In this document: positions 1 to 64,000 of the stretch, one piece after another
Layout of the letters: the number at the start of each line of letters is the position of its first letter
How positions within the stretch are numbered: position 1 is the stretch's first letter
Assembly: GCA_027485835.1 (NCBI GenBank)
Contig: JAIXQG010000001.1
Span: 319,902-383,901 of the forward strand
Length of the DNA stretch: 64,000 nucleotides
Source of the DNA: Alphaproteobacteria bacterium
GTDB taxonomy: Bacteria; Pseudomonadota; Alphaproteobacteria; UBA2136; UBA6156
Reading direction: 5' to 3'
Position numbers and translations under genes: made by a program
Notes under the pieces: generated by a model
Seen by the model: only the letters and a program-made list of their open reading frames with translations
Told to the model about the DNA's origin: nothing
Databases searched by the model: none

Positions 1-1
1 A

Positions 2-1606
2 ACAGTGACAAACGGCGGTTATACTAAAATGCTGTTCACCACTGAAGAATTCGACACCAATAACAACTTTGATACAACGACCAGTCGCTTCACCCCGACC
101 ATTGCCGGTAAGTATCTTATTCAGGCAAATGCTTACTGTGGCGATAACACAGTGTACTGTCTGGTTGCTATTTATAAGAATGGTTCCCTTTTCAAGGCTA
201 ATATCTCTCGTCAGACAGTGGCTACCGTTGCTGAAACTTCAGTACTTGTAGATATGAATGGGACAACCGATTACGTAGAGGCATATGTTTATAATAGCGG
301 CGGAACCTCTTTGAGTGGTTTGACCCATTATACTCGCTTCTCCGGAGCTTTGTTCAATGGTGGAGGTTCCGGCGGTGGATCTGGAGTTTCGGCCATTGCC
401 AGCCTGACCGATGTCACGCTGACCTCGCCGGTTTCGAATAGCTTGTTGGTGTATGACGGTAGTAAGTGGGTCAACCGCTTGTTCCAGGATACGGTGAGCA
501 CGACTACGATGTCTCCGAACTGGCCGGATGCGATTATGTGTGGCGGCAATATACTGTATATTTCGCTCGATGTAACAACTACACCTCGCTACCAAACGTA
601 TAACGGGCCAAATGTCTTCCGTATCATTTTCAATGCTAACGGAACGATTAACGCCTCGCAGCAAATGACCGCCGGCACGAACACAACTTCGGCTTGGACG
701 AGCGGATGTGAAGGCCAAACGATAACAACGTTGTACAGTTCGGGTAAAGCCTTCAACTTCATCGGTGGTAACGGCTCTGGTGGTACCGCTATGGGCGACA
801 GCTTAACAAGTGGGACGCTGGCAGTAACCGCCAACAGCAGCACGGCTGTTGTGAGTTTGACCACCGGAGCCACTACATGGGGTTACATGGGCTCTACCGC
901 CAGCTACCTGCCGAACTTCTCGAGCAATGCGATTTCTACCAGTTCAATCAACCTAGGTGGGTTTAATCTCACATCCTCCTCGTTGGTATCGAACAGTGCT
1001 CAGGTCTTATTCAAAGTTCATAAAAACGGAACGGGCCAGGCATTACCGACCACGACATGGACCAAACTGACCTTCAGTACTAAGGAACTTGATACGAATA
1101 ATAATTTCAGTACGGCTACAAGTCGTTTTACTCCAACCGTTGCAGGAAACTATCTCTTCTCGGGTTCTGCGTATTGCACGGGCTCAATATGCTGGACCTC
1201 TGTTTATAAGAATGGTGTTCAAGTCTCTCAAAATGGTAGCAATAACTGGGCGGAAGGCATGCCAAGTACAAACGTAATTGTGCCCATGAATGGAAGTACC
1301 GATTATGTGGAGTTATACTCGTATAACAACGGCACAACAGTATCCGGTGTCTCTAACCAAACTTACTTCCAAGGTTTTCTGATTGGTGGTGGTAGCGGTT
1401 CGGGTGGGGGCAGTAGCTCTGGCGACCGGATAACCTCTGGCACGACGTCTGTCATTGCCCAGACAAGCGGAAGTGTGGCGATTACCGCACCCGTTGAGGT
1501 GAGCGGTAGCTTGAATCTCTCGAATAACCCTGCGGCGGCTTGTGCCTCGGGTAGTTATGGCGTGATCAAACAAGTGGGCGGACGCCTCATGATTTGCCGT
1601 CAATAA
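2..1606 (+). CDS. C1q-like repeat surface/tail-fibre-like protein, 5' truncated
   Basis: The reading frame is open to the left window edge, so the true start lies upstream; the GTG at 5 is only the first in-window candidate. Two homologous C1q/TNF-like beta-sandwich modules are visible, roughly residues 1-116 and 328-460. They share motifs such as DTNNNF, SRFTPT.AG.Y and MNG.TDYVE. Gly/Ser-rich linkers follow each module, and a segment with a DVTLTSP..N and YDGSKWVN motif is typical of phage-tail-fibre-like and secreted adhesive proteins. The C-terminus holds a spaced Cys pattern (AAACASG and LMICRQ). It converges on the histidine kinase gene with only 16 bp between. The most likely role is an exported adhesive or surface protein, or a prophage-derived tail fibre. 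Module assignment is moderately certain and the role is inferred. Confidence 0.7.
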   Translation, partial: TVTNGGYTKMLFTTEEFDTNNNFDTTTSRFTPTIAGKYLIQANAYCGDNTVYCLVAIYKNGSLFKANISRQTVATVAETSVLVDMNGTTDYVEAYVYNSGGTSLSGLTHYTRFSGALFNGGGSGGGSGVSAIASLTDVTLTSPVSNSLLVYDGSKWVNRLFQDTVSTTTMSPNWPDAIMCGGNILYISLDVTTTPRYQTYNGPNVFRIIFNANGTINASQQMTAGTNTTSAWTSGCEGQTITTLYSSGKAFNFIGGNGSGGTAMGDSLTSGTLAVTANSSTAVVSLTTGATTWGYMGSTASYLPNFSSNAISTSSINLGGFNLTSSSLVSNSAQVLFKVHKNGTGQALPTTTWTKLTFSTKELDTNNNFSTATSRFTPTVAGNYLFSGSAYCTGSICWTSVYKNGVQVSQNGSNNWAEGMPSTNVIVPMNGSTDYVELYSYNNGTTVSGVSNQTYFQGFLIGGGSGSGGGSSSGDRITSGTTSVIAQTSGSVAITAPVEVSGSLNLSNNPAAACASGSYGVIKQVGGRLMICRQ

Positions 1607-1622
1607 GCCCTGCCAAGCGCGG

Positions 1623-3869
1623 TTACACACCCCACTTGGCGCAGTAGTCGCGGACTTCTCCGAACGAGACTTGCAGGGCGGCGAGAAGTTCGTCTTTGGT
1701 AGAGCCTTCCGGCAGGTCTTCCGCCTGTGCGGCCATGTAGGAGAACGTAAAGATACCGAGGCTTGCGGCCGAGCCCTTCAGGCGGTGAGCAAGGCTTCGC
1801 CATTCCGGTGAACCGAATTCGGCTTCTTCCAGACCTTCCAACCCACGGCTAGTGTTGACCATAAAGGTATCCAGCAGGCGTTGGCGCAGGGCGGCATCGC
1901 CACCAGTCAGGCTGAGGAAGAAGTCTTCATCGAACACATTGTTGGCCTGCTTTTCCACGATAGGTTCGGGCAACGCTTCCGCTTGCGGCAAGTCGGCGGT
2001 CATATCGGCACCGTCGCCAAGTGCGGCCAGCCATTTGTCGAGGATCTTCTTAAGCTTATCGATTGTCACCGGCTTGGTGAGGTAGTCGTTCATGCCGGAT
2101 TCCAAGCACAAATCGCGGTGTTCCTTCATGGCATTGGCGGTCAGGGCCACAATCGGGACGGGGATACGCCCCTCCTCCATCTCGAACAGTCGGATGGCGG
2201 CGGCGGATTCCGGGCCGTTCATTTCCGGCATGTTCATATCCATCAAAATCAGGTCATACGCCTTGGCTTTGGCAACTTCCAAGCCTTCCAGCCCGTTACG
2301 TGCGATAGTCACCTTGGCGCCAACCTGCGTGAGGATTTCGCGGATGACGTGTTGGTTCACCTCGTCGTCTTCTACCACCAGTACGTTGCCGTAACTGACT
2401 TCGCTGGTGGGTATCTCCGCCGTGCGGGTACCGTAATCGCGGAGTTCGCGTATCACGTGGCGAGTGAGCAAACCCTCGAACAACGGGTGTGGGTTTGCCG
2501 CACGGCCCAACAGCACCAGCAGCATTTCCAGAAACTCCTGCGGGGTGTAGGGCTTCAGGATATACGCGGCAAAGCCAAGCTCTTTAAAGCGGCTGGCATC
2601 GCCACGCTGGCCCACACCGGTGTGGAGGGCCAGTTGGGTTTCTGGCCGGATCTTCTTCAGGTCACGGCCAATCAACAGGCCGTTACTGCCGGGTAAAATG
2701 TTATCGATGATCGCGAGATCTAACTGCGGGGCTTTTTTAGCGACAGCCAGAGCTTCGTCGTAGGTTGAAGCCTCCAGCACATGGATGCCGTAGCCTTTCA
2801 TCATCTCCGACAGGATATGACGGTTAAGGGACATATCGTCGACAATCAGCACCCATTTGCCGTTGAGGTGAGAGACATCCGGCAGCTTCACCTTACCGGC
2901 TGGTAGCGGTGTGGTGTCTAGTTCCATATTCAGGGTGAAGGTGAATGTAGAGCCGTTACCGGGAATGCTGTGGATGCCGATGGTACCGTTCATCAGGCGC
3001 ACCAGCTCATTCGTAATGGCAAGGCCAAGGCCGGTACCGCCAAATTTACGGGTGGTGGAGGTATCGGCTTGGGTAAAGCGTTCGAACAGTTGAGGCTGAC
3101 GGTCCAGCGGGATACCGATACCGGTGTCGGTCACGGCGATTTTGAAGACGCAGTGGGTGTCGGTTTGTTGCTCCCTGTCCATATCCACAAAAATATAGCC
3201 CTGCGAGGTAAACTTGATGGCGTTACCGATGAGGTTAGTCAGAATCTGCCGGTAGCGGCCTGGGTCGCCAATCACACGCACCGGCAAGCCGGGGCGGTAG
3301 CGTACCAGAAGCTCTAGCCCCTTTTGACGGGCTTGGAAGGAGAAGGCTTCAATCACATCGCTGGTGGTAAGCGCGATGTCGAACGAAATAGGTTCCAGCG
3401 CCAATTGTCCGGCTTCTATCTTGGCAATATCCAGCACGTCGTTGATGACGATCATCAACTGGTCGGACGATTTTTTAATGGTATCGACGTACTCGGCCTG
3501 ACGTTGGTTGAGCGGGGTTTGCTCGAGTAGCCCTAGCAGGCCCATCATGCCGTTGAGCGGCGTGCGGATTTCGTGGCTGATGTTGGCCAAGAAGTCGGAC
3601 TTCGCGCGGTTGGCGCTGGTGGCTTGGAGTTGCAGGCGCGCGGTTTCTTCTTCCCGTAAAATCAAACCCTTCCCTACCCGCCACCACGCAAACATTAACA
3701 AGGGCAGCGAGAAAAAGCCGATGTGGTCGAAAATAAGCATAAAAGTGTAATTACGCGTGAAGGTGGCCATCACCGAGTCGGTAAAAATAATGCCCAGGGT
3801 AATAACCGTGAGCACTGCGAGGGCAAAATGGGGGTTTTTCCAAGTTTTACGGTCAAAGATGTTTTTCAT
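1623..3869 (-). CDS. Hybrid sensor histidine kinase (2 TM, HisKA, HATPase, REC, REC, HPt)
   Basis: This 748-residue protein has two membrane segments (about 14-36 and 42-63) with almost no periplasmic sensor loop. A HisKA dimerisation domain carries the phosphoacceptor His99 in SHEIRTP. A HATPase_c domain follows with N-, G1- and G2-type boxes ([20 protein letters not shown]; about 205-312). Two receiver domains come next, with predicted phospho-Asp at 389 and 544, and a C-terminal HPt domain has His695 in [12 protein letters not shown]. The full His-Asp-His phosphorelay is therefore on one chain. The start ATG overlaps the stop of the upstream response-regulator gene by 4 nt, so the two are cotranscribed and probably one pathway. 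The signal sensed is unknown; the short extracytoplasmic part suggests sensing in or near the membrane. Confidence 0.93.
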
Positions 3870-4816
3870 GATGTTCCCTTTCGGTTCAGCAGATTTTTCA
3901 CAACTTCGGCAATTTTAGCGGGTGTGAATGGTTTGGCCAAAAAGCCCTTGGCACCATGGCGGCTCGCTTCTTCCAGATTACTCCGGTAAGCGTTGGCGGT
4001 TAAAATGACGACGCGGGCGGCGGGGTCGGCCTCGTGGACTTTTTTAAGGAGCGTTAAACCGTCGATTTCCGGTAAGCCGATATCGAGAAAGACCATATCT
4101 GGCGCGTTGCGGCGGTAAATGAGAGAAGCCTCGGCTGCGTTAGTGACCACCATGATTTCTGCCGTTAGGGCTTGAGACACAAGGTGCTTGAGAAGTTGCA
4201 AGGTTGTGGGGTCGTCTTCCACCAGCAACAGTAGTGGCCGGATACGTGAGGCGCGTTTTGCAAGCACAGCTTCGTTCAATTCAAAGCTCAGGGCGGCGAC
4301 TTTACGCTCGTGCTCCATCTGCTGGTGTTGCAGAACTTCTTTTTCCTGTGCGCTTTGCTGGGCTGCCAGATAATCCTTCACCACCTGCTTTTGGGCGGGG
4401 ACCTCTGCCATGCGGGTTTTGGGTGGCGTTTGGTCGACCGACAGGGACGACGACAATTTTTGAACGAACCCCACAAGCTCGGCCTTGGAGGCGACTTTCA
4501 CGAGCACTCCGACCTTGTTGCCACCGAGCAGGTACATCCAAGTACGGGCTTGATGCGGCACAAGCTGGCCAACCAGGGCTTCCAGCGTTTCCTTCTTACT
4601 CGACCATTCGTGGCTGTTGAAGCCAGAGATTTCGATCAGTAATACATACCAGCCGGTGTCGTTTGGCTGGAATTGGTCCAGCATGGCGGCCAGCTGTTGG
4701 GGGGCTTCGTGAACCACGACCTCGCAGCCGTGCATGTAGCTTTTATTCCAATCAACCGCACTCGGCCGGCTGTCGCTCAGCGAGAAGTCGAAAAGTTGTT
4801 GGGTTTTGTAATACAT
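3866..4816 (-). CDS. Response regulator with unknown N-terminal domain and C-terminal receiver
   Basis: The C-terminal receiver domain (about 193-312) has the acidic pair at ED 200-201, phospho-Asp245 in FLDIGLP, a switch Thr in ILTAN and a conserved Lys in AKPF. The first 125 residues form a domain I do not recognise. A charged helical, probably coiled-coil stretch (about 145-190) links the two. There is no recognisable DNA-binding output domain, so this is likely a phosphorelay intermediate or protein-interaction regulator. It is the first gene of a two-gene operon with the hybrid kinase (4-nt overlap). A long dyad-symmetric site lies 64-98 bp upstream of the start. Confidence 0.85.
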   Translation of the reverse strand: MYYKTQQLFDFSLSDSRPSAVDWNKSYMHGCEVVVHEAPQQLAAMLDQFQPNDTGWYVLLIEISGFNSHEWSSKKETLEALVGQLVPHQARTWMYLLGGNKVGVLVKVASKAELVGFVQKLSSSLSVDQTPPKTRMAEVPAQKQVVKDYLAAQQSAQEKEVLQHQQMEHERKVAALSFELNEAVLAKRASRIRPLLLLVEDDPTTLQLLKHLVSQALTAEIMVVTNAAEASLIYRRNAPDMVFLDIGLPEIDGLTLLKKVHEADPAARVVILTANAYRSNLEEASRHGAKGFLAKPFTPAKIAEVVKNLLNRKGTS

Positions 4817-4879
4817 GATTCCATTCCGTCATGTATCTATGGCCCCTTATAACAATCTAACTGACGGTAAAATAACATA

Positions 4880-4914
4880 TTTTTGTGCATTGCAATAAGT
4901 GCAGTGCACAAAAA
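4880..4914. promoter_or_regulatory. Long inverted repeat, possible operator of the two-component operon
   Basis: The left arm TTTTTGTGCATTGCA (4880-4894) and right arm TGCAGTGCACAAAAA (4900-4914) are inverted repeats with one mismatch around a 5-nt centre. The arms end in A on both strands instead of being followed by a T-tract, so this does not look like a terminator. It sits upstream of the response-regulator/kinase operon and downstream of tspO, which fits an operator for a dimeric regulator. The regulator is unknown. Confidence 0.45.
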
Positions 4915-4953
4915 CAGGGTTTTTCTGTATTAAAATCATTGAAATAACAGGAT

Positions 4954-5445
4954 TTAGTTCAGATTCCAGATAGCGGCATTCAGCAGCGTGGCAAAGCCAA
5001 CCCATGCTGCGTAAGGGGCAAATAGCATGGCGGAGCGGGTGTTGCCGTCGCGGTAGCTAATGTACATATAAGCCAGAATTGTGCAGAGCAGAGCCAAGAT
5101 CACATCCAGTGCCATATCCGGCCGGTGAAGACGGAAGAACACCGGCGTCCAGAAAACGTTCAGCACCATTTGGAGTGTCCAGAGATGCATGGCCAAGCCT
5201 TTGGGGCGGGTTTTCCACGTGTGCCAGCCAGCAAGAGCAATAAGGATGTACATAACGCTCCATACCGGCCCAAACACCCAGTTAGGCGGGTTGAAGGAGG
5301 GTTTGATAAGGGTGGCGTACCACGCATCCGGCGCCGAAAGCATGCCAATGAGAAAGCCCCCGCCCAGCGAGACTAAGAGAAACAGGGCCAAAACGACCCT
5401 GTGACTGAGATTTGGATATAGCATACTTGGTAAACGAAGCCGCAT
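4954..5445 (-). CDS. tspO: TspO/MBR family membrane protein
   Basis: This 163-residue protein has five predicted membrane helices and the family signature KPSFNPPNWVFGPVW (about residues 48-62), plus the Trp-rich NVFWTPVFF region and a C-terminal GFATLLNAAIWNLN segment. TspO proteins bind porphyrins and related ligands in the outer or cytoplasmic membrane and influence tetrapyrrole and stress responses. Length is normal. It follows galE by 21 bp on the same strand, so it is probably cotranscribed with it, although no functional link is obvious. The ATG start chosen gives a few polar residues before the first helix. Confidence 0.9.
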   Translation of the reverse strand: MRLRLPSMLYPNLSHRVVLALFLLVSLGGGFLIGMLSAPDAWYATLIKPSFNPPNWVFGPVWSVMYILIALAGWHTWKTRPKGLAMHLWTLQMVLNVFWTPVFFRLHRPDMALDVILALLCTILAYMYISYRDGNTRSAMLFAPYAAWVGFATLLNAAIWNLN

Positions 5446-5466
5446 CGGGATTGTTCCGTACTTTGA

Positions 5467-6480
5467 TTAAAGAACAGGAGCGTCCTTCACGGTCTCGTTC
5501 TGGCGCCAGGCCCATGCGGTGCGGACAATCGTCGAAATATCCGACAGGCGCGGCTTCCAATTCAGGAGCGATTGCGCACGCGAGCTATCGGCCACCAGTG
5601 CGGGCGGGTCGCCAGCGCGGCGGTCGCCATAGGCAGCCGGTACGGGTTGGCCGATTTCGGTACCAATCGCATCGACCACCTGCTTCACGCTATAGCCCTG
5701 CCCCGTGCCGAGGTTGAGTGAGGTGGTTTCGCCGCCCTTCAGCAGGTATTCCAGCGCAGCCACGTGGGCTTCGGCAAGGTCGGTGACGTGGATGTAGTCG
5801 CGCACCGCGGTGCCGTCTTCGGTGGGGTAGTCGGTGCCCATAATCTGCAATTGCGGACGGGTGCCGACCACGGCTTCCAGTGCTACCGGAATCAGGTGGA
5901 ATGGTTTTTGGCGGTAGGCGCCGATTTCGTTGTTCTCGCTGGCGCCCGCGGCGTTGAAGTAACGCAGGGAGACACTTTTGAGGTTATAGGCCTTGCTGTA
6001 GTCGGCCAGCATTTGCTCCACCATCAGCTTACTGTGACCGTAGGGGTTGATGGGGTTCAGCTTGGCGTTTTCGGTGATCGGGGAAGATTCCGGAATACCA
6101 TAAACGGCTGCGGTGCTGGAGAATACGACCGGAATGGGCTTGGCGCCTTGCGGAGTGGTTGCGCGGATGGTGTTGAGCAACTGCCATGCGCCAACGGTGT
6201 TGGTTTGGTAGTAGTCGGCCGGCTCGGAGACGGACTCGGGCACCGAGAGCAGTGCCGCAAGATGAATGACGGCAACGGGTTTATAGGTATTAAAGGCCTT
6301 TTGGAGGTCTTCCGCCTTACGGGTATCGCCTTCTACCAACGGGCCGAACTTTACCGCCCAGCGGTTGCCGGTGTAAAAGTTATCGAACACCACAGGTATG
6401 TAACCGGCTTTGGCCAAGGCTTGGCAGGTATGGCTGCCGATGTAGCCTGCGCCGCCGGTGACGAGAATGTGTTGGGTCAT
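5467..6480 (-). CDS. galE: UDP-glucose 4-epimerase
   Basis: This is a 337-residue extended short-chain dehydrogenase. The N-terminal NAD-binding motif GGAGYIG is at 9-15. The catalytic triad region has SST at 121-123 and YGHSK with Tyr147 and Lys151. Family motifs RYFNAAGA, DGTAVRDYIHV and LNLGTG are intact and length is typical. It interconverts UDP-glucose and UDP-galactose (possibly also the GlcNAc forms), supplying precursors for surface polysaccharides, which fits the polysaccharide genes that follow. It is transcribed divergently from the pyruvyl-transferase-family gene. Confidence 0.95.
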   Translation of the reverse strand: MTQHILVTGGAGYIGSHTCQALAKAGYIPVVFDNFYTGNRWAVKFGPLVEGDTRKAEDLQKAFNTYKPVAVIHLAALLSVPESVSEPADYYQTNTVGAWQLLNTIRATTPQGAKPIPVVFSSTAAVYGIPESSPITENAKLNPINPYGHSKLMVEQMLADYSKAYNLKSVSLRYFNAAGASENNEIGAYRQKPFHLIPVALEAVVGTRPQLQIMGTDYPTEDGTAVRDYIHVTDLAEAHVAALEYLLKGGETTSLNLGTGQGYSVKQVVDAIGTEIGQPVPAAYGDRRAGDPPALVADSSRAQSLLNWKPRLSDISTIVRTAWAWRQNETVKDAPVL

Positions 6481-6569
6481 GAGACTATCTCCTGCATTTC
6501 TAGCCGTTATGTATCGGTTTTGGTGCGAATATGTCTACAAAAAACGTACAATGTGTTGGCGGACGCCTG

Positions 6570-6597
6570 TTTACACGCTTTGAAAGCTTAGTATTTT
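6570..6597 (+). promoter_or_regulatory. Candidate sigma70-type promoter for the pyruvyl transferase gene
   Basis: TTTACA (6570-6575) and TATTTT (6592-6597) are separated by 16 bp and lie about 60 bp upstream of the ATG at 6658. This is the best match by eye in the galE divergent region; no experimental support. Confidence 0.35.
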
Positions 6598-6657
6598 ACA
6601 AGATTGGAAAGTTCGGCTAGAACACTGGCAATTCTCTGTAATAATGAAGGTATACCC

Positions 6658-7710
6658 ATGAATATCAGCTTTCTCAGCATTTCCACACAGTATGAAAATC
6701 TCGGGGATGCGCTCATCAACCGCGAGCTGATTGATCTGGCCTCCAAGCATAGCCGTCTGCACGTGGATTTATCCCGCTGCCCCGACTGGTTTGTTGAGAT
6801 GCTGAACCTGCCGGCCGATACCACCTTCAGCCGCAACCGTTTGGCCCTTTTGCCGCACATGCTTAAGGCCCGTTTGCAGGGTCATGTTCCTTACTACTTC
6901 TTTATTCCGGGCGGAAACTTTGGGGAATACACCCTGCCGCGCTACATTAAGAATCTCGTAGGTTTAAGCTATACTGTGGCGGCTTGGCTTACCGGTACGA
7001 GGATATGCCAGTTGGGCGTTTCTTATGAGCGTAGCGGCCCCCGTTTTATGAGCGGTTTAAGGATGCGTGCAAAGCTCATGCACGCCCTGTATGTGCGTGA
7101 CGAGCAATCGTCCCAATTGCTGAAGTCTTACAATGTTCCTCACAAGGGAGTTTTGCCAGACCTTGCGTTTAACCTGTTTGCCAAAAACGCACCGGCTAAG
7201 GACACGATTGGTACCGTGTGTTTCAGCTTCCGTACCGACCAGAGCGCCGAGCAGCCGTCTCTCGTCCAACAGACCGTGGATTGCGTTGTGCAAGCACTGC
7301 CTAAGAAAACGCGGTATGTGCTCTCGGTACAGGTGGAGCGTGATTTGAAGTCTATGAAGGTTATTCAGAAGCATTTGAAAGAACATCATGGGATTACTGC
7401 CGAGATTTTCCATGAAGCCCGCGACATTACCAAGATTCAAAACTTCTACAAAACCGTGGATGTTGTTGTCTCCAACCGTTTACACGTGCTGTTGCTCGGG
7501 TCTAGCGCCTGTGGACGCCTCGTTGCCTGCGTAGATGACAAGAACCAGAAGGTTACCGGCCTGTTTAAGACTCTCGGGCGTGGCGATCTTGTTGTACCGA
7601 TGGAAGGCGTTACTGAGGCTGCCATGAAGACTGCGCTTGCTCAAAAGCCATTCCAAGGCAAACCGCAGCATGATGCACTGGCCAAAGGAGTAGCCGGTAT
7701 TTTCAGTTAA
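6658..7710 (+). CDS. Polysaccharide pyruvyl transferase family protein
   Basis: This 350-residue protein starts at the ATG at 6658, preceded by GAAGG. The N-terminal NLGDALINREL motif and the C-terminal VVVSNRLHVLLLGS motif are characteristic of the WcaK/CsaB polysaccharide pyruvyl transferase family, which adds ketal-linked pyruvate to exopolysaccharide or cell-wall sugars. No signal peptide is present, so a cytoplasmic enzyme acting on lipid-linked precursors is likely. It ends at a strong bidirectional terminator and lies between galE and the flippase gene, consistent with a surface-polysaccharide role. The donor is expected to be phosphoenolpyruvate, by family. Confidence 0.8.
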   Translation: MNISFLSISTQYENLGDALINRELIDLASKHSRLHVDLSRCPDWFVEMLNLPADTTFSRNRLALLPHMLKARLQGHVPYYFFIPGGNFGEYTLPRYIKNLVGLSYTVAAWLTGTRICQLGVSYERSGPRFMSGLRMRAKLMHALYVRDEQSSQLLKSYNVPHKGVLPDLAFNLFAKNAPAKDTIGTVCFSFRTDQSAEQPSLVQQTVDCVVQALPKKTRYVLSVQVERDLKSMKVIQKHLKEHHGITAEIFHEARDITKIQNFYKTVDVVVSNRLHVLLLGSSACGRLVACVDDKNQKVTGLFKTLGRGDLVVPMEGVTEAAMKTALAQKPFQGKPQHDALAKGVAGIFS

Positions 7711-7724
7711 GGCTGAAGACAATA

Positions 7725-7756
7725 AAGAGGCCTCCCAGCGGAGGCCTCTTTTTTAT
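7725..7756. terminator. Bidirectional rho-independent terminator
   Basis: An 11-bp perfect stem AAGAGGCCTCC/GGAGGCCTCTT with a CAGC loop is followed by a T-run on the plus strand and a matching run on the minus strand. It serves the convergent pyruvyl-transferase and flippase genes. Confidence 0.9.
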
Positions 7757-7763
7757 TACCTCT

Positions 7764-8996
7764 TCAACTACGCCAGCGGAGCAACAGCGTTGAGAACAGA
7801 ACAATGAGATTGACGACGCAGACCGCCAGCAAGCCTCCTCCGGCCATCAAAACAGATGCGTTGGCTATGCAGGCTCCGACCGACATCAGCAATGCAATGG
7901 CCGCATAGCGTTTGTCCCGATTGCGGGCGTAGAGGGTGAACCCCGCCAATGTGGCCAAAGTACGCGCGATTGTGCCGAACAGGATAAGCCACATCAGCCA
8001 TTCATAGGGAACAAGCTCCGGCTTAACGTAAGGCAGTAGAACAACCATGGAAAGTCCGGCCAACACCGCGAGGGCCGAGACCGTTGAAAGCGAGCTTATC
8101 GCGGCGAGCTTCATGTGTTTGGCAAAGGCGAGATTGTCATTCTTCTTGTGCGCATTAATGAGCTTCGGTTTGTAAATTTGCAGAATGCTCGTGTTGACTA
8201 ATGCCGAAACCGCACTGCCTATCTGCCAGAAAAAGACGTAAATACCGGCCGCTTCCAAGCCTAGGAAAAGCGTAATCAGGTAACGGTCGGCATACTGCCC
8301 TAGGGCTAGAGAGACATCGGAAATGAACAAGTAGCGGGCTGCGTAGACTTTTTTCAGGTTCGGGTTATCCAAAGCAACCTGCAGCCATGGCCATGCACGT
8401 GTGATGCATGCGAAATAAATGAGTGGCAAGACATTACCTACCAGCCAGAATACCAGTAGTGCCTGCACTGTCCGCATGTGTGGCCATGCTAGCGCAGCGG
8501 CAATATAAACAAAGACCCAGCCAGCGCTCTTCACAAACAGAATAGCATTGGCAACCAACTGCTTATGCTGGCTGACAAAGTAGTTGTAAATATCCTGCCC
8601 TACATGCTCAGTGACAATAACAAGACAGGTGAGGATGGCCAGCCCCGTCAGGTGAGGCAGGAAGAAGAGAACTCCGACCACACCCATTAGCAACAGGGCG
8701 TAAAATCCTGCCATCATCATCCAATAGGTTTTCAACTTGGCGATGATCTCTTGCTGCGTACAGCCCACCATCTCTCGCGAGAGGGCGTTTTGCATGCCCA
8801 GCGAAACTACCATTGGTACAACCGTTACAATGCCGGAAACGAGCCCGTAGGCGCCTAAGTCGGCGAGGCCGAGGTAGCGGGCGAGAAAGAGTGTGAGTAA
8901 AAATTTGGAACCGAGCGTAAGCACGCGCAACACCATGATGGCTAACGATACATGGTAACCGCTATTGAACAGTTTGTGCTTAAGAGACTTAATCAA
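7764..8996 (-). CDS. Polysaccharide flippase (Wzx/MATE-like oligosaccharide transporter)
   Basis: This 410-residue, very hydrophobic protein has about 12 membrane helices. The N-terminal pattern (VLRVLTLGSKFLLTLFLARYLG, then GLVSGIVTVVP) is typical of the polysaccharide transporter family of the MOP superfamily, which flips lipid-linked oligosaccharides across the inner membrane. It is slightly shorter than many Wzx proteins. It lies beside polymerase-like and glycosyltransferase genes, but two tRNA genes and a small gene separate it from them, so it may form its own transcript. Substrate unknown. Confidence 0.8.
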   Translation of the reverse strand: MIKSLKHKLFNSGYHVSLAIMVLRVLTLGSKFLLTLFLARYLGLADLGAYGLVSGIVTVVPMVVSLGMQNALSREMVGCTQQEIIAKLKTYWMMMAGFYALLLMGVVGVLFFLPHLTGLAILTCLVIVTEHVGQDIYNYFVSQHKQLVANAILFVKSAGWVFVYIAAALAWPHMRTVQALLVFWLVGNVLPLIYFACITRAWPWLQVALDNPNLKKVYAARYLFISDVSLALGQYADRYLITLFLGLEAAGIYVFFWQIGSAVSALVNTSILQIYKPKLINAHKKNDNLAFAKHMKLAAISSLSTVSALAVLAGLSMVVLLPYVKPELVPYEWLMWLILFGTIARTLATLAGFTLYARNRDKRYAAIALLMSVGACIANASVLMAGGGLLAVCVVNLIVLFSTLLLRWRS

Positions 8997-9039
8997 GAGG
9001 AACCCTCCCAGTTGGCAATGTGCCGGAGGCTTTTTGAAC

Positions 9040-9114
9040 TGGAGCGGGAAAAGGGATTCGAACCCTCGACCCTCACCATGGCAAGGTGATGCTCTACCAC
9101 TGAGCTATTCCCGC
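9040..9114 (-). tRNA. tRNA-Gly (GCC)
   Basis: Read on the minus strand, a complete cloverleaf starts GCGGGAATAGCTCAG. It has a 7-bp acceptor stem (9108-9114 with 9044-9050), anticodon loop CTTGCCA with anticodon GCC, a T-arm GGTTCGAATCC, discriminator T and an encoded CCA (9040-9042). Confidence 0.96.
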
Positions 9115-9253
9115 ACTCCAATGCGGTTGTGCTTATATCCTTGCCGGCGGCGGGTCGTCAAGACAAATTTGAGAGAAAAATTATCTTCCAAAAAGTTCAT
9201 TTTTGTTCTTGCCAGATGCCGATTCCTTGGCTATAAACCGGCCTGTCTCGTTA

Positions 9254-9328
9254 GTCCCCTTCGTCTAGCGGTTAGGACGTCACCCTTTCACGGTGAAAAC
9301 AGGGGTTCGATTCCCCTAGGGGATGCCA
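9254..9328 (+). tRNA. tRNA-Glu (TTC)
   Basis: A complete cloverleaf has the acceptor stem GTCCCCT/AGGGGAT, anticodon loop CTTTCAC giving anticodon TTC, T-arm GGGGTTCGATTCCCC and an encoded CCA at 9326-9328. It is divergent from the tRNA-Gly gene. Confidence 0.96.
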
Positions 9329-9370
9329 TATTTTTATTTCAATAAAATCAATACATGAGCTCACATCATC

Positions 9371-9670
9371 ATGGATGAGACAAACACCCCCAAAAGCCCC
9401 TGCTGCAGCCAAGAAACCGAGGTTTTGGCTCCGCAATGCACTTGCACGTGCAAAACATGCCGTAAGCCACGGTATTGGTTATGGATTTTAGGCTTTTTGG
9501 CTGTTTACGTATTTAGTGTGATTCCGGTAGGCTTGTTTTTATATACCGCCAAGAGCAATTTGGGCATTGATGTGTTTCGTCACGGTGGGTACCACACCTT
9601 TAAATGGTGCCTGATTCAGAGCGTACGTGGCGAACGGACAAAGACGACCGAACCTGCCTCTAAGCAGTAG
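9371..9670 (+). CDS. Small Cys-rich single-pass membrane protein, unknown
   Basis: This 99-residue protein has an N-terminal cytoplasmic-type stretch with a Cys cluster (PCCS, PQCTCTCKTC, about residues 10-33) and then one membrane helix (about 40-62). The Cys spacing could bind a metal, but I recognise no family. The ribosome-binding site is weak. Its 3' end overlaps the convergent polymerase-like gene by 11 bp. It is a plausible but unproven gene. Confidence 0.5.
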   Translation: MDETNTPKSPCCSQETEVLAPQCTCTCKTCRKPRYWLWILGFLAVYVFSVIPVGLFLYTAKSNLGIDVFRHGGYHTFKWCLIQSVRGERTKTTEPASKQ

Positions 9671-10700
9671 TTATCGGCTCAGGCTTAGGCTTGCGCATTT
9701 TCTGAAAGAACTCATCCACAACAAGCATAGCTGGCAGCATGTAGACAAATACAGACGTTATGTGACGCGTGTAGGAACCTGTATCTGGCTCGAACAGCAT
9801 GAGAACGGCCACGTGCGACAGGAACAGTGATACGAGAATGCGTATTTCGTCGCTCGATTTACGTAGTCCGCTGATGATGACGAATACATAGCAGGCGACT
9901 GAGCCAAACCAGAACCATGCCTTGGCCGACAGGTCGAACACCATCGGGATATTCATACGCACAAACGTGTAGCCATAATTTAGCAAGAAATTGCCCGCAG
10001 AATCTATCGGATATGGGTTGAAGAACGCCGTACGGTGACCGGCTACACCCGAACCAACACGGTTATAATTCACAATATCGCGCGGATATTGAAGCTTATA
10101 AAGAATATCCAGAGGGATTAAAAATACTACCAGCACCGCTATTACCGATACCAAGAGATAGATTAATGCGCGGCGTGACTCTACCATGAAATACACACCT
10201 GCGAAGGCGGCGATAATTAGGAAAAAATACGTACGGAACAATGCAGCATATATGGCATAGACGACTACCACCAAGGCTACCTTGGCGAGTTTTGAGAGTG
10301 ATGTCTGGGTTACAATCCATGTAATGACACATGCCAGAATAACAACGATGGTCTCCTTTTGAGGACGCACCAGACACGTCAAAATAGCGGGAACCGTCAT
10401 GTACCATGCCATAAGATTAGCTTGTGGCGTTTTAAGCTTCTGCATGAATAATGAGAGGCTAAACCAGCCAACACAGAGAATGAGAACAATATCCAGAGGG
10501 CTGGGAAATAGCTTGAAAAAGAATGCAGTCGCCGCGAAAGAACCTTCACCAGGTTCTACAACGCCGTCTGCAATGTTTTGGATAAGGTTGGAGTCGGCCG
10601 ACATGGTTCCGGGCAGAATTATCCCTCCGAAAAACACCATGGATGTGAAAAAGGCAAGCCATACCATTAGCAGCCTGTTTTTACTTAATTCCTTAAACAT
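9660..10700 (-). CDS. Polytopic membrane protein, putative polysaccharide polymerase (Wzy-like)
   Basis: This 346-residue protein has roughly 9-10 membrane helices and a short Arg/Lys-rich C-terminus. It has no clear catalytic signature, but an RPQKET motif between helices and a large polar loop (about 205-240) resemble Wzy/O-antigen-polymerase-type proteins. It is the last gene of a four-gene minus-strand run with three glycosyltransferases, 10 bp after the preceding gene. The assignment rests on topology and context, not on sequence identity. Confidence 0.55.
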   Translation of the reverse strand: MFKELSKNRLLMVWLAFFTSMVFFGGIILPGTMSADSNLIQNIADGVVEPGEGSFAATAFFFKLFPSPLDIVLILCVGWFSLSLFMQKLKTPQANLMAWYMTVPAILTCLVRPQKETIVVILACVITWIVTQTSLSKLAKVALVVVVYAIYAALFRTYFFLIIAAFAGVYFMVESRRALIYLLVSVIAVLVVFLIPLDILYKLQYPRDIVNYNRVGSGVAGHRTAFFNPYPIDSAGNFLLNYGYTFVRMNIPMVFDLSAKAWFWFGSVACYVFVIISGLRKSSDEIRILVSLFLSHVAVLMLFEPDTGSYTRHITSVFVYMLPAMLVVDEFFQKMRKPKPEPITTA

Positions 10701-10710
10701 TAAAGCTGTC

Positions 10711-11823
10711 CTAACCTTCTAACTGCATCATGTTGCGACTTTGATTCAATGCGCTTTTCATTGCATTCTCACCATAATCTCTTTGCATATCCATCTTAGC
10801 ATTCTTTGAAAGACGTATACACAAATCTCGGTTAGCTGCAAGCTTTTCAATGGCTTCCGACAGCTCGGATCCATCTACATGTTCCAAAAGGTACATGTTT
10901 TCATTATGTTTTCCGTAAACAATAATTTCTCCGACGGGTGAGGCAATACATGGGATACCTGTCTGCATGGCTTCTAGGAGGGTAATGCAAAGCCCTTCGT
11001 ATAAACTCGGCTGTACGTAAAAATCAAAGTTACCAACCCGTTCACTCCACTTTGGGTCGTAGCCGGCGAAGATCACTTGGTCTGATATAGCTAGTTTCTC
11101 CGCCATTGATTTCAACATCTCCTGATCCGGCCCTTCCCCAAACAATGTAACCGATGCCTTGACCCCTTTAGACTTAAGGCTTGCAACAGCCTGTAAAATG
11201 ATCTGCTGGTTTTTTTGGGCGGTTAAACGGCCCGCGCACGCCAGACGCAAGGGCTCTGAAAGCGGCTGCCGAAGCTTGTAAGCATCATTGTTTGTATGTG
11301 CCTTGAACAAAGGCATGACTACGGAGGATATGTCTTTGTTGATAAACCACTGCTGACGGACAGCTTCTTCCGTGCGCTTGCTGTCGCAAAGAATCCCCTT
11401 TACTGGCAACGAGAGCAACTTGAGCAAAGGCCCGTAAAGCTTTTTTGAATATTTAATATTATGCTCGAACGAATAGATTTTGACCCATGGGATTAGGTGG
11501 CCCCAGAATCTTCCAATCAAATTGGTTTGTTCTAATGAGAGGATAGCAACAACCGATTTTGTTTTTAGGAGAAAGTACGGATAATAAATTAAAGCCCCTA
11601 ACAATTGCCAAACACTCATGTTTGGCGACTGGAACATAACCGTGAGCTTATCTTCCGATAGCCTTTGCTTGAGCGCAGCCTCTATTTTTCCGTCTCCGAT
11701 ATTAATAGCGAGAACGTTGAGGTCGGTTCCACGAAACAAACCACTATCTATTAGAGTGAGAAGGCCGTTTTCGGCCCCTCCTCCCGAGAGGCTATTGAGA
11801 AAGTAGGTAACTTTACGTGTCAT
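10711..11823 (-). CDS. Glycosyltransferase family 4 (GT-B)
   Basis: This 370-residue protein has an N-terminal acceptor-domain motif SLSGGGAENGLLTL and a C-terminal nucleotide-sugar domain with LRLACAGRLTAQKN, LFGEGPD and the E-x7-E type signature PSLYEGLCITLLEAMQTG (about residues 272-290). These are hallmarks of retaining GT4 enzymes. It probably transfers a sugar to a lipid-linked precursor at the cytoplasmic face of the inner membrane. It follows the GT2 gene by 6 bp in one operon. Donor and acceptor unknown. Confidence 0.88.
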   Translation of the reverse strand: MTRKVTYFLNSLSGGGAENGLLTLIDSGLFRGTDLNVLAINIGDGKIEAALKQRLSEDKLTVMFQSPNMSVWQLLGALIYYPYFLLKTKSVVAILSLEQTNLIGRFWGHLIPWVKIYSFEHNIKYSKKLYGPLLKLLSLPVKGILCDSKRTEEAVRQQWFINKDISSVVMPLFKAHTNNDAYKLRQPLSEPLRLACAGRLTAQKNQQIILQAVASLKSKGVKASVTLFGEGPDQEMLKSMAEKLAISDQVIFAGYDPKWSERVGNFDFYVQPSLYEGLCITLLEAMQTGIPCIASPVGEIIVYGKHNENMYLLEHVDGSELSEAIEKLAANRDLCIRLSKNAKMDMQRDYGENAMKSALNQSRNMMQLEG

Positions 11824-11829
11824 AGCCGA

Positions 11830-12663
11830 TTAAGACCTAAACAGGCCTTTTAGGCGTTTGAATGCTTTTTTGGTATTGGCCACTACCGGAGTAGGCGTGG
11901 CTACACGGGCAGCGCTACGGGCTATTCCCAGCCATGCCCAGAGATGGAAGGGGCTAAAGTAACGGCATTGAACCTGAAAACGTGCTAGACGTTGCCGGGA
12001 CGTACGCTTGCTTGATATCCCCTTACTAGAAACCCGATAGAGAAGCGTAAATTCGGGTACGTTTGCTACTGGGTAGTACTTTGCCATACGGCAGAGAAGT
12101 TCGTAATCCTGAGCTACAGGGAACCCTTCGTCGTAAATTCCAACCTTTTTCAGAGCTTCCGCACGGAACGTGACTGTCGAATGTACGAAGCTTGCATCCC
12201 AGTACTGCTGTTTACAAATATCTTTATAATCGCAGGGATAGCAGTAATCGTAGAGCGTTTCCAACGTATCTTCATCGACACAGTGTGCCCAACCGCCTAC
12301 GGCGGCCACTTGGGGGTTGTTCTGTAAAAATTCCACCGTTTTGCTGACGCGGCCGGGCAAGGCGATATCGTCGGAGTCCATCACCGCGACGTAATCGTAC
12401 CCCTTAGCGAGAATCTCCCGCAGGGCGATGTTACGGGCTTTTGCGGCACCCACGTTTGCATCCTGACGCAGGACATGCACATAGGACGGCAGCTTTTTAA
12501 ACAGCTTGGTGACCGGGGTACGGCTTGCATCGTCGACAATAAATACATCTACCGGCAAGCCATCGATAAGCAGGCTATCTACCGCCTGCACAAGAGTTGC
12601 ATCGGCATTATGTGCGGCCATAACCGCCGCAATACGCGGGGTAGAAGATGTTTTATTTGCCAT
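11830..12663 (-). CDS. Glycosyltransferase family 2 (GT-A)
   Basis: This 277-residue protein has the GT2 core: AAVMAAHNADATL, the VDVFIVDDAS motif, GAAKARN and the metal-binding DSDD (about residue 98), then a QDYELLCRM catalytic-base region. It adds a sugar from a nucleotide donor during polysaccharide assembly. Its start overlaps the end of the upstream GT4 gene by 11 bp, indicating translational coupling. The C-terminus carries a basic amphipathic tail that could associate with membrane. Confidence 0.88.
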   Translation of the reverse strand: MANKTSSTPRIAAVMAAHNADATLVQAVDSLLIDGLPVDVFIVDDASRTPVTKLFKKLPSYVHVLRQDANVGAAKARNIALREILAKGYDYVAVMDSDDIALPGRVSKTVEFLQNNPQVAAVGGWAHCVDEDTLETLYDYCYPCDYKDICKQQYWDASFVHSTVTFRAEALKKVGIYDEGFPVAQDYELLCRMAKYYPVANVPEFTLLYRVSSKGISSKRTSRQRLARFQVQCRYFSPFHLWAWLGIARSAARVATPTPVVANTKKAFKRLKGLFRS

Positions 12664-13735
12664 GGGTTGCTCCGTAAACCTTGTTAATCTCTTCCACCAT
12701 TTTATCGACCGCGAATTTTTGGGCGTGGAGGGCTTTGGCGTTTTGGCCCATGGTTTTCCATTGGGTCTTCGGGGTGTTCAGCAGCAGGTCGGCCAGTTCG
12801 GTCGAGTTGGCGACGCTGAACAGCAGGCCGGTTTGGTTGGGAATCACCACCTCTGGCAGCGAGCAGACGTTGCTAGCTACCACCGGCACGCCGTGGCTCA
12901 TGGCTTCCAGCGGCACCATGGCAAAGCCTTCCCAGCGGCTGGGCATGACCACGGCGTCGGCGTGGGCATAAAACGGAAAGAGTTTGTCGGTGCCCAGCCA
13001 GCCCATATAGGTGATGTTCGGGCGCTCCGGCTGGCTGGCCTTGCCGTGCACCCCCTCGCCTACCACGGTGAGGTGGATGTGCGCGGCGTCCGGGTTGGAC
13101 GCGAGGCGTTCCATGGCGTCGAGCATGACGTCGAAGCCCTTTTGGAAGTCGAGACGGCCGGCGAACAGTAGATTCAGGCGCTTGGGGTTGTAGGGGTTGG
13201 GGATTTCTTCTGCGGTAATGGTGGGCGTGCCGTTGTAGACAATCACGGTTTTGTGGTTGGGCAGGCCGAAGCGGGTAGCTTCGTCGGACTCGAACTTACT
13301 GACGCAGACGACCTTGCTGGTGAAGGGGTAGAGAAGCTTTTCGACGGCGGCGTAGAGGTTCTTTTTGCGGGGAGAGCCATCCATAATAAAGGCCCATGCG
13401 TGCGGCATATAGATGACCTTGGGGCGGACAACCGGCCAGAGCAATGCCAGCACGATGCGACCAAAAACCCCAGCAAACGTGCTGTGCAGGTGCACCACGT
13501 GGGGGCGGAAGGTAACGACGGTTTTGGCTAAATTCCAGCTAAAGGAGAGGAAACTGAGCGGGTTGCGCCCCGTGCGGGTGAAGGTACGGAGGTTGCGGAA
13601 CGGTGCGAGCTCCTTGGCTTGGTCGGCCGGAATAAGGCAGCGCACGGTGTTTTCGTCTGACTGGGCCAGCGCCAGCGTGCGCATAACGGTGGCTACCCCG
13701 CCTTTAATGGTTTCTGCCGCGTGGAGAATCTTCAT
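12653..13735 (-). CDS. Glycosyltransferase family 4 (GT-B)
   Basis: I place the start at the ATG at 13735 (MKILHAAETIKGG), the usual GT4 N-terminus; an upstream in-frame TTG at 13753 is possible. The 360-residue product has a GGVATVMR acceptor loop, LLFAGRLDFQKG, VGEG and the signature MPSRWEGFAMVPLEAMSHG. It is the first gene of the four-gene polysaccharide operon, transcribed divergently from rluD. Its G+C content and codon use look slightly higher than the two downstream genes, as seen by eye. Confidence 0.88.
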   Translation of the reverse strand: MKILHAAETIKGGVATVMRTLALAQSDENTVRCLIPADQAKELAPFRNLRTFTRTGRNPLSFLSFSWNLAKTVVTFRPHVVHLHSTFAGVFGRIVLALLWPVVRPKVIYMPHAWAFIMDGSPRKKNLYAAVEKLLYPFTSKVVCVSKFESDEATRFGLPNHKTVIVYNGTPTITAEEIPNPYNPKRLNLLFAGRLDFQKGFDVMLDAMERLASNPDAAHIHLTVVGEGVHGKASQPERPNITYMGWLGTDKLFPFYAHADAVVMPSRWEGFAMVPLEAMSHGVPVVASNVCSLPEVVIPNQTGLLFSVANSTELADLLLNTPKTQWKTMGQNAKALHAQKFAVDKMVEEINKVYGATHGK

Positions 13736-13837
13736 AACGCCGGTTGTACCCAAAAGCGTTACGTTTGCCTAGCGGATTTTATGGCTTTGGGATGAAAACC
13801 TATTGACCCGCCAAATGGTTAAAGGCATGGATGCCTT

Positions 13838-14788
13838 ATGCAAGAACGCATTACCCTTGTTGTAGAGCCCGCCGAAGCCAATACCCGCCTGGATATTTGG
13901 CTGGCCGGGCGTGTGGCCGGCGCTTATGTGGCCGAAATGAGCCGTGCGGGGGTGCAGCGCTGGATTAAAGGGGGTTTTGTGACCCGTGAGGGCATGGTGG
14001 AAGCCAACCCTGCGCGCAAAGTGCGTGCAAACGAGACCTACGATGTAGACCTGCCCGAGATAGCCGCGACCGAGGTGGTGGCGCAGGATATTCCGCTGGT
14101 GGTGGTGTATGAGGACAAGGACCTGATTGTAATTGATAAGCCAGCGGGCTTAACCGTGCACCCGGGTGCGGGCAACCCCGATGGGACGCTGGTGAATGCC
14201 TTGCTGCACCATTGTGGCGATTCGCTGTCGGGCATCAATGGTGAGGCGCGACCGGGGATTGTGCACCGGATTGATAAGGATACCAGCGGCTTACTGGTGG
14301 CCGCCAAGCACGACCAAGCCCACCGTCATCTGGCGCGGCAGTTTGCGCGGCACAGTATTCATCGGGTGTATAACGCGATTGTGAAGGGCGAAGTCGCCAA
14401 GGCTACGGGCCGGATTGAGGGCAATATTGGCCGCCACCCGACGGCGCGGATACGGCGGGCGGTGGTGGCCGTAGGGGGCAAGCCTGCCGTGACGCATTAC
14501 CGCGTGCTGGAGCGCTTTGGCAAAGTGGCTACCTTGGTGGAGTGCCAGCTTGAAACCGGCCGCACCCACCAGATACGCGTGCATATGAGCCACCTTGGCC
14601 ACCCCTTGCTGGGCGACCCGATGTATGGAAACGGCAAGGGTTTGGAGTTTTTGGGTTTGGCCGAGCGGCAGTTGCTGCATGCAGCGGAATTAGGGTTTGT
14701 GCATCCTTCCAGTAACCAAGAGATGCGGTTTGAGAGCCCCCTGCCCGCCGATTTTGTGGGGGTTTTGGAGAAGTTGCGAACGAGTTAA
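13838..14788 (+). CDS. rluD: 23S rRNA pseudouridine synthase, RluD family
   Basis: This 316-residue protein has an N-terminal S4-like RNA-binding domain (about 15-75) and an RluA/RluD catalytic domain with the HRIDKDTSGLLVAAK motif; Asp146 is the expected nucleophile. Further motifs are KPAGLTVHPG and GRTHQIRVHM. RluD modifies uridines of helix 69 in 23S rRNA and supports ribosome maturation. Length is normal and the frame is intact. It is divergent from the glycosyltransferase operon. Confidence 0.93.
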   Translation: MQERITLVVEPAEANTRLDIWLAGRVAGAYVAEMSRAGVQRWIKGGFVTREGMVEANPARKVRANETYDVDLPEIAATEVVAQDIPLVVVYEDKDLIVIDKPAGLTVHPGAGNPDGTLVNALLHHCGDSLSGINGEARPGIVHRIDKDTSGLLVAAKHDQAHRHLARQFARHSIHRVYNAIVKGEVAKATGRIEGNIGRHPTARIRRAVVAVGGKPAVTHYRVLERFGKVATLVECQLETGRTHQIRVHMSHLGHPLLGDPMYGNGKGLEFLGLAERQLLHAAELGFVHPSSNQEMRFESPLPADFVGVLEKLRTS

Positions 14789-14837
14789 ACTTCTGATAGG
14801 TATACATTAGGTTGCTTTAACTGGAGACATCGAATCG

Positions 14838-15092
14838 ATGGGAATCTTTTCCCCTAAGGAGACTGGTGAATGGGCTCCTGCCAAGGGAGACATTGTTCAA
14901 CTGAAAAAACCCGCCCCAGAGCTTTGGGACGAGTTAAAAGAACTAGAGGGCCGTATTATTGCGGTTGAGTTCAAAAAGCCGCCTTACAAGGTGGAACCCA
15001 CTGGTCGGGTTGACGTCGTTTTTATGCATAACGGCGTTGAACGTCAGCTTTCTGCCAACAAAACGCTTTTTACGTTTGTAAGGAAAGGATGA
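14838..15092 (+). CDS. Small hypothetical protein with a GD-VQL motif
   Basis: This 84-residue soluble protein starts at the ATG at 14838 after CTGGAGA. It is rich in charged residues with alternating hydrophobics (GDIVQL, GRIIAVEF, GRVDVVFMHNGVERQL), suggesting a small beta-barrel. The GD-x-VQL motif recurs in the next gene, and the two may be distant paralogues. No family recognised. It lies 49 bp after rluD on the same strand. Confidence 0.6.
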   Translation: MGIFSPKETGEWAPAKGDIVQLKKPAPELWDELKELEGRIIAVEFKKPPYKVEPTGRVDVVFMHNGVERQLSANKTLFTFVRKG

Positions 15093-15136
15093 GCCTTTGA
15101 GCTTACTTAACCTTAAGCGCATAAGTAAGCCTTTGA
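15093..15136. repeat. Hairpin flanked by 8-bp direct repeats
   Basis: GCTTACTT (15101-15108) and AAGTAAGC (15123-15130) form an 8-bp inverted repeat with a 14-nt spacer. GCCTTTGA occurs at both edges (15093-15100 and 15129-15136). It lies between two co-oriented small genes. It may be an attenuating hairpin or the remains of a tiny insertion with target duplication; there is no T-tract. Confidence 0.4.
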
Positions 15137-15193
15137 ATCCCAACTGCCTGACGTTAGAATGACAGATACCTTCGCATGAAAGGAGATTCTACC

Positions 15194-15499
15194 ATGCGGG
15201 ACGACCTTGATAGTTTTGATGCCCCGCTTGCCGGGGAACTCTCCTCCCCCATGCTTACAGTTGGGGACTACGTTCAGCTGAACGACAAAGGCCAAGAGTT
15301 GCGCAAGCAGCACTTGGAAATGGCTGAATACTATGAAGCCGAGGGACTCCAGACTGATGTTTCGCGGTGGGATGGTAGCCCGCTAAAGGTTATGGAGATC
15401 GAGTACAATAGCCATAATCAGGAGTTTGCCGTTCTTGTTATTAACGGCGAAGAGGCTGGCATTGAAACGGAGTATCTCGAAAAGGTACTTTTGAATTAA
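15194..15499 (+). CDS. Small hypothetical protein with a GD-VQL motif
   Basis: The ATG at 15194 is preceded by a strong AAAGGAG at 15178-15184 or so, giving 101 residues. The sequence is acidic with GDYVQLNDKGQEL, a short helical stretch, then beta-rich segments (LKVMEIEY, FAVLVINGEEAGI) and a C-terminal EYLEKVLLN. It resembles small regulatory or accessory proteins but matches no family I can name. The GD-x-VQL motif is shared with the gene before it. It ends at a strong terminator shared with proS. Confidence 0.68.
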   Translation: MRDDLDSFDAPLAGELSSPMLTVGDYVQLNDKGQELRKQHLEMAEYYEAEGLQTDVSRWDGSPLKVMEIEYNSHNQEFAVLVINGEEAGIETEYLEKVLLN

Positions 15500-15522
15500 C
15501 TGCTGCATGTCTTCGATTACGA

Positions 15523-15550
15523 AAAACCCCGGCCGGAAGGCCGGGGTTTT
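15523..15550. terminator. Bidirectional rho-independent terminator
   Basis: A perfect 12-bp stem AAAACCCCGGCC/GGCCGGGGTTTT with a GGAA tetraloop lies between the small gene and convergent proS and has U-runs in both directions. Confidence 0.92.
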
Positions 15551-15565
15551 CTGTTTACCGAGGGC

Positions 15566-16792
15566 TTACCACGGCAGTTGGTCGGTACCCAGAAGTTGGG
15601 TTTCGCCGGTTTTGCGGTTCTTCCATTCGATTTTGCCCTCGGCGGCGTTTTTGGGGCCGATGATGGCTTGCCATGGCAGGCCGATGAGGTCCATTTCCGC
15701 AAACTTTTGGCCGGCGGACACGTCGCGGTCGTCGTAGAGGGTTTCGACTCCCATGGTTTGCAGGTGCAGGTAGAGCTTAGTGGCCATGTCGGTGCAGGTG
15801 GCGTCGGAATGGCGGATGTTGGCGATGCCGACCTTGAACGGGGCCATGGGCTCGGGCCAGATGACGCCTTTGTCGTCGTGGCTTTGCTCGATGGCGGCGG
15901 CAACAAGGCGGCTGACGCCGATGCCGTAGCAACCCATGACGACGGGGATGCTCTTGCCGTCTTCCAGCGTCACCAGTGCGTTCATCTTTTCGCTGTAAAG
16001 GTCGCCTAGGTGGAAGCAGTGACCAACTTCGATACCCTTCTTCTCCACCAGTTGCTCGCGCGGTTTGGGCGCGGTGGCGGCGTCGTACTTCTCGATGTTC
16101 ACGGCGTAGTCGCTGTCGGGGTCGAATAGCAAGGTGTCTTCGCCGGTGTCGGCCAGTACTTGGAACTCGTGGCTGTAGTTACCACCGATCGAGCCGGTAT
16201 CGGCCACCACGGCGCGCCATTGCAGGCCGAGGCGGTCGAAGACGCGGGTGTAGGCGTCGAACATGCGTTGGTAGGCTTCCAGGCTCTTCTCGCGGTCGGT
16301 GTCGAAGCTGTAGGCGTCTTTCATGCAGAACTCGCGGCCGCGCATCAGGCCAAAACGCGGGCGCATTTCGTCGCGGAATTTCCATTGGATCTGGTAGAGG
16401 TTGAGCGGGAGTTCGCGGTAGCTCTTGACGTTGTCGCGGAAGATTTGCGTGACGGCTTCTTCGTGCGTGGGGCCGAGGACGCATTCGCGGTCGTTGCGGT
16501 CTTTAAAGCGCAGCAGCTCCGGACCATATTTTTCGTAACGGCCTGTTTCCTTCCAGAGGTCGGCGGGCAGTACGGCGGGCATGAGGATTTCCAGAGCGCC
16601 CGCTTTGTCCATTTCTTCGCGGACGATGTTCTCGACCTTGCGCAGTACTTTGAGGCCGAGCGGCAGCCAATCGTAGTTACCGGCAGCCACTTGGCGGATG
16701 AGGCCTGCGCGCAGGCACAGCTGGTGGCTGACGACTTGGGCTTCGGCGGGGGTTTCTTTTAACAGGGGGATGAAATAGTGGCTGCGGCGCAT
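15566..16792 (-). CDS. proS: Prolyl-tRNA synthetase, short form without editing insertion
   Basis: This 408-residue class II synthetase charges tRNA-Pro with proline. Motif 1 ([16 protein letters not shown]), motif 2 ([19 protein letters not shown]) and motif 3 ([13 protein letters not shown]) are clear, and a C-terminal anticodon-binding domain follows. The YbaK-type editing domain found in about 570-residue bacterial ProS is absent, as is usual in Alphaproteobacteria. The C-terminus (GTDQLPW) is a little shorter than typical for that group. Mischarged Ala-tRNA-Pro would need a separate trans-editing protein, not seen here. Confidence 0.95.
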
Positions 16793-16887
16793 GGGGGTCT
16801 CTCTCTTTTATCTGGCTTTTTACAAGCCTTGAAAACAGCACACACTTTGCCGCTAAATAGGGGCTTACGCAAGCGGACTTGCGAAAA

Positions 16888-17223
16888 TTAGTAGGTGTAG
16901 TCGCCTTCGCCGTCGTCGGCCTCGGTGGGGGCGGGCGGGTTTTTGATGGTTTGGTAGACGCCGTCGAGTCCGCGTTTGACCAGCGCCTGGTGGCGATCCA
17001 TGTCGCCTTGCTGACGTAACAGGTAGTTCATGTTACTGCGCACGGTAAGAATGCGGGTTTCCAGAAAATCGGCTTGGGCGGGGAAATTGTCGGACACGAT
17101 TTCTTCGAGGCGCACGAAGAAGGTTTCGCAGTCTTCCTCATAGCGCGTCACGTCGGATACGCCTGCGGCGAGGTCGTCGGCCATGCGTTGCAGCTCCTGA
17201 ATGTAATGAAGGATCGTTTCCAT
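16888..17223 (-). CDS. Small soluble hypothetical protein
   Basis: With the start at the ATG at 17223 (METILHYIQELQRM), this encodes 111 residues, mostly alpha-helical, with an acidic C-terminus (TEADDGEGDYTY). I see no catalytic motif or membrane segment. It lies 95 bp upstream of proS on the same strand and could be read with it. A terminator for the next gene overlaps its promoter region. Confidence 0.55.
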   Translation of the reverse strand: METILHYIQELQRMADDLAAGVSDVTRYEEDCETFFVRLEEIVSDNFPAQADFLETRILTVRSNMNYLLRQQGDMDRHQALVKRGLDGVYQTIKNPPAPTEADDGEGDYTY

Positions 17224-17248
17224 GGCGCGCACATTACCGCATTTGATT

Positions 17249-17276
17249 GAAAAAGCCACCCGAAGGTGGCTTTTTC
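17249..17276 (-). terminator. Rho-independent terminator
   Basis: A perfect 12-bp stem GAAAAAGCCACC/GGTGGCTTTTTC with a CGAA loop lies just after the stop of the L,D-transpeptidase-like gene and ends in T on the minus strand. Confidence 0.9.
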
Positions 17277-17281
17277 AGCGG

Positions 17282-18439
17282 TTATTTAGCACCCATGCCG
17301 CCGGGGTTGGGAGTGTGGTAGGGCGCAATGGTCTTCTTCTCACACATGTTGTTGGCTTCCGACACACTGGAGACCACAACCATTTGCTTTACCTGCCCGC
17401 TCTTATAGGCGGCGAGGAATTTCTGGTATTCCGGCAATACCGTACAGCCTGCCGAGCCGCCACCGCGTCTTAATGGACGGTGAACAAGGATGCCGTCGCG
17501 CCCATACATTTGGGTAGAGGATGAGGGATTCATCCGCAGGGCTTCTTCTCCGTAAAAGAGGCTTTCCCGCATGGAGAGCGTGTAAACGCCGGGAGGGGTT
17601 GAGCCCTTCCCTTTCATGTTGACATAGGCCGGATTATCCTTATAGGCGCCCGTACCGGAGTGGGCCTCCAGCACGGTACCGTCCGGCATATAAACCTTTT
17701 GGGCGGAAATATCGTACACCGCGACGCCATTACCCGCCTTAGGCTGGCCACCGGCGGTACATTGCAAGGCTGCGTTGACCGCTTGCTTTAAGGCTTCGGT
17801 CATTTGCTCTACGGGGCCTGAGGCACCGTTGTTGGCGACGATGGTATCGAGAGTGCCTTGAACAGCGCTTAATGGGTTTTGGCCACCTGCCAGTTGCGAG
17901 CCAAACTGTTGCAGAATTTGGGTTAGGAGATCGGTAGTGTCGGAGCCTGCACTGGAAGCATCGTTCGAGGTGTCTTCGTCGGTTGAGGTCTCGTCTTCTT
18001 CCGGCCCTGGAATGACCGTTTTAACAATAAGGGTGTTACCGGCGGCATTGGCAAACGTAACTTCAATAATCGTTTCCAGCGTCGCTTCATCGCTGGTCAC
18101 GCTATAGGCCGTGATGATGTAGCCAGCCTTGAGGCGCGCGATGATCTCCTTCAGGGCATCAGCCACGGCTTTTAGCTGGGCGATTTCTGATGCGCTGGAG
18201 CTGTTGGCTATTTGGCTGTTCAAGTTTTCCAGCCTGCTTTGGAGATACGCGAGGTTGTCGGCGGTGGCTTCTGCTTTAGCGGCCTCGGTTGTACCGCCCA
18301 GGGTTAGGCCGCCGAGGGTGGAGTTGGCGCTAGAGGAGGCTTGGAATTCGGCAAAGGAAGCTTGAGCCAGCACCATGAACGCGGCTACTAGCGCAAACTT
18401 GGAGAGGCGTTTGAGAGACAGAATGCTTTGGGCGGTCAT
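17282..18439 (-). CDS. Secreted L,D-transpeptidase-like protein (DUF2778/Tlde1-type fold)
   Basis: This 385-residue protein has a signal peptide (about 1-30, ending ASFA). A long Ala/Ser-rich helical region (about 45-105) and an acidic low-complexity linker (about 146-170) follow. The C-terminal domain has the layout HSGTGAYKDNP (His260), STPPGVY, then LVHRP (His320) and GSAGC (Cys332). The His and S-x-GC pair is that of YkuD-related L,D-transpeptidases, and the spacing most resembles DUF2778/Tlde1 proteins, which cut or exchange D-amino acids on peptidoglycan stem peptides. It could be a cell-wall remodelling enzyme or a toxin-like effector. No immunity gene is recognisable next to it. Confidence 0.68.
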   Translation of the reverse strand: MTAQSILSLKRLSKFALVAAFMVLAQASFAEFQASSSANSTLGGLTLGGTTEAAKAEATADNLAYLQSRLENLNSQIANSSSASEIAQLKAVADALKEIIARLKAGYIITAYSVTSDEATLETIIEVTFANAAGNTLIVKTVIPGPEEDETSTDEDTSNDASSAGSDTTDLLTQILQQFGSQLAGGQNPLSAVQGTLDTIVANNGASGPVEQMTEALKQAVNAALQCTAGGQPKAGNGVAVYDISAQKVYMPDGTVLEAHSGTGAYKDNPAYVNMKGKGSTPPGVYTLSMRESLFYGEEALRMNPSSSTQMYGRDGILVHRPLRRGGGSAGCTVLPEYQKFLAAYKSGQVKQMVVVSSVSEANNMCEKKTIAPYHTPNPGGMGAK

Positions 18440-18544
18440 GGCGGATCGTCCTTTTTAGGTTAGGTTAACTTAATATAGGTACGAGCACGGGGCTAATACA
18501 AGGGCTGAATAGCTATGGGCGGAGGGCGTGGGGATTTAGGGCAT

Positions 18545-18566
18545 CAAAAAACCGCCTGATGGCGGT
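18545..18566 (-). terminator. Rho-independent terminator downstream of the tRNA-Met region
   Basis: On the minus strand ACCGCC-ATCA-GGCGGT is followed by six T. It would end transcription through tRNA-Met and the damaged copy. Confidence 0.75.
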
Positions 18567-18574
18567 GGAAATTT

Positions 18575-18629
18575 TGGTGGCGCTTCTGCGAATTCTATTA
18601 ATTTGGCGAACACAGGACACACGGATTAT
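18575..18629 (-). pseudogene. Damaged partial copy of the tRNA-Met 3' half
   Basis: Positions 18575-18588 repeat the tRNA-Met 3' end exactly (14 nt, including CCA), and 18607-18629 repeat 23 nt of its T-arm, variable and anticodon-stem region. An unrelated 18-nt AT-rich stretch replaces 5 nt between them. The copy is in the same orientation and 108 bp downstream of the intact tRNA. It may be a leftover attachment site of an excised or decayed element, or a decayed tandem tRNA duplicate. Confidence 0.85.
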
Positions 18630-18736
18630 TATTGCCCCCCTTGGGGTCGCCCTTCGGGTCCGTTGCAGTGGTTTAGTAGGAGCCACGAAATCTTAATCCT
18701 TTAAGGATTTTAGAGAATGGTGGTTTCAGGGAATTA

Positions 18737-18813
18737 TGGTGGCGCTTCTGTGACTCGAACACAGGACACACGGATTATGATTCCGTTGCTCTAACCAACT
18801 GAGCTAAAGCGCC
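18737..18813 (-). tRNA. tRNA-Met (CAT), elongator type
   Basis: On the minus strand a full cloverleaf begins GGCGCTTTAGCTCAG. The anticodon arm is ACGGA-ATCATAA-TCCGT with anticodon CAT, the T-arm has GTTCGAGTC, and CCA is encoded at 18737-18739. The body and the GGAATCATAATCC region resemble alphaproteobacterial elongator tRNA-Met; tRNA-Ile2 (lysidine-modified CAT) is the alternative. Confidence 0.93.
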
Positions 18814-18851
18814 ACTTGCCTTACGGCCTGCCAACTGGCAGCGGGCGGAAC

Positions 18852-19241
18852 TTAGGGTTTTACTCTCAGACTGTCAAGCAGGTTTTGATAGACTCCGTTA
18901 TAACGGATTATCTGCTCAACAGGCTTTTCCAGATGGATGGTCCCTGTTCCAAAATCCGTATAACACACAAAACCGCTCACAGACTTCCCTTGGGCGTTAA
19001 CAGCCGTGAACTCTCTAGGTATGCCGGTATGTCTGTAGAATGAGACTCTACATGCAAATGCTGAACGGTAACCAATCAGATTTATTTGCGAAAAACCTAT
19101 CTCGTGCAGCATGTTCTCTACCGTTTTATCGCCGCCATTGGTTACAACAGCCATCACAAAAAACCATGTAAGCCCTGCTACTACAAACAGTATGCTCAGG
19201 TTACGTTTGAACTTACGGATAGTTTTAGGAGAAAAATTCAT
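18852..19241 (-). CDS. Small membrane-anchored hypothetical protein
   Basis: This 129-residue protein has a basic N-terminus and one membrane anchor (about 16-34), then an extracytoplasmic domain with two Cys (ACRVSF and FVCYTD). It is AT-richer than its neighbours by eye and lies directly beside the tRNA-Met attachment-like site, so it may be a remnant or cargo of a lost element. No family recognised. Confidence 0.5.
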   Translation of the reverse strand: MNFSPKTIRKFKRNLSILFVVAGLTWFFVMAVVTNGGDKTVENMLHEIGFSQINLIGYRSAFACRVSFYRHTGIPREFTAVNAQGKSVSGFVCYTDFGTGTIHLEKPVEQIIRYNGVYQNLLDSLRVKP

Positions 19242-19297
19242 ACCAACTATGTGTACCTATGGGTGCTGGTTTTACAAGCCTTAGAGAGCTATTCCCC

Positions 19298-19326
19298 TTG
19301 CATATTGTGTCTTTAAAGGCTACATT
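19298..19326 (+). promoter_or_regulatory. Candidate promoter of the HTH-RuBisCO-like operon
   Basis: TTGCAT (19298-19303) and TACATT (19321-19326) have ideal 17-bp spacing, 49 bp upstream of the ATG at 19375. This is the best sigma70-like match in the intergenic region. Confidence 0.5.
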
Positions 19327-19357
19327 CCATCTACGCAACAATTCATTCCAAATAAGT

Positions 19358-19368
19358 AATACTGTATT
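19358..19368. promoter_or_regulatory. Palindrome just before the start codon, possible autoregulatory operator
   Basis: AATACTGTATT is a perfect 5+1+5 palindrome 6 bp upstream of the start codon, downstream of the candidate promoter and covering where a ribosome-binding site would sit; no clear SD is visible. XRE-family regulators often bind such short AT-rich dyads in their own leader. Binding here is inferred. Confidence 0.4.
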
Positions 19369-19374
19369 CAGACC

Positions 19375-21018
19375 ATGCAAACTGTGAGCACCCCTACCCT
19401 TGGCCAGACTTTGAAAATGCTGCTGCAGGAGCATGATATGTCTGCGGCTGAACTGGCGCGGCGGGCGGATCTTTCCGTAGCGTCGCTTTCACGGATTTTG
19501 AACGACCAGACGAATCCATCCTTCGACAGCGTGAGCCGTTTGGCCAAGGCGCTGGGTATTGGCATGGACGCCTTTACGCCGGAAGCCAGCGCCAATACGG
19601 CCGCGCGGGGAGAGGTACGGCCGAGCGCCTTCCCGATGGAAGCCGTTTATATATTAGAGAACACCGACCACACGGTAGAGAGCGCCCACCAGTTGCTGAC
19701 CCAAGCGGCGCAAGGCAGCTGGGTGAACAGCTGGACCCACCGCATGGTGAGCGACAGTATTGTGCAGCCGGAAGTTTCGAAAGTGGAACAGGTTGGAACC
19801 CGTCGTTTGCAAGTGTCGTTAGAGTTTCCGCATGAGTTACTGGAGCGCGGCAGCTTGGTGAGCTTGCTGAGTGTGGCCGGTAGCGCCCTGACCGGCACAG
19901 GTGCACGCTTGTTTGACCTGCGTGTGCCGGAGCCCCTGCTGCGCACCTTTAATGGGCCCGCCTTTGGTGGACGCGGTTTGCGCGATACCTTTAACAAGCA
20001 TGGCCGCCCCCTTCTCGCTTGTACCATCCGCCCCATGTACGGCCTGAGCCCGAAAATGTATGGCCGTGCGGCGTATGAAGCGCTGATTGGCGGCGTAGAC
20101 ATTACTGCCGACCCGACGCTGATGCATAGCATTCCCTCCAACCCTTGGCGCGAGCGCTTCCGGTTTGTGGCCGAGGCGGCTGCGGCGGCCACCCGCGAGA
20201 CCAATGAGTTTAAGAGCCATGCGGTGAACATTACCGCTGGAACCGTGGAAGACATGCAGGAGCGCGCCCTATGGGCCCGCGACCTTGAGCTGGCGATGGT
20301 GATGGTGGACAGTGCGGCGATTGGTTGGAGTGCGTTGCAGAGCATTACCGCCTTCTGTGCCAAAAACGAGCTGCTGATTTGCGCGATGGGTGGACGTGCG
20401 TTGAATGGCGACATGCTGAGCGAACAGCTCCAAGCCAAGTTACTGCGCTTTGCGGGGGCGGATGTGGTGAGCACGGGTTCTCCCTTGCGTGGGAATATTA
20501 GCAACCGCCGTTACGTGACTGGCGTACTGAACGCCCTGCGCGACGAGCACCTGCCCCAAGCCCCCGACATGGGCCACTATGTAGAGCAACCGCTGGCCGG
20601 CCTGACCGGCGCCCTACCCGCTGTGGGTGGCGGCCATAACCCATGGCACTTTGCGCGCCTGATTGATGCGATTGGGCATGATGCGGTGATTCAATGCGGT
20701 GGGGCGATTATGGGCCACCCGCAGGGTAGCCAAGCTGGGGCATCGGCCTGTCGGACGGCGTTGGAGAGCCTGATTCAGGCCCAGAACGAAGGCCAGAACC
20801 TGAATGTGGAAGGCCGTCATGTATTGCAAAAAGCCGCGCGTTACAGCCCTGAGCTGAAGACCGCGCTGGATACGTTCCAAGAGGGAAGCTTCCTGTTCGG
20901 CGTCGTGCAAAGCGCACCCCGGCCGACCGAGGGTTCGGTAATACCGCACGGCACCAACCCCTCGCCGACCATTACACCTTTCCGGCGGCCGGATGTTGAG
21001 CCGAGTTTAGAAGACTAA
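19375..21018 (+). CDS. XRE helix-turn-helix fused to catalytically dead RuBisCO large-subunit-like protein
   Basis: This 547-residue protein starts with an XRE/HTH_3 domain (about 9-67: MSAAELARRADLSVASLSRIL is the helix-turn-helix core). Residues about 88-505 align along the whole RuBisCO large subunit: GSWVNSWT (N-domain), RVPEPLLRTFNGPAFG, GRPLLACTIRPMYGLSPKMYGRA, HAVNITAGT, ALPAVGGGHNPWHF and IQCGGAIMGHPQG. By eye, catalytic residues are replaced (spinach numbering): E60 to Gln110, T65 to Ser115, N123 to Ser163, K175 to Arg219, K177 to Met221, carbamate K201 to Ala245, D203 to Pro247, E204 to Thr248, H327 to Ser366, S379 to Gly418. H294, H298 and K334 are also absent. The phosphate-binding glycines (G381, G403, G404 equivalents) and W66 remain. 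It cannot be a carboxylase; a ligand-sensing transcription factor is the natural inference. It is followed by a small-subunit gene. Family assignment is strong. Confidence 0.93.
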   Translation: MQTVSTPTLGQTLKMLLQEHDMSAAELARRADLSVASLSRILNDQTNPSFDSVSRLAKALGIGMDAFTPEASANTAARGEVRPSAFPMEAVYILENTDHTVESAHQLLTQAAQGSWVNSWTHRMVSDSIVQPEVSKVEQVGTRRLQVSLEFPHELLERGSLVSLLSVAGSALTGTGARLFDLRVPEPLLRTFNGPAFGGRGLRDTFNKHGRPLLACTIRPMYGLSPKMYGRAAYEALIGGVDITADPTLMHSIPSNPWRERFRFVAEAAAAATRETNEFKSHAVNITAGTVEDMQERALWARDLELAMVMVDSAAIGWSALQSITAFCAKNELLICAMGGRALNGDMLSEQLQAKLLRFAGADVVSTGSPLRGNISNRRYVTGVLNALRDEHLPQAPDMGHYVEQPLAGLTGALPAVGGGHNPWHFARLIDAIGHDAVIQCGGAIMGHPQGSQAGASACRTALESLIQAQNEGQNLNVEGRHVLQKAARYSPELKTALDTFQEGSFLFGVVQSAPRPTEGSVIPHGTNPSPTITPFRRPDVEPSLED

Positions 21019-21041
21019 AAGACGAGTACGAGGATAGATTT

Positions 21042-21380
21042 ATGCGCTTTGAAACCTTCAGCTTTTTGCCGCCGATGGGCCCGACACAGATTGAGGCTCA
21101 GGTAACCTATGCCCTCAATCAGGGCTGGGTGCCGATGATCGAGTACACCGAAAACCCCAACAGTGCCGACTTTTACTGGCGCCAGTGGCCGATTGCCGCC
21201 ACCCGCGTGAACGCCACCACCGGCAAGCCGGAAGGTGCGAGTGCGGCCCAGATTTCCAGCCAGATGGACAGTTGTGCGCGGCGTAACCCTTATGCGTTTA
21301 TTCGGTTTAGCGCCTACAACCCCAACACCCGCCAGACCGCGATGAGCTTTGTGGCTAAGACGCCGCAAGAGGGGCAGTAG
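21042..21380 (+). CDS. RuBisCO small-subunit (CbbS) homologue
   Basis: This 112-residue protein is recognisable along most of its length: MRFETFSFLPPM (N-terminal), QIEAQVTYALNQGWVPMIEY (about 16-35), YWRQWP (45-50), NPYAFIRFSAYNP (82-94) and RQTAMSFV. These match small-subunit motifs such as ETFSYLPP, GW.P..E, YW..W.LP, YP.A.IR..GFD and SFI. About 10 extra residues lie in the loop after YWRQWP. The start ATG at 21042 follows GAGGAT and is 23 bp after the HTH-large-subunit gene, so the two are cotranslated. In Form I RuBisCO this subunit caps the L8 core; here it probably assembles with the HTH-fused chain. No genuine cbbL is in the window. Confidence 0.92.
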   Translation: MRFETFSFLPPMGPTQIEAQVTYALNQGWVPMIEYTENPNSADFYWRQWPIAATRVNATTGKPEGASAAQISSQMDSCARRNPYAFIRFSAYNPNTRQTAMSFVAKTPQEGQ

Positions 21381-21383
21381 GAA

Positions 21384-22106
21384 ATGACACTCGCTGAAAT
21401 TGGTCTTTTCAGCGCAGCGTTTTTATTTACCGCGATGTTTTCCGCCATGGCCGGTGCGGGTGGCGGTGTATTGATGACGGCCGTGTTGAGCGGGTTTATA
21501 CCACCTGCCGCGCTTGTACCTGTTCAGAATGCGATTCTTTTCTTCAACAGTGCTGTACGTAGCGGGCTTTATCGTAAGGATATCAATTGGAATATCGCTT
21601 GGCCTTTTGTGATAGGGCTTGCCGTGGGCTCGTTTATTGGGGCCACCGTTTACGTGAATTTGCCAGAAGATGTGATTGGCCTGCTGATGGGCATTGCCAT
21701 GCTGGTATTTACGTGGGGGCCGATTAAAAGCCATTGGATTACCAAGTCCATCCCGTTACGGTTAGGGCTTGGGACGGTTCATGGCTTTTTAAGCAGCCTC
21801 ACCGGGGTTGGTGGTTTGTTACAGGCCACATTTACTAAACTCGGCCTTAAAAAGAATGAGAGGATTGGCACCTTTGCCGTTGTGATTACCTTCAACAACG
21901 TGTGGCGCGGGCTTGCCTTTGCCGTTTTAGGTGTAAGCCTTGTGCCTTATTGGAAGCTGATAGCGCTCGCTATTCCGCTGGCCTTTTTAGGTGGTTGGTT
22001 TGGTAAGAAAGTGGGAGACCAGATACCCGAGCGGATTTTTGATATTCTGTTTAAGGTGATTGTTACGGTTTTTGCTCTCCGGATGCTCTATCAGGCTGTT
22101 TTCTAA
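21384..22106 (+). CDS. TauE/SafE family permease
   Basis: This 240-residue membrane protein has about 8 helices in two halves, each with the family's Gly-rich motif (AMAGAGGGVLMTAVL near 22-36 and SSLTGVGGLLQATFTKLG near 137-154). TauE/SafE proteins are thought to move sulfite, sulfoacetate or other small organic anions across the inner membrane. It begins 3 bp after the small-subunit stop, so it is in the HTH-RuBisCO-like operon and a candidate target or partner. Substrate unknown. Confidence 0.85.
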   Translation: MTLAEIGLFSAAFLFTAMFSAMAGAGGGVLMTAVLSGFIPPAALVPVQNAILFFNSAVRSGLYRKDINWNIAWPFVIGLAVGSFIGATVYVNLPEDVIGLLMGIAMLVFTWGPIKSHWITKSIPLRLGLGTVHGFLSSLTGVGGLLQATFTKLGLKKNERIGTFAVVITFNNVWRGLAFAVLGVSLVPYWKLIALAIPLAFLGGWFGKKVGDQIPERIFDILFKVIVTVFALRMLYQAVF

Positions 22107-22144
22107 TATCGGGAACCACCGCTGCGCTTAGGCGTTGGGTTGGT

Positions 22145-22609
22145 ATGTGGAATGTTATGAGTTTCGGGCGGTTTTTGGTGGCGCACAGCTTGGCGAGCCT
22201 TGCGGCGCTGCTGATTTTTATGATCCCGCTGTTTGCCCCGTATGTGCCAGTGGCTGCCTATATGCGTTGGCAGCCCTTGCTACCGCAGATGTTGCCGATG
22301 TTTGTGGGGCTGGGGATTGCGATATGGGTGATGACGATACCTGTAGCCGTGGGCATTAATTACCTGCTGCGCGGCACCCGTTTAGTCACCCAGCAAGACT
22401 ATGCGATTGTGGGGTTTACGGTGGGTTTGGTGCTTTCCATCCCCTTTGTGAACGTGATGGGCATGAATGTAGTGGATACGACTGCGACGCCCGTTGTGAC
22501 CCCAAGCTGGCTGCTGATAAACCAAATGCTCTACGTGTTGGCGTGGGCGGTGAGTGGTTTGGTATTCGGGCTCAGTTATTATTATTTTCATTCTGAGCGG
22601 ATACGGTAA
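22145..22609 (+). CDS. Four-helix membrane protein, unknown
   Basis: The likely product is 154 residues (or 150 from the internal ATG, MSFGRF) with four predicted membrane helices and short loops. No family signature recognised. It follows the TauE/SafE gene by 38 bp and ends at a terminator, making it the last gene of the HTH-RuBisCO-like operon. The start choice is uncertain because the SD is weak. Confidence 0.6.
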   Translation: MWNVMSFGRFLVAHSLASLAALLIFMIPLFAPYVPVAAYMRWQPLLPQMLPMFVGLGIAIWVMTIPVAVGINYLLRGTRLVTQQDYAIVGFTVGLVLSIPFVNVMGMNVVDTTATPVVTPSWLLINQMLYVLAWAVSGLVFGLSYYYFHSERIR

Positions 22610-22637
22610 AAAAGCCCGGGAGACCGGGCTTTTTTGT
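22607..22637. terminator. Bidirectional rho-independent terminator
   Basis: AAAAAAGCCCGG-GAGA-CCGGGCTTTTTT is a perfect 12-bp stem between the membrane-protein gene and convergent glmM. Confidence 0.93.
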
Positions 22638-22650
22638 TTGTTTACTTAAG

Positions 22651-24030
22651 TTAGACGGCGGCGCGGACGGTGTCGGAGATGGCGCCGAGGTGCTTGAGCA
22701 TGGCGGCTTCGGATTCGGCTTCCACCATCACGCGGATGAGAGGCTCGGTACCCGATTTGCGCACCAGCACGCGGCCTGCGGCACCCATGGCGTGCTCGGC
22801 AGTTTTAATGCTTCCTTGCACGGCTTCCGACTCCAGTACCTTGGCGGCGTCGGTGCCGGAGGGCAGACGGATGTTTTCCATTTTTTGCGGCCAGGGGGTG
22901 TAGAGTTTGCGGAGGTCGCTCACTTTGGCGTCGCGCTCCTTCAGGAAGGCGAGCATTTGCAGGGCGGCGAGGATGCCGTCTCCGGTGGTGGCGTAGTCGC
23001 GGAAAATCAGGTGGCCGGATTGCTCGCCGCCCAGGTTATAGCCCCCTTCCCGCATGGCTTTTTCCACGTAGTGGTCTCCCACCGGTGTGCGGATGAGTTT
23101 GAGACCCATGTCTTCGATAAAGCGTTGCATGCCCATGTTGGTCATGACCGTGGCCACCACGCCGCCGCCTTGCAGTTTGCCTTGGGATTTGAGGAATTGG
23201 GCCATGGAGGCGATGATGAGATCGCCGTCGAGCACTTCACCTTTTTCATCGACCATAATCAGGCGGTCGGCGTCGCCATCCAGCGCGATGCCGAGGTGGG
23301 CGCCGTGTTGAACCACGGCCTTGGCCAAGGTTTGCGGGTGGGTGGCGCCGCACTCGGCATTAATGTTGAAACCGTCGGGGTCGGTGCCGACGCGCACCAC
23401 TTGCGCGCCGAGCTCCCAGAAAATGCGTGGGGCGATTTTGTAGGCGGCGCCGTTGGCGCAGTCGATCACGACCTTGAGGTTATCGAAGCGCATGCCGGCG
23501 GGCAGGCTGGTTTTAACGAACTCGATATAGCGGCCGACGGCGTCTTCCACCCGCACGGCTTTACCGATGTGGTCGGGCGAGACGCGCGGAATACGGTCCG
23601 GGTTGTCGATCAGTTCTTCAATATCTTCCACATAGCCGCCGTTCAGCTTGATGCCGTCCGGCGTGAACATCTTGATGCCGTTGTCTTGGTATGGGTTGTG
23701 ACTGGCGGTGATCATCACGCCGAGGTCGGCCCGCAAGCTGCGGGTGAGCATGGCGACGGCGGGGGTGGGCAGTGGCCCGAGCAGCAGGCAGGTGTAGCCA
23801 ACGCTGGTGAAACCGGCTTGGAGGGCGGATTCGATCATGTAGCCGGACAAGCGCGTGTCTTTGCCGATAACAACCGTCGGTTTACCAGCGTGGGCGGGAC
23901 GGCTGCTGTTTTTGCGGCTGACGACCAGACCGGCGGCCTGTGCAATTTGCACCAGCATGGCGGGGCGCAAAATGGGGCCGTTGGCTTCGCCGCGGATACC
24001 GTCTGTGCCAAAATACTTGGTGGAAGCCAT
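22651..24030 (-). CDS. glmM: Phosphoglucosamine mutase
   Basis: This 459-residue enzyme starts at the ATG at 24030 (MASTKYFGTDGIRG), with GGGAG upstream. It has the phosphoserine loop TASHNP (Ser110), the metal-binding DGDADR and the sugar-binding GGEQSGH, and ends with the phosphate-binding RKSGTEPLIRVM. It converts glucosamine-6-phosphate to glucosamine-1-phosphate for UDP-GlcNAc, peptidoglycan and LPS synthesis. Length is slightly above the usual 445-450. In many alphaproteobacteria it lies near ftsH and tilS, as here. Confidence 0.96.
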   Translation of the reverse strand: MASTKYFGTDGIRGEANGPILRPAMLVQIAQAAGLVVSRKNSSRPAHAGKPTVVIGKDTRLSGYMIESALQAGFTSVGYTCLLLGPLPTPAVAMLTRSLRADLGVMITASHNPYQDNGIKMFTPDGIKLNGGYVEDIEELIDNPDRIPRVSPDHIGKAVRVEDAVGRYIEFVKTSLPAGMRFDNLKVVIDCANGAAYKIAPRIFWELGAQVVRVGTDPDGFNINAECGATHPQTLAKAVVQHGAHLGIALDGDADRLIMVDEKGEVLDGDLIIASMAQFLKSQGKLQGGGVVATVMTNMGMQRFIEDMGLKLIRTPVGDHYVEKAMREGGYNLGGEQSGHLIFRDYATTGDGILAALQMLAFLKERDAKVSDLRKLYTPWPQKMENIRLPSGTDAAKVLESEAVQGSIKTAEHAMGAAGRVLVRKSGTEPLIRVMVEAESEAAMLKHLGAISDTVRAAV

Positions 24031-24136
24031 AATTCTCAATCTCCCTTAAGGCTGCTGTAAGGAAACCTTTGTACCCTAAATGGCCACAAGCCGCAAACCC
24101 GCTGTGGGGTTTGTGTGCAGGGATGTTGCGCATACG

Positions 24137-24161
24137 AAAACAGCGCCCGGTTGGGGCGCTG
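24137..24161 (-). terminator. Rho-independent terminator
   Basis: CAGCGCCC/GGGCGCTG with a 5-nt loop is followed by TTTT on the minus strand, directly after the stop codon of the DUF4258-like gene. Confidence 0.8.
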
Positions 24162-24162
24162 C

Positions 24163-24441
24163 TTATGCATCGTAGATTGTTACACAAATGTACGGGTCGA
24201 TATTCATATTTACAACCACGTAAACCGGACGACGTCCTCTCATATTTATGAGGACTTTGTCTGCGTTGTGCTCTCTGCCCACCACTACAAATTGGCGAGC
24301 GTCGAGTTTTTCGAGAATTTCTTCGACTTGGTCATCGGTTAAACGACTTCGAGAAATGGCACGCATGCGGGCGTGGGTAGTTAGAACGAAAGAATCTGAG
24401 TGAGAAATGGGCTCATCGCCCTGTTCAACTAAATTTTCCAT
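24163..24441 (-). CDS. DUF4258-like small protein
   Basis: This 92-residue soluble protein has a pattern seen in DUF4258 proteins: a His-Ala-Arg-rich first helix (TTHARMRAISR), a short helix (DDQVEEILEKL) and then three beta strands (QFVVVGREHN, KVLINMRG, VYVVVN) ending in ICVTIYDA. Some DUF4258 members resemble RelE/HicA-like folds and occur near toxin-antitoxin genes, but no partner gene is adjacent here. It is flanked by terminators and seems to form its own transcript. Confidence 0.6.
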   Translation of the reverse strand: MENLVEQGDEPISHSDSFVLTTHARMRAISRSRLTDDQVEEILEKLDARQFVVVGREHNADKVLINMRGRRPVYVVVNMNIDPYICVTIYDA

Positions 24442-24505
24442 CTGAAAACTCCGTTTTGAGGGCTCGTTAGTTTAGGATGCCATATGTATCCACTATCACG
24501 CAAGA

Positions 24506-24540
24506 AAAAGGGGCCGATGATTCGGCCCCTTCCCTTTTTT
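24506..24540. terminator. Terminator after ftsH
   Basis: AAGGGGCCG and CGGCCCCTT pair across a 6-nt loop, with T-runs in both directions. It is placed just downstream of the ftsH stop on the minus strand. Confidence 0.85.
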
Positions 24541-24545
24541 CAGCC

Positions 24546-26516
24546 TTATTTCTTTGGCTTCTTGACGGCGGCTTTGGCGACGTCTTTCAGTTTGCCACCG
24601 AGGTTCGGCTTGGTTTGGATCTGGCCGCCGTCGATGGCGTCTTCCACCACTTCATCCGTCGGCTTAGGCTTTTTGGCGGTGGGGTCCTTGCGCACAATCA
24701 CCTTTTTACCGGCCAGCAGGTCATCCACTTGGCTGGCGTCCAGCGTTTCGTGCTCCAGCAGGGCTTGGGCCAGCAGCTCCATTTCCTTTTTGTGGGCGTT
24801 CAGCAGCTTTTTGCAGCGCTCGAAGTTGCGGTCGATGATCTCGCGCACGGCGGCATCGACTTTACCGGCCATAGCTTCGGAAATATGGCTTTTGCTGGTG
24901 ATGTCGCGGCCCAAGAAGACCTGGCTGTCTTTTTCCCCATAGTTAATCGGTCCGAGGTCGCTCATCCCCCATTGCATCACCATGCGGCGGGCAAGGTCGG
25001 TAGCGCGTTCAATATCGTTACTGGCGCCCGAGGTTTGCTGGCCGTTGAGGAAGATTTCTTCCGCCAGACGACCACCGTAGAGCATGGCGATTTGGTTCTC
25101 GAGGTACTTTTTGTCGTACGTGAACTTGTCTTCGCCGGGGAGGCTCATGGTCACGCCCAATGCGCGGCCGCGCGGGATGATGGTGACCTTGTGGAGGGGA
25201 TCCTTCGGGCCGTCGAGGTAGATCATCGCCAGTGCGTGACCAGCCTCGTGGTAGGCCGTGGTTTTCTTCTGCTCCAGCGTCATTACCGTACTGCGGCGCT
25301 CGGCACCCATCATCACTTTGTCGCGTGAGCTTTCGAAGTCGTGCATATCCACCATGCGCTTGTTACGACGGGCAGCCATAAGGGCGGCTTCATTCACCAA
25401 GTTTTCAAGGTCGGCCCCGCTAAAGCCGGGCGTGCCTTTGGCTATCACTTCCACGTCGACATCGGTCGCAAGCGGAACTTTTTGCATGTGGACGTTAAGA
25501 ATTTGCTCACGGCCGCGGATATCCGGCAGCGGCACTACGACCTGACGGTCGAAACGGCCGGGGCGCAGCAGTGCGGGGTCCAGCACGTCGGGCCGGTTGG
25601 TGGCGGCGATGATGATGACACCTTCCGAGGCGTCGAAACCGTCCATCTCTACCAGCATGGCGTTGAGGGTTTGCTCGCGTTCGTCATTTCCGCCGCCGAC
25701 GCCTGCGCCACGGTGGCGGCCAACAGCGTCGATTTCGTCGATGAAGATAATGCAGGGGGCGTTCTTTTTACCGGTTTCGAAGAGGTCGCGGACACGGGCA
25801 GCACCGACACCGACGAACATTTCGACGAAGTCGGACCCCGAAATGCTGAAGAACGGCACGCCGGCTTCGCCCGCCACAGCCTTGGCCAGCAGGGTTTTAC
25901 CGGTACCCGGGCTACCTACAAGCAGTACGCCTTTGGGGATACGGCCGCCGAGCTTTTGGAATTTGTTGGGGTCGCGGAGGAATTCCACGACTTCTTGCAG
26001 CTCTTGCTTGGCTTCATCGACACCGGCGACGTCGTCGAAGCCGACTTTGACCTTGCTTTCAGACTGCACCTGAATGCGGGCCTTACCGAAGCCGAACGGG
26101 CCACCGCCGCCTGCACCGCCCTTACCGCCGCCCTGCATTTGGCGCATGACGTAGATCCAGATACCGATGATCAGCAGCCATGGCGCCCAGCTGATGAGGA
26201 TTTGCATCAGCGCGCTCATTTCCTCCGGCTGGGTGACCTTAATGTTCACGTTCTTTTCGCGGAGGGTTTTGATCAGGTCCGGGTCGCGCGGGGACAAGGT
26301 TTGCACCTTGGCACCATCTGGCGCAATACCGGTAAGAGACTGATCTTCTATAACAACCTGCTGAAATTGGTTGCGTTCTACGCGGGAGAGGAAGTCGGAA
26401 TACGTGATTTCCTGCGCGTTATTGGGTTTGCTGCCTGAAAGGGAACTGACCAAAACCAGAACCACGACGAAAATACCGGCCCAGATGAGGCCTTGCTTGA
26501 TCATTTTATTATCCAT
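24546..26516 (-). CDS. ftsH: ATP-dependent zinc metalloprotease FtsH
   Basis: This protein of about 656 residues starts from the ATG at 26516 (MDNKMIKQ). It has two membrane helices (about 10-28 and 108-126) flanking a periplasmic domain. The AAA+ module has Walker A GSPGTGKT (about 201-208) and Walker B IIFIDEID, and the zinc-protease motif HEAGH is present. FtsH extracts and degrades membrane proteins and regulators such as LpxC and sigma32. A Lys/Pro-rich tail replaces the usual acidic end. A further upstream TTG is possible but less likely. Its position next to tilS and glmM is the usual alphaproteobacterial setting. Confidence 0.96.
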
Positions 26517-26570
26517 GGCCGCGAGTCTAGGCCATTTAACGCTTTCTTTAAATAGAAAACGGAACAAGGC

Positions 26571-26599
26571 TTGCGGATTTTGGTTTGTATACTTAGACT
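26571..26599 (+). promoter_or_regulatory. Candidate promoter for the small secreted-protein gene
   Basis: TTGCGG (26571-26576) and TAGACT (26594-26599) are separated by 17 bp, 65 bp upstream of the ATG at 26665 and divergent from ftsH. Confidence 0.4.
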
Positions 26600-26664
26600 A
26601 CGCTTAAGCCTCATGAGGGGCCCTTACGGGCCTTTGGCCCTTTTCTTACGCGCAGGAGGATACC

Positions 26665-27090
26665 ATGCGCCTTATTCTGAAGCTTGCACTTGCACTTTCC
26701 ATTGCCATGCCCTCGGTACCGACGGCCGCGAATGCTCAGTACTTTCTGAGCGAGACGGATCGCCAAGCTATTTGGCGCGATGCTGAAGCCGACTCGCTGC
26801 GCAAGCAGCGGCAGAACTTCAACCGACTGAGGCGCGCGGAAGAACGCGCCGAATACGAACGTGCTCGGAACTACTTCGACGGCGTTGGTGGCGGTTTCTA
26901 CATCGAGCAGCCGCGGTACCGCAAGCACACCCGCAGAAACAACGGGAGTGATGCTTTTGCGTTGGGTCTCCTCGGTCTTGCAACAGGCGTCATCGTTGGT
27001 GGCGCCTTAGCGGCTCCGCCGGCAAGACACGGATGTTCCTTCAGGATCGACCCGGTAACGGGTGAAGAGTGCCTCGGCCCCGTACGCTGA
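26665..27090 (+). CDS. Small secreted protein, unknown
   Basis: This 141-residue protein begins with a clear signal peptide (cleavage after AANA, about residue 24) and has a strong AGGAGG site. The mature part has an Arg/Glu-rich helical stretch (about 30-70), a Gly-rich turn, a Gly/Ala-rich hydrophobic segment (about 95-117) resembling a glycine-zipper helix, and two C-terminal Cys that may pair. It is probably periplasmic or outer-membrane associated. No family recognised. Confidence 0.72.
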   Translation: MRLILKLALALSIAMPSVPTAANAQYFLSETDRQAIWRDAEADSLRKQRQNFNRLRRAEERAEYERARNYFDGVGGGFYIEQPRYRKHTRRNNGSDAFALGLLGLATGVIVGGALAAPPARHGCSFRIDPVTGEECLGPVR

Positions 27091-27104
27091 TGTTAACTTT
27101 GAAA

Positions 27105-27140
27105 AGACCTTCTCCGCATTGCGGAGGAGGTTCTTTTTTT
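27105..27140 (+). terminator. Rho-independent terminator
   Basis: AGACCTTCTCCGC pairs with GCGGAGGAGGTTCT around ATT, with a seven-T run after it. It is convergent with tilS. Confidence 0.88.
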
Positions 27141-28041
27141 ATTCAGCGGCAGTTATAAGCCGGCCGTTTTTCCAAGAGAATTTGACGCCGGAGAGCGTGG
27201 CGTGGCCTTGGGGTTCGGTTTGCAGGCGGGTAAGCAGGTTTTGGCGTTTGCTGCGGCGGACGGGTAAGGATTGCTGGGGGTGGATGGATTGAATGAGTTT
27301 GAGGAGGAGACGGAGGGCGATTTCGGTCGGTTGGGTGCGAAAAAGCTTTAGTGAAAGCGGGTTTTGGAGGGGGATGTGGTTGAGTGTGTGATTAAGGGCG
27401 GCGTCGGCCTCGGCCACCGCTTGGGCGCTTGCGGCGAGGCCGTGGGCGGTGATGCCGGCATCTTCTAATAACGGTAGCAGTTTACGGATGCGCGCGCGTT
27501 GGCTGCCGCCGGAGGTGTTATCGGGGTCTTCCAGCCATTCATGGCCGTGGACGGTTAAATACTCGCGTAATTGCTGTCGGCTGGCGCCGAGGAGTGGGCG
27601 GGCGTAGGCAATGCCATTCATCTGGCTTAAAGGTTGGAGCGCGGCCAAGCCCCCTGCCCCGCTGCCTTTACCCGCGCGCATGAGGAAGCCTTCGGCGATA
27701 TCGGTTTGCGTGTGGGCGAGCACAATGTTGGCGCCGAGAGTTTGGGCCTGCTGTTGCAGCCATGCGTGGCGCTCGGTGCGGGCGAAGGCCTCGGCATTGG
27801 TGGGCGGTTTACCGCTGCCGGTGGCGGTGAGGAATGGAAGATTTTGGGCTTGGCAGACGGCTTGGACAAACGCCGTGCTTTGGGGGCCGAAGCTGCTCCA
27901 GTTATGATTGAAGGTGGCAATGGTGAGGCGGTGGGCTTGCCCTTGTGCCAGCAAGAGGTGGAGTAGCGCCATGCTGTCTCCGCCTCCGCTGATGCCAAGG
28001 AGCAGCGGGCCTTGCGGGAGGGAGGATAGCGGAATCGTCAT
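27139..28041 (-). CDS. tilS: tRNA(Ile)-lysidine synthetase
   Basis: This 300-residue N-type PP-loop ATPase has the signature SGGGDS (18-23) and a LARTERHAWL-type helix, then HTQTDIAEGFLMR and WLEDPDN with downstream R..R residues typical of TilS. It modifies C34 of tRNA-Ile(CAT) to lysidine so that it reads AUA, an essential step. It is shorter than E. coli TilS, lacking most of the C-terminal domains, as in many alphaproteobacteria. It lies downstream of cpoB/pal. Confidence 0.9.
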   Translation of the reverse strand: MTIPLSSLPQGPLLLGISGGGDSMALLHLLLAQGQAHRLTIATFNHNWSSFGPQSTAFVQAVCQAQNLPFLTATGSGKPPTNAEAFARTERHAWLQQQAQTLGANIVLAHTQTDIAEGFLMRAGKGSGAGGLAALQPLSQMNGIAYARPLLGASRQQLREYLTVHGHEWLEDPDNTSGGSQRARIRKLLPLLEDAGITAHGLAASAQAVAEADAALNHTLNHIPLQNPLSLKLFRTQPTEIALRLLLKLIQSIHPQQSLPVRRSKRQNLLTRLQTEPQGHATLSGVKFSWKNGRLITAAE

Positions 28042-28074
28042 ATCCGCTTTTGTACACGATGCAGGGGAATTGGG

Positions 28075-28392
28075 CTACCGGTAGGAATGGAAATTCAGGA
28101 TAGAGCCCGGCAACGGGTTTGGCGGTGTGGGGATTTCCGGCTGTTGGGAGGGTGGAAGGATTTCGGGTTTCACCTCGGGTTTCACCTCGGGTTTCACCTC
28201 GGGTTTCACCTCGGGTTTTACCTCTGGCTGTTTGGGCGGCGGTGGCATTTCCGGCTTGATGTTGGGCTTGGGTGATTCCGGTTTTTCCTGTGGGTTTTGC
28301 GGTTCGTTACCATTACGCGCGTGCTGCAACCGCATAAGCTGCCATGCCAGCAGGTTGGAGGTGGAGAGCGGGATGTTGTGCGTGATTCTCAT
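28075..28392 (-). CDS. Pro/Lys-rich repeat protein (PEVK-like), uncertain gene
   Basis: The 105-residue frame has an N-terminal stretch and then a proline-rich tail with five tandem KPEV units encoded by a 12-bp minisatellite. Such tails are typically disordered spacers. Its ATG starts 4 nt after the T-run of the cpoB terminator and has no SD, so expression would need readthrough or an internal promoter. It could be real, a decayed gene or a chance frame. The opposite strand is also open across the repeat, which weakens the call. Confidence 0.35.
   Translation of the reverse strand: MRITHNIPLSTSNLLAWQLMRLQHARNGNEPQNPQEKPESPKPNIKPEMPPPPKQPEVKPEVKPEVKPEVKPEVKPEILPPSQQPEIPTPPNPLPGSILNFHSYR
28164..28223. 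repeat. 12-bp tandem repeat, five units
   Basis: The unit CGGGTTTCACCT is repeated at 28164, 28176, 28188 and 28200, with a fifth copy at 28212 carrying one change. The length is a multiple of three and encodes KPEV on the minus strand, so copy-number changes would keep the frame. Confidence 0.97.
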
Positions 28393-28395
28393 ACC

Positions 28396-28418
28396 AAAAA
28401 AACGCCCCAGAGGGGCGC
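28396..28418 (-). terminator. Rho-independent terminator after cpoB
   Basis: CGCCCC-TCT-GGGGCG followed by seven T on the minus strand lies 17 bp beyond the cpoB stop. Confidence 0.9.
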
Positions 28419-28434
28419 TTGTTCCCGTACGAGA

Positions 28435-29346
28435 CTACTCGGCCTTGAGGGTAAGAAGTTTGTCCTTCGCGCGGTTGGCTTCAGGAGCCTGGGGGTAGTC
28501 CTTGACCACCTTCTCCCATGCTGCTTTGGCGAGCTTCGGTTGCTTAAGTTGTTCCAGCGCTACGCCCATTTTGAACATGTTGGCAGCTGCTTTGCCACCC
28601 TTGGGGAAGGCTTTAAGACCATCGCGGAACTTGACGGCGGCGTTGCGTGGGTCGTTTTGCACCAGATAGACTTCGCCCAGCCAGTAGTAGGCATTGTCGG
28701 CAAGGGCGTCCTTCGGGTGGCGCTTGAGAAATTCTTCGAACCAGACCTGAGCGTTTTTATACTCGGTGGCGGTGAGATAGGCGTAGGCCTTGTTGTAATG
28801 GTCGGCGGCCGACATATCGGCAGGAATACCGGCTTTGGGTGCGGCAGGTTTGGCGTCCGGTTTCGCCTCCGGCTTGGATTCGGCGACGACTTCGCCGGAT
28901 TCGGTCGGGGCTGCGGCTACCGGTGTGCCAGCTGCAGGCTGAGCTTGGGCGGCTGCGGGAGCGGAAGCTTGGGTCTCGAGGCGCGCTTCGATATCGGCGA
29001 GGCGCATGTCGAGGTCTTTGATGTAGTCATCGAAACGTTTGGCAAGGCGTTCAATTGCCATAAGGGCACGGTCGGAATTGCCGCGCATTTGGCTGGAGTC
29101 TTCTTCCAGTGAGGTGACACGCTGATCGAGGTCGGCAGCGGTGTAGCTGGACAAACCACCTATATTAGGCTGGTTGGCCGATCCAGAGGAGGCACGGCGA
29201 CCCTCGGCGGCGCCCAGACGCTTTTCAATGGCATCCAGACGCTGCACGAGACTCTCCGCATCAACCGAAACCGCCTGCCCCCAACTGTTGCTGGCGATTA
29301 CAAGCATTGTTGTAACAACCAGAACACGTGAGGACAGGCGGAACAT
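28435..29346 (-). CDS. cpoB: Tol-Pal system protein CpoB (YbgF)
   Basis: This 303-residue periplasmic protein has a signal peptide (about 1-23), an N-terminal coiled coil used for trimerisation (LVQRLDAIEKRLGAAEGRR and the helix about 85-130), an Ala/Pro/Lys-rich linker and a C-terminal TPR domain (about 178-300). CpoB links peptidoglycan synthesis to outer-membrane constriction through TolA and PBP1B. It follows pal on the same strand with a 34-bp gap, the standard tol-pal arrangement. Confidence 0.94.
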   Translation of the reverse strand: MFRLSSRVLVVTTMLVIASNSWGQAVSVDAESLVQRLDAIEKRLGAAEGRRASSGSANQPNIGGLSSYTAADLDQRVTSLEEDSSQMRGNSDRALMAIERLAKRFDDYIKDLDMRLADIEARLETQASAPAAAQAQPAAGTPVAAAPTESGEVVAESKPEAKPDAKPAAPKAGIPADMSAADHYNKAYAYLTATEYKNAQVWFEEFLKRHPKDALADNAYYWLGEVYLVQNDPRNAAVKFRDGLKAFPKGGKAAANMFKMGVALEQLKQPKLAKAAWEKVVKDYPQAPEANRAKDKLLTLKAE

Positions 29347-29380
29347 CGGGGTAATAACCTTAAGTTAGATTAACTTAAGA

Positions 29381-29911
29381 CTATTGCAGAACGATAACAC
29401 CACGGCGGTTCTTAGCCCAGGCGGATTCGTCGTGGCCTTCAACAGCCGGACGCTCTTTACCGTAGCTAATGGTGGTCAGTTGGGCAGGTTCCATGCCAGC
29501 ACCGATCAGGTACTTCTTCATGGAAACGGCACGACGGTCACCGAGGGCCAGGTTGTATTCGCGGGTACCGCGTTCGTCGGCGTGGCCTTCGAGGGTTACA
29601 CCCTTAACGCCGTTGGCCTTAGCGAATTCGCTGAACTTGTTCAGAGTCGCTTCGGCATCGCCACGGATAGCTGCGCTGTCGTAGTCGAAGTAAACACGAT
29701 CGAAGCCACCGGCTACGAATTCTTGTTCGAACTTGCTCTTAACATCGGCGCTGTTCGGCATTGCGCCAGCACCGCCGGCGTAGTTGCCAGCACCGTACTT
29801 GCTGCCTTGGGCAACCGGGGCAACGTCCAGATCAGGGCTCTTCAGGCAGGAGCAGGCAGACAGAGCTGCAACTACTGCGAGCAGGCCGGCTTTCATCGGG
29901 AGCTTGGTCAT
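29381..29911 (-). CDS. pal: Peptidoglycan-associated lipoprotein Pal
   Basis: The start at the ATG at 29911 (MTKLPMKAGLL) has a GAGAGGAC site upstream and gives 176 residues. The lipobox is LSAC (Cys about 20). The OmpA-like peptidoglycan-binding domain has VYFDYDSAAI, GHADERGTREYNLALGDRRA and YGKERP. Pal anchors the outer membrane to peptidoglycan and works with TolB and CpoB during division. The remaining tol genes are not upstream in this window, since icd precedes it. Confidence 0.95.
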   Translation of the reverse strand: MTKLPMKAGLLAVVAALSACSCLKSPDLDVAPVAQGSKYGAGNYAGGAGAMPNSADVKSKFEQEFVAGGFDRVYFDYDSAAIRGDAEATLNKFSEFAKANGVKGVTLEGHADERGTREYNLALGDRRAVSMKKYLIGAGMEPAQLTTISYGKERPAVEGHDESAWAKNRRGVIVLQ

Positions 29912-29985
29912 GATTAATGTCCTCTCGTTTTTTAGTTTTCGGTGTATGGAATCCGTACCCTTACAACCTGTGGGCAAAGAAACCT

Positions 29986-30014
29986 TAATTACGCCGTCTC
30001 GGTTACGCAAGCAA
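29986..30014 (-). promoter_or_regulatory. Candidate pal-cpoB promoter
   Basis: On the minus strand TTGCTT (30014-30009) and TAATTA (29991-29986) are separated by 17 bp, about 75 bp upstream of the pal ATG. Confidence 0.5.
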
Positions 30015-30228
30015 AATCCGCGCGTTTAATGCCATGGGACATTTTTTGAGCGAGCGTTTAATGCCGTACCGTTGCAACTACTTATAGGGGGGAGATGTTC
30101 CGCTTGCAATGAATTTTCACGCGCAATCTGCGGAATGGTTGAGCATCCCATGGTCTTTTTGCATCATGTTTAAGCCGCTCGTAAGGAAGCAAAAGAGGCT
30201 TCCAGCTTTGTTTTAGAAAGTTAACAAC
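30015..30228. other. Gene-free stretch between icd and pal
   Basis: No credible gene is visible. It contains a direct repeat GCGTTTAATGCC (near 30023 and 30053). It also has a bulged hairpin: TTCCGC-TTGC (30098-30107) pairs with GCAA-TCT-GCGGAA (30123-30135). Confidence 0.4.
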
Positions 30229-30256
30229 TAAAAAATGGCTCTTGCGAGCCATTTTT
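30229..30256. terminator. Terminator after icd
   Basis: AAAAATGGCTC-TTGC-GAGCCATTTTT is a perfect stem with T-runs in both directions, just downstream of the icd stop on the minus strand. Confidence 0.9.
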
Positions 30257-30272
30257 GATGTATCCCTCAGGA

Positions 30273-31727
30273 TTACTCGGCGCCCTTGCCCGAGAAACCG
30301 GCCACGTGGTCGAAGGTATAGAGATTTTCGATCTTCACCCACTCCAGACCGGCGGCCTCGATGTTGTGCAGAATCGCGCGGATATCGGCATTGGTGATGT
30401 CGCCCTCCGGCCCCATGAAGCGGCACGCCCAGAGGTCGGTCACCGCGTCTACATCCGGCTTCACATCCGGCTTTTTAGGGTTGAACATTTCCATACCGCG
30501 GCTACTGACGGATTGGAGCATCAGGCTGGAAAGGCCGCATTGGTTGAGGCGCTTACCAAGGTCGGCGGCATCGGCGTCGTCGAAGTCGATAAACACATCG
30601 ACACCCGTGAGGCGCTTGGTGCGGACGGACTGAGTGGTATCTTCGGCGCGCGGAAGCTTCACCGGCTTGCCGCTACCGCTGGCAAACGGAGTAAGGTTTT
30701 TGGGCGATTTACCGAGGTTTTTTACTACGGCTTCGGCAAATTCCATGGTGGACAAGGCTTTTTCGCCCTTTTTGACGATATCCGCCGTGTGTTGGCCGGA
30801 CTCCAGAGTATAAAGGAGGGCGTTGCCGATTTTGGCCGCGCATTCGCCCTGACCAATATGGTAGAGCATCAGTACGGCGGCGTTGATCAGACCGGACGGG
30901 TTGGCGATACCCTTGCCGGAAATATCCGGTGCGGAGCCATGCACAGCTTCGAACATCGCACAGCCGGTACCGATGTTCATGGAGCCTGCCAGACCAACGC
31001 TACCTGCCACTTGGCTGGCGATGTCGGAGACGATGTCTCCATAGAGGTTCTCGGTGACGATCACGTCGAATTTCTCGGGGGTATCGGCGATACGGGCCAT
31101 ACCGATATCGACAATCAGGCTATCCTTCTGGATATCTGGGTACTCGGCGCCGATAAGCTGGAAGACCTGGTGGAACAGGCCGTCGGTCACCTTCATGATG
31201 TTGTCTTTGATCAGACAGGTTACCTTTTTACGACCGTTGGCACGGGCGTATTCGAAGGCGTAGCGCACAATCAGCTCGGTACCGGTGCGTGAGATGAGCT
31301 TGACGGCGTGGCAGGTATCGCGCGTTTGGCGGTACTCGATACCGGCGTAGAGGCTTTCTTCGTTCTCGCGGACAATCACCATATCGACATTGGCATGCTT
31401 GCTGTGAACGAAGCCATCGAAGGTACGGACCGGACGGACGTTGGCAAACTGGCCAAAGGCCTTGCGCATGGTAACGTTGACCGACTTGTAGCCGCCACCT
31501 TGCGGAGTGGTGATGGGCGCTTTGAACAGCAGGCGGGTGCGGCGGATGCTCTCCCATGCCGCGGGTTCGATACCGTTCATGATGCCGCTTTTGAAGACCT
31601 TTTCGCCGAGGTTGACGAAGTCGTATTCCAGCTCGGCGCCTGCAGCCTTTAAAATATGCAGGGTGGCGTCCATGATTTCCGGGCCAATGCCGTCGCCGCG
31701 TGCAACCGTTACCGGTACTTTTGCCAT
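30273..31727 (-). CDS. icd: Isocitrate dehydrogenase, long Rickettsia/Thermus type
   Basis: This 484-residue protein belongs to the isocitrate/isopropylmalate dehydrogenase family. The N-terminus has VARGDGIGPEI, the substrate-binding region has NVRPVRTF and VRENEESLYAGIE, and the metal-binding region has DIVSDIASQVAGSVGLAGS followed by FEAVHGSAPDISGKGIANP. The extra C-terminal domain of about 130 residues (from about 355) is found in Thermus and Rickettsia-type enzymes and not in E. coli Icd. It catalyses oxidative decarboxylation of isocitrate to 2-oxoglutarate in the TCA cycle. Cofactor preference was not determined. Confidence 0.92.
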   Translation of the reverse strand: MAKVPVTVARGDGIGPEIMDATLHILKAAGAELEYDFVNLGEKVFKSGIMNGIEPAAWESIRRTRLLFKAPITTPQGGGYKSVNVTMRKAFGQFANVRPVRTFDGFVHSKHANVDMVIVRENEESLYAGIEYRQTRDTCHAVKLISRTGTELIVRYAFEYARANGRKKVTCLIKDNIMKVTDGLFHQVFQLIGAEYPDIQKDSLIVDIGMARIADTPEKFDVIVTENLYGDIVSDIASQVAGSVGLAGSMNIGTGCAMFEAVHGSAPDISGKGIANPSGLINAAVLMLYHIGQGECAAKIGNALLYTLESGQHTADIVKKGEKALSTMEFAEAVVKNLGKSPKNLTPFASGSGKPVKLPRAEDTTQSVRTKRLTGVDVFIDFDDADAADLGKRLNQCGLSSLMLQSVSSRGMEMFNPKKPDVKPDVDAVTDLWACRFMGPEGDITNADIRAILHNIEAAGLEWVKIENLYTFDHVAGFSGKGAE

Positions 31728-31831
31728 GTGAAGGGGTATCCTTATTCTTTATTCTTGGCTCTTATTAAAAGAAGCTTTGGGGTCAGCATAGCTTACAGCC
31801 CTGCGTTTGCAACCTTTTGCTTGCAGGGGTT

Positions 31832-31862
31832 AAAAAATATCCGGCAGGTGTGTGGCCTGCCA
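31832..31862 (-). terminator. Rho-independent terminator
   Basis: GGCAGG-CCACACA-CCTGCC followed on the minus strand by a T-rich run (31832-31837), downstream of the 31894-32235 gene. Confidence 0.75.
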
Positions 31863-31893
31863 GAGGAGTATTTATCGGACAACATAGAAACGG

Positions 31894-32235
31894 TCAGGCT
31901 GCGACTGGTGCGGATGCGAGATCGGTGACCCGCACGAGTTCCAGACGAACCACGTCACCTTCCTCGCTGTCGGTGAACAGGTAGAGGCCTTTTGCATTTT
32001 CCAGCGGGTTTAACGGCGTGGCGCCGCCAAACTTGGCTTGATGGTAGAGCTTGGCGCCTTGCAGAGTGAAGACACCATGGTTTGGCGTGACAACAGACTT
32101 ACGCAGAGAATCAGCTGATTCATTGACAACAAGGCGGAGGGAGAACTCCACTGGCCAGATGTAACGTTGCGTAAGGTAGTTTTCGATCGCCGCGGATTCT
32201 TCCGGGCTAAGAGGTTGGGAGGATGTGTTCGGCAT
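31894..32235 (-). CDS. Small soluble hypothetical protein
   Basis: This 113-residue protein has an N-terminal helix (SPEESAAIENYLTQRY) and a beta-rich remainder (WPVEFSLRLVV, HGVFTLQGAKLY, GLYLFTDSEEGDVVRLELVRV). No signal peptide or known motif. It carries its own terminator and probably its own promoter, like several small genes in this window. Confidence 0.58.
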   Translation of the reverse strand: MPNTSSQPLSPEESAAIENYLTQRYIWPVEFSLRLVVNESADSLRKSVVTPNHGVFTLQGAKLYHQAKFGGATPLNPLENAKGLYLFTDSEEGDVVRLELVRVTDLASAPVAA

Positions 32236-32373
32236 GTTTGGGTCCCCGTAAACATGAACGACTTGTGAACGCTATACTGATACTTACCTATTTATTCTAC
32301 GCCCGTATTTGACCAAAGCCAGCCAAAACGGCCGTTTCGTTCTTGATAGATTCGACAGAGTAAGACCAACGTA

Positions 32374-32410
32374 AGAACGCGGGCGGGGGTTTGGCCCCTG
32401 CCCGCGTTCT
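32374..32410. terminator. Large GC-rich hairpin, probable terminator
   Basis: AGAACGCGGGC and GCCCGCGTTCT form an 11-bp perfect stem with further inner GGGG/CCCC pairing. It lies downstream of the 32423-32911 gene on the minus strand. The T-run is weak. Confidence 0.6.
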
Positions 32411-32422
32411 GCGTACTCGCTT

Positions 32423-32911
32423 TTAGTCTATCATAATGACGACCTTGACGAAGAACTCGCCTTCGACCGGAATTTTGTTCCAGTCATCGATGGTTGTAGC
32501 AATATAGAGCGAGTCGGTAGCCTTGCGGAAACGCTGAACATAGAGCCGACCATCTTCAAGGGTTCCGGTCATTTTCAGTTCATCGCCAACCCAGACATAG
32601 GTCTGGGTGCCATTATCGAGAAGCTGAACGCCTTGCTCCTGCAACACCTTGCGGGAGAGGTAGCCTTGCTTCATCGGAGTGTAGCTATAGACTTCCGCCC
32701 CTGTAACGCCTGAATCAGATTCGGACTCTTGCGGTAGCGCGCCTTCGTAGGTTGCGGCATCTTCTGCAAGAAGGCGCTCGATTTCGGCAATACGAGGACC
32801 GAATTCGGGAATATCTGCAAGAAGCTCGAGAGAGAAGCCAAAGGTTTTCCGCGGTATGGAAGTCTCCTGCGGGCTGGAAGGTTGTTGATGCTTATATTTA
32901 GCATAACGCAC
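32423..32911 (-). CDS. Hypothetical protein
   Basis: This 162-residue protein has a basic N-terminus, a helical acidic region (about 38-60) and a beta-rich C-terminal half with TYVWVGDELKMTGTLEDGRLYVQRF and YIATTIDDW. No signal peptide, membrane segment or known family. It ends at a large GC-rich hairpin. It lies in a run of minus-strand lineage-specific genes. Confidence 0.55.
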   Translation of the reverse strand: MRYAKYKHQQPSSPQETSIPRKTFGFSLELLADIPEFGPRIAEIERLLAEDAATYEGALPQESESDSGVTGAEVYSYTPMKQGYLSRKVLQEQGVQLLDNGTQTYVWVGDELKMTGTLEDGRLYVQRFRKATDSLYIATTIDDWNKIPVEGEFFVKVVIMID

Positions 32912-32933
32912 TTAAAATGTATACTAAATAGTA

Positions 32934-34418
32934 TTATAAGGCGCTGGATTCGTCTTCGAACTTGATGACTTCAGCGGGGTTTTGGACCGGTTGGGCTTTA
33001 GGGATGAACTTGAGTTGCGGGAGCGGGCGCTCGGATGAGCGGCTGGGTCCCTGATAATTGGCGGGCAGAGATGATGGCTCCGGCGTGACAGGCGTTTGCA
33101 CTTGAGGTTGCGGTTGCGGGCTGGTGCCAAGGCCTTCTCCTGTCGGGGCATCGGCAGAACTTGTCACTGCGGGAGTGGGCACGGGCTTAAGCGAGGGCGC
33201 TGGCTGCGTTGGCGAAAGGACCATGGTGGGCGTAGTGGTTTTGCTGGCGGTGACGCGCGCTTCTTCTACCTTGGTTATTTGCGCTTTTTCCTCGACGTCC
33301 TTCGTCAGTTCCATCGCGCGGTTGTAGGCATCGAAATTGCTGGGCGCGCGTTTGCCGCCGGTGACGAGGTCATCGACCGTGGGAACCAGTGTGGCGGCGG
33401 GCGGCGGGGGTGCCTCTGGCGCTTTTTTGCTTTCTGGCTCCGGCGCAGTGTTCAGCTCGGCCGGGTTGGCAGGTTGCAGCGTGCCCTTTTTCTCCAGCTT
33501 GGGCCCTGCCGGTGCGGTAGGCGGCACTACAAGCGCACCTGCGGCACCACCCACACCCACGGAAGTTGGCAGAGCTGCTGCCGGTGCAGGTAGCACTGTG
33601 GGAGCGGGATTTTCGACCACCGGCTTGCTAAGGCCTGCGTCGGTAGGAGTAATAACCGGACGCGGAGCGACCGCTACACCCGGAACTGGGCGTGCGGCGT
33701 TAGGCACCAAGCGGCCATCCTTGTCGTAAATCAGGACATCGACACCCGGTTGCAGGCGCGGGGCCGGTGTGGCTGCCGCTTTACCGCCTTGAAGGAAGGG
33801 CAGGTTCGGCATTTGCACGCCGAGCGATTCTTTCACCGCCTTGACGGTGAGTTTACGCAGGGCATAGGCGGCGCCGCGGGCCTGTTCGTATTCGTAAGCG
33901 ATTTCGAGGCCGCCTTCCCGCCATTTACGCGGTTTGGTGGTCCAGAACACATCGGCTACCGCAGGCGCTTGCGCGGCGGGGACAAAGCGGCCGGTGATGT
34001 GACGGAGGAATTGTTCAGCGATCATCGCCTCGCCCGCGTTCGGGTTAGCGCTCGAGACCCAGTCGCGATAAATGAGCCGCACCGAGGCTACGCCTTCGGC
34101 ATTGCCGCCGGATTTGTCGAGATACATCGAGACGGTGGCGAAGTCTCCGCCCTTGCAGAGGAAATCGTAGCGCGCGTTACCATAGCTGGGGCCCAAACGA
34201 CCTTCCTTGCTTATCCATTTACACGGCAGGGTTTGGGTGATGGCGTTTACCTCTTGCTGGAAGGTTGTGAAGGCCAGCATGTGCTGGTTGGTATTTTCCA
34301 GCGGGGTTTTGCGGAGGATTTGAATTTCCTCCGCCGCACAAGCGCCCTCCGGCAGCAGCGCGACAAGAGACACCCCGCAGAGGGTGGCCAAGTACAACGC
34401 AGTGAACGGACGCTTCAT
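32934..34418 (-). CDS. Secreted protein with proline-rich disordered C-terminal half
   Basis: With the start at the ATG at 34418 (MKRPFTALYLATLCG), this encodes about 494 residues with a signal peptide ending GACA (about 28). The N-terminal domain (about 30-215) is folded, with two Cys (LPCKW and FLCKG) and mixed alpha/beta character. The rest is Pro/Ala/Thr-rich and low-complexity, with a VLIYDKDGRLVPNAARP segment. It is likely periplasmic or surface-exposed with a flexible tail. No family recognised. Longer upstream starts would put the signal peptide inside the protein, so I reject them. Confidence 0.7.
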   Translation of the reverse strand: MKRPFTALYLATLCGVSLVALLPEGACAAEEIQILRKTPLENTNQHMLAFTTFQQEVNAITQTLPCKWISKEGRLGPSYGNARYDFLCKGGDFATVSMYLDKSGGNAEGVASVRLIYRDWVSSANPNAGEAMIAEQFLRHITGRFVPAAQAPAVADVFWTTKPRKWREGGLEIAYEYEQARGAAYALRKLTVKAVKESLGVQMPNLPFLQGGKAAATPAPRLQPGVDVLIYDKDGRLVPNAARPVPGVAVAPRPVITPTDAGLSKPVVENPAPTVLPAPAAALPTSVGVGGAAGALVVPPTAPAGPKLEKKGTLQPANPAELNTAPEPESKKAPEAPPPPAATLVPTVDDLVTGGKRAPSNFDAYNRAMELTKDVEEKAQITKVEEARVTASKTTTPTMVLSPTQPAPSLKPVPTPAVTSSADAPTGEGLGTSPQPQPQVQTPVTPEPSSLPANYQGPSRSSERPLPQLKFIPKAQPVQNPAEVIKFEDESSAL

Positions 34419-34523
34419 TGCTACCAGATTAACCGAGACGCCCCGATTCGGGAGATGGAATATGCCCCCTGCCCTGCCTTTGACCGACTTGGTGTGGCAA
34501 TCGTGCCCAACCGTTGGCAACAG

Positions 34524-34545
34524 AAAGCCTCCGCGTGGGAGGCTT
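34524..34545 (-). terminator. Hairpin, probable terminator of the 34561-35115 gene
   Basis: AAAGCCTCC and GGAGGCTTT pair around a short loop; the minus-strand 3' side has only a short T-run. Confidence 0.55.
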
Positions 34546-34560
34546 TGAGCTTGGATAACT

Positions 34561-35115
34561 TTATTCGGCTTTTTCTGCCGCCAGCCATTTTTTAAGCGGA
34601 GTAATCGCTTCGTCTGGCCAGCTCATCAGGCTTGGGCGCATGAGCACTTGGCCGTTTTCGACCATCGCGACAAAGACCTTTTGCTCGTCGGTAGCGACAA
34701 ACAGCAGCGCCTTGTTCATATCGCACGGCTCTACACACCCACTAGCTTGCAGCAGGTTTTGCGGAAGGGTTTTGGATTCAGCCTCAGAATCCATATACCC
34801 GAGCCATTTCTCGTATTTATCGGCAAGCAGTTTTTGCGCCGCTTCGGTGACACCTTGGTACTCCAACAGCTTGAGGTCGGGCGCCTTACCGGCTTCTGGC
34901 CAGGTCGGCAACAGCTTGGATTCCACAGGCTCCACAGATTCTAATGACCCAGCCTCGACTACCACCTCGGTACCGGAGACGGCCTCAACAGCTTGTGTCT
35001 CGGAGACGGTCGCGACAGGCTCGGTGCCGGAGACATCCTGTGCGTCGGCCAACATGGCACAGGTAAATGTGGCCACGACCACCGGAGTGAAAGCCAGAGC
35101 TTTAATGAAGTTCAT
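34561..35115 (-). CDS. Secreted protein, possibly Ivy-like lysozyme inhibitor
   Basis: This 184-residue protein has a signal peptide (cleavage near ADA, about 25), an acidic Val/Glu/Thr-rich linker and a C-terminal domain (about 75-184). That domain contains GCVEPCDMNKALLFVATDEQKVFVAMVENGQ. The layout resembles Ivy, the periplasmic inhibitor of C-type lysozyme, whose active loop has CKPHDC followed by a similar beta strand pattern. The Cys pair is kept but the exact loop differs, so this is a tentative match. It is followed by another minus-strand gene. Confidence 0.5.
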   Translation of the reverse strand: MNFIKALAFTPVVVATFTCAMLADAQDVSGTEPVATVSETQAVEAVSGTEVVVEAGSLESVEPVESKLLPTWPEAGKAPDLKLLEYQGVTEAAQKLLADKYEKWLGYMDSEAESKTLPQNLLQASGCVEPCDMNKALLFVATDEQKVFVAMVENGQVLMRPSLMSWPDEAITPLKKWLAAEKAE

Positions 35116-35120
35116 AACCG

Positions 35121-35657
35121 CTAAGCTACCTTGAACCGCTGACTAAGGAAACCGCGGATGAACGGAATTTGAGCTTGCATTTCGCGGCTGATGGTTGTGC
35201 TGGCAAAGGGTGCCGGCGCTTCAAATTCAAAGCGTTGCTCCAAGCGGCGGCTGATAAGCTTGTACAATTCGACATGGTTGGAAAGCTGGATGGGCACCAC
35301 CTTGGCGGTAGCGGTAACGCCGGCAATGGTAGCAAACGCCGACAGGCTGCGCGACATGACACGGCAAATGTATTGGGCTTCCGACTTCGTCATAATAAAG
35401 AGGTCGGCCATCATGATGTAATCATCCATCTCGGCCGTTGTAATGGGTGTGATGCGGCTGAGCACATTGTGCAGCCAGCCTTCGCGGAAGCACTTGCCGA
35501 GTTTTTGCAGCTTGGCGAGGTTGAGCCCCTGATGGGAATGGGACCATTGCTTGTAGGCTTGCACATTAGTGCGCATACCGGCTGCCAGATCGATGTTACG
35601 CTCCAGCAAGCTGGTGTACACGTGGCTTTTGCCGAGGGGGTTATATGCTGCATTCAT
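35121..35657 (-). CDS. Hypothetical helical protein
   Basis: The start at the ATG at 35657 (MNAAYNPLGKSH) gives 178 residues. It looks entirely alpha-helical and soluble, with several Arg/Lys-rich helices and no motif I recognise. It sits 5 bp upstream of the Ivy-like gene, so the two are likely cotranscribed. Confidence 0.6.
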   Translation of the reverse strand: MNAAYNPLGKSHVYTSLLERNIDLAAGMRTNVQAYKQWSHSHQGLNLAKLQKLGKCFREGWLHNVLSRITPITTAEMDDYIMMADLFIMTKSEAQYICRVMSRSLSAFATIAGVTATAKVVPIQLSNHVELYKLISRRLEQRFEFEAPAPFASTTISREMQAQIPFIRGFLSQRFKVA

Positions 35658-35842
35658 GACTTTACGCCTTTTTCTACGTTGCTGTAGGTATATCATCGCC
35701 CAACCGCAGGAAAAAGCGAGATAGCAGACGTGCACCGCAACATGTGGTAGCAGGTGTGGCTTTATTGCAGTATTTTGGCGTTGCTGAGCTTGGGTTTAAG
35801 CCGTGTGTGTCGCTTAAATATATAACAGATCAATGCGAAGCG

Positions 35843-36418
35843 TTAAATGGCTTCTACCGCTTGTACGATATCCGGCAACTGCTCACGCAGCATGGTTTCG
35901 ATGCCTATTTTGAGAGTAGCAGTGCTGGATGGGCAGCCGGAACAGGCGCCATGCATTTCGAGAAACACCGTGCCGTTCTCATATCCGCGATAGATAATGT
36001 CGCCGCCGTCTTGCATCACGGCCGGGCGCACGCGTTCTTCCAGCAGCTTCTGGATTTTTTCGACGATCTCTGGGCTGATGCCGATATCGCCGACCACCGG
36101 TTTGTCGGCGGGAGCCTTGCCTTGCAGCACGGGCTCTCCGGATTCGAAGAACGCTTCCAACGCCGGTGCCAAATGCGCATTGATATCGCCCCAGGCGATG
36201 CCTTCTTCCCGTGTGATGGTGAAAAAGTCGGAACCGATAAAGACGCCTAAGATGCCATCTATCGCAAAAATACGTTTGGCCAGCGGGCTGCGGGCCTCGG
36301 CACTCTGTTTAGTAGGAAAGTTAGCTGAACCGCCGGGGATGAGCATTTTGCCCACCTTATACTTAAGGGAGTTGGGGTTGGGGGTACGCTCGGTGCGTAT
36401 GGTCAGAACATCATCCAT
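35843..36418 (-). CDS. nfuA: NFU-type iron-sulfur cluster scaffold/carrier
   Basis: This 191-residue protein has an N-terminal Nfu_N domain (RTERTPNPNSLKY, IDGILGVFIGSDFFTITR) and a C-terminal NifU domain (about 115-190) with the cluster-binding ACSGCPSS (Cys159 and Cys162). This is the NFU1/alphaproteobacterial type, which carries Fe-S clusters to apoproteins such as lipoyl synthase and aconitase. It is upstream of and divergent in function from the adjoining ABC genes. Confidence 0.93.
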   Translation of the reverse strand: MDDVLTIRTERTPNPNSLKYKVGKMLIPGGSANFPTKQSAEARSPLAKRIFAIDGILGVFIGSDFFTITREEGIAWGDINAHLAPALEAFFESGEPVLQGKAPADKPVVGDIGISPEIVEKIQKLLEERVRPAVMQDGGDIIYRGYENGTVFLEMHGACSGCPSSTATLKIGIETMLREQLPDIVQAVEAI

Positions 36419-36443
36419 GCGAATTGTTTAGTCCTCAGCTTGG

Positions 36444-38765
36444 TTATCCGTCAAGCTTGTTCGCGTTACGCTTGCGGCGAAAACGCTGCACAAGAATACC
36501 CAGCGCCAAGGCGAGCGGCATCAGTAGAAGGTTTAGTGCCAGCAGGCCGTTCTCCAGCGTCATCAGCCGGTGGCGGGTTTGGGCGCGGATATCGCGCAGT
36601 TGCTGGCGGAGGGTGAAGGCTTCTTCGGCGGCTTCAGGCCCGACTTCGGACAGTTTTTTAGCGATATCGGCTTCGGTTTGGGCTGATTGGGCGGTGAGTG
36701 CTGCGGACATCGCCTCGATACGCGTTAATGTGCGTGGCTGGGCGCCCTTGGCGCGCAAGGTGGCCAGATTGTGTTGGCCGGCTAGGGCGTGGAGGATGTT
36801 GGTGAGAAATTCCAGATTCTGGGGCGCTTGGGCGATGGCGTTAGCGGAGAGCCAGTCGGTATCGGCTACCACGATAAGGTTGCCGGTGGGCGTGCCTTCT
36901 GGCCCGAAATGGCCACTGACCATGGCGGCGACGGTGCGTGCGCCTGCGGGGCCGGAGGCGTTGTCATTCAACAGCGTATTGGCAAGCGCGGGCTCGGTTT
37001 GCATAAACGCGCCGTGCTCCACCAAGCGGGCTTGGGGGCTGGTGGTGAGGATGGGGAGGACATCGAACGCCGTGCCTTCGGCAAGTTGCAGCGCGCCGGA
37101 TTCCATCAGCATGATTTTGTTGATTCCGAGAGTGAACGAGAGCGAGTCGTTCATGTTCGGTTGGCCGAAGGTCAGCCAAAACGGGTACGGCATGTTGCCG
37201 GTCCCGCTTTGCTGCACCAGCGTGGCAAGGGTGAGGTCGGCCACCACGCTTTTACTGATGGGCGTTATGCCCCATTGCAGCAGCAGGCTGGAGGGCTGGC
37301 TTTCGGTGACCTCTGCCGTGCGTTGGGGGGTGGTGCGGGCGTAAGCGTCGGTGGTCATCAGTACGCTGCCGCCTTGGGCCAAGTAATCTTGAATCACGGC
37401 CAGCATGGGGGTTGGGAGTGGGGCATCCTGTGGCAGTACGAGGACGTCGGTGGGTGATGGCATGACCGTGCCTTGGGTGGCGGGGTCTATTGTTGTTATC
37501 TGGAAGGAATCGGCGAGTTGAGTTTGCCAGCCGGAGGCGTCTCCGATGACGGTAACGAACGGTTTACGGTTGGCTTTGGCTTGGGCAACCAGCCGCATCA
37601 GGTCGTACTCCTGCACCGGTTGGCGGGCGGGGTTGATGATGGGCATGAGGGCTTTGTTGCCGCCGATATCGGCCTCTAACCCCGCAAAGTAGACCGTGCC
37701 GCTGGGCAGGTTTTGCTCGGTGATACCAGCTTGGAGGGCGCGGATGGCGGCGTCGGTAGACGAATCGGTATTGTTCTGGCGCAGTTGGACCTGCTTGGGG
37801 GCTTGCGCACGCAGGTTAAGGAGCAGGTTAGTGAGGCTGTGGATGGCGTCGTGGACTTGTGCGGGGACATCCGGATTGTTTTGCGAGACATGCAGCGTGA
37901 AGGTAACCGGTACGCCTTGGTTACGCAGCGTATGGACGCTTTGTGCCGAGGGGGTGTGGAGGGATTCGGCGGTGGTGTCGAGTTGCATCCAGCCCACCGC
38001 AGGCACCATGGCGATAAGCCATAGAAGAGCGCCTGCGCAGGCCAAGGGTATGCCTGTACGGCGGTTTACGGCTGCCGAGAGAGCCAGCAACGCTACCGAT
38101 AAGAGCAGCAAAGTGGCGGACAGGTTGATAACCCCTTGGGTAAACGGTGTGTAGGCACCGATGAGCGTGACATAGGAGGTAGACGGTACCCAGCCAAAGC
38201 CCGGAACTTGCGCGAGCCAGCCTGCAACCCACGGCATGCCCACCAGCAACAGGCCTACCGTAGCGGCAAGGCTACCGAGCAGCCCCCCTACCGCACTGGC
38301 GGCATAGCGGCAGACGAATAGGCACACGGCCAGCAACGGTGCCGCCAGCAACCAGCTACCTAAGAAACCTGTGAGGATGGGGCCGACATCGGGTTCGCCT
38401 AAATAAAACAAGGTGCCAATTAGCGGCGCAAAGCCCAGCAGCCACACCCCTAGCAGCAGCCAGTAAACCTGAAAGCGGGCGCTGAGTTGCTGGAACGGTG
38501 TGAAAGGCAATGTGGCCATGCGCTCGGTAATGCCACGGGCGTTTTCAGTAGCTATCGGCATAGTAAGCGCCGCGACGAGCAAGGCCATGACCCATGGCAG
38601 ATAGCTGAAGAAGAGGGAGAGATCGGCACGGTTGGCGGCGATAAACTGGCCGTGCACGAAGGTGAGAAGAATGGCCAGCACCCAACCTGACGTCAGAAAG
38701 ACGCCCGTGGCCGGAGACTGGCGCAATTGGGTGATGTGGTAGCGGATAAGGGCGGGTGTGACCAC
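36444..38765 (-). CDS. ABC-2 permease fused to GldG-like auxiliary domain
   Basis: This 773-residue protein has about six N-terminal membrane helices (roughly 15-260) of the ABC-2/GldF type. A large extracytoplasmic domain follows, with GldG-like motifs (VPVTFTLHVSQNNPDVP, a DVLVLPQDAPL segment and GGSVLMTTDAY), ending in a C-terminal helix and a basic tail. In GldF/GldG systems these parts are separate proteins, so this is a fusion. It partners with the ATPase gene just 2 bp upstream (stop and start nearly touch). Substrate unknown; the GldA/F/G system is involved in gliding in Bacteroidetes but is widespread elsewhere. Confidence 0.82.
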   Translation of the reverse strand: MVTPALIRYHITQLRQSPATGVFLTSGWVLAILLTFVHGQFIAANRADLSLFFSYLPWVMALLVAALTMPIATENARGITERMATLPFTPFQQLSARFQVYWLLLGVWLLGFAPLIGTLFYLGEPDVGPILTGFLGSWLLAAPLLAVCLFVCRYAASAVGGLLGSLAATVGLLLVGMPWVAGWLAQVPGFGWVPSTSYVTLIGAYTPFTQGVINLSATLLLLSVALLALSAAVNRRTGIPLACAGALLWLIAMVPAVGWMQLDTTAESLHTPSAQSVHTLRNQGVPVTFTLHVSQNNPDVPAQVHDAIHSLTNLLLNLRAQAPKQVQLRQNNTDSSTDAAIRALQAGITEQNLPSGTVYFAGLEADIGGNKALMPIINPARQPVQEYDLMRLVAQAKANRKPFVTVIGDASGWQTQLADSFQITTIDPATQGTVMPSPTDVLVLPQDAPLPTPMLAVIQDYLAQGGSVLMTTDAYARTTPQRTAEVTESQPSSLLLQWGITPISKSVVADLTLATLVQQSGTGNMPYPFWLTFGQPNMNDSLSFTLGINKIMLMESGALQLAEGTAFDVLPILTTSPQARLVEHGAFMQTEPALANTLLNDNASGPAGARTVAAMVSGHFGPEGTPTGNLIVVADTDWLSANAIAQAPQNLEFLTNILHALAGQHNLATLRAKGAQPRTLTRIEAMSAALTAQSAQTEADIAKKLSEVGPEAAEEAFTLRQQLRDIRAQTRHRLMTLENGLLALNLLLMPLALALGILVQRFRRKRNANKLDG

Positions 38766-38767
38766 GG

Positions 38768-39520
38768 TTATTCTCCGGCACGGTTGGTAGTGAGCACGCG
38801 GAAGGCTAGGCTTATGTCTCCCCTACCCTGTTTGGCGAGTTCTTCCGGCGTGGTATCGAGAAGGACTTGGCCACGGTGGAGGATGAGGACGCGGGTGAGC
38901 AGGCTTTCGGCTTCCTCCAGCAAGTGGGTGCTGACGAGAATGGCTTTGCCGGGTGAGGTTGCGCTGGGTTGGGCCAGCTTTTTCAGCATCAGACGCAGTT
39001 CGTGCTTCTGGTTGGGGTCGAGGCCGTCGGTCGGTTCATCCAGCAGCAATACGGGCGGGTTGTGGATGAGCGCACAGGCGAGATGAACGCGTTGTTTCAT
39101 CCCCTTAGAAAGCCCGCCCATGCGGCGGTGCAGGTAACTGTGGCAGCGGGTAAGCTTGGCGGTGGCCGAGATGGCGTGCGGGATGTTTTTCAGGCCATGG
39201 GCTTGGGCATGGAAGTGCAGGAGCTGGTGCGGCGTGAGGTCGTCTTCTTGCGGCGGAACCTCTGGCAAATACCCGAGGTTTTGCTTGGCTTGCACAGCGT
39301 GAGTGGCGAGCGGATGGCCGTTGAGGGTGGCGGTGCCGGACGTGGCCTGCAAATACCCCGCCAGCAGGCGCATGGTGGTGCTTTTACCGGCGCCGTTGGG
39401 GCCCATGAGGCCGACGACGTCGCCTGCGTTCACCTCGAACGTCAGGTTGGAGATAGCGGTGATGGGCCCATCAGGGGACGGGAACACTTTGGTGAGGTTG
39501 GAGACCGATATCAGCGCCAT
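38768..39520 (-). CDS. ABC transporter ATP-binding protein (GldA-like)
   Basis: With the start at the ATG at 39520 (MALISVSNLTKVFPSP), this encodes 250 residues. It has Walker A GPNGAGKST, a signature-like LSKGMKQRV and Walker B VLLLDEPTDGLD, then a switch-type His (STHLLEEAE). This is the ABC-2 exporter ATPase type. It directly precedes the fused permease/GldG-like gene and powers that complex. Confidence 0.93.
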   Translation of the reverse strand: MALISVSNLTKVFPSPDGPITAISNLTFEVNAGDVVGLMGPNGAGKSTTMRLLAGYLQATSGTATLNGHPLATHAVQAKQNLGYLPEVPPQEDDLTPHQLLHFHAQAHGLKNIPHAISATAKLTRCHSYLHRRMGGLSKGMKQRVHLACALIHNPPVLLLDEPTDGLDPNQKHELRLMLKKLAQPSATSPGKAILVSTHLLEEAESLLTRVLILHRGQVLLDTTPEELAKQGRGDISLAFRVLTTNRAGE

Positions 39521-39709
39521 AGAGCGCGGATAATAACGTATACTGGGCGTAGGGCAAGAGAGTTGCTCGGTTAGATGGTCAGTTATAGGGCATGCTATAG
39601 AGCGAAAAGGCGCTGTTGCAGCCATTTGCAACATATGGTAGAAGCGCGGCAATTGTTTGCGTTAGTAATTTGCGTAGAACCATCAACCGTTTTTCACGAG
39701 GAAAAACTT

Positions 39710-40039
39710 ATGGCTTATATGCCTTTGCAAAAACTGCGGAATGGTAACGAGGCAATGCGTTTGATGGATATATTCAAATGCTCGCCCAGAGAGTCGTCTT
39801 TGCTTTTTATGGTGGCGTTGAATTACCATCGATTTCCTGAGGAGTGCCGACATATCCTTGCACGATTGGAATTCCTCTTCGAAGGTATCGATCATCTGGA
39901 GAGGGATTATGGCCACCTAACCGCATACTTTCGTTTTGCGGCCCAAGGTGAGTATGACAAAATCCGAGATATTCTCAAAGAACTTGAAGAACTGATTGAG
40001 CTACCCGAACCCCTACGTTATGTGGCGCGGGTTGCTTGA
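39710..40039 (+). CDS. Small helical hypothetical protein
   Basis: The ATG at 39710 follows GAGGA, giving 109 residues. It is fully helical and soluble, with an acidic C-terminal part (ILKELEELIELPEPL). A CSPRESSLLF segment and a FPEECRHI helix are present. No known family. It ends at a strong terminator shared with convergent recX. Confidence 0.62.
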   Translation: MAYMPLQKLRNGNEAMRLMDIFKCSPRESSLLFMVALNYHRFPEECRHILARLEFLFEGIDHLERDYGHLTAYFRFAAQGEYDKIRDILKELEELIELPEPLRYVARVA

Positions 40040-40050
40040 GATAAGCGAGA

Positions 40051-40080
40051 AAAGGGCATGCGCGGCGCATGCCCTTTCTT
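40051..40080. terminator. Bidirectional terminator
   Basis: AAAGGGCATGC and GCATGCCCTTT form an 11-bp stem between the small gene and convergent recX. Confidence 0.88.
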
Positions 40081-40085
40081 CGTTT

Positions 40086-40634
40086 TTAGTCGTCGGTCGG
40101 CAAGACTTCGTCGGCTTGCAGGCCCAAGGCGTGGAGGGCTTGTGACATGCTGAAACCGCGGCGGAGGAGGAAATTAAGACGGCGGGCTTTTTCCTTCTGG
40201 ATGTCCTTCAGTGCGTCTTGCTTGTTCAGGCTGGGGTCGAGGCTGCCGTAGGTGGGTATCGGTTTGGGGAAGCGGCGCTTGAGGAGGTTGGTGGCGGCGG
40301 CGAACCAGTCGTGGTGTTCGGAGAGGTTTTCTAATGTGGTGGTGGTCATCGTTTTGTCGATGCCATTTTGCGAAAGCTCTTGCTTGATGCGCCCCTGCCC
40401 CCATTTACTGGTTTCGGCACGGGTGCGGGCGCGGGTTTGGGCGTAGCGTTCGTCGTTGAGGTAATTTTTAGAGACAAATTGTGCGATGAGGTCGGCGACT
40501 TCGGCCTTGGGGTAACCTTTGGTGGTGAGCTTGCGGCGGAACTCGGTGGTGGAATGCTCGCGCTTGGCGACTATGGCGAGGGCATAGTCGGTGATCGGTT
40601 TTAATGGTTTGGCGGGCTTGTTTGGGTTGAACAT
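40086..40634 (-). CDS. recX: Regulatory protein RecX
   Basis: This 182-residue helical protein has the RecX three-helix repeat pattern: ALAIVAKREHSTTEFRRKLTTKGY, then NYLNDERYAQTRARTRAETSKWGQGRIKQEL and a C-terminal RRLNFLLRRGFSMSQALHAL. RecX limits RecA filament growth. recA lies 460 bp away on the same strand but a plus-strand gene lies between them, so they are not directly cotranscribed here. Confidence 0.88.
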   Translation of the reverse strand: MFNPNKPAKPLKPITDYALAIVAKREHSTTEFRRKLTTKGYPKAEVADLIAQFVSKNYLNDERYAQTRARTRAETSKWGQGRIKQELSQNGIDKTMTTTTLENLSEHHDWFAAATNLLKRRFPKPIPTYGSLDPSLNKQDALKDIQKEKARRLNFLLRRGFSMSQALHALGLQADEVLPTDD

Positions 40635-40715
40635 GACTTAATTTAGCATGGTTTAGGTTGTTTCATTTTTATAATTATGTATACTTACCCATCTTGTCCA
40701 ACAGAGGAGGCTCAT

Positions 40716-41030
40716 TTGAGCATTCGTAACGTTTTCCGAAGACTCTTTGCTTCAGGCCCTTCTCGCGAAGAGCTTGAATATACGAAAGCGCTACTCAGTC
40801 AGCGCATCTGCCCCGCTTGTAGCAGCGTTAACAAGATGGGGGAACGTGACGACCCTTCCCATCATCGGCAGGACCTTATTTGCCACGTGTGCGGCAAAGG
40901 CTGGCAGACGACAGTGGATGGGAACGGCAACATCCTTGTGAGTTTCTCGCTGGGCGTTGTGGTAGAGCCTTACCACACGGCTTATATGGCGGGTGACCTT
41001 TCGGACAAGCATGTGCCTGTCTATGACTGA
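40716..41030 (+). CDS. Small zinc-ribbon protein with TTG start
   Basis: I place the start at the TTG at 40716, five bases after a strong GAGGAGG. The upstream ATG at 40677 lies beside a TATAAT (40670-40675) that looks like the -10 box, so it cannot be the start. The 104-residue protein has paired Cys motifs CPAC (about 34) and CHVCGKGW (about 57), suggesting a zinc ribbon. Two Arg-rich N-terminal helices precede them. No family recognised. Divergent from recX. Confidence 0.62.
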   Translation: MSIRNVFRRLFASGPSREELEYTKALLSQRICPACSSVNKMGERDDPSHHRQDLICHVCGKGWQTTVDGNGNILVSFSLGVVVEPYHTAYMAGDLSDKHVPVYD

Positions 41031-41046
41031 GACCCTTGAAATGAAG

Positions 41047-41085
41047 AAAAACCCCGACTGATGTTTGCATCAGGCCGGGGTTTTT
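41047..41085. terminator. Bidirectional terminator
   Basis: Outer stem AAAAACCCCG/CGGGGTTTTT and inner CTGATG/CATCAG give a long hairpin with T-runs on both strands, between the zinc-ribbon gene and recA. Confidence 0.93.
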
Positions 41086-41090
41086 GCTGT

Positions 41091-42170
41091 TTAGGCGGCT
41101 TCGTCGGCTTCCGCTTCTTCTGGTGTGAAGGCGGCGGGGAGAATGCCCTTGCCACGGATTTCGTCTTCGATGGTCTTCATCAGTTTGGGGTTGGCTTGCA
41201 GGAAGGCCTTGGAGTTTTCACGCCCTTGGCCAATGCGCTCCCCCTTATAGGAGAACCACGCACCGGCTTTCTCGATGACGCCGCGGGCAACGCCGAGGTC
41301 GATGATTTCGCCGGTCAGCGAGATGCCTTCGCCGTACATGATGTCGAACACGGCTTCGCGGAAGGGCGGAGCTACCTTGTTTTTGACCACCTTCACGCGG
41401 GTGGTGTTACCGGTGATTTCTTCCTTATCCTTGATGGCGCCGGTGCGGCGGATATCGAGACGGACGGAGGAGTAGAACTTGAGTGCGTTACCGCCGGTGG
41501 TGGTTTCCGGGTTACCGAACATCACACCGATTTTCATACGGATCTGGTTAATGAAGATCACCATGGTGTTGGAGCGGTTGACGGTACCGGTGAGCTTGCG
41601 CAGCGCTTGCGACATAAGACGCGCTTGCAGACCGACGTGGCTGTCGCCCATGTCGCCTTCGATTTCGGCTTTGGGGGTCAGTGCGGCGACGGAGTCGACC
41701 ACGACTACATCCACCGCGCCGGTGCCGACGAGCGTGTTGCAGATTTCGAGGGCTTGTTCGCCGTTGTCCGGTTGGCTCACCAGCAGGCGGTTAAGGTCGA
41801 CCCCCAGCTTGTGGGCGTATTGGGTGTCGAGCGCGTGCTCAGCGTCGATAAACGCACAGGTGCCGCCGAGCTTTTGGGCTTCGGCAATCACGTGCAGCGT
41901 GAGGGTGGTTTTACCGGAGGATTCCGGACCGAAGATTTCGATAATACGGCCCTTGGGCAGACCGCCGACGCCGAGGGCGAGGTCGAGCCCCAGAGAGCCG
42001 GTGGAAACAACGTCGATGTTCTTTTCAATCGCGTCGCCGTTCAGGGCCAGAATGCTGCCCTTACCGTAGGCGCGCTCGATTTGCTGCATGGCGGCCTCGA
42101 GAGCCTTGTTACGTGCCGGATCGTTGCTCAGTTGGACGGCTTCGGGGGTGGAGGCGGGTGCTTTGGCCAT
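41091..42170 (-). CDS. recA: Recombinase RecA
   Basis: This 359-residue protein starts at the ATG at 42170 ([10 protein letters not shown]), with a purine-rich SD inside the preceding residues. Walker [14 protein letters not shown], the L1/L2 loop region and [22 protein letters not shown] are standard. RecA forms filaments on single-stranded DNA for homologous recombination and SOS induction. A promoter with 17-bp spacing is visible upstream. I see no GTTC-N7-GTTC SOS box by eye. Confidence 0.97.
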
Positions 42171-42212
42171 GAAGGGCTCTTTCTCTCTCATCGGTTTTTT
42201 GAATTCTGTGCA

Positions 42213-42241
42213 AATATAATCAGAGCCGCCTGCCCTGTCCA
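42213..42241 (-). promoter_or_regulatory. Candidate recA promoter
   Basis: On the minus strand TGGACA (42241-42236) and TATATT (42218-42213) are 17 bp apart, about 45 bp upstream of the recA start. Confidence 0.55.
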
Positions 42242-42322
42242 GCAGATAAATGACGATTTGGCGAAAATGCCACAGGCGGGTGATGAAGGATTAGGCAGAG
42301 AGCCCCTACCCAAGTTCCTTTA

Positions 42323-43315
42323 TTAAGGTATCAGCAAAATACTGGTACGTGCCCCGCCGGTCTTGGCTTGGGTGCGTGGGTCGATGTAGCCCAGTGGCGT
42401 GAGGCCCGGGCCGGTGGCGTCGGCCAGTACAAAGGTGCCTTGCTCGGTGCGCAGCGCGAAGTCTTCTTTGCTTTGCGGCAGACCGATGCCGAGGAAGGCG
42501 TGCTCCGGCACATAGACGATCGCCAGCGGAAGGGTTGGGTAGGCGGCACGGATGAGTGCGGCGAGCGCGGTGGCTTTGGTATCGCAGTCGCCTAAATTCG
42601 CGCCGATGAGACCGTAGGGCGTTTGGAAGCCTGCACCGTTGGAGGTGGCGCGGTTTTGCAGGGTATCGTACGGGATGCTTTGCAGCCATGTGAGCGCGGC
42701 GTTAATAAAGGCGCGTGGGGACTCGTTGGCGCCCGGCACTTGTTCCAGTATCGCTTGGGCTACCGGTGCCATGGCCTTGGTGTAGCGGGCGGCTATGGCG
42801 GGGTGGTCTGGCTGGATGATGGCGCGATTGGCGCCTTCCATAGTAGCGCGGTAGTAATTTTGCTTGGCGTAGGTTTGAATGCTGGTGGTGTAGGTTTGAT
42901 CCAACACTTGGCGCAGTTCTTCTAGCTGCGCGCTACCGGCGGGCATGTTGCGGCCGAGGATGCGGATGTTCATACCGTTGTGCACGGGGGATATTTCGGC
43001 TTTAAGGTTCGGGGTTTCCAGCTCCCTCGCCTTGACCTGTACGGCTTGCACGGCGGCGTTTTGGGCGGCGACGTCGTCCCAGTCGCGGAATTCGGCGCCG
43101 CCGCGGGAAATATCGTCCGCGCTCAAACGGAAGAACAGGCGCTGGGGTTCTCCATTGCGGTTAGCGTACAGGTAGGCGTACTCTTGCCAGCCGCCGCGCG
43201 CAGCGGTTTGGAAGCCGTTGCCACGGGCGTTTTGGGCATAGGCAGGCGCGCATGCCATAACCGCCAGAACACTGGCAGCAAATAGACGGAAAATTGTTCT
43301 TGCGTTCGGGGGCAT
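42323..43315 (-). CDS. Secreted transglutaminase-like cysteine peptidase
   Basis: This 330-residue protein starts at the ATG at 43315 with a signal peptide (cleavage after AYA, about 27). The C-terminal papain-like fold has NLGDCDTKA (Cys244), PEHAFLGI (His272) and VLADATGPG (Asp299), which make the usual Cys-His-Asp triad of transglutaminase-like proteins. The N-terminal part is unique. It probably cleaves or links periplasmic proteins or peptidoglycan peptides. Its stop lies 130 bp upstream of recA's promoter on the same strand. Confidence 0.78.
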   Translation of the reverse strand: MPPNARTIFRLFAASVLAVMACAPAYAQNARGNGFQTAARGGWQEYAYLYANRNGEPQRLFFRLSADDISRGGAEFRDWDDVAAQNAAVQAVQVKARELETPNLKAEISPVHNGMNIRILGRNMPAGSAQLEELRQVLDQTYTTSIQTYAKQNYYRATMEGANRAIIQPDHPAIAARYTKAMAPVAQAILEQVPGANESPRAFINAALTWLQSIPYDTLQNRATSNGAGFQTPYGLIGANLGDCDTKATALAALIRAAYPTLPLAIVYVPEHAFLGIGLPQSKEDFALRTEQGTFVLADATGPGLTPLGYIDPRTQAKTGGARTSILLIP

Positions 43316-43413
43316 CGGTTTCTTATACTTTGACTTGCAATGACGCACCTGACAACCCGCCCCGACCACATCGTATCTGCCTGCGTGCAGAATAATGTCG
43401 TCGTGGTGCTTTA

Positions 43414-43515
43414 ACGGTTGGTCTGGTGTCCTTGCTTCTGAGTTCTGAGTTTTAAAAAATCTTCCGAATTGACAACAGGGTGGCCAGACCACCCGAAACG
43501 CATGGAGAGACTGCT
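43414..43515 (+). promoter_or_regulatory. Leader copy A with covarying hairpin
   Basis: The leader has GGTTGGTCTGGTG near its 5' end, then a hairpin with stem GGGTGG/CCACCC and loop CCAGA (43478-43494), a GAAA run and SD GGAG (43504-43507) eight bases before the ATG at 43516. It closely resembles the leader before 45493, where the stem differs by compensating changes. Confidence 0.6.
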
Positions 43516-43800
43516 ATGGAATCTTCTATCAACTTACGCGCGCTTGGCAGTGCCTTGAACGGGCCTGATATGAGCGTCATCCGTGACACATGCCTGCGCG
43601 AGCGGCTGGTGCGCCTGCAAACGGCAAACCGGAAGCTTACAGATAACACGAGCGTGTGCCCCAAAGCCCTGACCGACTACCGCACGGCCTTACAGATGGT
43701 AACACCCACCAACGAGGAACGCCTGTGCTGGAAAGACCTGAGGACGCTGAACCGGATTTTGGAGCATGCGCGAAAACTGGACGCGTGCCTAAGCGCGTAA
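43516..43800 (+). CDS. Small hypothetical protein with shared leader
   Basis: The ATG at 43516 gives 94 residues, helical and with three Cys (DTCLRE, SVCPKA, LCWKDL) and a C-terminal DACLSA. The overall layout of short helices resembles the 45493 gene product, and both follow related leaders with a covarying hairpin, so the two may be distant paralogues under common control. No known family. Confidence 0.6.
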   Translation: MESSINLRALGSALNGPDMSVIRDTCLRERLVRLQTANRKLTDNTSVCPKALTDYRTALQMVTPTNEERLCWKDLRTLNRILEHARKLDACLSA

Positions 43801-43817
43801 CCAATGCGGCAATGAAT

Positions 43818-43846
43818 CGGCCCCCTTTGCGGGGGCCGTTCTTTTA
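43818..43846 (+). terminator. Rho-independent terminator
   Basis: CGGCCCCC and GGGGGCCG form an 8-bp stem followed by a TTCTTTT run, just after the small gene and convergent with the chemoreceptor gene. Confidence 0.88.
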
Positions 43847-43853
43847 TGAGCCA

Positions 43854-45128
43854 TTAGGACTGGATGGAGGTTGTAAGCTCGTTCAGGCGGCTCATGTTGT
43901 GGGAGATGTTATGGATCATGCTCGACTGTTGCTCTGTCGCGGCGGCGATGGTGGCGGTATCGGAATCGACCACGTTTACTAGAGAGCGAATTTGCCCCAG
44001 CGCCTGCGAAACATTGGACGACATGGTTTGGATATCGCGGATCTTTTGATAGATATCGGCCGTGGAGCGGCTGGTTTGGGTTGCCAGTTTTTTCACTTCG
44101 TCGGCCACGACCGAGAAGCCCCTGCCCGCATCGCCTGCGCGGGCCGCTTCGATCGCCGCGTTGAGCGATAGTAGGTTGATCTGGTTCGATATTTCGTCAA
44201 TAAGCGTCACCACTTCTCCCATGGTTTCGGTCGCGCCTTGCAAATTGCCCACCACCTTTTCTGCTGAATAGGTTTGCGTGGCCACGCTCTGCACCGACTC
44301 TCGCATACCGCTCATGCTGCGGGAGATATCGCTGATCGATGCGGTGATTTCGCCTGTCGACTGGCTAACCGTGCGGACAATGCTCACGGTTTCGTTAGTC
44401 AGGTTTTCCTTTTCGGTAATATCCGTGGCGTACTTCACAATTTTATAAAGTTGACCGCTGGTGGTATAGAACGGGTTGTAGGAAGCCTGCAGGATAATGG
44501 ACTTGCCGCCTTTGCCATAACGCTGGAAGCGGCCGGCTTGAAAATCACCACGGCCCAGGGCAGTCCAGAACTCCTTGTACTCGCGGCTTTGGGCGTAGTC
44601 TGCGCCCACAAACATGCTATGATGTTTGCCCACCACTTCTTCTGGCGAGTAGCCCATGGTTTTGTAGAAGGCTTCGTTAGCCTCGATAATCGTGCCATCG
44701 AGATTAAAATGAATGACGGCCTGCGTGCGGTTGAGAGCCTCGTTCATTTTTTGGGTTTGGAGGGTGATATCCACCGCGAGCTTCACTACACGGTAGACCT
44801 TGCCGCTGGAATCCTTCAGCGGATTGTAGGTGGCCTGAATGTTGACCTTGCGGTTGTTTTTGCCGAGGCGCAGATATTGGCCGCTATGGAACTCACCTTC
44901 CTGCAGATGCTGCCAAAACGCGGCGTACGATGGTAAATCGGCCAGACCTTTCGGCATAAACATGCGGTGATGCTGGCCCTGAATTTCGGAGAGGGTATAG
45001 CCAACAGTGTTCAGAAAGTTCTCATTCGCCCACAGGATGGTACCATCCGGTTTGAAATGTATGATTGCCTGACTTTTATCGAGAGCTTGCAGTAAACTAC
45101 GTTCAACAGATGTAGTGAGGCCGAAAAT
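43854..45128 (-). CDS. Soluble PAS chemoreceptor (MCP), probable ATT start
   Basis: The first ATG (44963) would cut the first PAS domain. The frame is open without any ATG, GTG or TTG back to a stop at 45144-45146. Starting at ATT (45128) gives a 424-residue protein whose N-terminus ([13 protein letters not shown]) matches the usual MFG-type start of this receptor class. Two PAS domains follow (about 15-130 and 140-245). The MCP signalling region has [32 protein letters not shown]. No membrane segment is present, so it is a cytoplasmic receptor, possibly sensing redox or small ligands. Alternatives are a CTG start at 45092 or a sequencing error. Confidence 0.82.
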
Positions 45129-45392
45129 TTCCGAGGGTCTTTCTTATTGGAGGTCTATATTCCCCAGCCAAACGGTGAGCACAAGATTTCGTTTCTTACG
45201 AAAACTTCAAAATAAGACCCTCTGTATCATATATACGACAATCGCCGATTTTCGAGAAAACGAAGCGCGTACACTTTTTTATTGCGGAGGCCGTTTGAGA
45301 ATGGTTATATTTGGAATTGCAATGATGCACACAAACACCCGTACCGCCGTAACGCCCTCGTTTTGGGGCTACCGTTGGTATTTCGCTTTTTA
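45129..45392. other. Gene-free intergenic region between chemoreceptor and small gene
   Basis: No convincing gene. It holds a short inverted repeat TTTCGT-TTCTT-ACGAAA (45187-45203), AT-rich promoter-like stretches for the divergent chemoreceptor gene, and then leads into leader copy B. Confidence 0.5.
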
Positions 45393-45492
45393 AGCGGGTT
45401 GGTTTGGTGCACGGCATTTAGTTCTTCGAGTAAGTAATCTCAATTTTCTGAAAACCGGTGGGCCAGACCCACCTGAAAGCCATGGAGCCATC
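45393..45492 (+). promoter_or_regulatory. Leader copy B with covarying hairpin
   Basis: This is related to leader A: GGTTGGTTTGGTG, then hairpin stem GGTGGG/CCCACC with the same CCAGA loop (45457-45473), a GAAA run, SD GGAG (45484-45487) and the ATG at 45493. Two stem pairs swap order relative to copy A while base pairing is kept. Confidence 0.6.
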
Positions 45493-45825
45493 ATGTCGAG
45501 TACCGACGTTACCGTTTCGCCCAAGCGTGCCATGCTTATGGAAACCCAGCGCCGCAAGGCCTGCAACAACCTGCGCAGCATCCATCTTGATGCCGTGAAA
45601 GACCCCGAACTGACCGCCTTACTGATGCAACTTAAGCTACAGGCCCAGAACCTGCAGAAGTTGCCGCCCCAGCGCGACAACGATTGCCGGTACTGGCTGT
45701 TCAGGCAAACGTTCATCATTCTGCTCAACTACGACAGGCCGCCCGCCACCGTGCGCAGCCGGAGGGTTTACAACCTGATGGTGGCGCGTGCCGAAGCGCT
45801 ACAGGACCTGATGCCCCGCAAGTGA
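45493..45825 (+). CDS. Small basic helical hypothetical protein with shared leader
   Basis: This 110-residue protein is basic and helical with many Arg/Lys and Leu (RRKACNNLRSIHLD, LLMQLKLQAQNLQKL), and a CRYWLFRQTFIILL segment. It could bind nucleic acid but no motif supports this. It follows leader copy B and is the first of two small plus-strand genes ending at a terminator. Confidence 0.6.
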   Translation: MSSTDVTVSPKRAMLMETQRRKACNNLRSIHLDAVKDPELTALLMQLKLQAQNLQKLPPQRDNDCRYWLFRQTFIILLNYDRPPATVRSRRVYNLMVARAEALQDLMPRK

Positions 45826-45863
45826 AAAATACGTGCCTGACCCCAGACAACGAGGTGACTGAC

Positions 45864-46217
45864 ATGACTTACTTTGTAAAACACGCGACCGGCAAAAAGC
45901 GCCAACCGTGGATGCCGCAGCATCTGCCCGAGGCTTCCGCCTACAGCGAAAGAGCACTTGCGGAGCAGAGGATTTTGCTGGCCCGCGAGGCTTTCGATAT
46001 CGATCTGTCTTCTGTGGAGCATGATTTGCGCCAGCGGGGCATCGCCCTGAAGGATGGCCTGCTTGCTTACATCCAACTGGCCAGTGCCGAGTATGAGAGG
46101 ATGATTGAGACGCGCTATGCCCAACTGAGCGAGCAGGTACTGCAGTCGGGTAAGCCAACTCCGGTTGCCTTGCAGCGCTTTATGACTGCCGTGAAGGCGA
46201 TGATGACGGCTGAATAA
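45864..46217 (+). CDS. Small helical hypothetical protein
   Basis: The ATG at 45864 follows CGAGGTG, giving 117 residues. An N-terminal HATGKKRQPW basic stretch leads into long helices (SERALAEQRILLAREAF, KDGLLAYIQLASAEYERMIE). No known family. It lies 38 bp after the 45493 gene and is probably cotranscribed with it. Confidence 0.6.
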   Translation: MTYFVKHATGKKRQPWMPQHLPEASAYSERALAEQRILLAREAFDIDLSSVEHDLRQRGIALKDGLLAYIQLASAEYERMIETRYAQLSEQVLQSGKPTPVALQRFMTAVKAMMTAE

Positions 46218-46234
46218 GCCATACCAAATACGTT

Positions 46235-46262
46235 GAGGGCCCTGCTGGGCCCTTTTCGTTTT
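46235..46262 (+). terminator. Rho-independent terminator
   Basis: AGGGCCC-TGCT-GGGCCCT followed by TTTCGTTTTT, convergent with the CinA-like gene. Confidence 0.88.
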
Positions 46263-46275
46263 TGTATCAGACTAT

Positions 46276-47010
46276 TTACGCGGCGCGGATTTCGGCGCCG
46301 TGCTCGGCGAGCATGCTGGAGATGGCTTCGAAGGCGGCTTCCACCTCGGCGGCGTTGGTGCCGCGTGCCACCAGTGCTGTGCCTGCGCGGCCTTCTATGC
46401 GGTAGGGGTAGCTGCCGATATCGAGATTGGGATAACGGTTCTGGATGGCTTCCAAGCTCTCGGCAATCTGGCTTTCCATCGCCCAGACATCGACCTGACG
46501 GGTATGGGTCGGTTGGCCGTGCTGGAGCATGGGAAGTGCGGCTTCCAACATAATGTGCATCACGCGCGGGAGGCCAGCCAGCACGATCACGTTCTCCATA
46601 ATGCAGCCCGGAGCGAATTGCTCTCCGTGCCAAACCACGCGGGCGCCGGCGGGGTAATCCGCCATCCGCAAATTGGCGGCATTGGTGCGGGCGGCGTAGT
46701 ATTCGCGCAGTTTAGCTTCTACCTGAATATTCCGCTCCACCGCCACTCCAAAGGCTTTAGAGAGGCTGGGAATGGTGATGTCGTCGTGCGTAGGGCCAAT
46801 ACCGCCGGTGGTGAACAGGTAGGTGTATTTGGCACGCAGCGTGTTTACGGCGTCGATAATTTCCTCTTCACGGTCGCGTACTACGCGGCATTCGGCCAGT
46901 GTAATGCCGATATCGGCCAGGCGGCGGGCGATGTGGTTAAGGTTGCTGTCGGCGGTACGGCCGGAGAGGATTTCGTTACCGATGATAAGGATGGCGGCGG
47001 TGGGATTCAT
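46276..47010 (-). CDS. CinA N-terminal domain/molybdopterin-binding-like protein
   Basis: This 244-residue protein has the MoCF-biosynthesis/CinA fold: AAILIIGNEILSGRTADSN, then TTGGIGPTHDDIT, the family's signature Gly-rich loop, and LAGLPRVMHIMLE. It lacks the C-terminal nicotinamide-nucleotide amidase domain of full CinA. Standalone forms like this are common in Alphaproteobacteria. A role in nucleotide-cofactor salvage is possible but the substrate is unproven. Confidence 0.88.
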   Translation of the reverse strand: MNPTAAILIIGNEILSGRTADSNLNHIARRLADIGITLAECRVVRDREEEIIDAVNTLRAKYTYLFTTGGIGPTHDDITIPSLSKAFGVAVERNIQVEAKLREYYAARTNAANLRMADYPAGARVVWHGEQFAPGCIMENVIVLAGLPRVMHIMLEAALPMLQHGQPTHTRQVDVWAMESQIAESLEAIQNRYPNLDIGSYPYRIEGRAGTALVARGTNAAEVEAAFEAISSMLAEHGAEIRAA

Positions 47011-47016
47011 GGTCTT

Positions 47017-47346
47017 TTAGTGTTTCGTATCTTGTGTTTTTGTTGTCTGGGCGTCTGTTTCGGTTTTGCTATTAAATCCAAGATCTCTTTTTAAATCGTC
47101 CAGAAGGTTGCCGGTGGTTTCTTGTGATACCTCATTAGGAATTTTGAGGGTAACCTTCCAAATTGTATAAACTGCCAATACCCCAAAAATGAATGCTTTA
47201 TGCCATGAGATGGGTTCTGCCGCCTCACAGGTTATACACTGCTGGACATATAGCAAATACGCCGCGGGAGCAAAACACGCCGCGTATAAAAACCTTTTGC
47301 CGATATTTTTACGTTCGAATGTTTGGCGAGGGTTTTGCTTAAGCAT
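47017..47346 (-). CDS. Small membrane protein, unknown
   Basis: This 109-residue protein has two predicted membrane helices (about 20-36 and 49-66) and a Thr/Lys-rich cytoplasmic tail. No family recognised. Its start overlaps the stop of the exonuclease gene by 8 bp, so it is cotranscribed with it. Confidence 0.58.
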   Translation of the reverse strand: MLKQNPRQTFERKNIGKRFLYAACFAPAAYLLYVQQCITCEAAEPISWHKAFIFGVLAVYTIWKVTLKIPNEVSQETTGNLLDDLKRDLGFNSKTETDAQTTKTQDTKH

Positions 47347-48151
47347 GACTCCACGCCTCCAGGAATTGTGTCAGGTGCGGGCGTTTGGGGCCTTCTTTGG
47401 CGAGGTATTCGCGCACTTTTTCGAACTCGTCGTGCAGGATTTCGGTAGGCAGAATGCCGCCCAAATGCTGGTGGTGGAGGTAGAGCAGATAGGTGTTGAG
47501 CACGTCGGTCTCGCAGTAATCGCGGATGCCTTGCATTTCGCCTCGGAGGTGCATTTCGTAGACCTTGGCGCCGGAAACGTCGAGTTTGCCAGGGAGGCCT
47601 GCGAGGGTGCAGACTTCGTCCAGCTTCGGCATGGCGCGGTAAGAGCCGAACATTTCAGCGAGGTCGGCATGGTAGGCCAGCGCGTTTTTGCTGTGGTAGT
47701 TGTCCCACTTGCTGAACAGGTGGTTCATGAACCATTTGGCGGGAATGTGGTGATGGAGGGCGCGGAGCTTGAGCACGGGGTTGTCGAACCCTAACCCGTT
47801 GAAGCTGACGAGGCGCAGTTGCTCCCGCGCGCCGAACTCGAAGAACTTGCGCAGAAGGGTTTCTTCGTCGTCGTTCTCTTCGCCAATGCAGCCCACTTTG
47901 CGGAAGTGGTAGGTTTCGCCGTTGCCGTCATACTCAATATCCGCCAGCAGGCAGCCAATCGCTACAATTTTGTGGAAGCATGGGCGGGGAAAGTCAGAGC
48001 CCGTAGAGCTTGCCGCGCGGTGTACGGCGTAGATGTGTTCTACTACCTGCAAGTCGTCCATCCCCGCGGTATCCTCCGGCCACATTTTACGCGCCAGATG
48101 GAGGTCGGGGACGGTTTCGAGATCGAAGACAAGGAGTTTGCGTGGAGCCAT
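47339..48151 (-). CDS. Predicted 3'-5' exonuclease (PolB-like DEDDy domain)
   Basis: With the start at the ATG at 48151 (MAPRKLLVFDLETVPD), this encodes 270 residues. It has the DEDD exonuclease residues: FDLETVPD (Asp10, Glu12), SFNGLGFDNPVL and YCETDVLNTYLLYL with the Tyr-x3-Asp of the DEDDy class. It resembles the standalone PolB exonuclease-domain family. It likely trims DNA or RNA 3' ends; partner unknown. Confidence 0.85.
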   Translation of the reverse strand: MAPRKLLVFDLETVPDLHLARKMWPEDTAGMDDLQVVEHIYAVHRAASSTGSDFPRPCFHKIVAIGCLLADIEYDGNGETYHFRKVGCIGEENDDEETLLRKFFEFGAREQLRLVSFNGLGFDNPVLKLRALHHHIPAKWFMNHLFSKWDNYHSKNALAYHADLAEMFGSYRAMPKLDEVCTLAGLPGKLDVSGAKVYEMHLRGEMQGIRDYCETDVLNTYLLYLHHQHLGGILPTEILHDEFEKVREYLAKEGPKRPHLTQFLEAWSHA

Positions 48152-48208
48152 GCCCCACTTTTGCGCGCTTGCTGGCGTATGTCGAGGGGTTTGTGCTAAA
48201 GAGTGGCT

Positions 48209-48898
48209 ATGAGCACGACATTTACGCTTCCCTTCGCTACCCCGCTGGTACGTTGGGAGTTCGACCGCCGCGAGAAGCGCTTTTTCATGTATGGCTGTGA
48301 AGAAGGCCAGATTGCCCACTGCCCCAACACCGGCAGCATGATGGGTTTGCTGGACGCCAAAGCCGTGTGGGTAACCCCCTACCCTTTGGAAAGTGGCCGC
48401 AAGCTACTGTTTGGCGCCGAGATGATGGAGTTGGCGGATGGCACGCTGGTGGGCATCAATACCCAGCTCCCCAACAAACTGGCGGCGGGGACTATTGCGG
48501 CGGGGATGGTGGAAGGCGTTACCGGCGACATAAAGATGGAAGTGAAGTTTGACGCTAAGACGCGGTTTGACCTGAAGGTGGGTGAAACATGGGTTGAGGT
48601 GAAAAACGTGACGTTGGCGGAGAACGGTGTGGCGTTGTTCCCCGATGCCAAAACCGAGCGCGGAGCCAAGCACCTGCGCGAGCTGCAAGGCATTGTAGAG
48701 CTCGGTGGGAGCGCGCTTCAGGTCTATATGGTGCAGCGGGCCGATTGTACGACGTTTAGCCCCTCTGACGTGATTGACCCGCCTTATACGGCGGCATTGC
48801 GCTCGGCCATGCAGGCAGGCGTACGGGCGGTGGCGCTGGGCTGTACCCTTACAAAACATGGCATTACGGTTGACCGAACCCTACCGGTTGTGGTGTAA
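48209..48898 (+). CDS. sfsA: Sugar fermentation stimulation protein SfsA (nuclease-like fold)
   Basis: The start at the ATG at 48209 (MSTTFTLPFATPL) gives 229 residues. It has SfsA motifs: RREKRFFMYG, HCPNTGSMMGLL, the nuclease-like D-x-K core in ETWVEVKNVTLAENGVALFPDAKTERGAKHL and FSPSDVIDP. SfsA binds DNA and is reported to affect sugar-utilisation genes; the fold is related to PD-(D/E)XK nucleases. It is followed directly by map. Confidence 0.93.
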   Translation: MSTTFTLPFATPLVRWEFDRREKRFFMYGCEEGQIAHCPNTGSMMGLLDAKAVWVTPYPLESGRKLLFGAEMMELADGTLVGINTQLPNKLAAGTIAAGMVEGVTGDIKMEVKFDAKTRFDLKVGETWVEVKNVTLAENGVALFPDAKTERGAKHLRELQGIVELGGSALQVYMVQRADCTTFSPSDVIDPPYTAALRSAMQAGVRAVALGCTLTKHGITVDRTLPVVV

Positions 48899-48905
48899 GA
48901 AACCC

Positions 48906-49691
48906 ATGAAAATGGTCCCGAAAAACTCCGTAGAACTGCAAAAGATGCGCGCCGCCGGGCGTATGGCCGCCATGGTGCTGGATTACATTACCGATTTTGT
49001 GGTGGAAGGCGCCAACACGCTGGATTTGGATGCGAAGATCGAGAAGTTTATTGTTGATAACGGCGCGAAGAGCGCGACCATCGGCTACAAAGGCTACAAG
49101 CACGCCAGCTGCATTAGTTTAAACGACGTGGTGTGCCACGGGATACCCAGCAAGAACATCGTACTGAAGAACGGCGATATTCTGAATATTGACGTGACCG
49201 TGATTGTGGATGGCTTTTATGGCGACACCAGCCGGATGTACTGGATTGGTGAAGTGAGCGAAACCGCCAAGAAGCTGACCCGCGTGACGTATGAAGCGAT
49301 GATGGCGGGTATTAACACGGTGAAGGCCGGTTTGCCGCTGAACGAGATTGGCAACGCAATTGACGCGCACACCAGTCCCTACGGCTACGGCATTGTGCGC
49401 GAGTATTGCGGGCATGGGTTGGGGCGGAAATTCCATGAAGACCCGATGGTGCTGCACTACGCCACGCACAACCCTAAAGCGCCGCTATTGCGCAAGGGCA
49501 TAACCTTTACCGTGGAGCCGATGATTAACACCGGCACGTGGCGCACCTTTACCGAGGCCGATGGCTGGACGGTGAAGACGGCCGATGGCGGGCTTTCCGC
49601 CCAGTTTGAGCACAGTGTGGCCGTGACCGAGGATGGGGTTGAGATTTTGACGCTGAGCCCGATGGGTTACACCCAGCCGCCCTATAAGTAG
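48906..49691 (+). CDS. map: Methionine aminopeptidase, type I
   Basis: The start at the ATG at 48906, 7 bp after sfsA, gives 261 residues. The metal-binding residues of the pita-bread fold are in place: NIDVTVIVDGFYGDTSR (two Asp), CGHGLGRKFHEDP (His), FTVEPMI (Glu) and QFEHSVAVT (Glu). It removes the N-terminal Met from nascent proteins. Cotranscribed with sfsA and ends at a terminator. Confidence 0.96.
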   Translation: MKMVPKNSVELQKMRAAGRMAAMVLDYITDFVVEGANTLDLDAKIEKFIVDNGAKSATIGYKGYKHASCISLNDVVCHGIPSKNIVLKNGDILNIDVTVIVDGFYGDTSRMYWIGEVSETAKKLTRVTYEAMMAGINTVKAGLPLNEIGNAIDAHTSPYGYGIVREYCGHGLGRKFHEDPMVLHYATHNPKAPLLRKGITFTVEPMINTGTWRTFTEADGWTVKTADGGLSAQFEHSVAVTEDGVEILTLSPMGYTQPPYK

Positions 49692-49700
49692 GCGGTGATG

Positions 49701-49725
49701 GAGCGGCGGTGGCCGCTCTTTTTTT
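49701..49725 (+). terminator. Rho-independent terminator after map
   Basis: GAGCGGC and GCCGCTC pair around a short loop followed by seven T. Confidence 0.88.
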
Positions 49726-49758
49726 GCTATGAGAGCCTTGGTTTGTTAGGCTTAGCGT

Positions 49759-50436
49759 ATGGTTGAGCACAGTAACGGCGGACACAGAGAGCGTTTGCGG
49801 GCGCGGTTTGCGGGTACTTTGGGTGCCGGTGTGGCCGATTACGAATTGCTGGAGTTGGCGCTGACGTTTGCGATTCCGCGAAAAGACGTGAAGCCGATTG
49901 CTAAAGAGATGCTGCGCACGTTTGGCTCACTTTCCAACGTGATGGTGGCGACGCCCGAGCAGTTGGGGGCTGTGAAGGGGTTGGGCCCCTCGTCTGTGGT
50001 GTTTATTCAGGTGGTGCAGCAGTTGGCGCTGCGCGTGCGGCGGGAGAAGTTGGTGGGGCAGCCGGTGCTGGCCAGCCGTTTGGAGCTGATGGACTACCTG
50101 TACACCAAGTTTGCGCAGTGCACGCGGGAGGAATTCCATGTGCTGTATCTGGATGCAAAAATGAAGCTGTTGGCCGATGAAATGCTGTTTGCGGGGACGC
50201 TGCATGAGATTGCGACCAGCCCGCGCGACATTTTAAAGCGCGCGCTAGAGCTGAATGCTAGCGGGTTGATTGTGGCGCACAACCACCCCAGTGGCAGCCC
50301 CGACCCGAGTGGGCCGGATGAGATGTTTACGATGATGTTGGTACAAGCCGCTGCCGCGCTGGGCGTGGATGTGCACGACCATGTGATTGTGGGGACGGAG
50401 AACCATTATTCGTTTAAGGGTGGGGGGAAGATGTAA
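49759..50436 (+). CDS. radC: RadC-family JAMM protein
   Basis: This 225-residue protein has an N-terminal helix-hairpin-helix region (VKGLGPSSV) and a C-terminal MPN/JAMM domain with AHNHPSGSPDPSGPD (His174, His176, Asp187). The family was named for DNA repair, but its true enzymatic role is unsettled; some members are linked to mobile-element or antiphage contexts. It forms its own short transcript between terminators. Confidence 0.92.
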   Translation: MVEHSNGGHRERLRARFAGTLGAGVADYELLELALTFAIPRKDVKPIAKEMLRTFGSLSNVMVATPEQLGAVKGLGPSSVVFIQVVQQLALRVRREKLVGQPVLASRLELMDYLYTKFAQCTREEFHVLYLDAKMKLLADEMLFAGTLHEIATSPRDILKRALELNASGLIVAHNHPSGSPDPSGPDEMFTMMLVQAAAALGVDVHDHVIVGTENHYSFKGGGKM

Positions 50437-50554
50437 TGTCAGGCATTGCATTTTTGGAGAGTTCTATAAAATAACGGCATATTTTTGGCGCACATGGTTT
50501 TTTGTCCGACATTCCGTCGACACCTTGCGCTGCATTTCCTGAAGGGAGATTACT

Positions 50555-50767
50555 ATGCGTACAGTCGCAAAACGCCGCTTTATCGCACTGACTATCATGG
50601 CACTATTCACCATGATGTTGTTGATCACCATGATTTTTGGTGAGAACGCCGCGCACCAGATTGTGTGCGGTATCGGGCTGTTGGTTGTCGCATTCGGCAC
50701 GGTGTTTGTATTGAAGCGAATTCAGCCGAATTTCATCAAGTTCGGCCGCGATGGGTATATTAAATAA
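50555..50767 (+). CDS. Small two-helix membrane protein
   Basis: This 70-residue protein starts at the ATG at 50555 after a strong GAAGGGAG site. It has two membrane helices (about 9-30 and 34-53) and a basic tail. No family recognised. Terminator follows directly. Confidence 0.66.
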   Translation: MRTVAKRRFIALTIMALFTMMLLITMIFGENAAHQIVCGIGLLVVAFGTVFVLKRIQPNFIKFGRDGYIK

Positions 50768-50773
50768 GCGGTG

Positions 50774-50808
50774 GCGGGGGTTCTTTTGGAACCTCCGCCC
50801 CTTTTTTG
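50774..50808 (+). terminator. Rho-independent terminator
   Basis: GGCGGGGGTTC and GAACCTCCGCC form an imperfect 11-bp stem with a TTTTG loop, followed by CCTTTTTT. Confidence 0.9.
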
Positions 50809-50811
50809 TGG

Positions 50812-52416
<1,605 letters not shown>

Positions 52417-52464
52417 GGGGGGAGTCTGTGACTCCGCCCCAAAATTGTCAAGAAAACGGCGGCC

Positions 52465-52641
52465 CTAGTTGCCGAGTTCTTTGGTAGTTGAACTGATTGC
52501 GCCGGTCATGTCGGTGACAGTTTTTTTGTCGACGGATTGAATCGCTAAGTAAATAGCGCCAATCGCCAGAATGACGATAATACAGTTCCAGATGCCACCC
52601 CCTTGCGGGGCGGAATTGTCTTCGTGTTTAACGTTCGCCAT
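52465..52641 (-). CDS. Small single-pass membrane protein
   Basis: The start at the ATG at 52641 follows GGAGGAG, giving 58 residues with one membrane helix (about 17-36) and a Thr/Ser-rich tail. It lies between the ABC ATPase and the cyclo-ligase gene on the same strand. No known family; the strong SD supports translation. Confidence 0.66.
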   Translation of the reverse strand: MANVKHEDNSAPQGGGIWNCIIVILAIGAIYLAIQSVDKKTVTDMTGAISSTTKELGN

Positions 52642-52736
52642 GGGGACTCCTCCTTTTGGCAGATTTGCTCGGCGACATATATACACCAAATGCAAAAAGC
52701 TGCCAATGTGGCAGCTACAGCGCACTCGAGTTGTTT

Positions 52737-53366
52737 TTAGCGCGGTTTGCAGGTGATGATTTCTTTGCCCGTTACAATATAATTCAATTGAGTATCGTGG
52801 GCTTCGGCGGGGAAGTCGGGGATTTCCAATTCGGTAAAGCAGACGCCGATAGTGACGACGGGCTGCTTGAGCATGGCCAGCGTGCGGTCGAAATAGCCGC
52901 CGCCGCTACCGAGGCGGTAGCCTGCGCGGTTGTAGCCCACCATGGGCATGACGATGACGGAGGGGATGATTTCCGGCCCCGTAGCCGCGGGAATGCCGAG
53001 GGCGTCGGGCTCCAGCGGGCGGCCTTTGTTCCAGATATTGAACACCAGCGGGTGGCCGCGTTGCACCACGCGCGGCAGGCAGACGGTTTGGTTGGCTTGC
53101 CAGAGGTCCTCTACCAGCAACGTAAGGTCTACTTCGCTTTGGCGGGGGATATAGAGGCTGACGACGGTGGGAGTGAGGTCGGCAATAAGGGAGCGCACGA
53201 GATTGGCGGCTTTGAAATGAGTGGTGCTGGCAAGGTCGGCCGGAATGACGTGGCGGCGATGCTTGAACATGCTGCGTAGCAGCTGTTTTTCGGCTCTCTG
53301 CAAGGTTTTAGGCGCCTTTGGGGCGGCTTGGGCAGAAGCGGAGGTAGGACGGGCCTTGGATTCCAT
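52737..53366 (-). CDS. fau: 5-formyltetrahydrofolate cyclo-ligase
   Basis: The start at the ATG at 53366 (MESKARPTSASAQ) gives 209 residues. The family's C-terminal motif RLGSGGGYFDRTL is present, with VIVMPMVGYNRAGYRLG before it and a basic ATP-binding N-terminal region (LLRSMFKHRRH). It converts 5-formyl-THF to 5,10-methenyl-THF, recycling folate. As in other proteobacteria it neighbours zapA, but the 76-bp gap between them is too short to hold a 6S RNA gene. Confidence 0.92.
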   Translation of the reverse strand: MESKARPTSASAQAAPKAPKTLQRAEKQLLRSMFKHRRHVIPADLASTTHFKAANLVRSLIADLTPTVVSLYIPRQSEVDLTLLVEDLWQANQTVCLPRVVQRGHPLVFNIWNKGRPLEPDALGIPAATGPEIIPSVIVMPMVGYNRAGYRLGSGGGYFDRTLAMLKQPVVTIGVCFTELEIPDFPAEAHDTQLNYIVTGKEIITCKPR

Positions 53367-53442
53367 TCCTGCTAGATGGGTAAGGTGTTGCGATTTTGCA
53401 AGGGCCCGCACGCAGATAAGCCGCAGACGGTACCACATGATT

Positions 53443-53730
53443 TTAATTGGCGATGAGATTCTCAAGGCGCTCGGCCAGCGTGCGGTGGAAATAAGTGACG
53501 GCGGTGGCTTGGTCGTCCAGCTTGCTGTGAGCCTCGGAGAGTTCGGCCATCAGCTGCAAGCAGGTGAGAATCAGCTGGCGGTCGCGGTCGATGTTCGGGT
53601 CGGTCAGCTTCAGCTCGTTCAGCATGGCATCGACACGGGCGGCGAGTGCCTTAAGGCGCGTTTCTTCTCCGGTTGTAGTGGCCAAGCGGTAGTTACGACC
53701 GCCGATGTTGAGGTCGATCATGGAGCTCAT
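53443..53730 (-). CDS. zapA: Cell division protein ZapA
   Basis: This 95-residue protein has the ZapA beta-hairpin start (MIDLNIGGRNYRLATTTGEE) and a long helix that forms a coiled-coil dimer. ZapA bundles FtsZ protofilaments at the division site. The start overlaps the upstream coiled-coil gene by 4 nt, so the two are translationally coupled. Confidence 0.92.
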   Translation of the reverse strand: MSSMIDLNIGGRNYRLATTTGEETRLKALAARVDAMLNELKLTDPNIDRDRQLILTCLQLMAELSEAHSKLDDQATAVTYFHRTLAERLENLIAN

Positions 53731-54005
53731 GCCGCGTCCTCCTGTACCCCGTTTTGTGCCGATTCCGCGAGCTGGTCCTTCAGGCGCACCAACAGCGCGT
53801 TGAGGCGTTCCGATGCCTGCTGGCGAGACGAGCGGAGGCGCTGGTTCTCGAACTGGAGGTTGGCCATGCGGGTTTCGAGGTCGGTATGCGCGGCGCTGTT
53901 GGCGTGGCGGCCGCTGCGCAAGGTGTGCTCCAGCTGACTGAGTATGTCGAGCAAACGCTGCGCCGTGCGCGCGTCGGGCAAATTGGGCGGAAGCTGTGTG
54001 CTCAT
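53727..54005 (-). CDS. Short coiled-coil protein (DUF4164-like), zapA partner
   Basis: This 92-residue protein is almost one long heptad-containing helix (ARTAQRLLDILSQLEHTL, LETRMANLQFENQRLRSS, ASERLNALLVRLKDQL). Short coiled-coil proteins of the DUF4164 type precede zapA in many alphaproteobacteria and may have a ZapB-like structural role. It overlaps zapA by 4 nt. Confidence 0.78.
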   Translation of the reverse strand: MSTQLPPNLPDARTAQRLLDILSQLEHTLRSGRHANSAAHTDLETRMANLQFENQRLRSSRQQASERLNALLVRLKDQLAESAQNGVQEDAA

Positions 54006-54088
54006 TGTAGTGCCCCCCGTTTGTTACTCACATCTTTCAGTGAAGGTTAAAATGTGCGACAACGGCTTGCAACAAGAACCGTACAAAG

Positions 54089-55312
54089 ATGCCCGCCAAT
54101 ACCGCACAAACTCTTAGCACATTCTCCTTCCCCACGCTAGATGGCGTAGATGTGCGCGGAAAACGCGTACTTGTGCGTGTGGATTACAATATTGAACAAT
54201 TGGCGGATGGAAGACTGCGCGATGATTATCGCATCCGCTCCAGCCTGCCGACGCTGAAACGGTTGCTACGCGATGGTGCGCGCGTGGGCGTGCTGACCCA
54301 TTGGGGGCGGCCGGGTGGGCGCGTTGTACCGCATCTTTCCACCAAACCGCTTGCCGAGCTTCTGGAAAAGCTTTTAGGGCAGAGCGTAGAGCATGTGCCA
54401 GACTGCATTGGCCGGATGGCGCAAACGGCGTTTGATGCGTTACCGCCCGGGCAGATACTGATGCTGGAAAACACGCGCTTCCATTTGGGCGAGCAGCTTA
54501 ACCAAGCCAGTTTTGTACAAGAGCTGGCCAAGCTTGCCGACGTATTTGTGAACGACGCTTATGCAAGCGCCCACCGTGCCCACGCCAGCACCAGCGGCCT
54601 TGCCGCCGCCATGCCGGTGAGCGTGATTGGCGACCTGATGGTGCAAGAATTGGAATGGGTGCAGCGCGTGCTCAGCCCTATGGCAAAGCCGTTTAAATTA
54701 GTGCTGGGCGGCAGCGATGTGGAGGCGAAGCTTGACCTGTTGCGCAGCTTGCTGGGCCACGCGAATACCGTGATGCTAGGTGGGGCGGTGGCCAACACCT
54801 TTATGGCGGCGCGGGATTTAGGTTTGGGGCAGAGCGTGCTTTCTCCGGCCCATGTAGATGCCGCGCGCGAGCTTTTGACGGAGGCCGGTGTGGTGGGCTG
54901 CCGCCTGCACCTGCCGCAAGACGTGTGGGTGCAAGATGCCGCCGACACAACCCAGCCCGCCACCTGCAAGCCGACCCACCTGATTGGCCGCAACGAAACC
55001 GTGGCCGACATTGGCAGCCACACACTTGAAACATGGCAGCGCCTTATTACAGGCCCCGGTACAACCGTATTTGTGGGCAGCCTTGGTGTGACGGAAAACC
55101 CCGAAGGACGCCGAGGCAGCCTTGGTATTTTGCAGACATTGGCCGAGCAGAGCGGATTTAATCTTGTCGGTGGCGCCGGTATGTTGCCTTTGGTGCAGGA
55201 AGGCGGTTTTACCGAGCGTTTGGCCGCAGTTTCGACTGGTGGTGCCGCGTTGGTGGATGCCATGTGCCACAAGCCCCTGCCCTGTTTGCAGGTTTTGGCG
55301 GGGCGGAGATAG
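54089..55312 (+). CDS. Divergent phosphoglycerate kinase homologue with eroded nucleotide site
   Basis: This 407-residue protein aligns with Pgk throughout. 3-Phosphoglycerate-binding residues are kept: VDYN (Asp32, Asn34), DDYRI (Arg48), THWGRP (His71, Arg74), NTRFH (Arg130) and AHRAHAS (Arg163). The nucleotide half is altered: GGAKV-type Lys becomes Asp210 in GGSDVEAK, WNGP becomes FVGS (328-331) and the GGGDT loop becomes GGAGM (361-365). STGG remains. In other alphaproteobacteria zapA/DUF4164 lie next to tkt-gap-pgk, so this may be the native pgk locus that has diverged, or a 3-PG-binding pseudoenzyme. No clear SD precedes the ATG. Activity cannot be judged from sequence alone. Confidence 0.85.
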   Translation: MPANTAQTLSTFSFPTLDGVDVRGKRVLVRVDYNIEQLADGRLRDDYRIRSSLPTLKRLLRDGARVGVLTHWGRPGGRVVPHLSTKPLAELLEKLLGQSVEHVPDCIGRMAQTAFDALPPGQILMLENTRFHLGEQLNQASFVQELAKLADVFVNDAYASAHRAHASTSGLAAAMPVSVIGDLMVQELEWVQRVLSPMAKPFKLVLGGSDVEAKLDLLRSLLGHANTVMLGGAVANTFMAARDLGLGQSVLSPAHVDAARELLTEAGVVGCRLHLPQDVWVQDAADTTQPATCKPTHLIGRNETVADIGSHTLETWQRLITGPGTTVFVGSLGVTENPEGRRGSLGILQTLAEQSGFNLVGGAGMLPLVQEGGFTERLAAVSTGGAALVDAMCHKPLPCLQVLAGRR

Positions 55313-55330
55313 GCAGCACGGAATACCTAT

Positions 55331-55352
55331 GCCGCCTGTGGGCGGCTTTTTT
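55331..55352 (+). terminator. Rho-independent terminator after the Pgk homologue
   Basis: GCCGCC-TGTG-GGCGGC followed by six T. Confidence 0.93.
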
Positions 55353-55379
55353 AGATTTTTGCATAGCGGCATGAAAAGC

Positions 55380-55405
55380 AAAAGCCCTCCATGCGGAGGG
55401 CTTTT
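55380..55405. terminator. Bidirectional terminator
   Basis: AAAAGCCCTCC-ATGC-GGAGGGCTTTT is a perfect 11-bp stem. It ends the minus-strand Ala/Pro-rich gene. Confidence 0.9.
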
Positions 55406-55419
55406 GCGGCTTACTCAGC

Positions 55420-55686
55420 TTACTGAGCAGCAGGGGCCGGAGCGGCTTCCGGAGCCGGAGCAGCTTCAGGGGCCGGTGCAGCTTCAGGAGCCGGAGCAGC
55501 TTCAGGAGCCGGGGCAGCTTCAGGAGCAGGAGCCGGAGCAGCTTCAGGAGCCGGAGCGGGCATCGGAGCTTCAACAGCAACCGGAGCAGCTTCTTCAACC
55601 GGAGCAGCGGCGTTGTTGTTGTACACCAGGTAAGCTGCAACAGCCAGAACGGCGATACCAGCGATAATCAAGGGAGCCTTGTTCAT
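55420..55686 (-). CDS. Single-pass membrane protein with Ala-Pro-Glu repeat tail
   Basis: This 88-residue protein has a membrane anchor (about 5-22) and then a tail of APAPEAAP repeats (about 42-86) encoded by an 18-bp-based tandem repeat. Such Ala/Pro tails form extended rods in the periplasm, as in TonB- or lipoprotein-like linkers. No folded domain follows. The DNA repeat suggests the tail length can vary. Confidence 0.7.
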   Translation of the reverse strand: MNKAPLIIAGIAVLAVAAYLVYNNNAAAPVEEAAPVAVEAPMPAPAPEAAPAPAPEAAPAPEAAPAPEAAPAPEAAPAPEAAPAPAAQ

Positions 55687-55714
55687 TGGAGTGATCCTTT
55701 TCGTCTTTTGTTAT

Positions 55715-55885
55715 CTCAGGGGCCTTCCACATGCTAACGCACATGGGGCCTTTTGGTTTCGTGGACGGTTCAGCCAGCTGTTGCCAACTGTGCCGCCCCT
55801 GTACCTGTAACGAACCAGAGCCACTATGACCCGGGCCGCGGCCCCTACGAAACCTAGAGAAATATTTACGGAGTGAGGCCCCCTA
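55715..55885. ncRNA. Candidate structured RNA or leader
   Basis: In the 348-bp gap before the Ala/Pro-rich gene, nested pairings are visible. GGTTTCGT (55755-55762) pairs with ACGAAACC (55847-55854); GGGGCC (55745-55750) pairs with GGCCCC (55877-55882); GGTTC (55767-55771) pairs with GAACC (55812-55816). A perfect palindrome GGGCCGCGGCCC lies at 55833-55844. A rod-like RNA of about 100-170 nt is possible on either strand. It may be a 6S-like RNA, another ncRNA, or the 5' leader of the downstream gene. The strand is undetermined. The rest of the gap (55886-56034) holds nothing I can identify. Confidence 0.4.
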
Positions 55886-56034
55886 TTGTCAACAGCCCAA
55901 CGGCTCGGTAAGCGATTTGTAAGCAACAAGAACAGGCACTTGTAGATTATTTGTCACACATTCGAAACTCTGTACCACGTTAGGCCACAGAGAATCGGTC
56001 AACAAAATGAGGCTGTTGAAGCGAATGCTTCAGG

Positions 56035-56556
56035 TTACTTGCGGTAGGCTTCGGAAAGTTTGGCATAATGCGTAACCGACCATGCCAAATACGCCAATTC
56101 GTCTTCCGTCAGCTTGCGGACAGGTTTGGCAGGGACACCGGCCCATAACCAGCCGGATTCCACCACCTTACCCGGGCTTACCAAGGCACCGGCGGCGACC
56201 ATTGCGCGCGATTGCACCACAGCACCATCCAGCACCGTGCTGTGCATGCCCACCAAGCATTCATCTTCCAATGTAGCCGCATGCACCACCGCACTGTGGC
56301 CGATGGTGACGCGGTTGCCGATGATGGTTGGGAATTTGCCGGTGGTGACGTGAATCACGGCGTTATCCTGAATATTGGTGTATTCGCCGACGCGGATATG
56401 ATGCACGTCTCCGCGCAGCACGGCGCCAAACCAGATGGAGCTATGAGCGCCGACGTGGGTATCGCCAATGACCGTACAATTTTGGGCCATCCAAGCGGTA
56501 GGGTCTACCTGCGGGGTGATGCCTTTGAAGGAGAGAAAATTATCGGGCAGCAGCAC
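56035..56556 (-). CDS. Gamma-carbonic-anhydrase-family protein
   Basis: This 173-residue left-handed beta-helix protein has hexapeptide repeats. The three zinc-binding His positions of gamma-CA/YrdA/PaaY proteins are at His69, His87 and His92 (NAVIHV, TIGHSAVVHAA). True carbonic anhydrase activity is not assured in this family. It follows the bactofilin gene by 6 bp. Confidence 0.9.
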   Translation of the reverse strand: MLLPDNFLSFKGITPQVDPTAWMAQNCTVIGDTHVGAHSSIWFGAVLRGDVHHIRVGEYTNIQDNAVIHVTTGKFPTIIGNRVTIGHSAVVHAATLEDECLVGMHSTVLDGAVVQSRAMVAAGALVSPGKVVESGWLWAGVPAKPVRKLTEDELAYLAWSVTHYAKLSEAYRK

Positions 56557-56562
56557 AGCAGG

Positions 56563-57060
56563 CTACTCCGAGATTTTGCTCGTGACGTCGCGCGTAGCCA
56601 GCAGCGGCGCTGAGAACGGCGCGTCTTCTGAAGCTTGCGTGGTTTGGGTAATGGTTGTGCGTTGCTGGCACTGGGCCTCGATTTTCGCACCATCGGAAAT
56701 GTGGATGCTGCCGTAAATCACGCGGCCACGGATAATGGCGTTGGGGCGGCATTCCAGCTTTTCTTCGACATCCATCGGGCCGTTAATGGTGCCATCGACC
56801 AGCACGGTATTGGCATAGATGGGGCCGTTGATGACCGCGCCTTTGCTGACGACGAGCTGGCCACGACCACCTTCAAACACACTCACCTTACCGTCGATAC
56901 GACCATCGACACGCAATTGGCCGCTGAAGTAGACATCGCCGCGAATTTGCAGGTTGCCGGTAATCAGGCAGTGGCCATCGATATCGCGCGGGTCGACAAC
57001 TTCCAGCGAGACGCTCTCGCTTTTGGAACCGCCCTTTTTACCGCCTAAAAACCACAACAT
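56563..57060 (-). CDS. Bactofilin
   Basis: This 165-residue protein has a core bactofilin (DUF583) beta-helix domain (about 25-130: LITGNLQIRGDVYFSGQLRVDGRIDG, AVINGPIYANTVLVDG) between a basic N-terminus and a polar C-terminal tail. Bactofilins polymerise into cytoskeletal filaments that scaffold wall enzymes and shape. A coiled-coil membrane protein gene lies upstream. Confidence 0.92.
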   Translation of the reverse strand: MLWFLGGKKGGSKSESVSLEVVDPRDIDGHCLITGNLQIRGDVYFSGQLRVDGRIDGKVSVFEGGRGQLVVSKGAVINGPIYANTVLVDGTINGPMDVEEKLECRPNAIIRGRVIYGSIHISDGAKIEAQCQQRTTITQTTQASEDAPFSAPLLATRDVTSKISE

Positions 57061-57297
57061 GACTCTTCTAACTCCTTGTTCAGGGGCATTTGCAACTCTC
57101 CCCCGGGCGTGCGCCCTACTTTGCCCACACTAGCTGAAGTTACCGATTTTGGGAAGTTTCTCCCGCGTTTCGGTAGCGACGTGTGGCACTTATGATGCAC
57201 ATGCTTTTTCTTTTAAAAAGAAATGCTTGCGACTTTATTTTGGTATTTATCTGACTTTAAAAAGATTACTGAGGCCTTACGGTCACGGAATCGTCTT

Positions 57298-58074
57298 TTA
57301 GAAGGCCTTCCAGCAGTAACCGACTGCGCGGGAACCATCGAACACCTTGATATCCAGCATACGGGTGCCACCGTTGGCGCGCTCGGCATCCAGCGGAATA
57401 CTGCCCTTCAGGTTGGGTGCACGGGTCATTTCCAAGTTATGGTTGACCACCGTTGCGCCGGTTTGGCCTTGCTCCATGCTCAGGGCGTTGTCGCCCACCG
57501 AGACACGCACCCGGGCGGTGAGTTTTTCCGGCAGAGAGGCCGACTTGGAAACCTTCACGAAGCTTGTCTTATAATCGACTTTGCCTTCTTTCAGCGTGGC
57601 AGCGAAGTCGACGCACTCGACCATTTCGCGGTCCAGCTTGGGCTTCAGCATTTTTTCGTAGCTGGCGAGGCTCTTTTTCAGGGTTATCAACTCGCCTTCC
57701 ATCTCGCTAATGCGGTTTGTGGCTTCGGTACGCGCAGTGCGGGCCATGGTGATTTCGGTTTCGGCTTGCGCGTGAGATTCACGAGCTTCTTTCAGCTGCT
57801 GTTCCAGCATCTGCTTTTTCGAGGCCAGCTCGGCATTCTGTTGCTGCAAAGGTTGCAGGCTATGTTGAGCTTCTTCAACACTTTCCTGCATGCTCTTAAA
57901 GTCGAGTTTGAGCCATGCGGGGGCCAGAATACCCACGGAGAGCAAGAAGCCCCCGATAGGTAGGCCGATGGCCAGTAAAATAAGGAACCAGAAGGTTTTA
58001 ACGCCGATATGCATGCGGAAAGGGCGCATATCGGTGCGGTCTTGGCGCATAAGAAGAATAGTATAGGACGGCAT
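57298..58074 (-). CDS. Membrane-anchored coiled-coil protein
   Basis: This 258-residue protein has one N-terminal membrane helix (about 27-50), a long coiled coil (about 62-150) and a C-terminal beta-rich domain with two Cys (VECVDF and GYCWKAF). The layout resembles DUF6776-type proteins found beside bactofilin genes. It may link the bactofilin scaffold to the periplasm. It is 237 bp upstream of bactofilin, so it may have its own promoter. Confidence 0.68.
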   Translation of the reverse strand: MPSYTILLMRQDRTDMRPFRMHIGVKTFWFLILLAIGLPIGGFLLSVGILAPAWLKLDFKSMQESVEEAQHSLQPLQQQNAELASKKQMLEQQLKEARESHAQAETEITMARTARTEATNRISEMEGELITLKKSLASYEKMLKPKLDREMVECVDFAATLKEGKVDYKTSFVKVSKSASLPEKLTARVRVSVGDNALSMEQGQTGATVVNHNLEMTRAPNLKGSIPLDAERANGGTRMLDIKVFDGSRAVGYCWKAF

Positions 58075-58242
58075 GAGGCTTACAATAGGCGGATATAAAG
58101 TGTGAGGGTACGAAGAACTACGCTGCGGTGCCGGTTTGGCAGAGGGGGTGTGACATGCCGGTGGTTATAGCAAAGTTATTGTATACGCGCAAGTTTTATG
58201 AGCGGAGCGAAGCTTATAGTGTTGAAAAAATGTGATTGGAAC

Positions 58243-58270
58243 TTGAAAAACGGGTGGGGCGCCTTATTTA
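58243..58270 (+). promoter_or_regulatory. Candidate promoter
   Basis: TTGAAA (58243-58248) and TATTTA (58265-58270) are 16 bp apart, about 78 bp upstream of the ATG at 58348. Confidence 0.45.
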
Positions 58271-58325
58271 GGAGTTAACGAAATCGACCTTTTCAGGTGG
58301 TTTCGCGGGTTTGTTCCTCAAAAAT

Positions 58326-58347
58326 GGAGGCGGCCCACGGGGCCGTT
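58326..58347 (+). promoter_or_regulatory. Hairpin between SD and start codon
   Basis: GGAGG (58326-58330) is followed directly by a hairpin CGGCCC-ACG-GGGCCG (58331-58345), then TT and the ATG at 58348. Unfolded, the SD-ATG distance is too long; folding the hairpin would bring them close. This may be a translational switch. Confidence 0.5.
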
Positions 58348-58872
58348 ATGAGCACTATGGCTGCTACAATTAACTTTACGAAGCTTACTCTGACAACAGT
58401 CGGCGTTACCGTTCTCGTTATTGCCGCGACTGAATTTTTTCGTCCGGCGAGTTTCAACAAGGCTCCGAGTCTGGAAGCTACCGTGATGTCTGACGAAGAT
58501 ATCATGAAGTCTGCCGCCAGCCTTAGCTTCCGTAAGGAACTCAGCAACGCGGCCTTCGACAATCTGATGTCTGAGGAGCGCAAGGCGGGGTCGCAGGAAG
58601 GCAAGAAGGTCGACTTCGACGCCTTTAAAAAGGAGCACATCCTTCCCTGGTCGGCTTTCGGCGGAGTCACTTCCAAGTGGCTCTATATGGACCAGAACTC
58701 CAACGAACTGGCCACGGCGGAAGGCCGGAAGAAGCGTTACGACTACTGGACGGGCTATGCCACGGCCATCGGAAATATGGCTCCGGAAGGTGTCAAGGTC
58801 ACCGCCCACCCGTGCCACACCGACGTGTGCCCGATTCTGGTCGAATGGCCGGATCCGAACATGTCGGACTAA
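58348..58872 (+). CDS. Membrane-anchored small protein, unknown
   Basis: The likely start at the ATG at 58348 gives 174 residues, with one signal-anchor helix (about 10-28) followed by an extracytoplasmic helical domain with two C-terminal Cys (HPCHTDVCPIL). Other ATGs at 58324 and 58357 are possible. No known family. A hairpin lies between its SD and start. It ends at a strong terminator. Confidence 0.66.
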   Translation: MSTMAATINFTKLTLTTVGVTVLVIAATEFFRPASFNKAPSLEATVMSDEDIMKSAASLSFRKELSNAAFDNLMSEERKAGSQEGKKVDFDAFKKEHILPWSAFGGVTSKWLYMDQNSNELATAEGRKKRYDYWTGYATAIGNMAPEGVKVTAHPCHTDVCPILVEWPDPNMSD

Positions 58873-58889
58873 GCCAATCTTCACATACG

Positions 58890-58920
58890 AAAACGCCCCG
58901 GAGAGATCCGGGGCGTTTTT
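58890..58920. terminator. Bidirectional terminator
   Basis: AAAACGCCCCGG and CCGGGGCGTTTT form a 12-bp stem with T-runs on both strands, between the small gene and convergent rpsI. Confidence 0.93.
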
Positions 58921-58940
58921 GCATCCAGTGCGTAAGCGGA

Positions 58941-59366
58941 TTAGCGCTTGCTGAACTGGGTGGAACGGCGGGCCTTGTGCTTACCGTACTTCTTGCTTTC
59001 CACAACACGGGAGTCGCGGGTCAGGTAACCCAGCTTCTTCAGTGCCGGACGGTTAGCGGCGTCGTAGTCGTTCAGCGCCTTGGCGATACCGTGGCGCAGA
59101 GCACCAGCCTGGCCCGACAGACCACCACCGTTGCAGCGGGCAACGATGTTGAACTTACCGGCCATGTCGATCGCGAAGAACGGCTGGTTGGTGATCATCT
59201 GCAGAACCGGACGGCCGAAGTAGTCTTCCAGCGTGCGGCCGTTGATGGTGATGGTACCGGTACCCTTGGTGAGCCATACGCGGGCTACCGAGGTTTTGCG
59301 CTTACCCGTTGCGTAGAACTTACCAGCCTTTTGGTTGGCAGCCTTGATGTTGGCGGCGATAGACAT
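58941..59366 (-). CDS. rpsI: 30S ribosomal protein S9
   Basis: This 141-residue protein has the S9 motifs [26 protein letters not shown] and the C-terminal [16 protein letters not shown], which reaches the P-site tRNA. A 12-residue N-terminal extension is typical of alphaproteobacteria. It overlaps rplM by 1 nt (TAATG), which couples their translation. Confidence 0.97.
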
Positions 59367-59824
59367 TAGCGTACCCCTTCCTTGGCGCCCAGCTTAAGCT
59401 CTTTGGGCTGTTGGGCAGCGTGCGGGTGGGCATCGCCCTTGTACACGTGCAGCTTGGTGAACATCTGGCGGGCCAGCGGGCTGTCTTTCGGCAGCATGCG
59501 CTCTACGGCACGCTGAACAACGCGTTCCGGGTGCTTGCCCTTCAGTTCGTCGCCAGCGATGATGGTCTTCAGACCACCGATGAAACCGGTGTGGTAGTGG
59601 AATTCCATGTTGCGGGCCTTGTTGCCGGTCAACTTCACCTTTTCGGCGTTGATAACAACGATGTGATCGCCATTGTCGACGTGAGGAGTGTAGTTAGGCT
59701 TGTGCTTGCCGCGCAGGCGGAGGGCAATGGTGGTTGCGAGACGACCCAGCGGAATGTCGGTAGCGTCGACTACGAACCATTCGTGCTTGGCATCCGCAGT
59801 CTTAATGCTGTGGGTGATTTGCAT
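59366..59824 (-). CDS. rplM: 50S ribosomal protein L13
   Basis: The start at the ATG at 59824 (MQITHSIKT) gives 152 residues. L13 motifs [33 protein letters not shown] and [22 protein letters not shown] are standard. It is the first gene of the rplM-rpsI operon. The 284-bp upstream region carries no gene; I see no clear leader structure in it. Confidence 0.97.
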
Positions 59825-60108
59825 AGTATTATCTTTCACTATGTGAAGATGTTACGTCAATTTCTTGAAGCAACATCGCAGCTTTTGCAAGCTGGGCGCA
59901 CGGGTCGCAATAGTGCGGTGACCAGCCCCTTCGCCATCCGGGGTTGGCTGGCTTATAGGCAATTTGAGGGGCTATGTAAAGGGTTTAGCGCATTTTTCTG
60001 TTGGATTGTATCCGGTTTTGCGGTTGAATGGAGATCTGAACATCCCGCATGCTTTTTTGATAGTGCCCTGCCCCCCTTCTCTCTCGTGACCTCCGAAAGG
60101 ACACACTC

Positions 60109-60711
60109 ATGCTTAAGACCCGTATGTTTGCGGTTGTGGTGGCTTTGGCTATGGCAACCTCTCCGCTTACCGCTACCGCGCAGGACTTCGTCTTTCCGTT
60201 GATACCCGAACGCCCGCCGGTGGATGGTCCCTACCCCTTGCCGGATGTGGACAGCGTGCCGGAGCCGCCCCCCGATCTTTTGGGAGATAGCGCCGGTTCT
60301 TCTGGGCAGATGACGTTTCAGAGCCTGTTTCTTCAGAAACCGTCGATCATCCCGTCATCTTACAAGCTACTGGAAATGGCTTCGGCCGCCTTCGGGTGTA
60401 CCTTTTCGGTGTATAATGTCTCGCAGTTGTACTGTCCCGTTTACGTGGGACCGAGCAATACCTACCGGGCGGGCGTTTCGGCTGGCGGGTTTAACAATCC
60501 GAAGTTCATCGAAATGGTTCCGGTCTCACACGGCCTGAACGTGAGACGCTTGCCGACAACGGTACGCACCTACAGCAGTGAGCTTGAGTTTGACACACCC
60601 CAGGAATGGAAAGGCCGCGACGGCAGTCGGAACTTTGAAGTTGTGTTCTGGGTGGAAGGCCAGCCCTATTTTCTGAACTTCTGGATTTACAACTATGGGC
60701 AGGAGCTTTAG
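60109..60711 (+). CDS. Small secreted protein, unknown
   Basis: This 200-residue protein has a signal peptide (cleavage after ATA, about 24) and a Pro-rich stretch (about 32-58). A folded domain follows with two Cys (FGCTFS and LYCPVYVG) that may form a disulfide, and Trp/Tyr-rich C-terminal strands. The ATG follows GAAAGGA. No family recognised; probably periplasmic or outer-membrane associated. Confidence 0.7.
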   Translation: MLKTRMFAVVVALAMATSPLTATAQDFVFPLIPERPPVDGPYPLPDVDSVPEPPPDLLGDSAGSSGQMTFQSLFLQKPSIIPSSYKLLEMASAAFGCTFSVYNVSQLYCPVYVGPSNTYRAGVSAGGFNNPKFIEMVPVSHGLNVRRLPTTVRTYSSELEFDTPQEWKGRDGSRNFEVVFWVEGQPYFLNFWIYNYGQEL

Positions 60712-60722
60712 CCCCTGCCGCA

Positions 60723-60752
60723 CAGGCGCCCGAGGTACGGGCGCCTGTTTTT
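60723..60752 (+). terminator. Rho-independent terminator
   Basis: CAGGCGCCCG-AGGTA-CGGGCGCCTG followed by five T. Confidence 0.92.
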
Positions 60753-60824
60753 ATTGCGGTAAGCTTGAGAAAGGTGCATACCGAACTTACGAAAAATCTC
60801 ACATCGTTCTTAATGGAGCATGAT

Positions 60825-61376
60825 ATGCGCACAGGCAGATTCAAAGCCCAGACAACCTATGAAACCGGACTTAACCGCGCCCGTGGCGTTTTCCGGCAGT
60901 TTAAGGCCACACGACGGGCGTTTGCCGAACAGATTGCGTTGGAGTATCTGGCGCAGCTTAAGGAAAGCGGTAGTTATACCGAGACGATTCTGGTGCATGG
61001 CCGTGAGGTAACTTTCGACCTGCTGGACTTTCTGGCTTCGGGTGTCGCGAAGCTACAGGATGCGCCGATGCCGTATGTATGGATCTCCATTACCTTGCCC
61101 TTCGCCCACTCGGCCCATGCGGACGAGCTGTTTCTGATTTCGGTTCAGGCCGAATTGGACGAACGACGGGCGAATATGGCCATGCCGATACGGACCTACG
61201 AGATGCAGCCGCATGCCTTGATTGCGGCGGCCATACGCATGAAGGCGGCGGTGCTGACGGCCCACTGGAAGATTCCGGTAGGGTTACAGGTAAAGAAGGT
61301 GCATAAGCCGATTGTAAAGAAAGAGCCGGTTTATACGCCCAGCGCCAAAACCGTGGCGCGCCCCAACCCTACTTAG
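60825..61376 (+). CDS. Hypothetical protein
   Basis: With the start at the ATG at 60825 (MRTGRFKAQTTYETG), six bases after GGAG, this encodes 183 residues. It looks soluble, with an N-terminal basic helical region, a central beta/alpha region (ILVHGREVTFDLLDFL, YVWISITLPF) and a basic Lys/Pro-rich tail (VKKVHKPIVKKEP). No known family. Confidence 0.58.
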   Translation: MRTGRFKAQTTYETGLNRARGVFRQFKATRRAFAEQIALEYLAQLKESGSYTETILVHGREVTFDLLDFLASGVAKLQDAPMPYVWISITLPFAHSAHADELFLISVQAELDERRANMAMPIRTYEMQPHALIAAAIRMKAAVLTAHWKIPVGLQVKKVHKPIVKKEPVYTPSAKTVARPNPT

Positions 61377-61393
61377 ACACTGCTTGCGAATGG

Positions 61394-61418
61394 AAACCCG
61401 GCTTAGGCCGGGTTTTTC
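61394..61418 (+). terminator. Rho-independent terminator
   Basis: AACCCGGC-TTAG-GCCGGGTT followed by a T-run. Confidence 0.9.
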
Positions 61419-61429
61419 TTTAATTAATC

Positions 61430-61458
61430 TTGCGCGCAATCACTTCTGCTTCTACGAT
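61430..61458 (+). promoter_or_regulatory. Candidate promoter for the 61536 gene
   Basis: TTGCGC (61430-61435) and TACGAT (61453-61458) with 17-bp spacing, 77 bp upstream of the ATG at 61536. Confidence 0.4.
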
Positions 61459-61535
61459 AAAGCAGTATCAGTTGTAGTGCGTTTCTCGGAAAGCCTTGAT
61501 GGCTTTTAATTTTCTATCTACACGGGGACATAACC

Positions 61536-61868
61536 ATGACTCAGCCTTCTGTAAAGACAGATACAGTTCCTCGTATTTTCGAGGATTTTCCTCTTGAAAT
61601 GGTGACGCCGCCTGTTCGCAAGGAGGCACAGGCCATTTTAGACTGCATTGCCCATGCGCGGAGCATCGGGCGGACGCGTGCAGACATACGAAATGCCGGC
61701 GGATTTTCGTTTCATCGGCTGGATGATATTCATCCGGTAACTGTTGCGATTTTTGAATGGTGCAATATTCACCTTATCGAACGCACCAAAGCTGCAGCGG
61801 CGAGTGTCACGATGGGCTACGAAACTCCGGCCGTTACGATTTTACAAGCCGAATGGGTTGAAGCCTGA
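61536..61868 (+). CDS. Small hypothetical protein
   Basis: This 110-residue soluble protein has an N-terminal stretch (PRIFEDFPLEMV), a central helical region (KEAQAILDCIAHARSIG) and a C-terminal helix pair. No motif recognised. Own promoter-like element and strong terminator. Confidence 0.6.
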   Translation: MTQPSVKTDTVPRIFEDFPLEMVTPPVRKEAQAILDCIAHARSIGRTRADIRNAGGFSFHRLDDIHPVTVAIFEWCNIHLIERTKAAAASVTMGYETPAVTILQAEWVEA

Positions 61869-61888
61869 GTAACGACAACGCCCAACAA

Positions 61889-61926
61889 CAGCGGCCCTTC
61901 TTTTGGAAGGGCCGCTGCTGTTTTTT
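61889..61926. terminator. Strong rho-independent terminator
   Basis: CAGCGGCCCTTC and GAAGGGCCGCTG form a 12-bp perfect stem with a TTTTG loop; six T follow shortly after on the plus strand. Convergent with rnj. Confidence 0.92.
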
Positions 61927-61934
61927 ATCGTCGG

Positions 61935-63686
61935 TTAAACGTCGACGAAGGTAACGAGGCAGGTGGGCTGCTTACCGCGCTGATGCTTGAAGTGACGGCG
62001 CAGGGTTTGCTGGATCACTTCGTTGGCGCGCTGGCGGTCGTCGATGCGGCCGTTCTGGAAGACGGCTTCCAGAGCCTGCGTGGTTTTGGCGACGCCTTCC
62101 TTCAGGATATCGGCTTGGATCACTTCGTCCATCAGGCCGCGGGTAGTCATGCTGATTTCACCCAGCCATTCGCCGGTAGTGGTGCGGATGGCCAGTGCGG
62201 CGACCACGACACCGTCGTACGATAGTTTGCGGCGCTCTTTCAGGATCAGCGGATCGTTTTCGAGGATGTTGAGACCATCGACATAGTTAAAGCCGTAGGG
62301 GTAGCTGTGCTTGGTGATGTACGGGCGGAACGGCTTCGGTTGCTTGGCTTCCTTAGCGTCCTTGCCTTCTTCCGCGATAAAGTCCTTCGGTTGCTGTACA
62401 GGCTCGGCCAGCACCAGCTTATGGCCGTTCTTCAGCATGACCGGCGTGTAGCCTTCGGCACGGGCAAGGTCGGCGTGGCCCTTGAACATGGAGGGTTCGC
62501 CGTGCACGGGAATCACGAAGGTCGGGTTGAGCAGCTTATACATGCGCTTTACATCCGGTGCACCGGGGTGGCCAGAGACGTGGGTCTTCTTGTCGGTGAT
62601 TTCGGAAATGATGTTGGCGTTGAGAAGGCTGAAACCGTTGATGACGGCGAGAATGCCCTTTTCGTTACCGGGGATCATTTTCGAGGACATGATGACGGTG
62701 TCGCCTTGACGGATTTTGAGGCCGCGGACATCGGCACCTTGGCTGAGGCGGGTAAGGCTGGAAGCCGGTTCGCCCTGCGTGCCGCTGGCGAAGACGAAGA
62801 CCTTCTCGGCGGGCAGGCCAGCGGCTTCTTCGGCGTCGATCACCCAGTTGTTCAGCTCCTTCGGCCAGTAGCCCAGCGCCTTGCTGTGGGCGATGAACTT
62901 GTTAATGGTGCGGCCGAGGAAGCAGACTTTACGGCCTTGCTTGGCAGCGACCTTGGCGACTTCGAACGTGCGGCCGAAGTGCGAGGCGAAGGCAGCGAAG
63001 AAGACGCGGCCTTTGGCTTCGGTCAGGAGCTTGGTGAGGTGCTCGATCACCGGAGCTTCGGAGCCGGTGGAGTTCGGGTTCAGCACGTTAGTGCTGTCGC
63101 CGAAGACGGCGAGCACGCCTTCCTTACCGATTTCGGCAAGGCGGACTTCGTCGGTGACTTGGCCGAACGGGGCAGCGTCGTCGAATTTGTAGTCTCCGGT
63201 ATGCACAATGGTGCCGTATTTGGTACGGATGGCGAGCGCGAAGGCTTCCGGCACGCTGTGGGAGACGGGAACGTACTCTACGCTGAAGTGACCGGCTTGG
63301 TATTGCTCACGCGTCGTGATGGTTTTGAGCTGGCCTTTTTTGGGTTGGATGCCAAGCTCTTGCAGCTTGCCGTTAATGACCATTTGGCTGAGCGGGCTGG
63401 CGTAGACCGGGGCACCGGCAAAATCATCCCACATGTAACCAACGCCACCGATGTGGTCTTCGTGGGCGTGGGTGATGAAGACGCCCTTGATGCTCTTGGC
63501 GTGCTCACGCAAAAAGCGGGTGTCGGGCATCACAACATCGGTACCCGGCTCGTTTTCGCCCGGGAAGCTGATGCCGGCGTCGACCACGATCAGGTCGCCG
63601 TCGCAGTCGTAGACCATCATGTTGGTACCGATGATACCGACGCCGCCGAGCGGCAAAGCTGCCAAGTGCTTTTGTTTGTTAGACAT
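61935..63686 (-). CDS. rnj: Ribonuclease J
   Basis: The start at the ATG at 63686 (MSNKQKHLAALPLGG) gives 583 residues. The metallo-beta-lactamase motif THAHEDHIGG (His73, His75, Asp77, His78), GDYKFD and the beta-CASP region are intact, with an RNase J C-terminal domain. It is a 5'-3' exo- and endoribonuclease for mRNA turnover and rRNA maturation. In alphaproteobacteria it commonly lies downstream of birA and the complex I genes, as suggested here. Confidence 0.95.
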   Translation of the reverse strand: MSNKQKHLAALPLGGVGIIGTNMMVYDCDGDLIVVDAGISFPGENEPGTDVVMPDTRFLREHAKSIKGVFITHAHEDHIGGVGYMWDDFAGAPVYASPLSQMVINGKLQELGIQPKKGQLKTITTREQYQAGHFSVEYVPVSHSVPEAFALAIRTKYGTIVHTGDYKFDDAAPFGQVTDEVRLAEIGKEGVLAVFGDSTNVLNPNSTGSEAPVIEHLTKLLTEAKGRVFFAAFASHFGRTFEVAKVAAKQGRKVCFLGRTINKFIAHSKALGYWPKELNNWVIDAEEAAGLPAEKVFVFASGTQGEPASSLTRLSQGADVRGLKIRQGDTVIMSSKMIPGNEKGILAVINGFSLLNANIISEITDKKTHVSGHPGAPDVKRMYKLLNPTFVIPVHGEPSMFKGHADLARAEGYTPVMLKNGHKLVLAEPVQQPKDFIAEEGKDAKEAKQPKPFRPYITKHSYPYGFNYVDGLNILENDPLILKERRKLSYDGVVVAALAIRTTTGEWLGEISMTTRGLMDEVIQADILKEGVAKTTQALEAVFQNGRIDDRQRANEVIQQTLRRHFKHQRGKQPTCLVTFVDV

Positions 63687-63842
63687 TACTATACTCTTTC
63701 GTCTCCCACATCTGTGGGGCCGCGGCATCCAGCTTTGCCTTTGCCATAGATACGCAAAAGACTCTTACCCGCCAGATACGGGGCGCGCGGCGCGCTTCGG
63801 TGCGATAATATTGGGTGGGCGGACTTCGACGGATTACTTACA

Positions 63843-64000
63843 TTACCGCTTGTCGAAAATTTCTCCGCTGTGGATGACGTGCACCGTGCCGTCTTCTGCC
63901 ACCAGTTCGAGGTGCCCGTCTTTGGTAAGGCTACGGGCGTAGCCGGTAAGTTCGTGGGGTTGGCCGCGTTGCCAAACGATGGTTTGGCCAAGGGTGACGC
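63843..64000 (-). CDS. birA: Biotin-protein ligase, 3' end only (truncated by window)
   Basis: A minus-strand frame enters from beyond 64000 and stops at 63843-63845. The last 52 residues read VTLGQTIVWQRG..., GYARSLTKDGHLELV and VIHSGEIFDKR. This is the C-terminal SH3-like domain of BirA-type biotin-protein ligases, which attach biotin to carboxylase subunits. The start is outside the window. It lies upstream of rnj with a 156-bp gap. Confidence 0.85.
   Translation of the reverse strand, partial: VTLGQTIVWQRGQPHELTGYARSLTKDGHLELVAEDGTVHVIHSGEIFDKR

Follow-up and report, generated by a model that had tools for sequence, protein, structure and literature searches.

A predicted one-component transcription factor derived from Form I RuBisCO in an order of Alphaproteobacteria

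Introduction

What becomes of a RuBisCO large subunit once its active site is lost and a DNA-binding domain is placed in front of it? The question is raised by a gene in the window, the 64,000-nucleotide stretch of an alphaproteobacterial contig analysed here, in which an XRE-type helix-turn-helix (HTH) domain and a RuBisCO large-subunit-like chain share one reading frame. A preliminary description, made from the letters alone, had viewed the product as a RuBisCO-derived transcription factor sensing a sugar phosphate, 3-PG or a CO2-linked metabolite. A conserved lineage with both subunits, the catalytic residues gone and an HTH added would show a central metabolic enzyme turning into a regulator, and the small subunit would gain a role independent of carboxylation.

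Results

A single frame encodes an HTH domain and a RuBisCO-like chain

The open frame, Pfam and phmmer bear out the uninterrupted joining of an HTH_3 domain to a full-length RuBisCO large-subunit chain (Table 1). HTH_3 scored 47.2 bits against a cut-off of 23, and RuBisCO_large matched residues 202-501 (E=1.4e-58); the match to RuBisCO_large_N (residues 100-186, E=7e-4) was weak and fell slightly below the family cut-off. The best relatives among PDB chains were Form I large subunits, aligned by phmmer over residues 102-512 with E values down to about 2e-87, and the top one was a reconstructed ancestor of RuBisCO bearing a small subunit (E=2.1e-87). The AlphaFold model (pLDDT 83.5) reached TM scores (target) of 0.84-0.90 to Form I RuBisCO in Foldseek. 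It places an HTH-type bundle of short helices (residues 9-19, 24-31, 35-42 and 50-60) at residues 9-67, followed by a linker with pLDDT below 50 at residues 71-82, and leaves the tail disordered at residues 507-547. Searched alone against the PDB, the HTH region had no match at E 0.001.

Table 1. Features of the fusion locus, in window coordinates
Feature	Position	Strand	Evidence and remarks
Predicted operator site 1, ATTCCATCTACGCAAC, palindromic	19324..19339	.	13.6 bits; EM motif and leave-clade-out; conserved in genus members
Predicted operator site 2, ATTCCAAATAAGTAAT, in tandem with site 1	19345..19360	.	7.9 bits (weaker)
HTH-RuBisCO fusion gene	19375..21018	+	547 aa; single open frame with no break
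XRE/HTH_3 DNA-binding domain, aa 13-66	19411..19572	+	Pfam HTH_3, E=2.3e-12
Linker, aa 68-87	19576..19635	+	Low model confidence; unconstrained
Form I RuBisCO large-subunit-like chain, catalytically dead, aa 88-505	19636..20889	+	Pfam, phmmer, AlphaFold/Foldseek, residue comparison
C-terminal tail, aa 506-547	20890..21015	+	Predicted disordered, pLDDT about 37-40; conserved within genus
RuBisCO small-subunit-like gene, 112 aa	21042..21380	+	Pfam RuBisCO_small, E=5.5e-21

The fusion is conserved across the order and under purifying selection

Protein searches recovered the fusion from 17 of the 18 genomes of the order, the window's own included, and from three further genomes belonging to other families in the same class. 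Outside the window genome this makes 19 homologous genes; those within the order encode proteins 40-88% identical to the window's. Both HTH_3 (at E<=0.001) and RuBisCO_large were matched in all 20 members, no fusion match contained an internal stop, and every alignment begins at query residue 1-9, so all homologues carry the HTH. The order's one genome without the fusion (G001) is 54% complete and holds a lone small-subunit gene (L197, contig 104); given this incompleteness, its fusion may lie on a missing contig. Among 398 genomes sampled from the phylum, only the window's own carried the fusion; the remaining matches were ordinary Form I RuBisCOs, aligned from residue 96 or later.

We compared the window with its nearest relative (L034) to estimate dN and dS, the ratios being approximate because dS is close to saturation. 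Overall values were 0.09 and 1.03, with 0.13 and 0.77 for the HTH, 0.07 and 1.07 for the RuBisCO chain and 0.14 and 0.85 for the small subunit. The linker reached 0.75 and 1.24, a dN/dS of about 0.6 versus 0.07-0.17 in the domains. Thus, the HTH and the pseudoenzyme are both maintained by purifying selection, while the linker drifts. The C-terminal tail (20890-21015; dS 1.24) is disordered in the model yet has the lowest dN of all parts (0.028); its PTEGSV..NPSPTITPFRRP pattern suggests a short linear motif.

The RuBisCO chain groups with Form I

The fusion proteins form one clade (support 100/100), whose stem is long at 2.3 changes per site. A branch with 99/99 support places this clade on the Form I rather than the Form II side of a tree from which Form III and Form I-prime were absent, so the phylogeny that the preliminary description had called for favours Form I within that sampling. 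The clade sits weakly beside one Form I group, nearer green-type sequences (83/74), and an AU test did not separate an origin inside proteobacterial Form I from one beside it (p=0.42). Form IV RuBisCO-like proteins are non-carboxylating and have no small subunit; the Form IV family that we scored, MtnW, is an enolase. Its scores for the fusion were far below cut-off (117 bits versus 409, and 89 versus 513.6). We rejected a Form IV identity, given the chain's place with Form I in the tree and its retained small subunit. In a marine survey, rbcS was encountered only alongside form I (PMC12168267).

The active site is lost and the pocket remodelled

Comparison of the 20 family members with 16 Form I sequences extended the replacement of catalytic residues, described earlier for the window, to the whole family. 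E60 became Q, S or N and N123 became A, P or S; the two active-site lysines are R in 20/20 (K175) and M, L, S, V or I (K177). At the carbamylation and metal site K201 is replaced by A, C or V, D203 by P or A and E204 by T or A. The substitutions continue with H294 (M, L or T), H327 (S in 20/20), K334 (G or E) and S379 (G in 20/20). None of K175, K177, K201, D203, E204, H294, H327, K334 and S379 is kept in any of the 20 members. The absence of K201, D203 and E204 from every homologue leaves no carbamate-Mg centre and excludes carboxylation by the known mechanism. It also excludes direct CO2 sensing through a carbamylated K201, and the classical version of the CO2-linked sensing suggested previously is thereby ruled out.

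Other parts of the pocket persist. R295, G380, G381 and D202 are kept in 20/20 members, T173 in 19, W66 in 18 and G403 in 16. The phosphate-site glycines, all said at first to remain, are therefore retained at three of four positions (G380, G381 and mostly G403), the fourth (G404) having given way to A, S or N. New invariant residues at positions conserved in Form I include R219, S366, G418, H421 and N422, and pocket columns have a majority frequency of 0.82 versus a domain mean of 0.67. By analogy with the known active site of RuBisCO, what survives of the phosphate site suggests that the ligand is phosphorylated; because the phosphate pocket is partly intact, it may be a sugar phosphate or 3-PG.

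A palindromic motif precedes every fusion gene

Inspection of the upstream regions revealed palindromes near the start codon (e.g., TTTCCATATATGGAAT, TTTTCATATATGAAAG and CTTGCATTTATGCAAG). A palindromic EM model resolved them as TT[GC]CATATATG[CG]AA (TTsCATATATGsAA) in 20/20 fusion upstream regions, with a log-likelihood of 135 versus 25-33 in 12 dinucleotide shuffles. In leave-clade-out cross-validation we used 165 comparison upstreams from other genes, of which only 0-4.2% beat any given locus (empirical p<=0.042), although the test is not fully independent because the scored site set was the full model's choice. Scores of at least 13 bits were reached by 85% of the fusion-gene upstreams versus 0.6% of the 165 others. 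The two sites in the window lie 21 bp apart, start to start, which corresponds to two helical turns. Both genus relatives (G008 and G009) have the same pair at the same spacing, and tandem operators occur in many fusion loci. At one locus (L022) the operator overlaps the first ATG, making a start 27 bases further downstream likely. A sigma-70 promoter search called none at threshold. XRE regulators usually control their own expression through a palindrome upstream of the gene (PMC12565409), and the conserved palindrome, a computed motif, is what an autoregulating XRE repressor would predict. The palindrome also makes the regulator claim directly testable.

A pattern search for further targets returned more operator-like sites than its reversed control in several genomes. 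In 50 stretches taken from around operator-like places in the order genomes, however, the majority of sites lay within coding sequences, and the genus consensus had only four exact matches in the window's own genome, two of them the fusion gene's own operator. A possible site at murB-ftsQ in G000 and G008 proved not to be conserved on alignment and was rejected as a second target. So was a putative methyltransferase gene, whose operator-like site is upstream in one genome and intragenic in the other, at differing positions (969-1024 of L189 in G009; 2984 of L187 in G000). As neither the genus-level nor the order-genome hits, mostly intragenic, yielded a convincing second target gene, we claim only self-regulation.

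The small subunit is retained in genomes that lack phosphoribulokinase

The small-subunit gene begins 23 bp after the fusion gene. Its product matched a PDB chain (E=1.9e-17) and its AlphaFold model matched RbcS in Foldseek; the large-chain and small-subunit predictions each resemble their Form I counterparts. RuBisCO_small identified rbcS in 16 of the 18 order genomes; G016 and G017 are without it and keep the operator and the fusion. Across the 20 fusion loci, rbcS is directly after the fusion or one gene away in 18. Unrelated genes, one per locus, intervene in L020 (deaminase-like, 11561-12055) and L035 (membrane-protein-like, 2174-2710). In G017, which has no rbcS, a ATACGCAT-type repeat cluster and a perfect TTTCATATATGAAA palindrome lie downstream of the fusion (L032, 12164-12305).

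Phosphoribulokinase (PRK) exceeded its cut-off in 0/18 order genomes, while a control gave a PRK-family match in 11 of 14 genomes. The window's own genome, 1.53 Mb in size and 93% complete, contains neither a PRK match nor a second RuBisCO. This is a small-genome order without the Calvin cycle, and the lack of PRK makes RuBP an unlikely signal. Comparison of the 20 loci revealed no conserved neighbours beyond rbcS, and no conserved metabolic gene, except for proS, whose position near the fusion in 10 of the 20 suggests vertical inheritance. Immediately 3' of the window's small-subunit gene is a TauE/SafE-type membrane permease gene (21384-22106, + strand) that is absent beside the fusion in relatives. 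On the other side, 17282-18439 (- strand) encodes a protein in which Pfam identifies Tlde1 (E=2.8e-21), a domain that takes its name from a type VI secretion peptidoglycan effector.

Discussion

Order-wide conservation, the dead catalytic site, an HTH held under purifying selection and a conserved palindromic operator upstream of every copy strongly support the RuBisCO-derived transcription factor first proposed for this locus. We give a probability of roughly three in four to a one-component pseudoenzyme regulator that represses its own operon and is probably tuned by a phosphorylated metabolite. It would descend from a Form I RuBisCO and use two HTH domains to bind TTsCATATATGsAA before its own rbcL-like/rbcS-like operon, probably repressing it. 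The RuBisCO chain, still accompanied by its small subunit, would no longer carboxylate and would serve as an oligomerisation and effector-binding module; a phosphorylated metabolite probably occupies its remodelled phosphate pocket and thereby alters DNA binding. The fusion, the loss of catalytic residues, the retained small subunit, the purifying selection, the conserved predicted operator and the lack of PRK are all read from the sequences; from them we infer that the protein binds DNA, that it represses rather than activates, that it assembles as L2 or in an L8S8-like form, and what kind of ligand it has. Points against this reading are the lack of a second target gene, and so of a regulon with a physiological output, among the operator-like hits, the weakness of the window's second site (7.9 bits) and the loss of rbcS in G016 and G017. 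A bolder extension, which we hold tentatively and at slightly under even odds, is that an L8S8-like RuBisCO particle has been turned, order-wide, into a multivalent DNA-binding sensor of the central sugar- or acid-phosphate pool. It would be the first RuBisCO known as a transcription factor, with RbcS kept for a non-photosynthetic purpose.

The conserved pocket could also mean that the RuBisCO chain is a trigger enzyme, catalysing another reaction in a metal-independent or differently metalled manner while the HTH adds only autoregulation. Form IV proteins did evolve new chemistry, and the replaced pocket is conserved above the domain average (0.82 versus 0.67); it includes polar residues that are newly invariant (R219, S366, H421, N422, R378 and R379) and retains R295 and three of the four phosphate glycines. 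Yet an effector site predicts a conserved pocket equally well. Neither the Mg-binding triad nor any substitute acidic pair is conserved, the loop-6 lysine and both active-site lysines are gone, and the compared loci share no metabolic neighbour gene, leaving this reading improbable. Somewhat less probable still is a factor that needs no ligand, either an L8S8-like particle bridging or wrapping DNA with up to eight HTH domains or a sensor of the balance between large and small subunits that matches their synthesis. Most genomes keep the small subunit, tandem operators occur in many loci (within the genus, always at a spacing of exactly 21 bp), and there is a precedent in Chlamydomonas chloroplasts, where assembly state feeds back on Rubisco synthesis at the level of translation (PMC12449265). 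However, sites outside its own promoter are few for a nucleoid-type role, an assembly sensor fits poorly with the persistence of operator and fusion in G016 and G017 without rbcS, and a ligand-free protein would have no need of a conserved pocket.

Two further origins have a negligible likelihood. An assembly or sequencing error joining neighbouring genes, the artefact against which the preliminary description had cautioned, is refuted by the two-domain homologues in 20/20 members. We found no support for it or for a decaying RuBisCO pseudogene, as the same fusion recurs in 20 independent genomes with zero stops and purifying selection on both domains. Capture of a RuBisCO chain by a phage-type repressor or by a gene of a mobile element draws on the similarity of the HTH to phage-repressor families, but HTH_3 is ubiquitous in cellular regulators. 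The fusion was not found in the phage records, viral contigs or plasmids searched; it is present order-wide, and 10 of the 20 loci compared have proS close by.

The pseudoenzyme regulator that we favour can be set against several known systems. Form IV proteins such as MtnW are likewise non-carboxylating homologues of RuBisCO, and the fusion shares with them the loss of the carbamylated lysine and metal ligands; unlike them, it has rbcS and an HTH and groups with Form I. Form I RuBisCO (RbcL8S8) is close in sequence, predicted fold, adjoining small-subunit gene and position in the tree, whereas the fusion has an added HTH, no catalytic residues and neither PRK nor a Calvin cycle around it. One-component XRE/HTH_3 regulators with other sensor domains share the HTH_3 and a palindrome upstream of their own gene (PMC12565409), but the operator of the fusion is matched by computation only; the word RuBisCO is absent from the text of that survey. 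Our search of the open-licence literature returned no paper on an HTH-RuBisCO fusion or on a RuBisCO with a DNA-binding domain. An HTH with a dead enzyme as effector domain is a known kind of regulator; the literature searched yielded no example in which the enzyme is RuBisCO and its small subunit is present as well. The nearest parallel is BzdR, in which an XRE HTH is fused to an inactivated shikimate-kinase-like domain (PMC3602430). That domain is absent from the fusion, whose C-terminal part is RuBisCO by Pfam. Both proteins have an N-terminal HTH, a linker and an enzyme-derived C-terminal effector domain without catalysis, making this a plausible route from enzyme to regulator. In contrast to BzdR, the enzyme here is a RuBisCO that retains a separate small subunit and is found order-wide, with no conserved neighbouring pathway genes.
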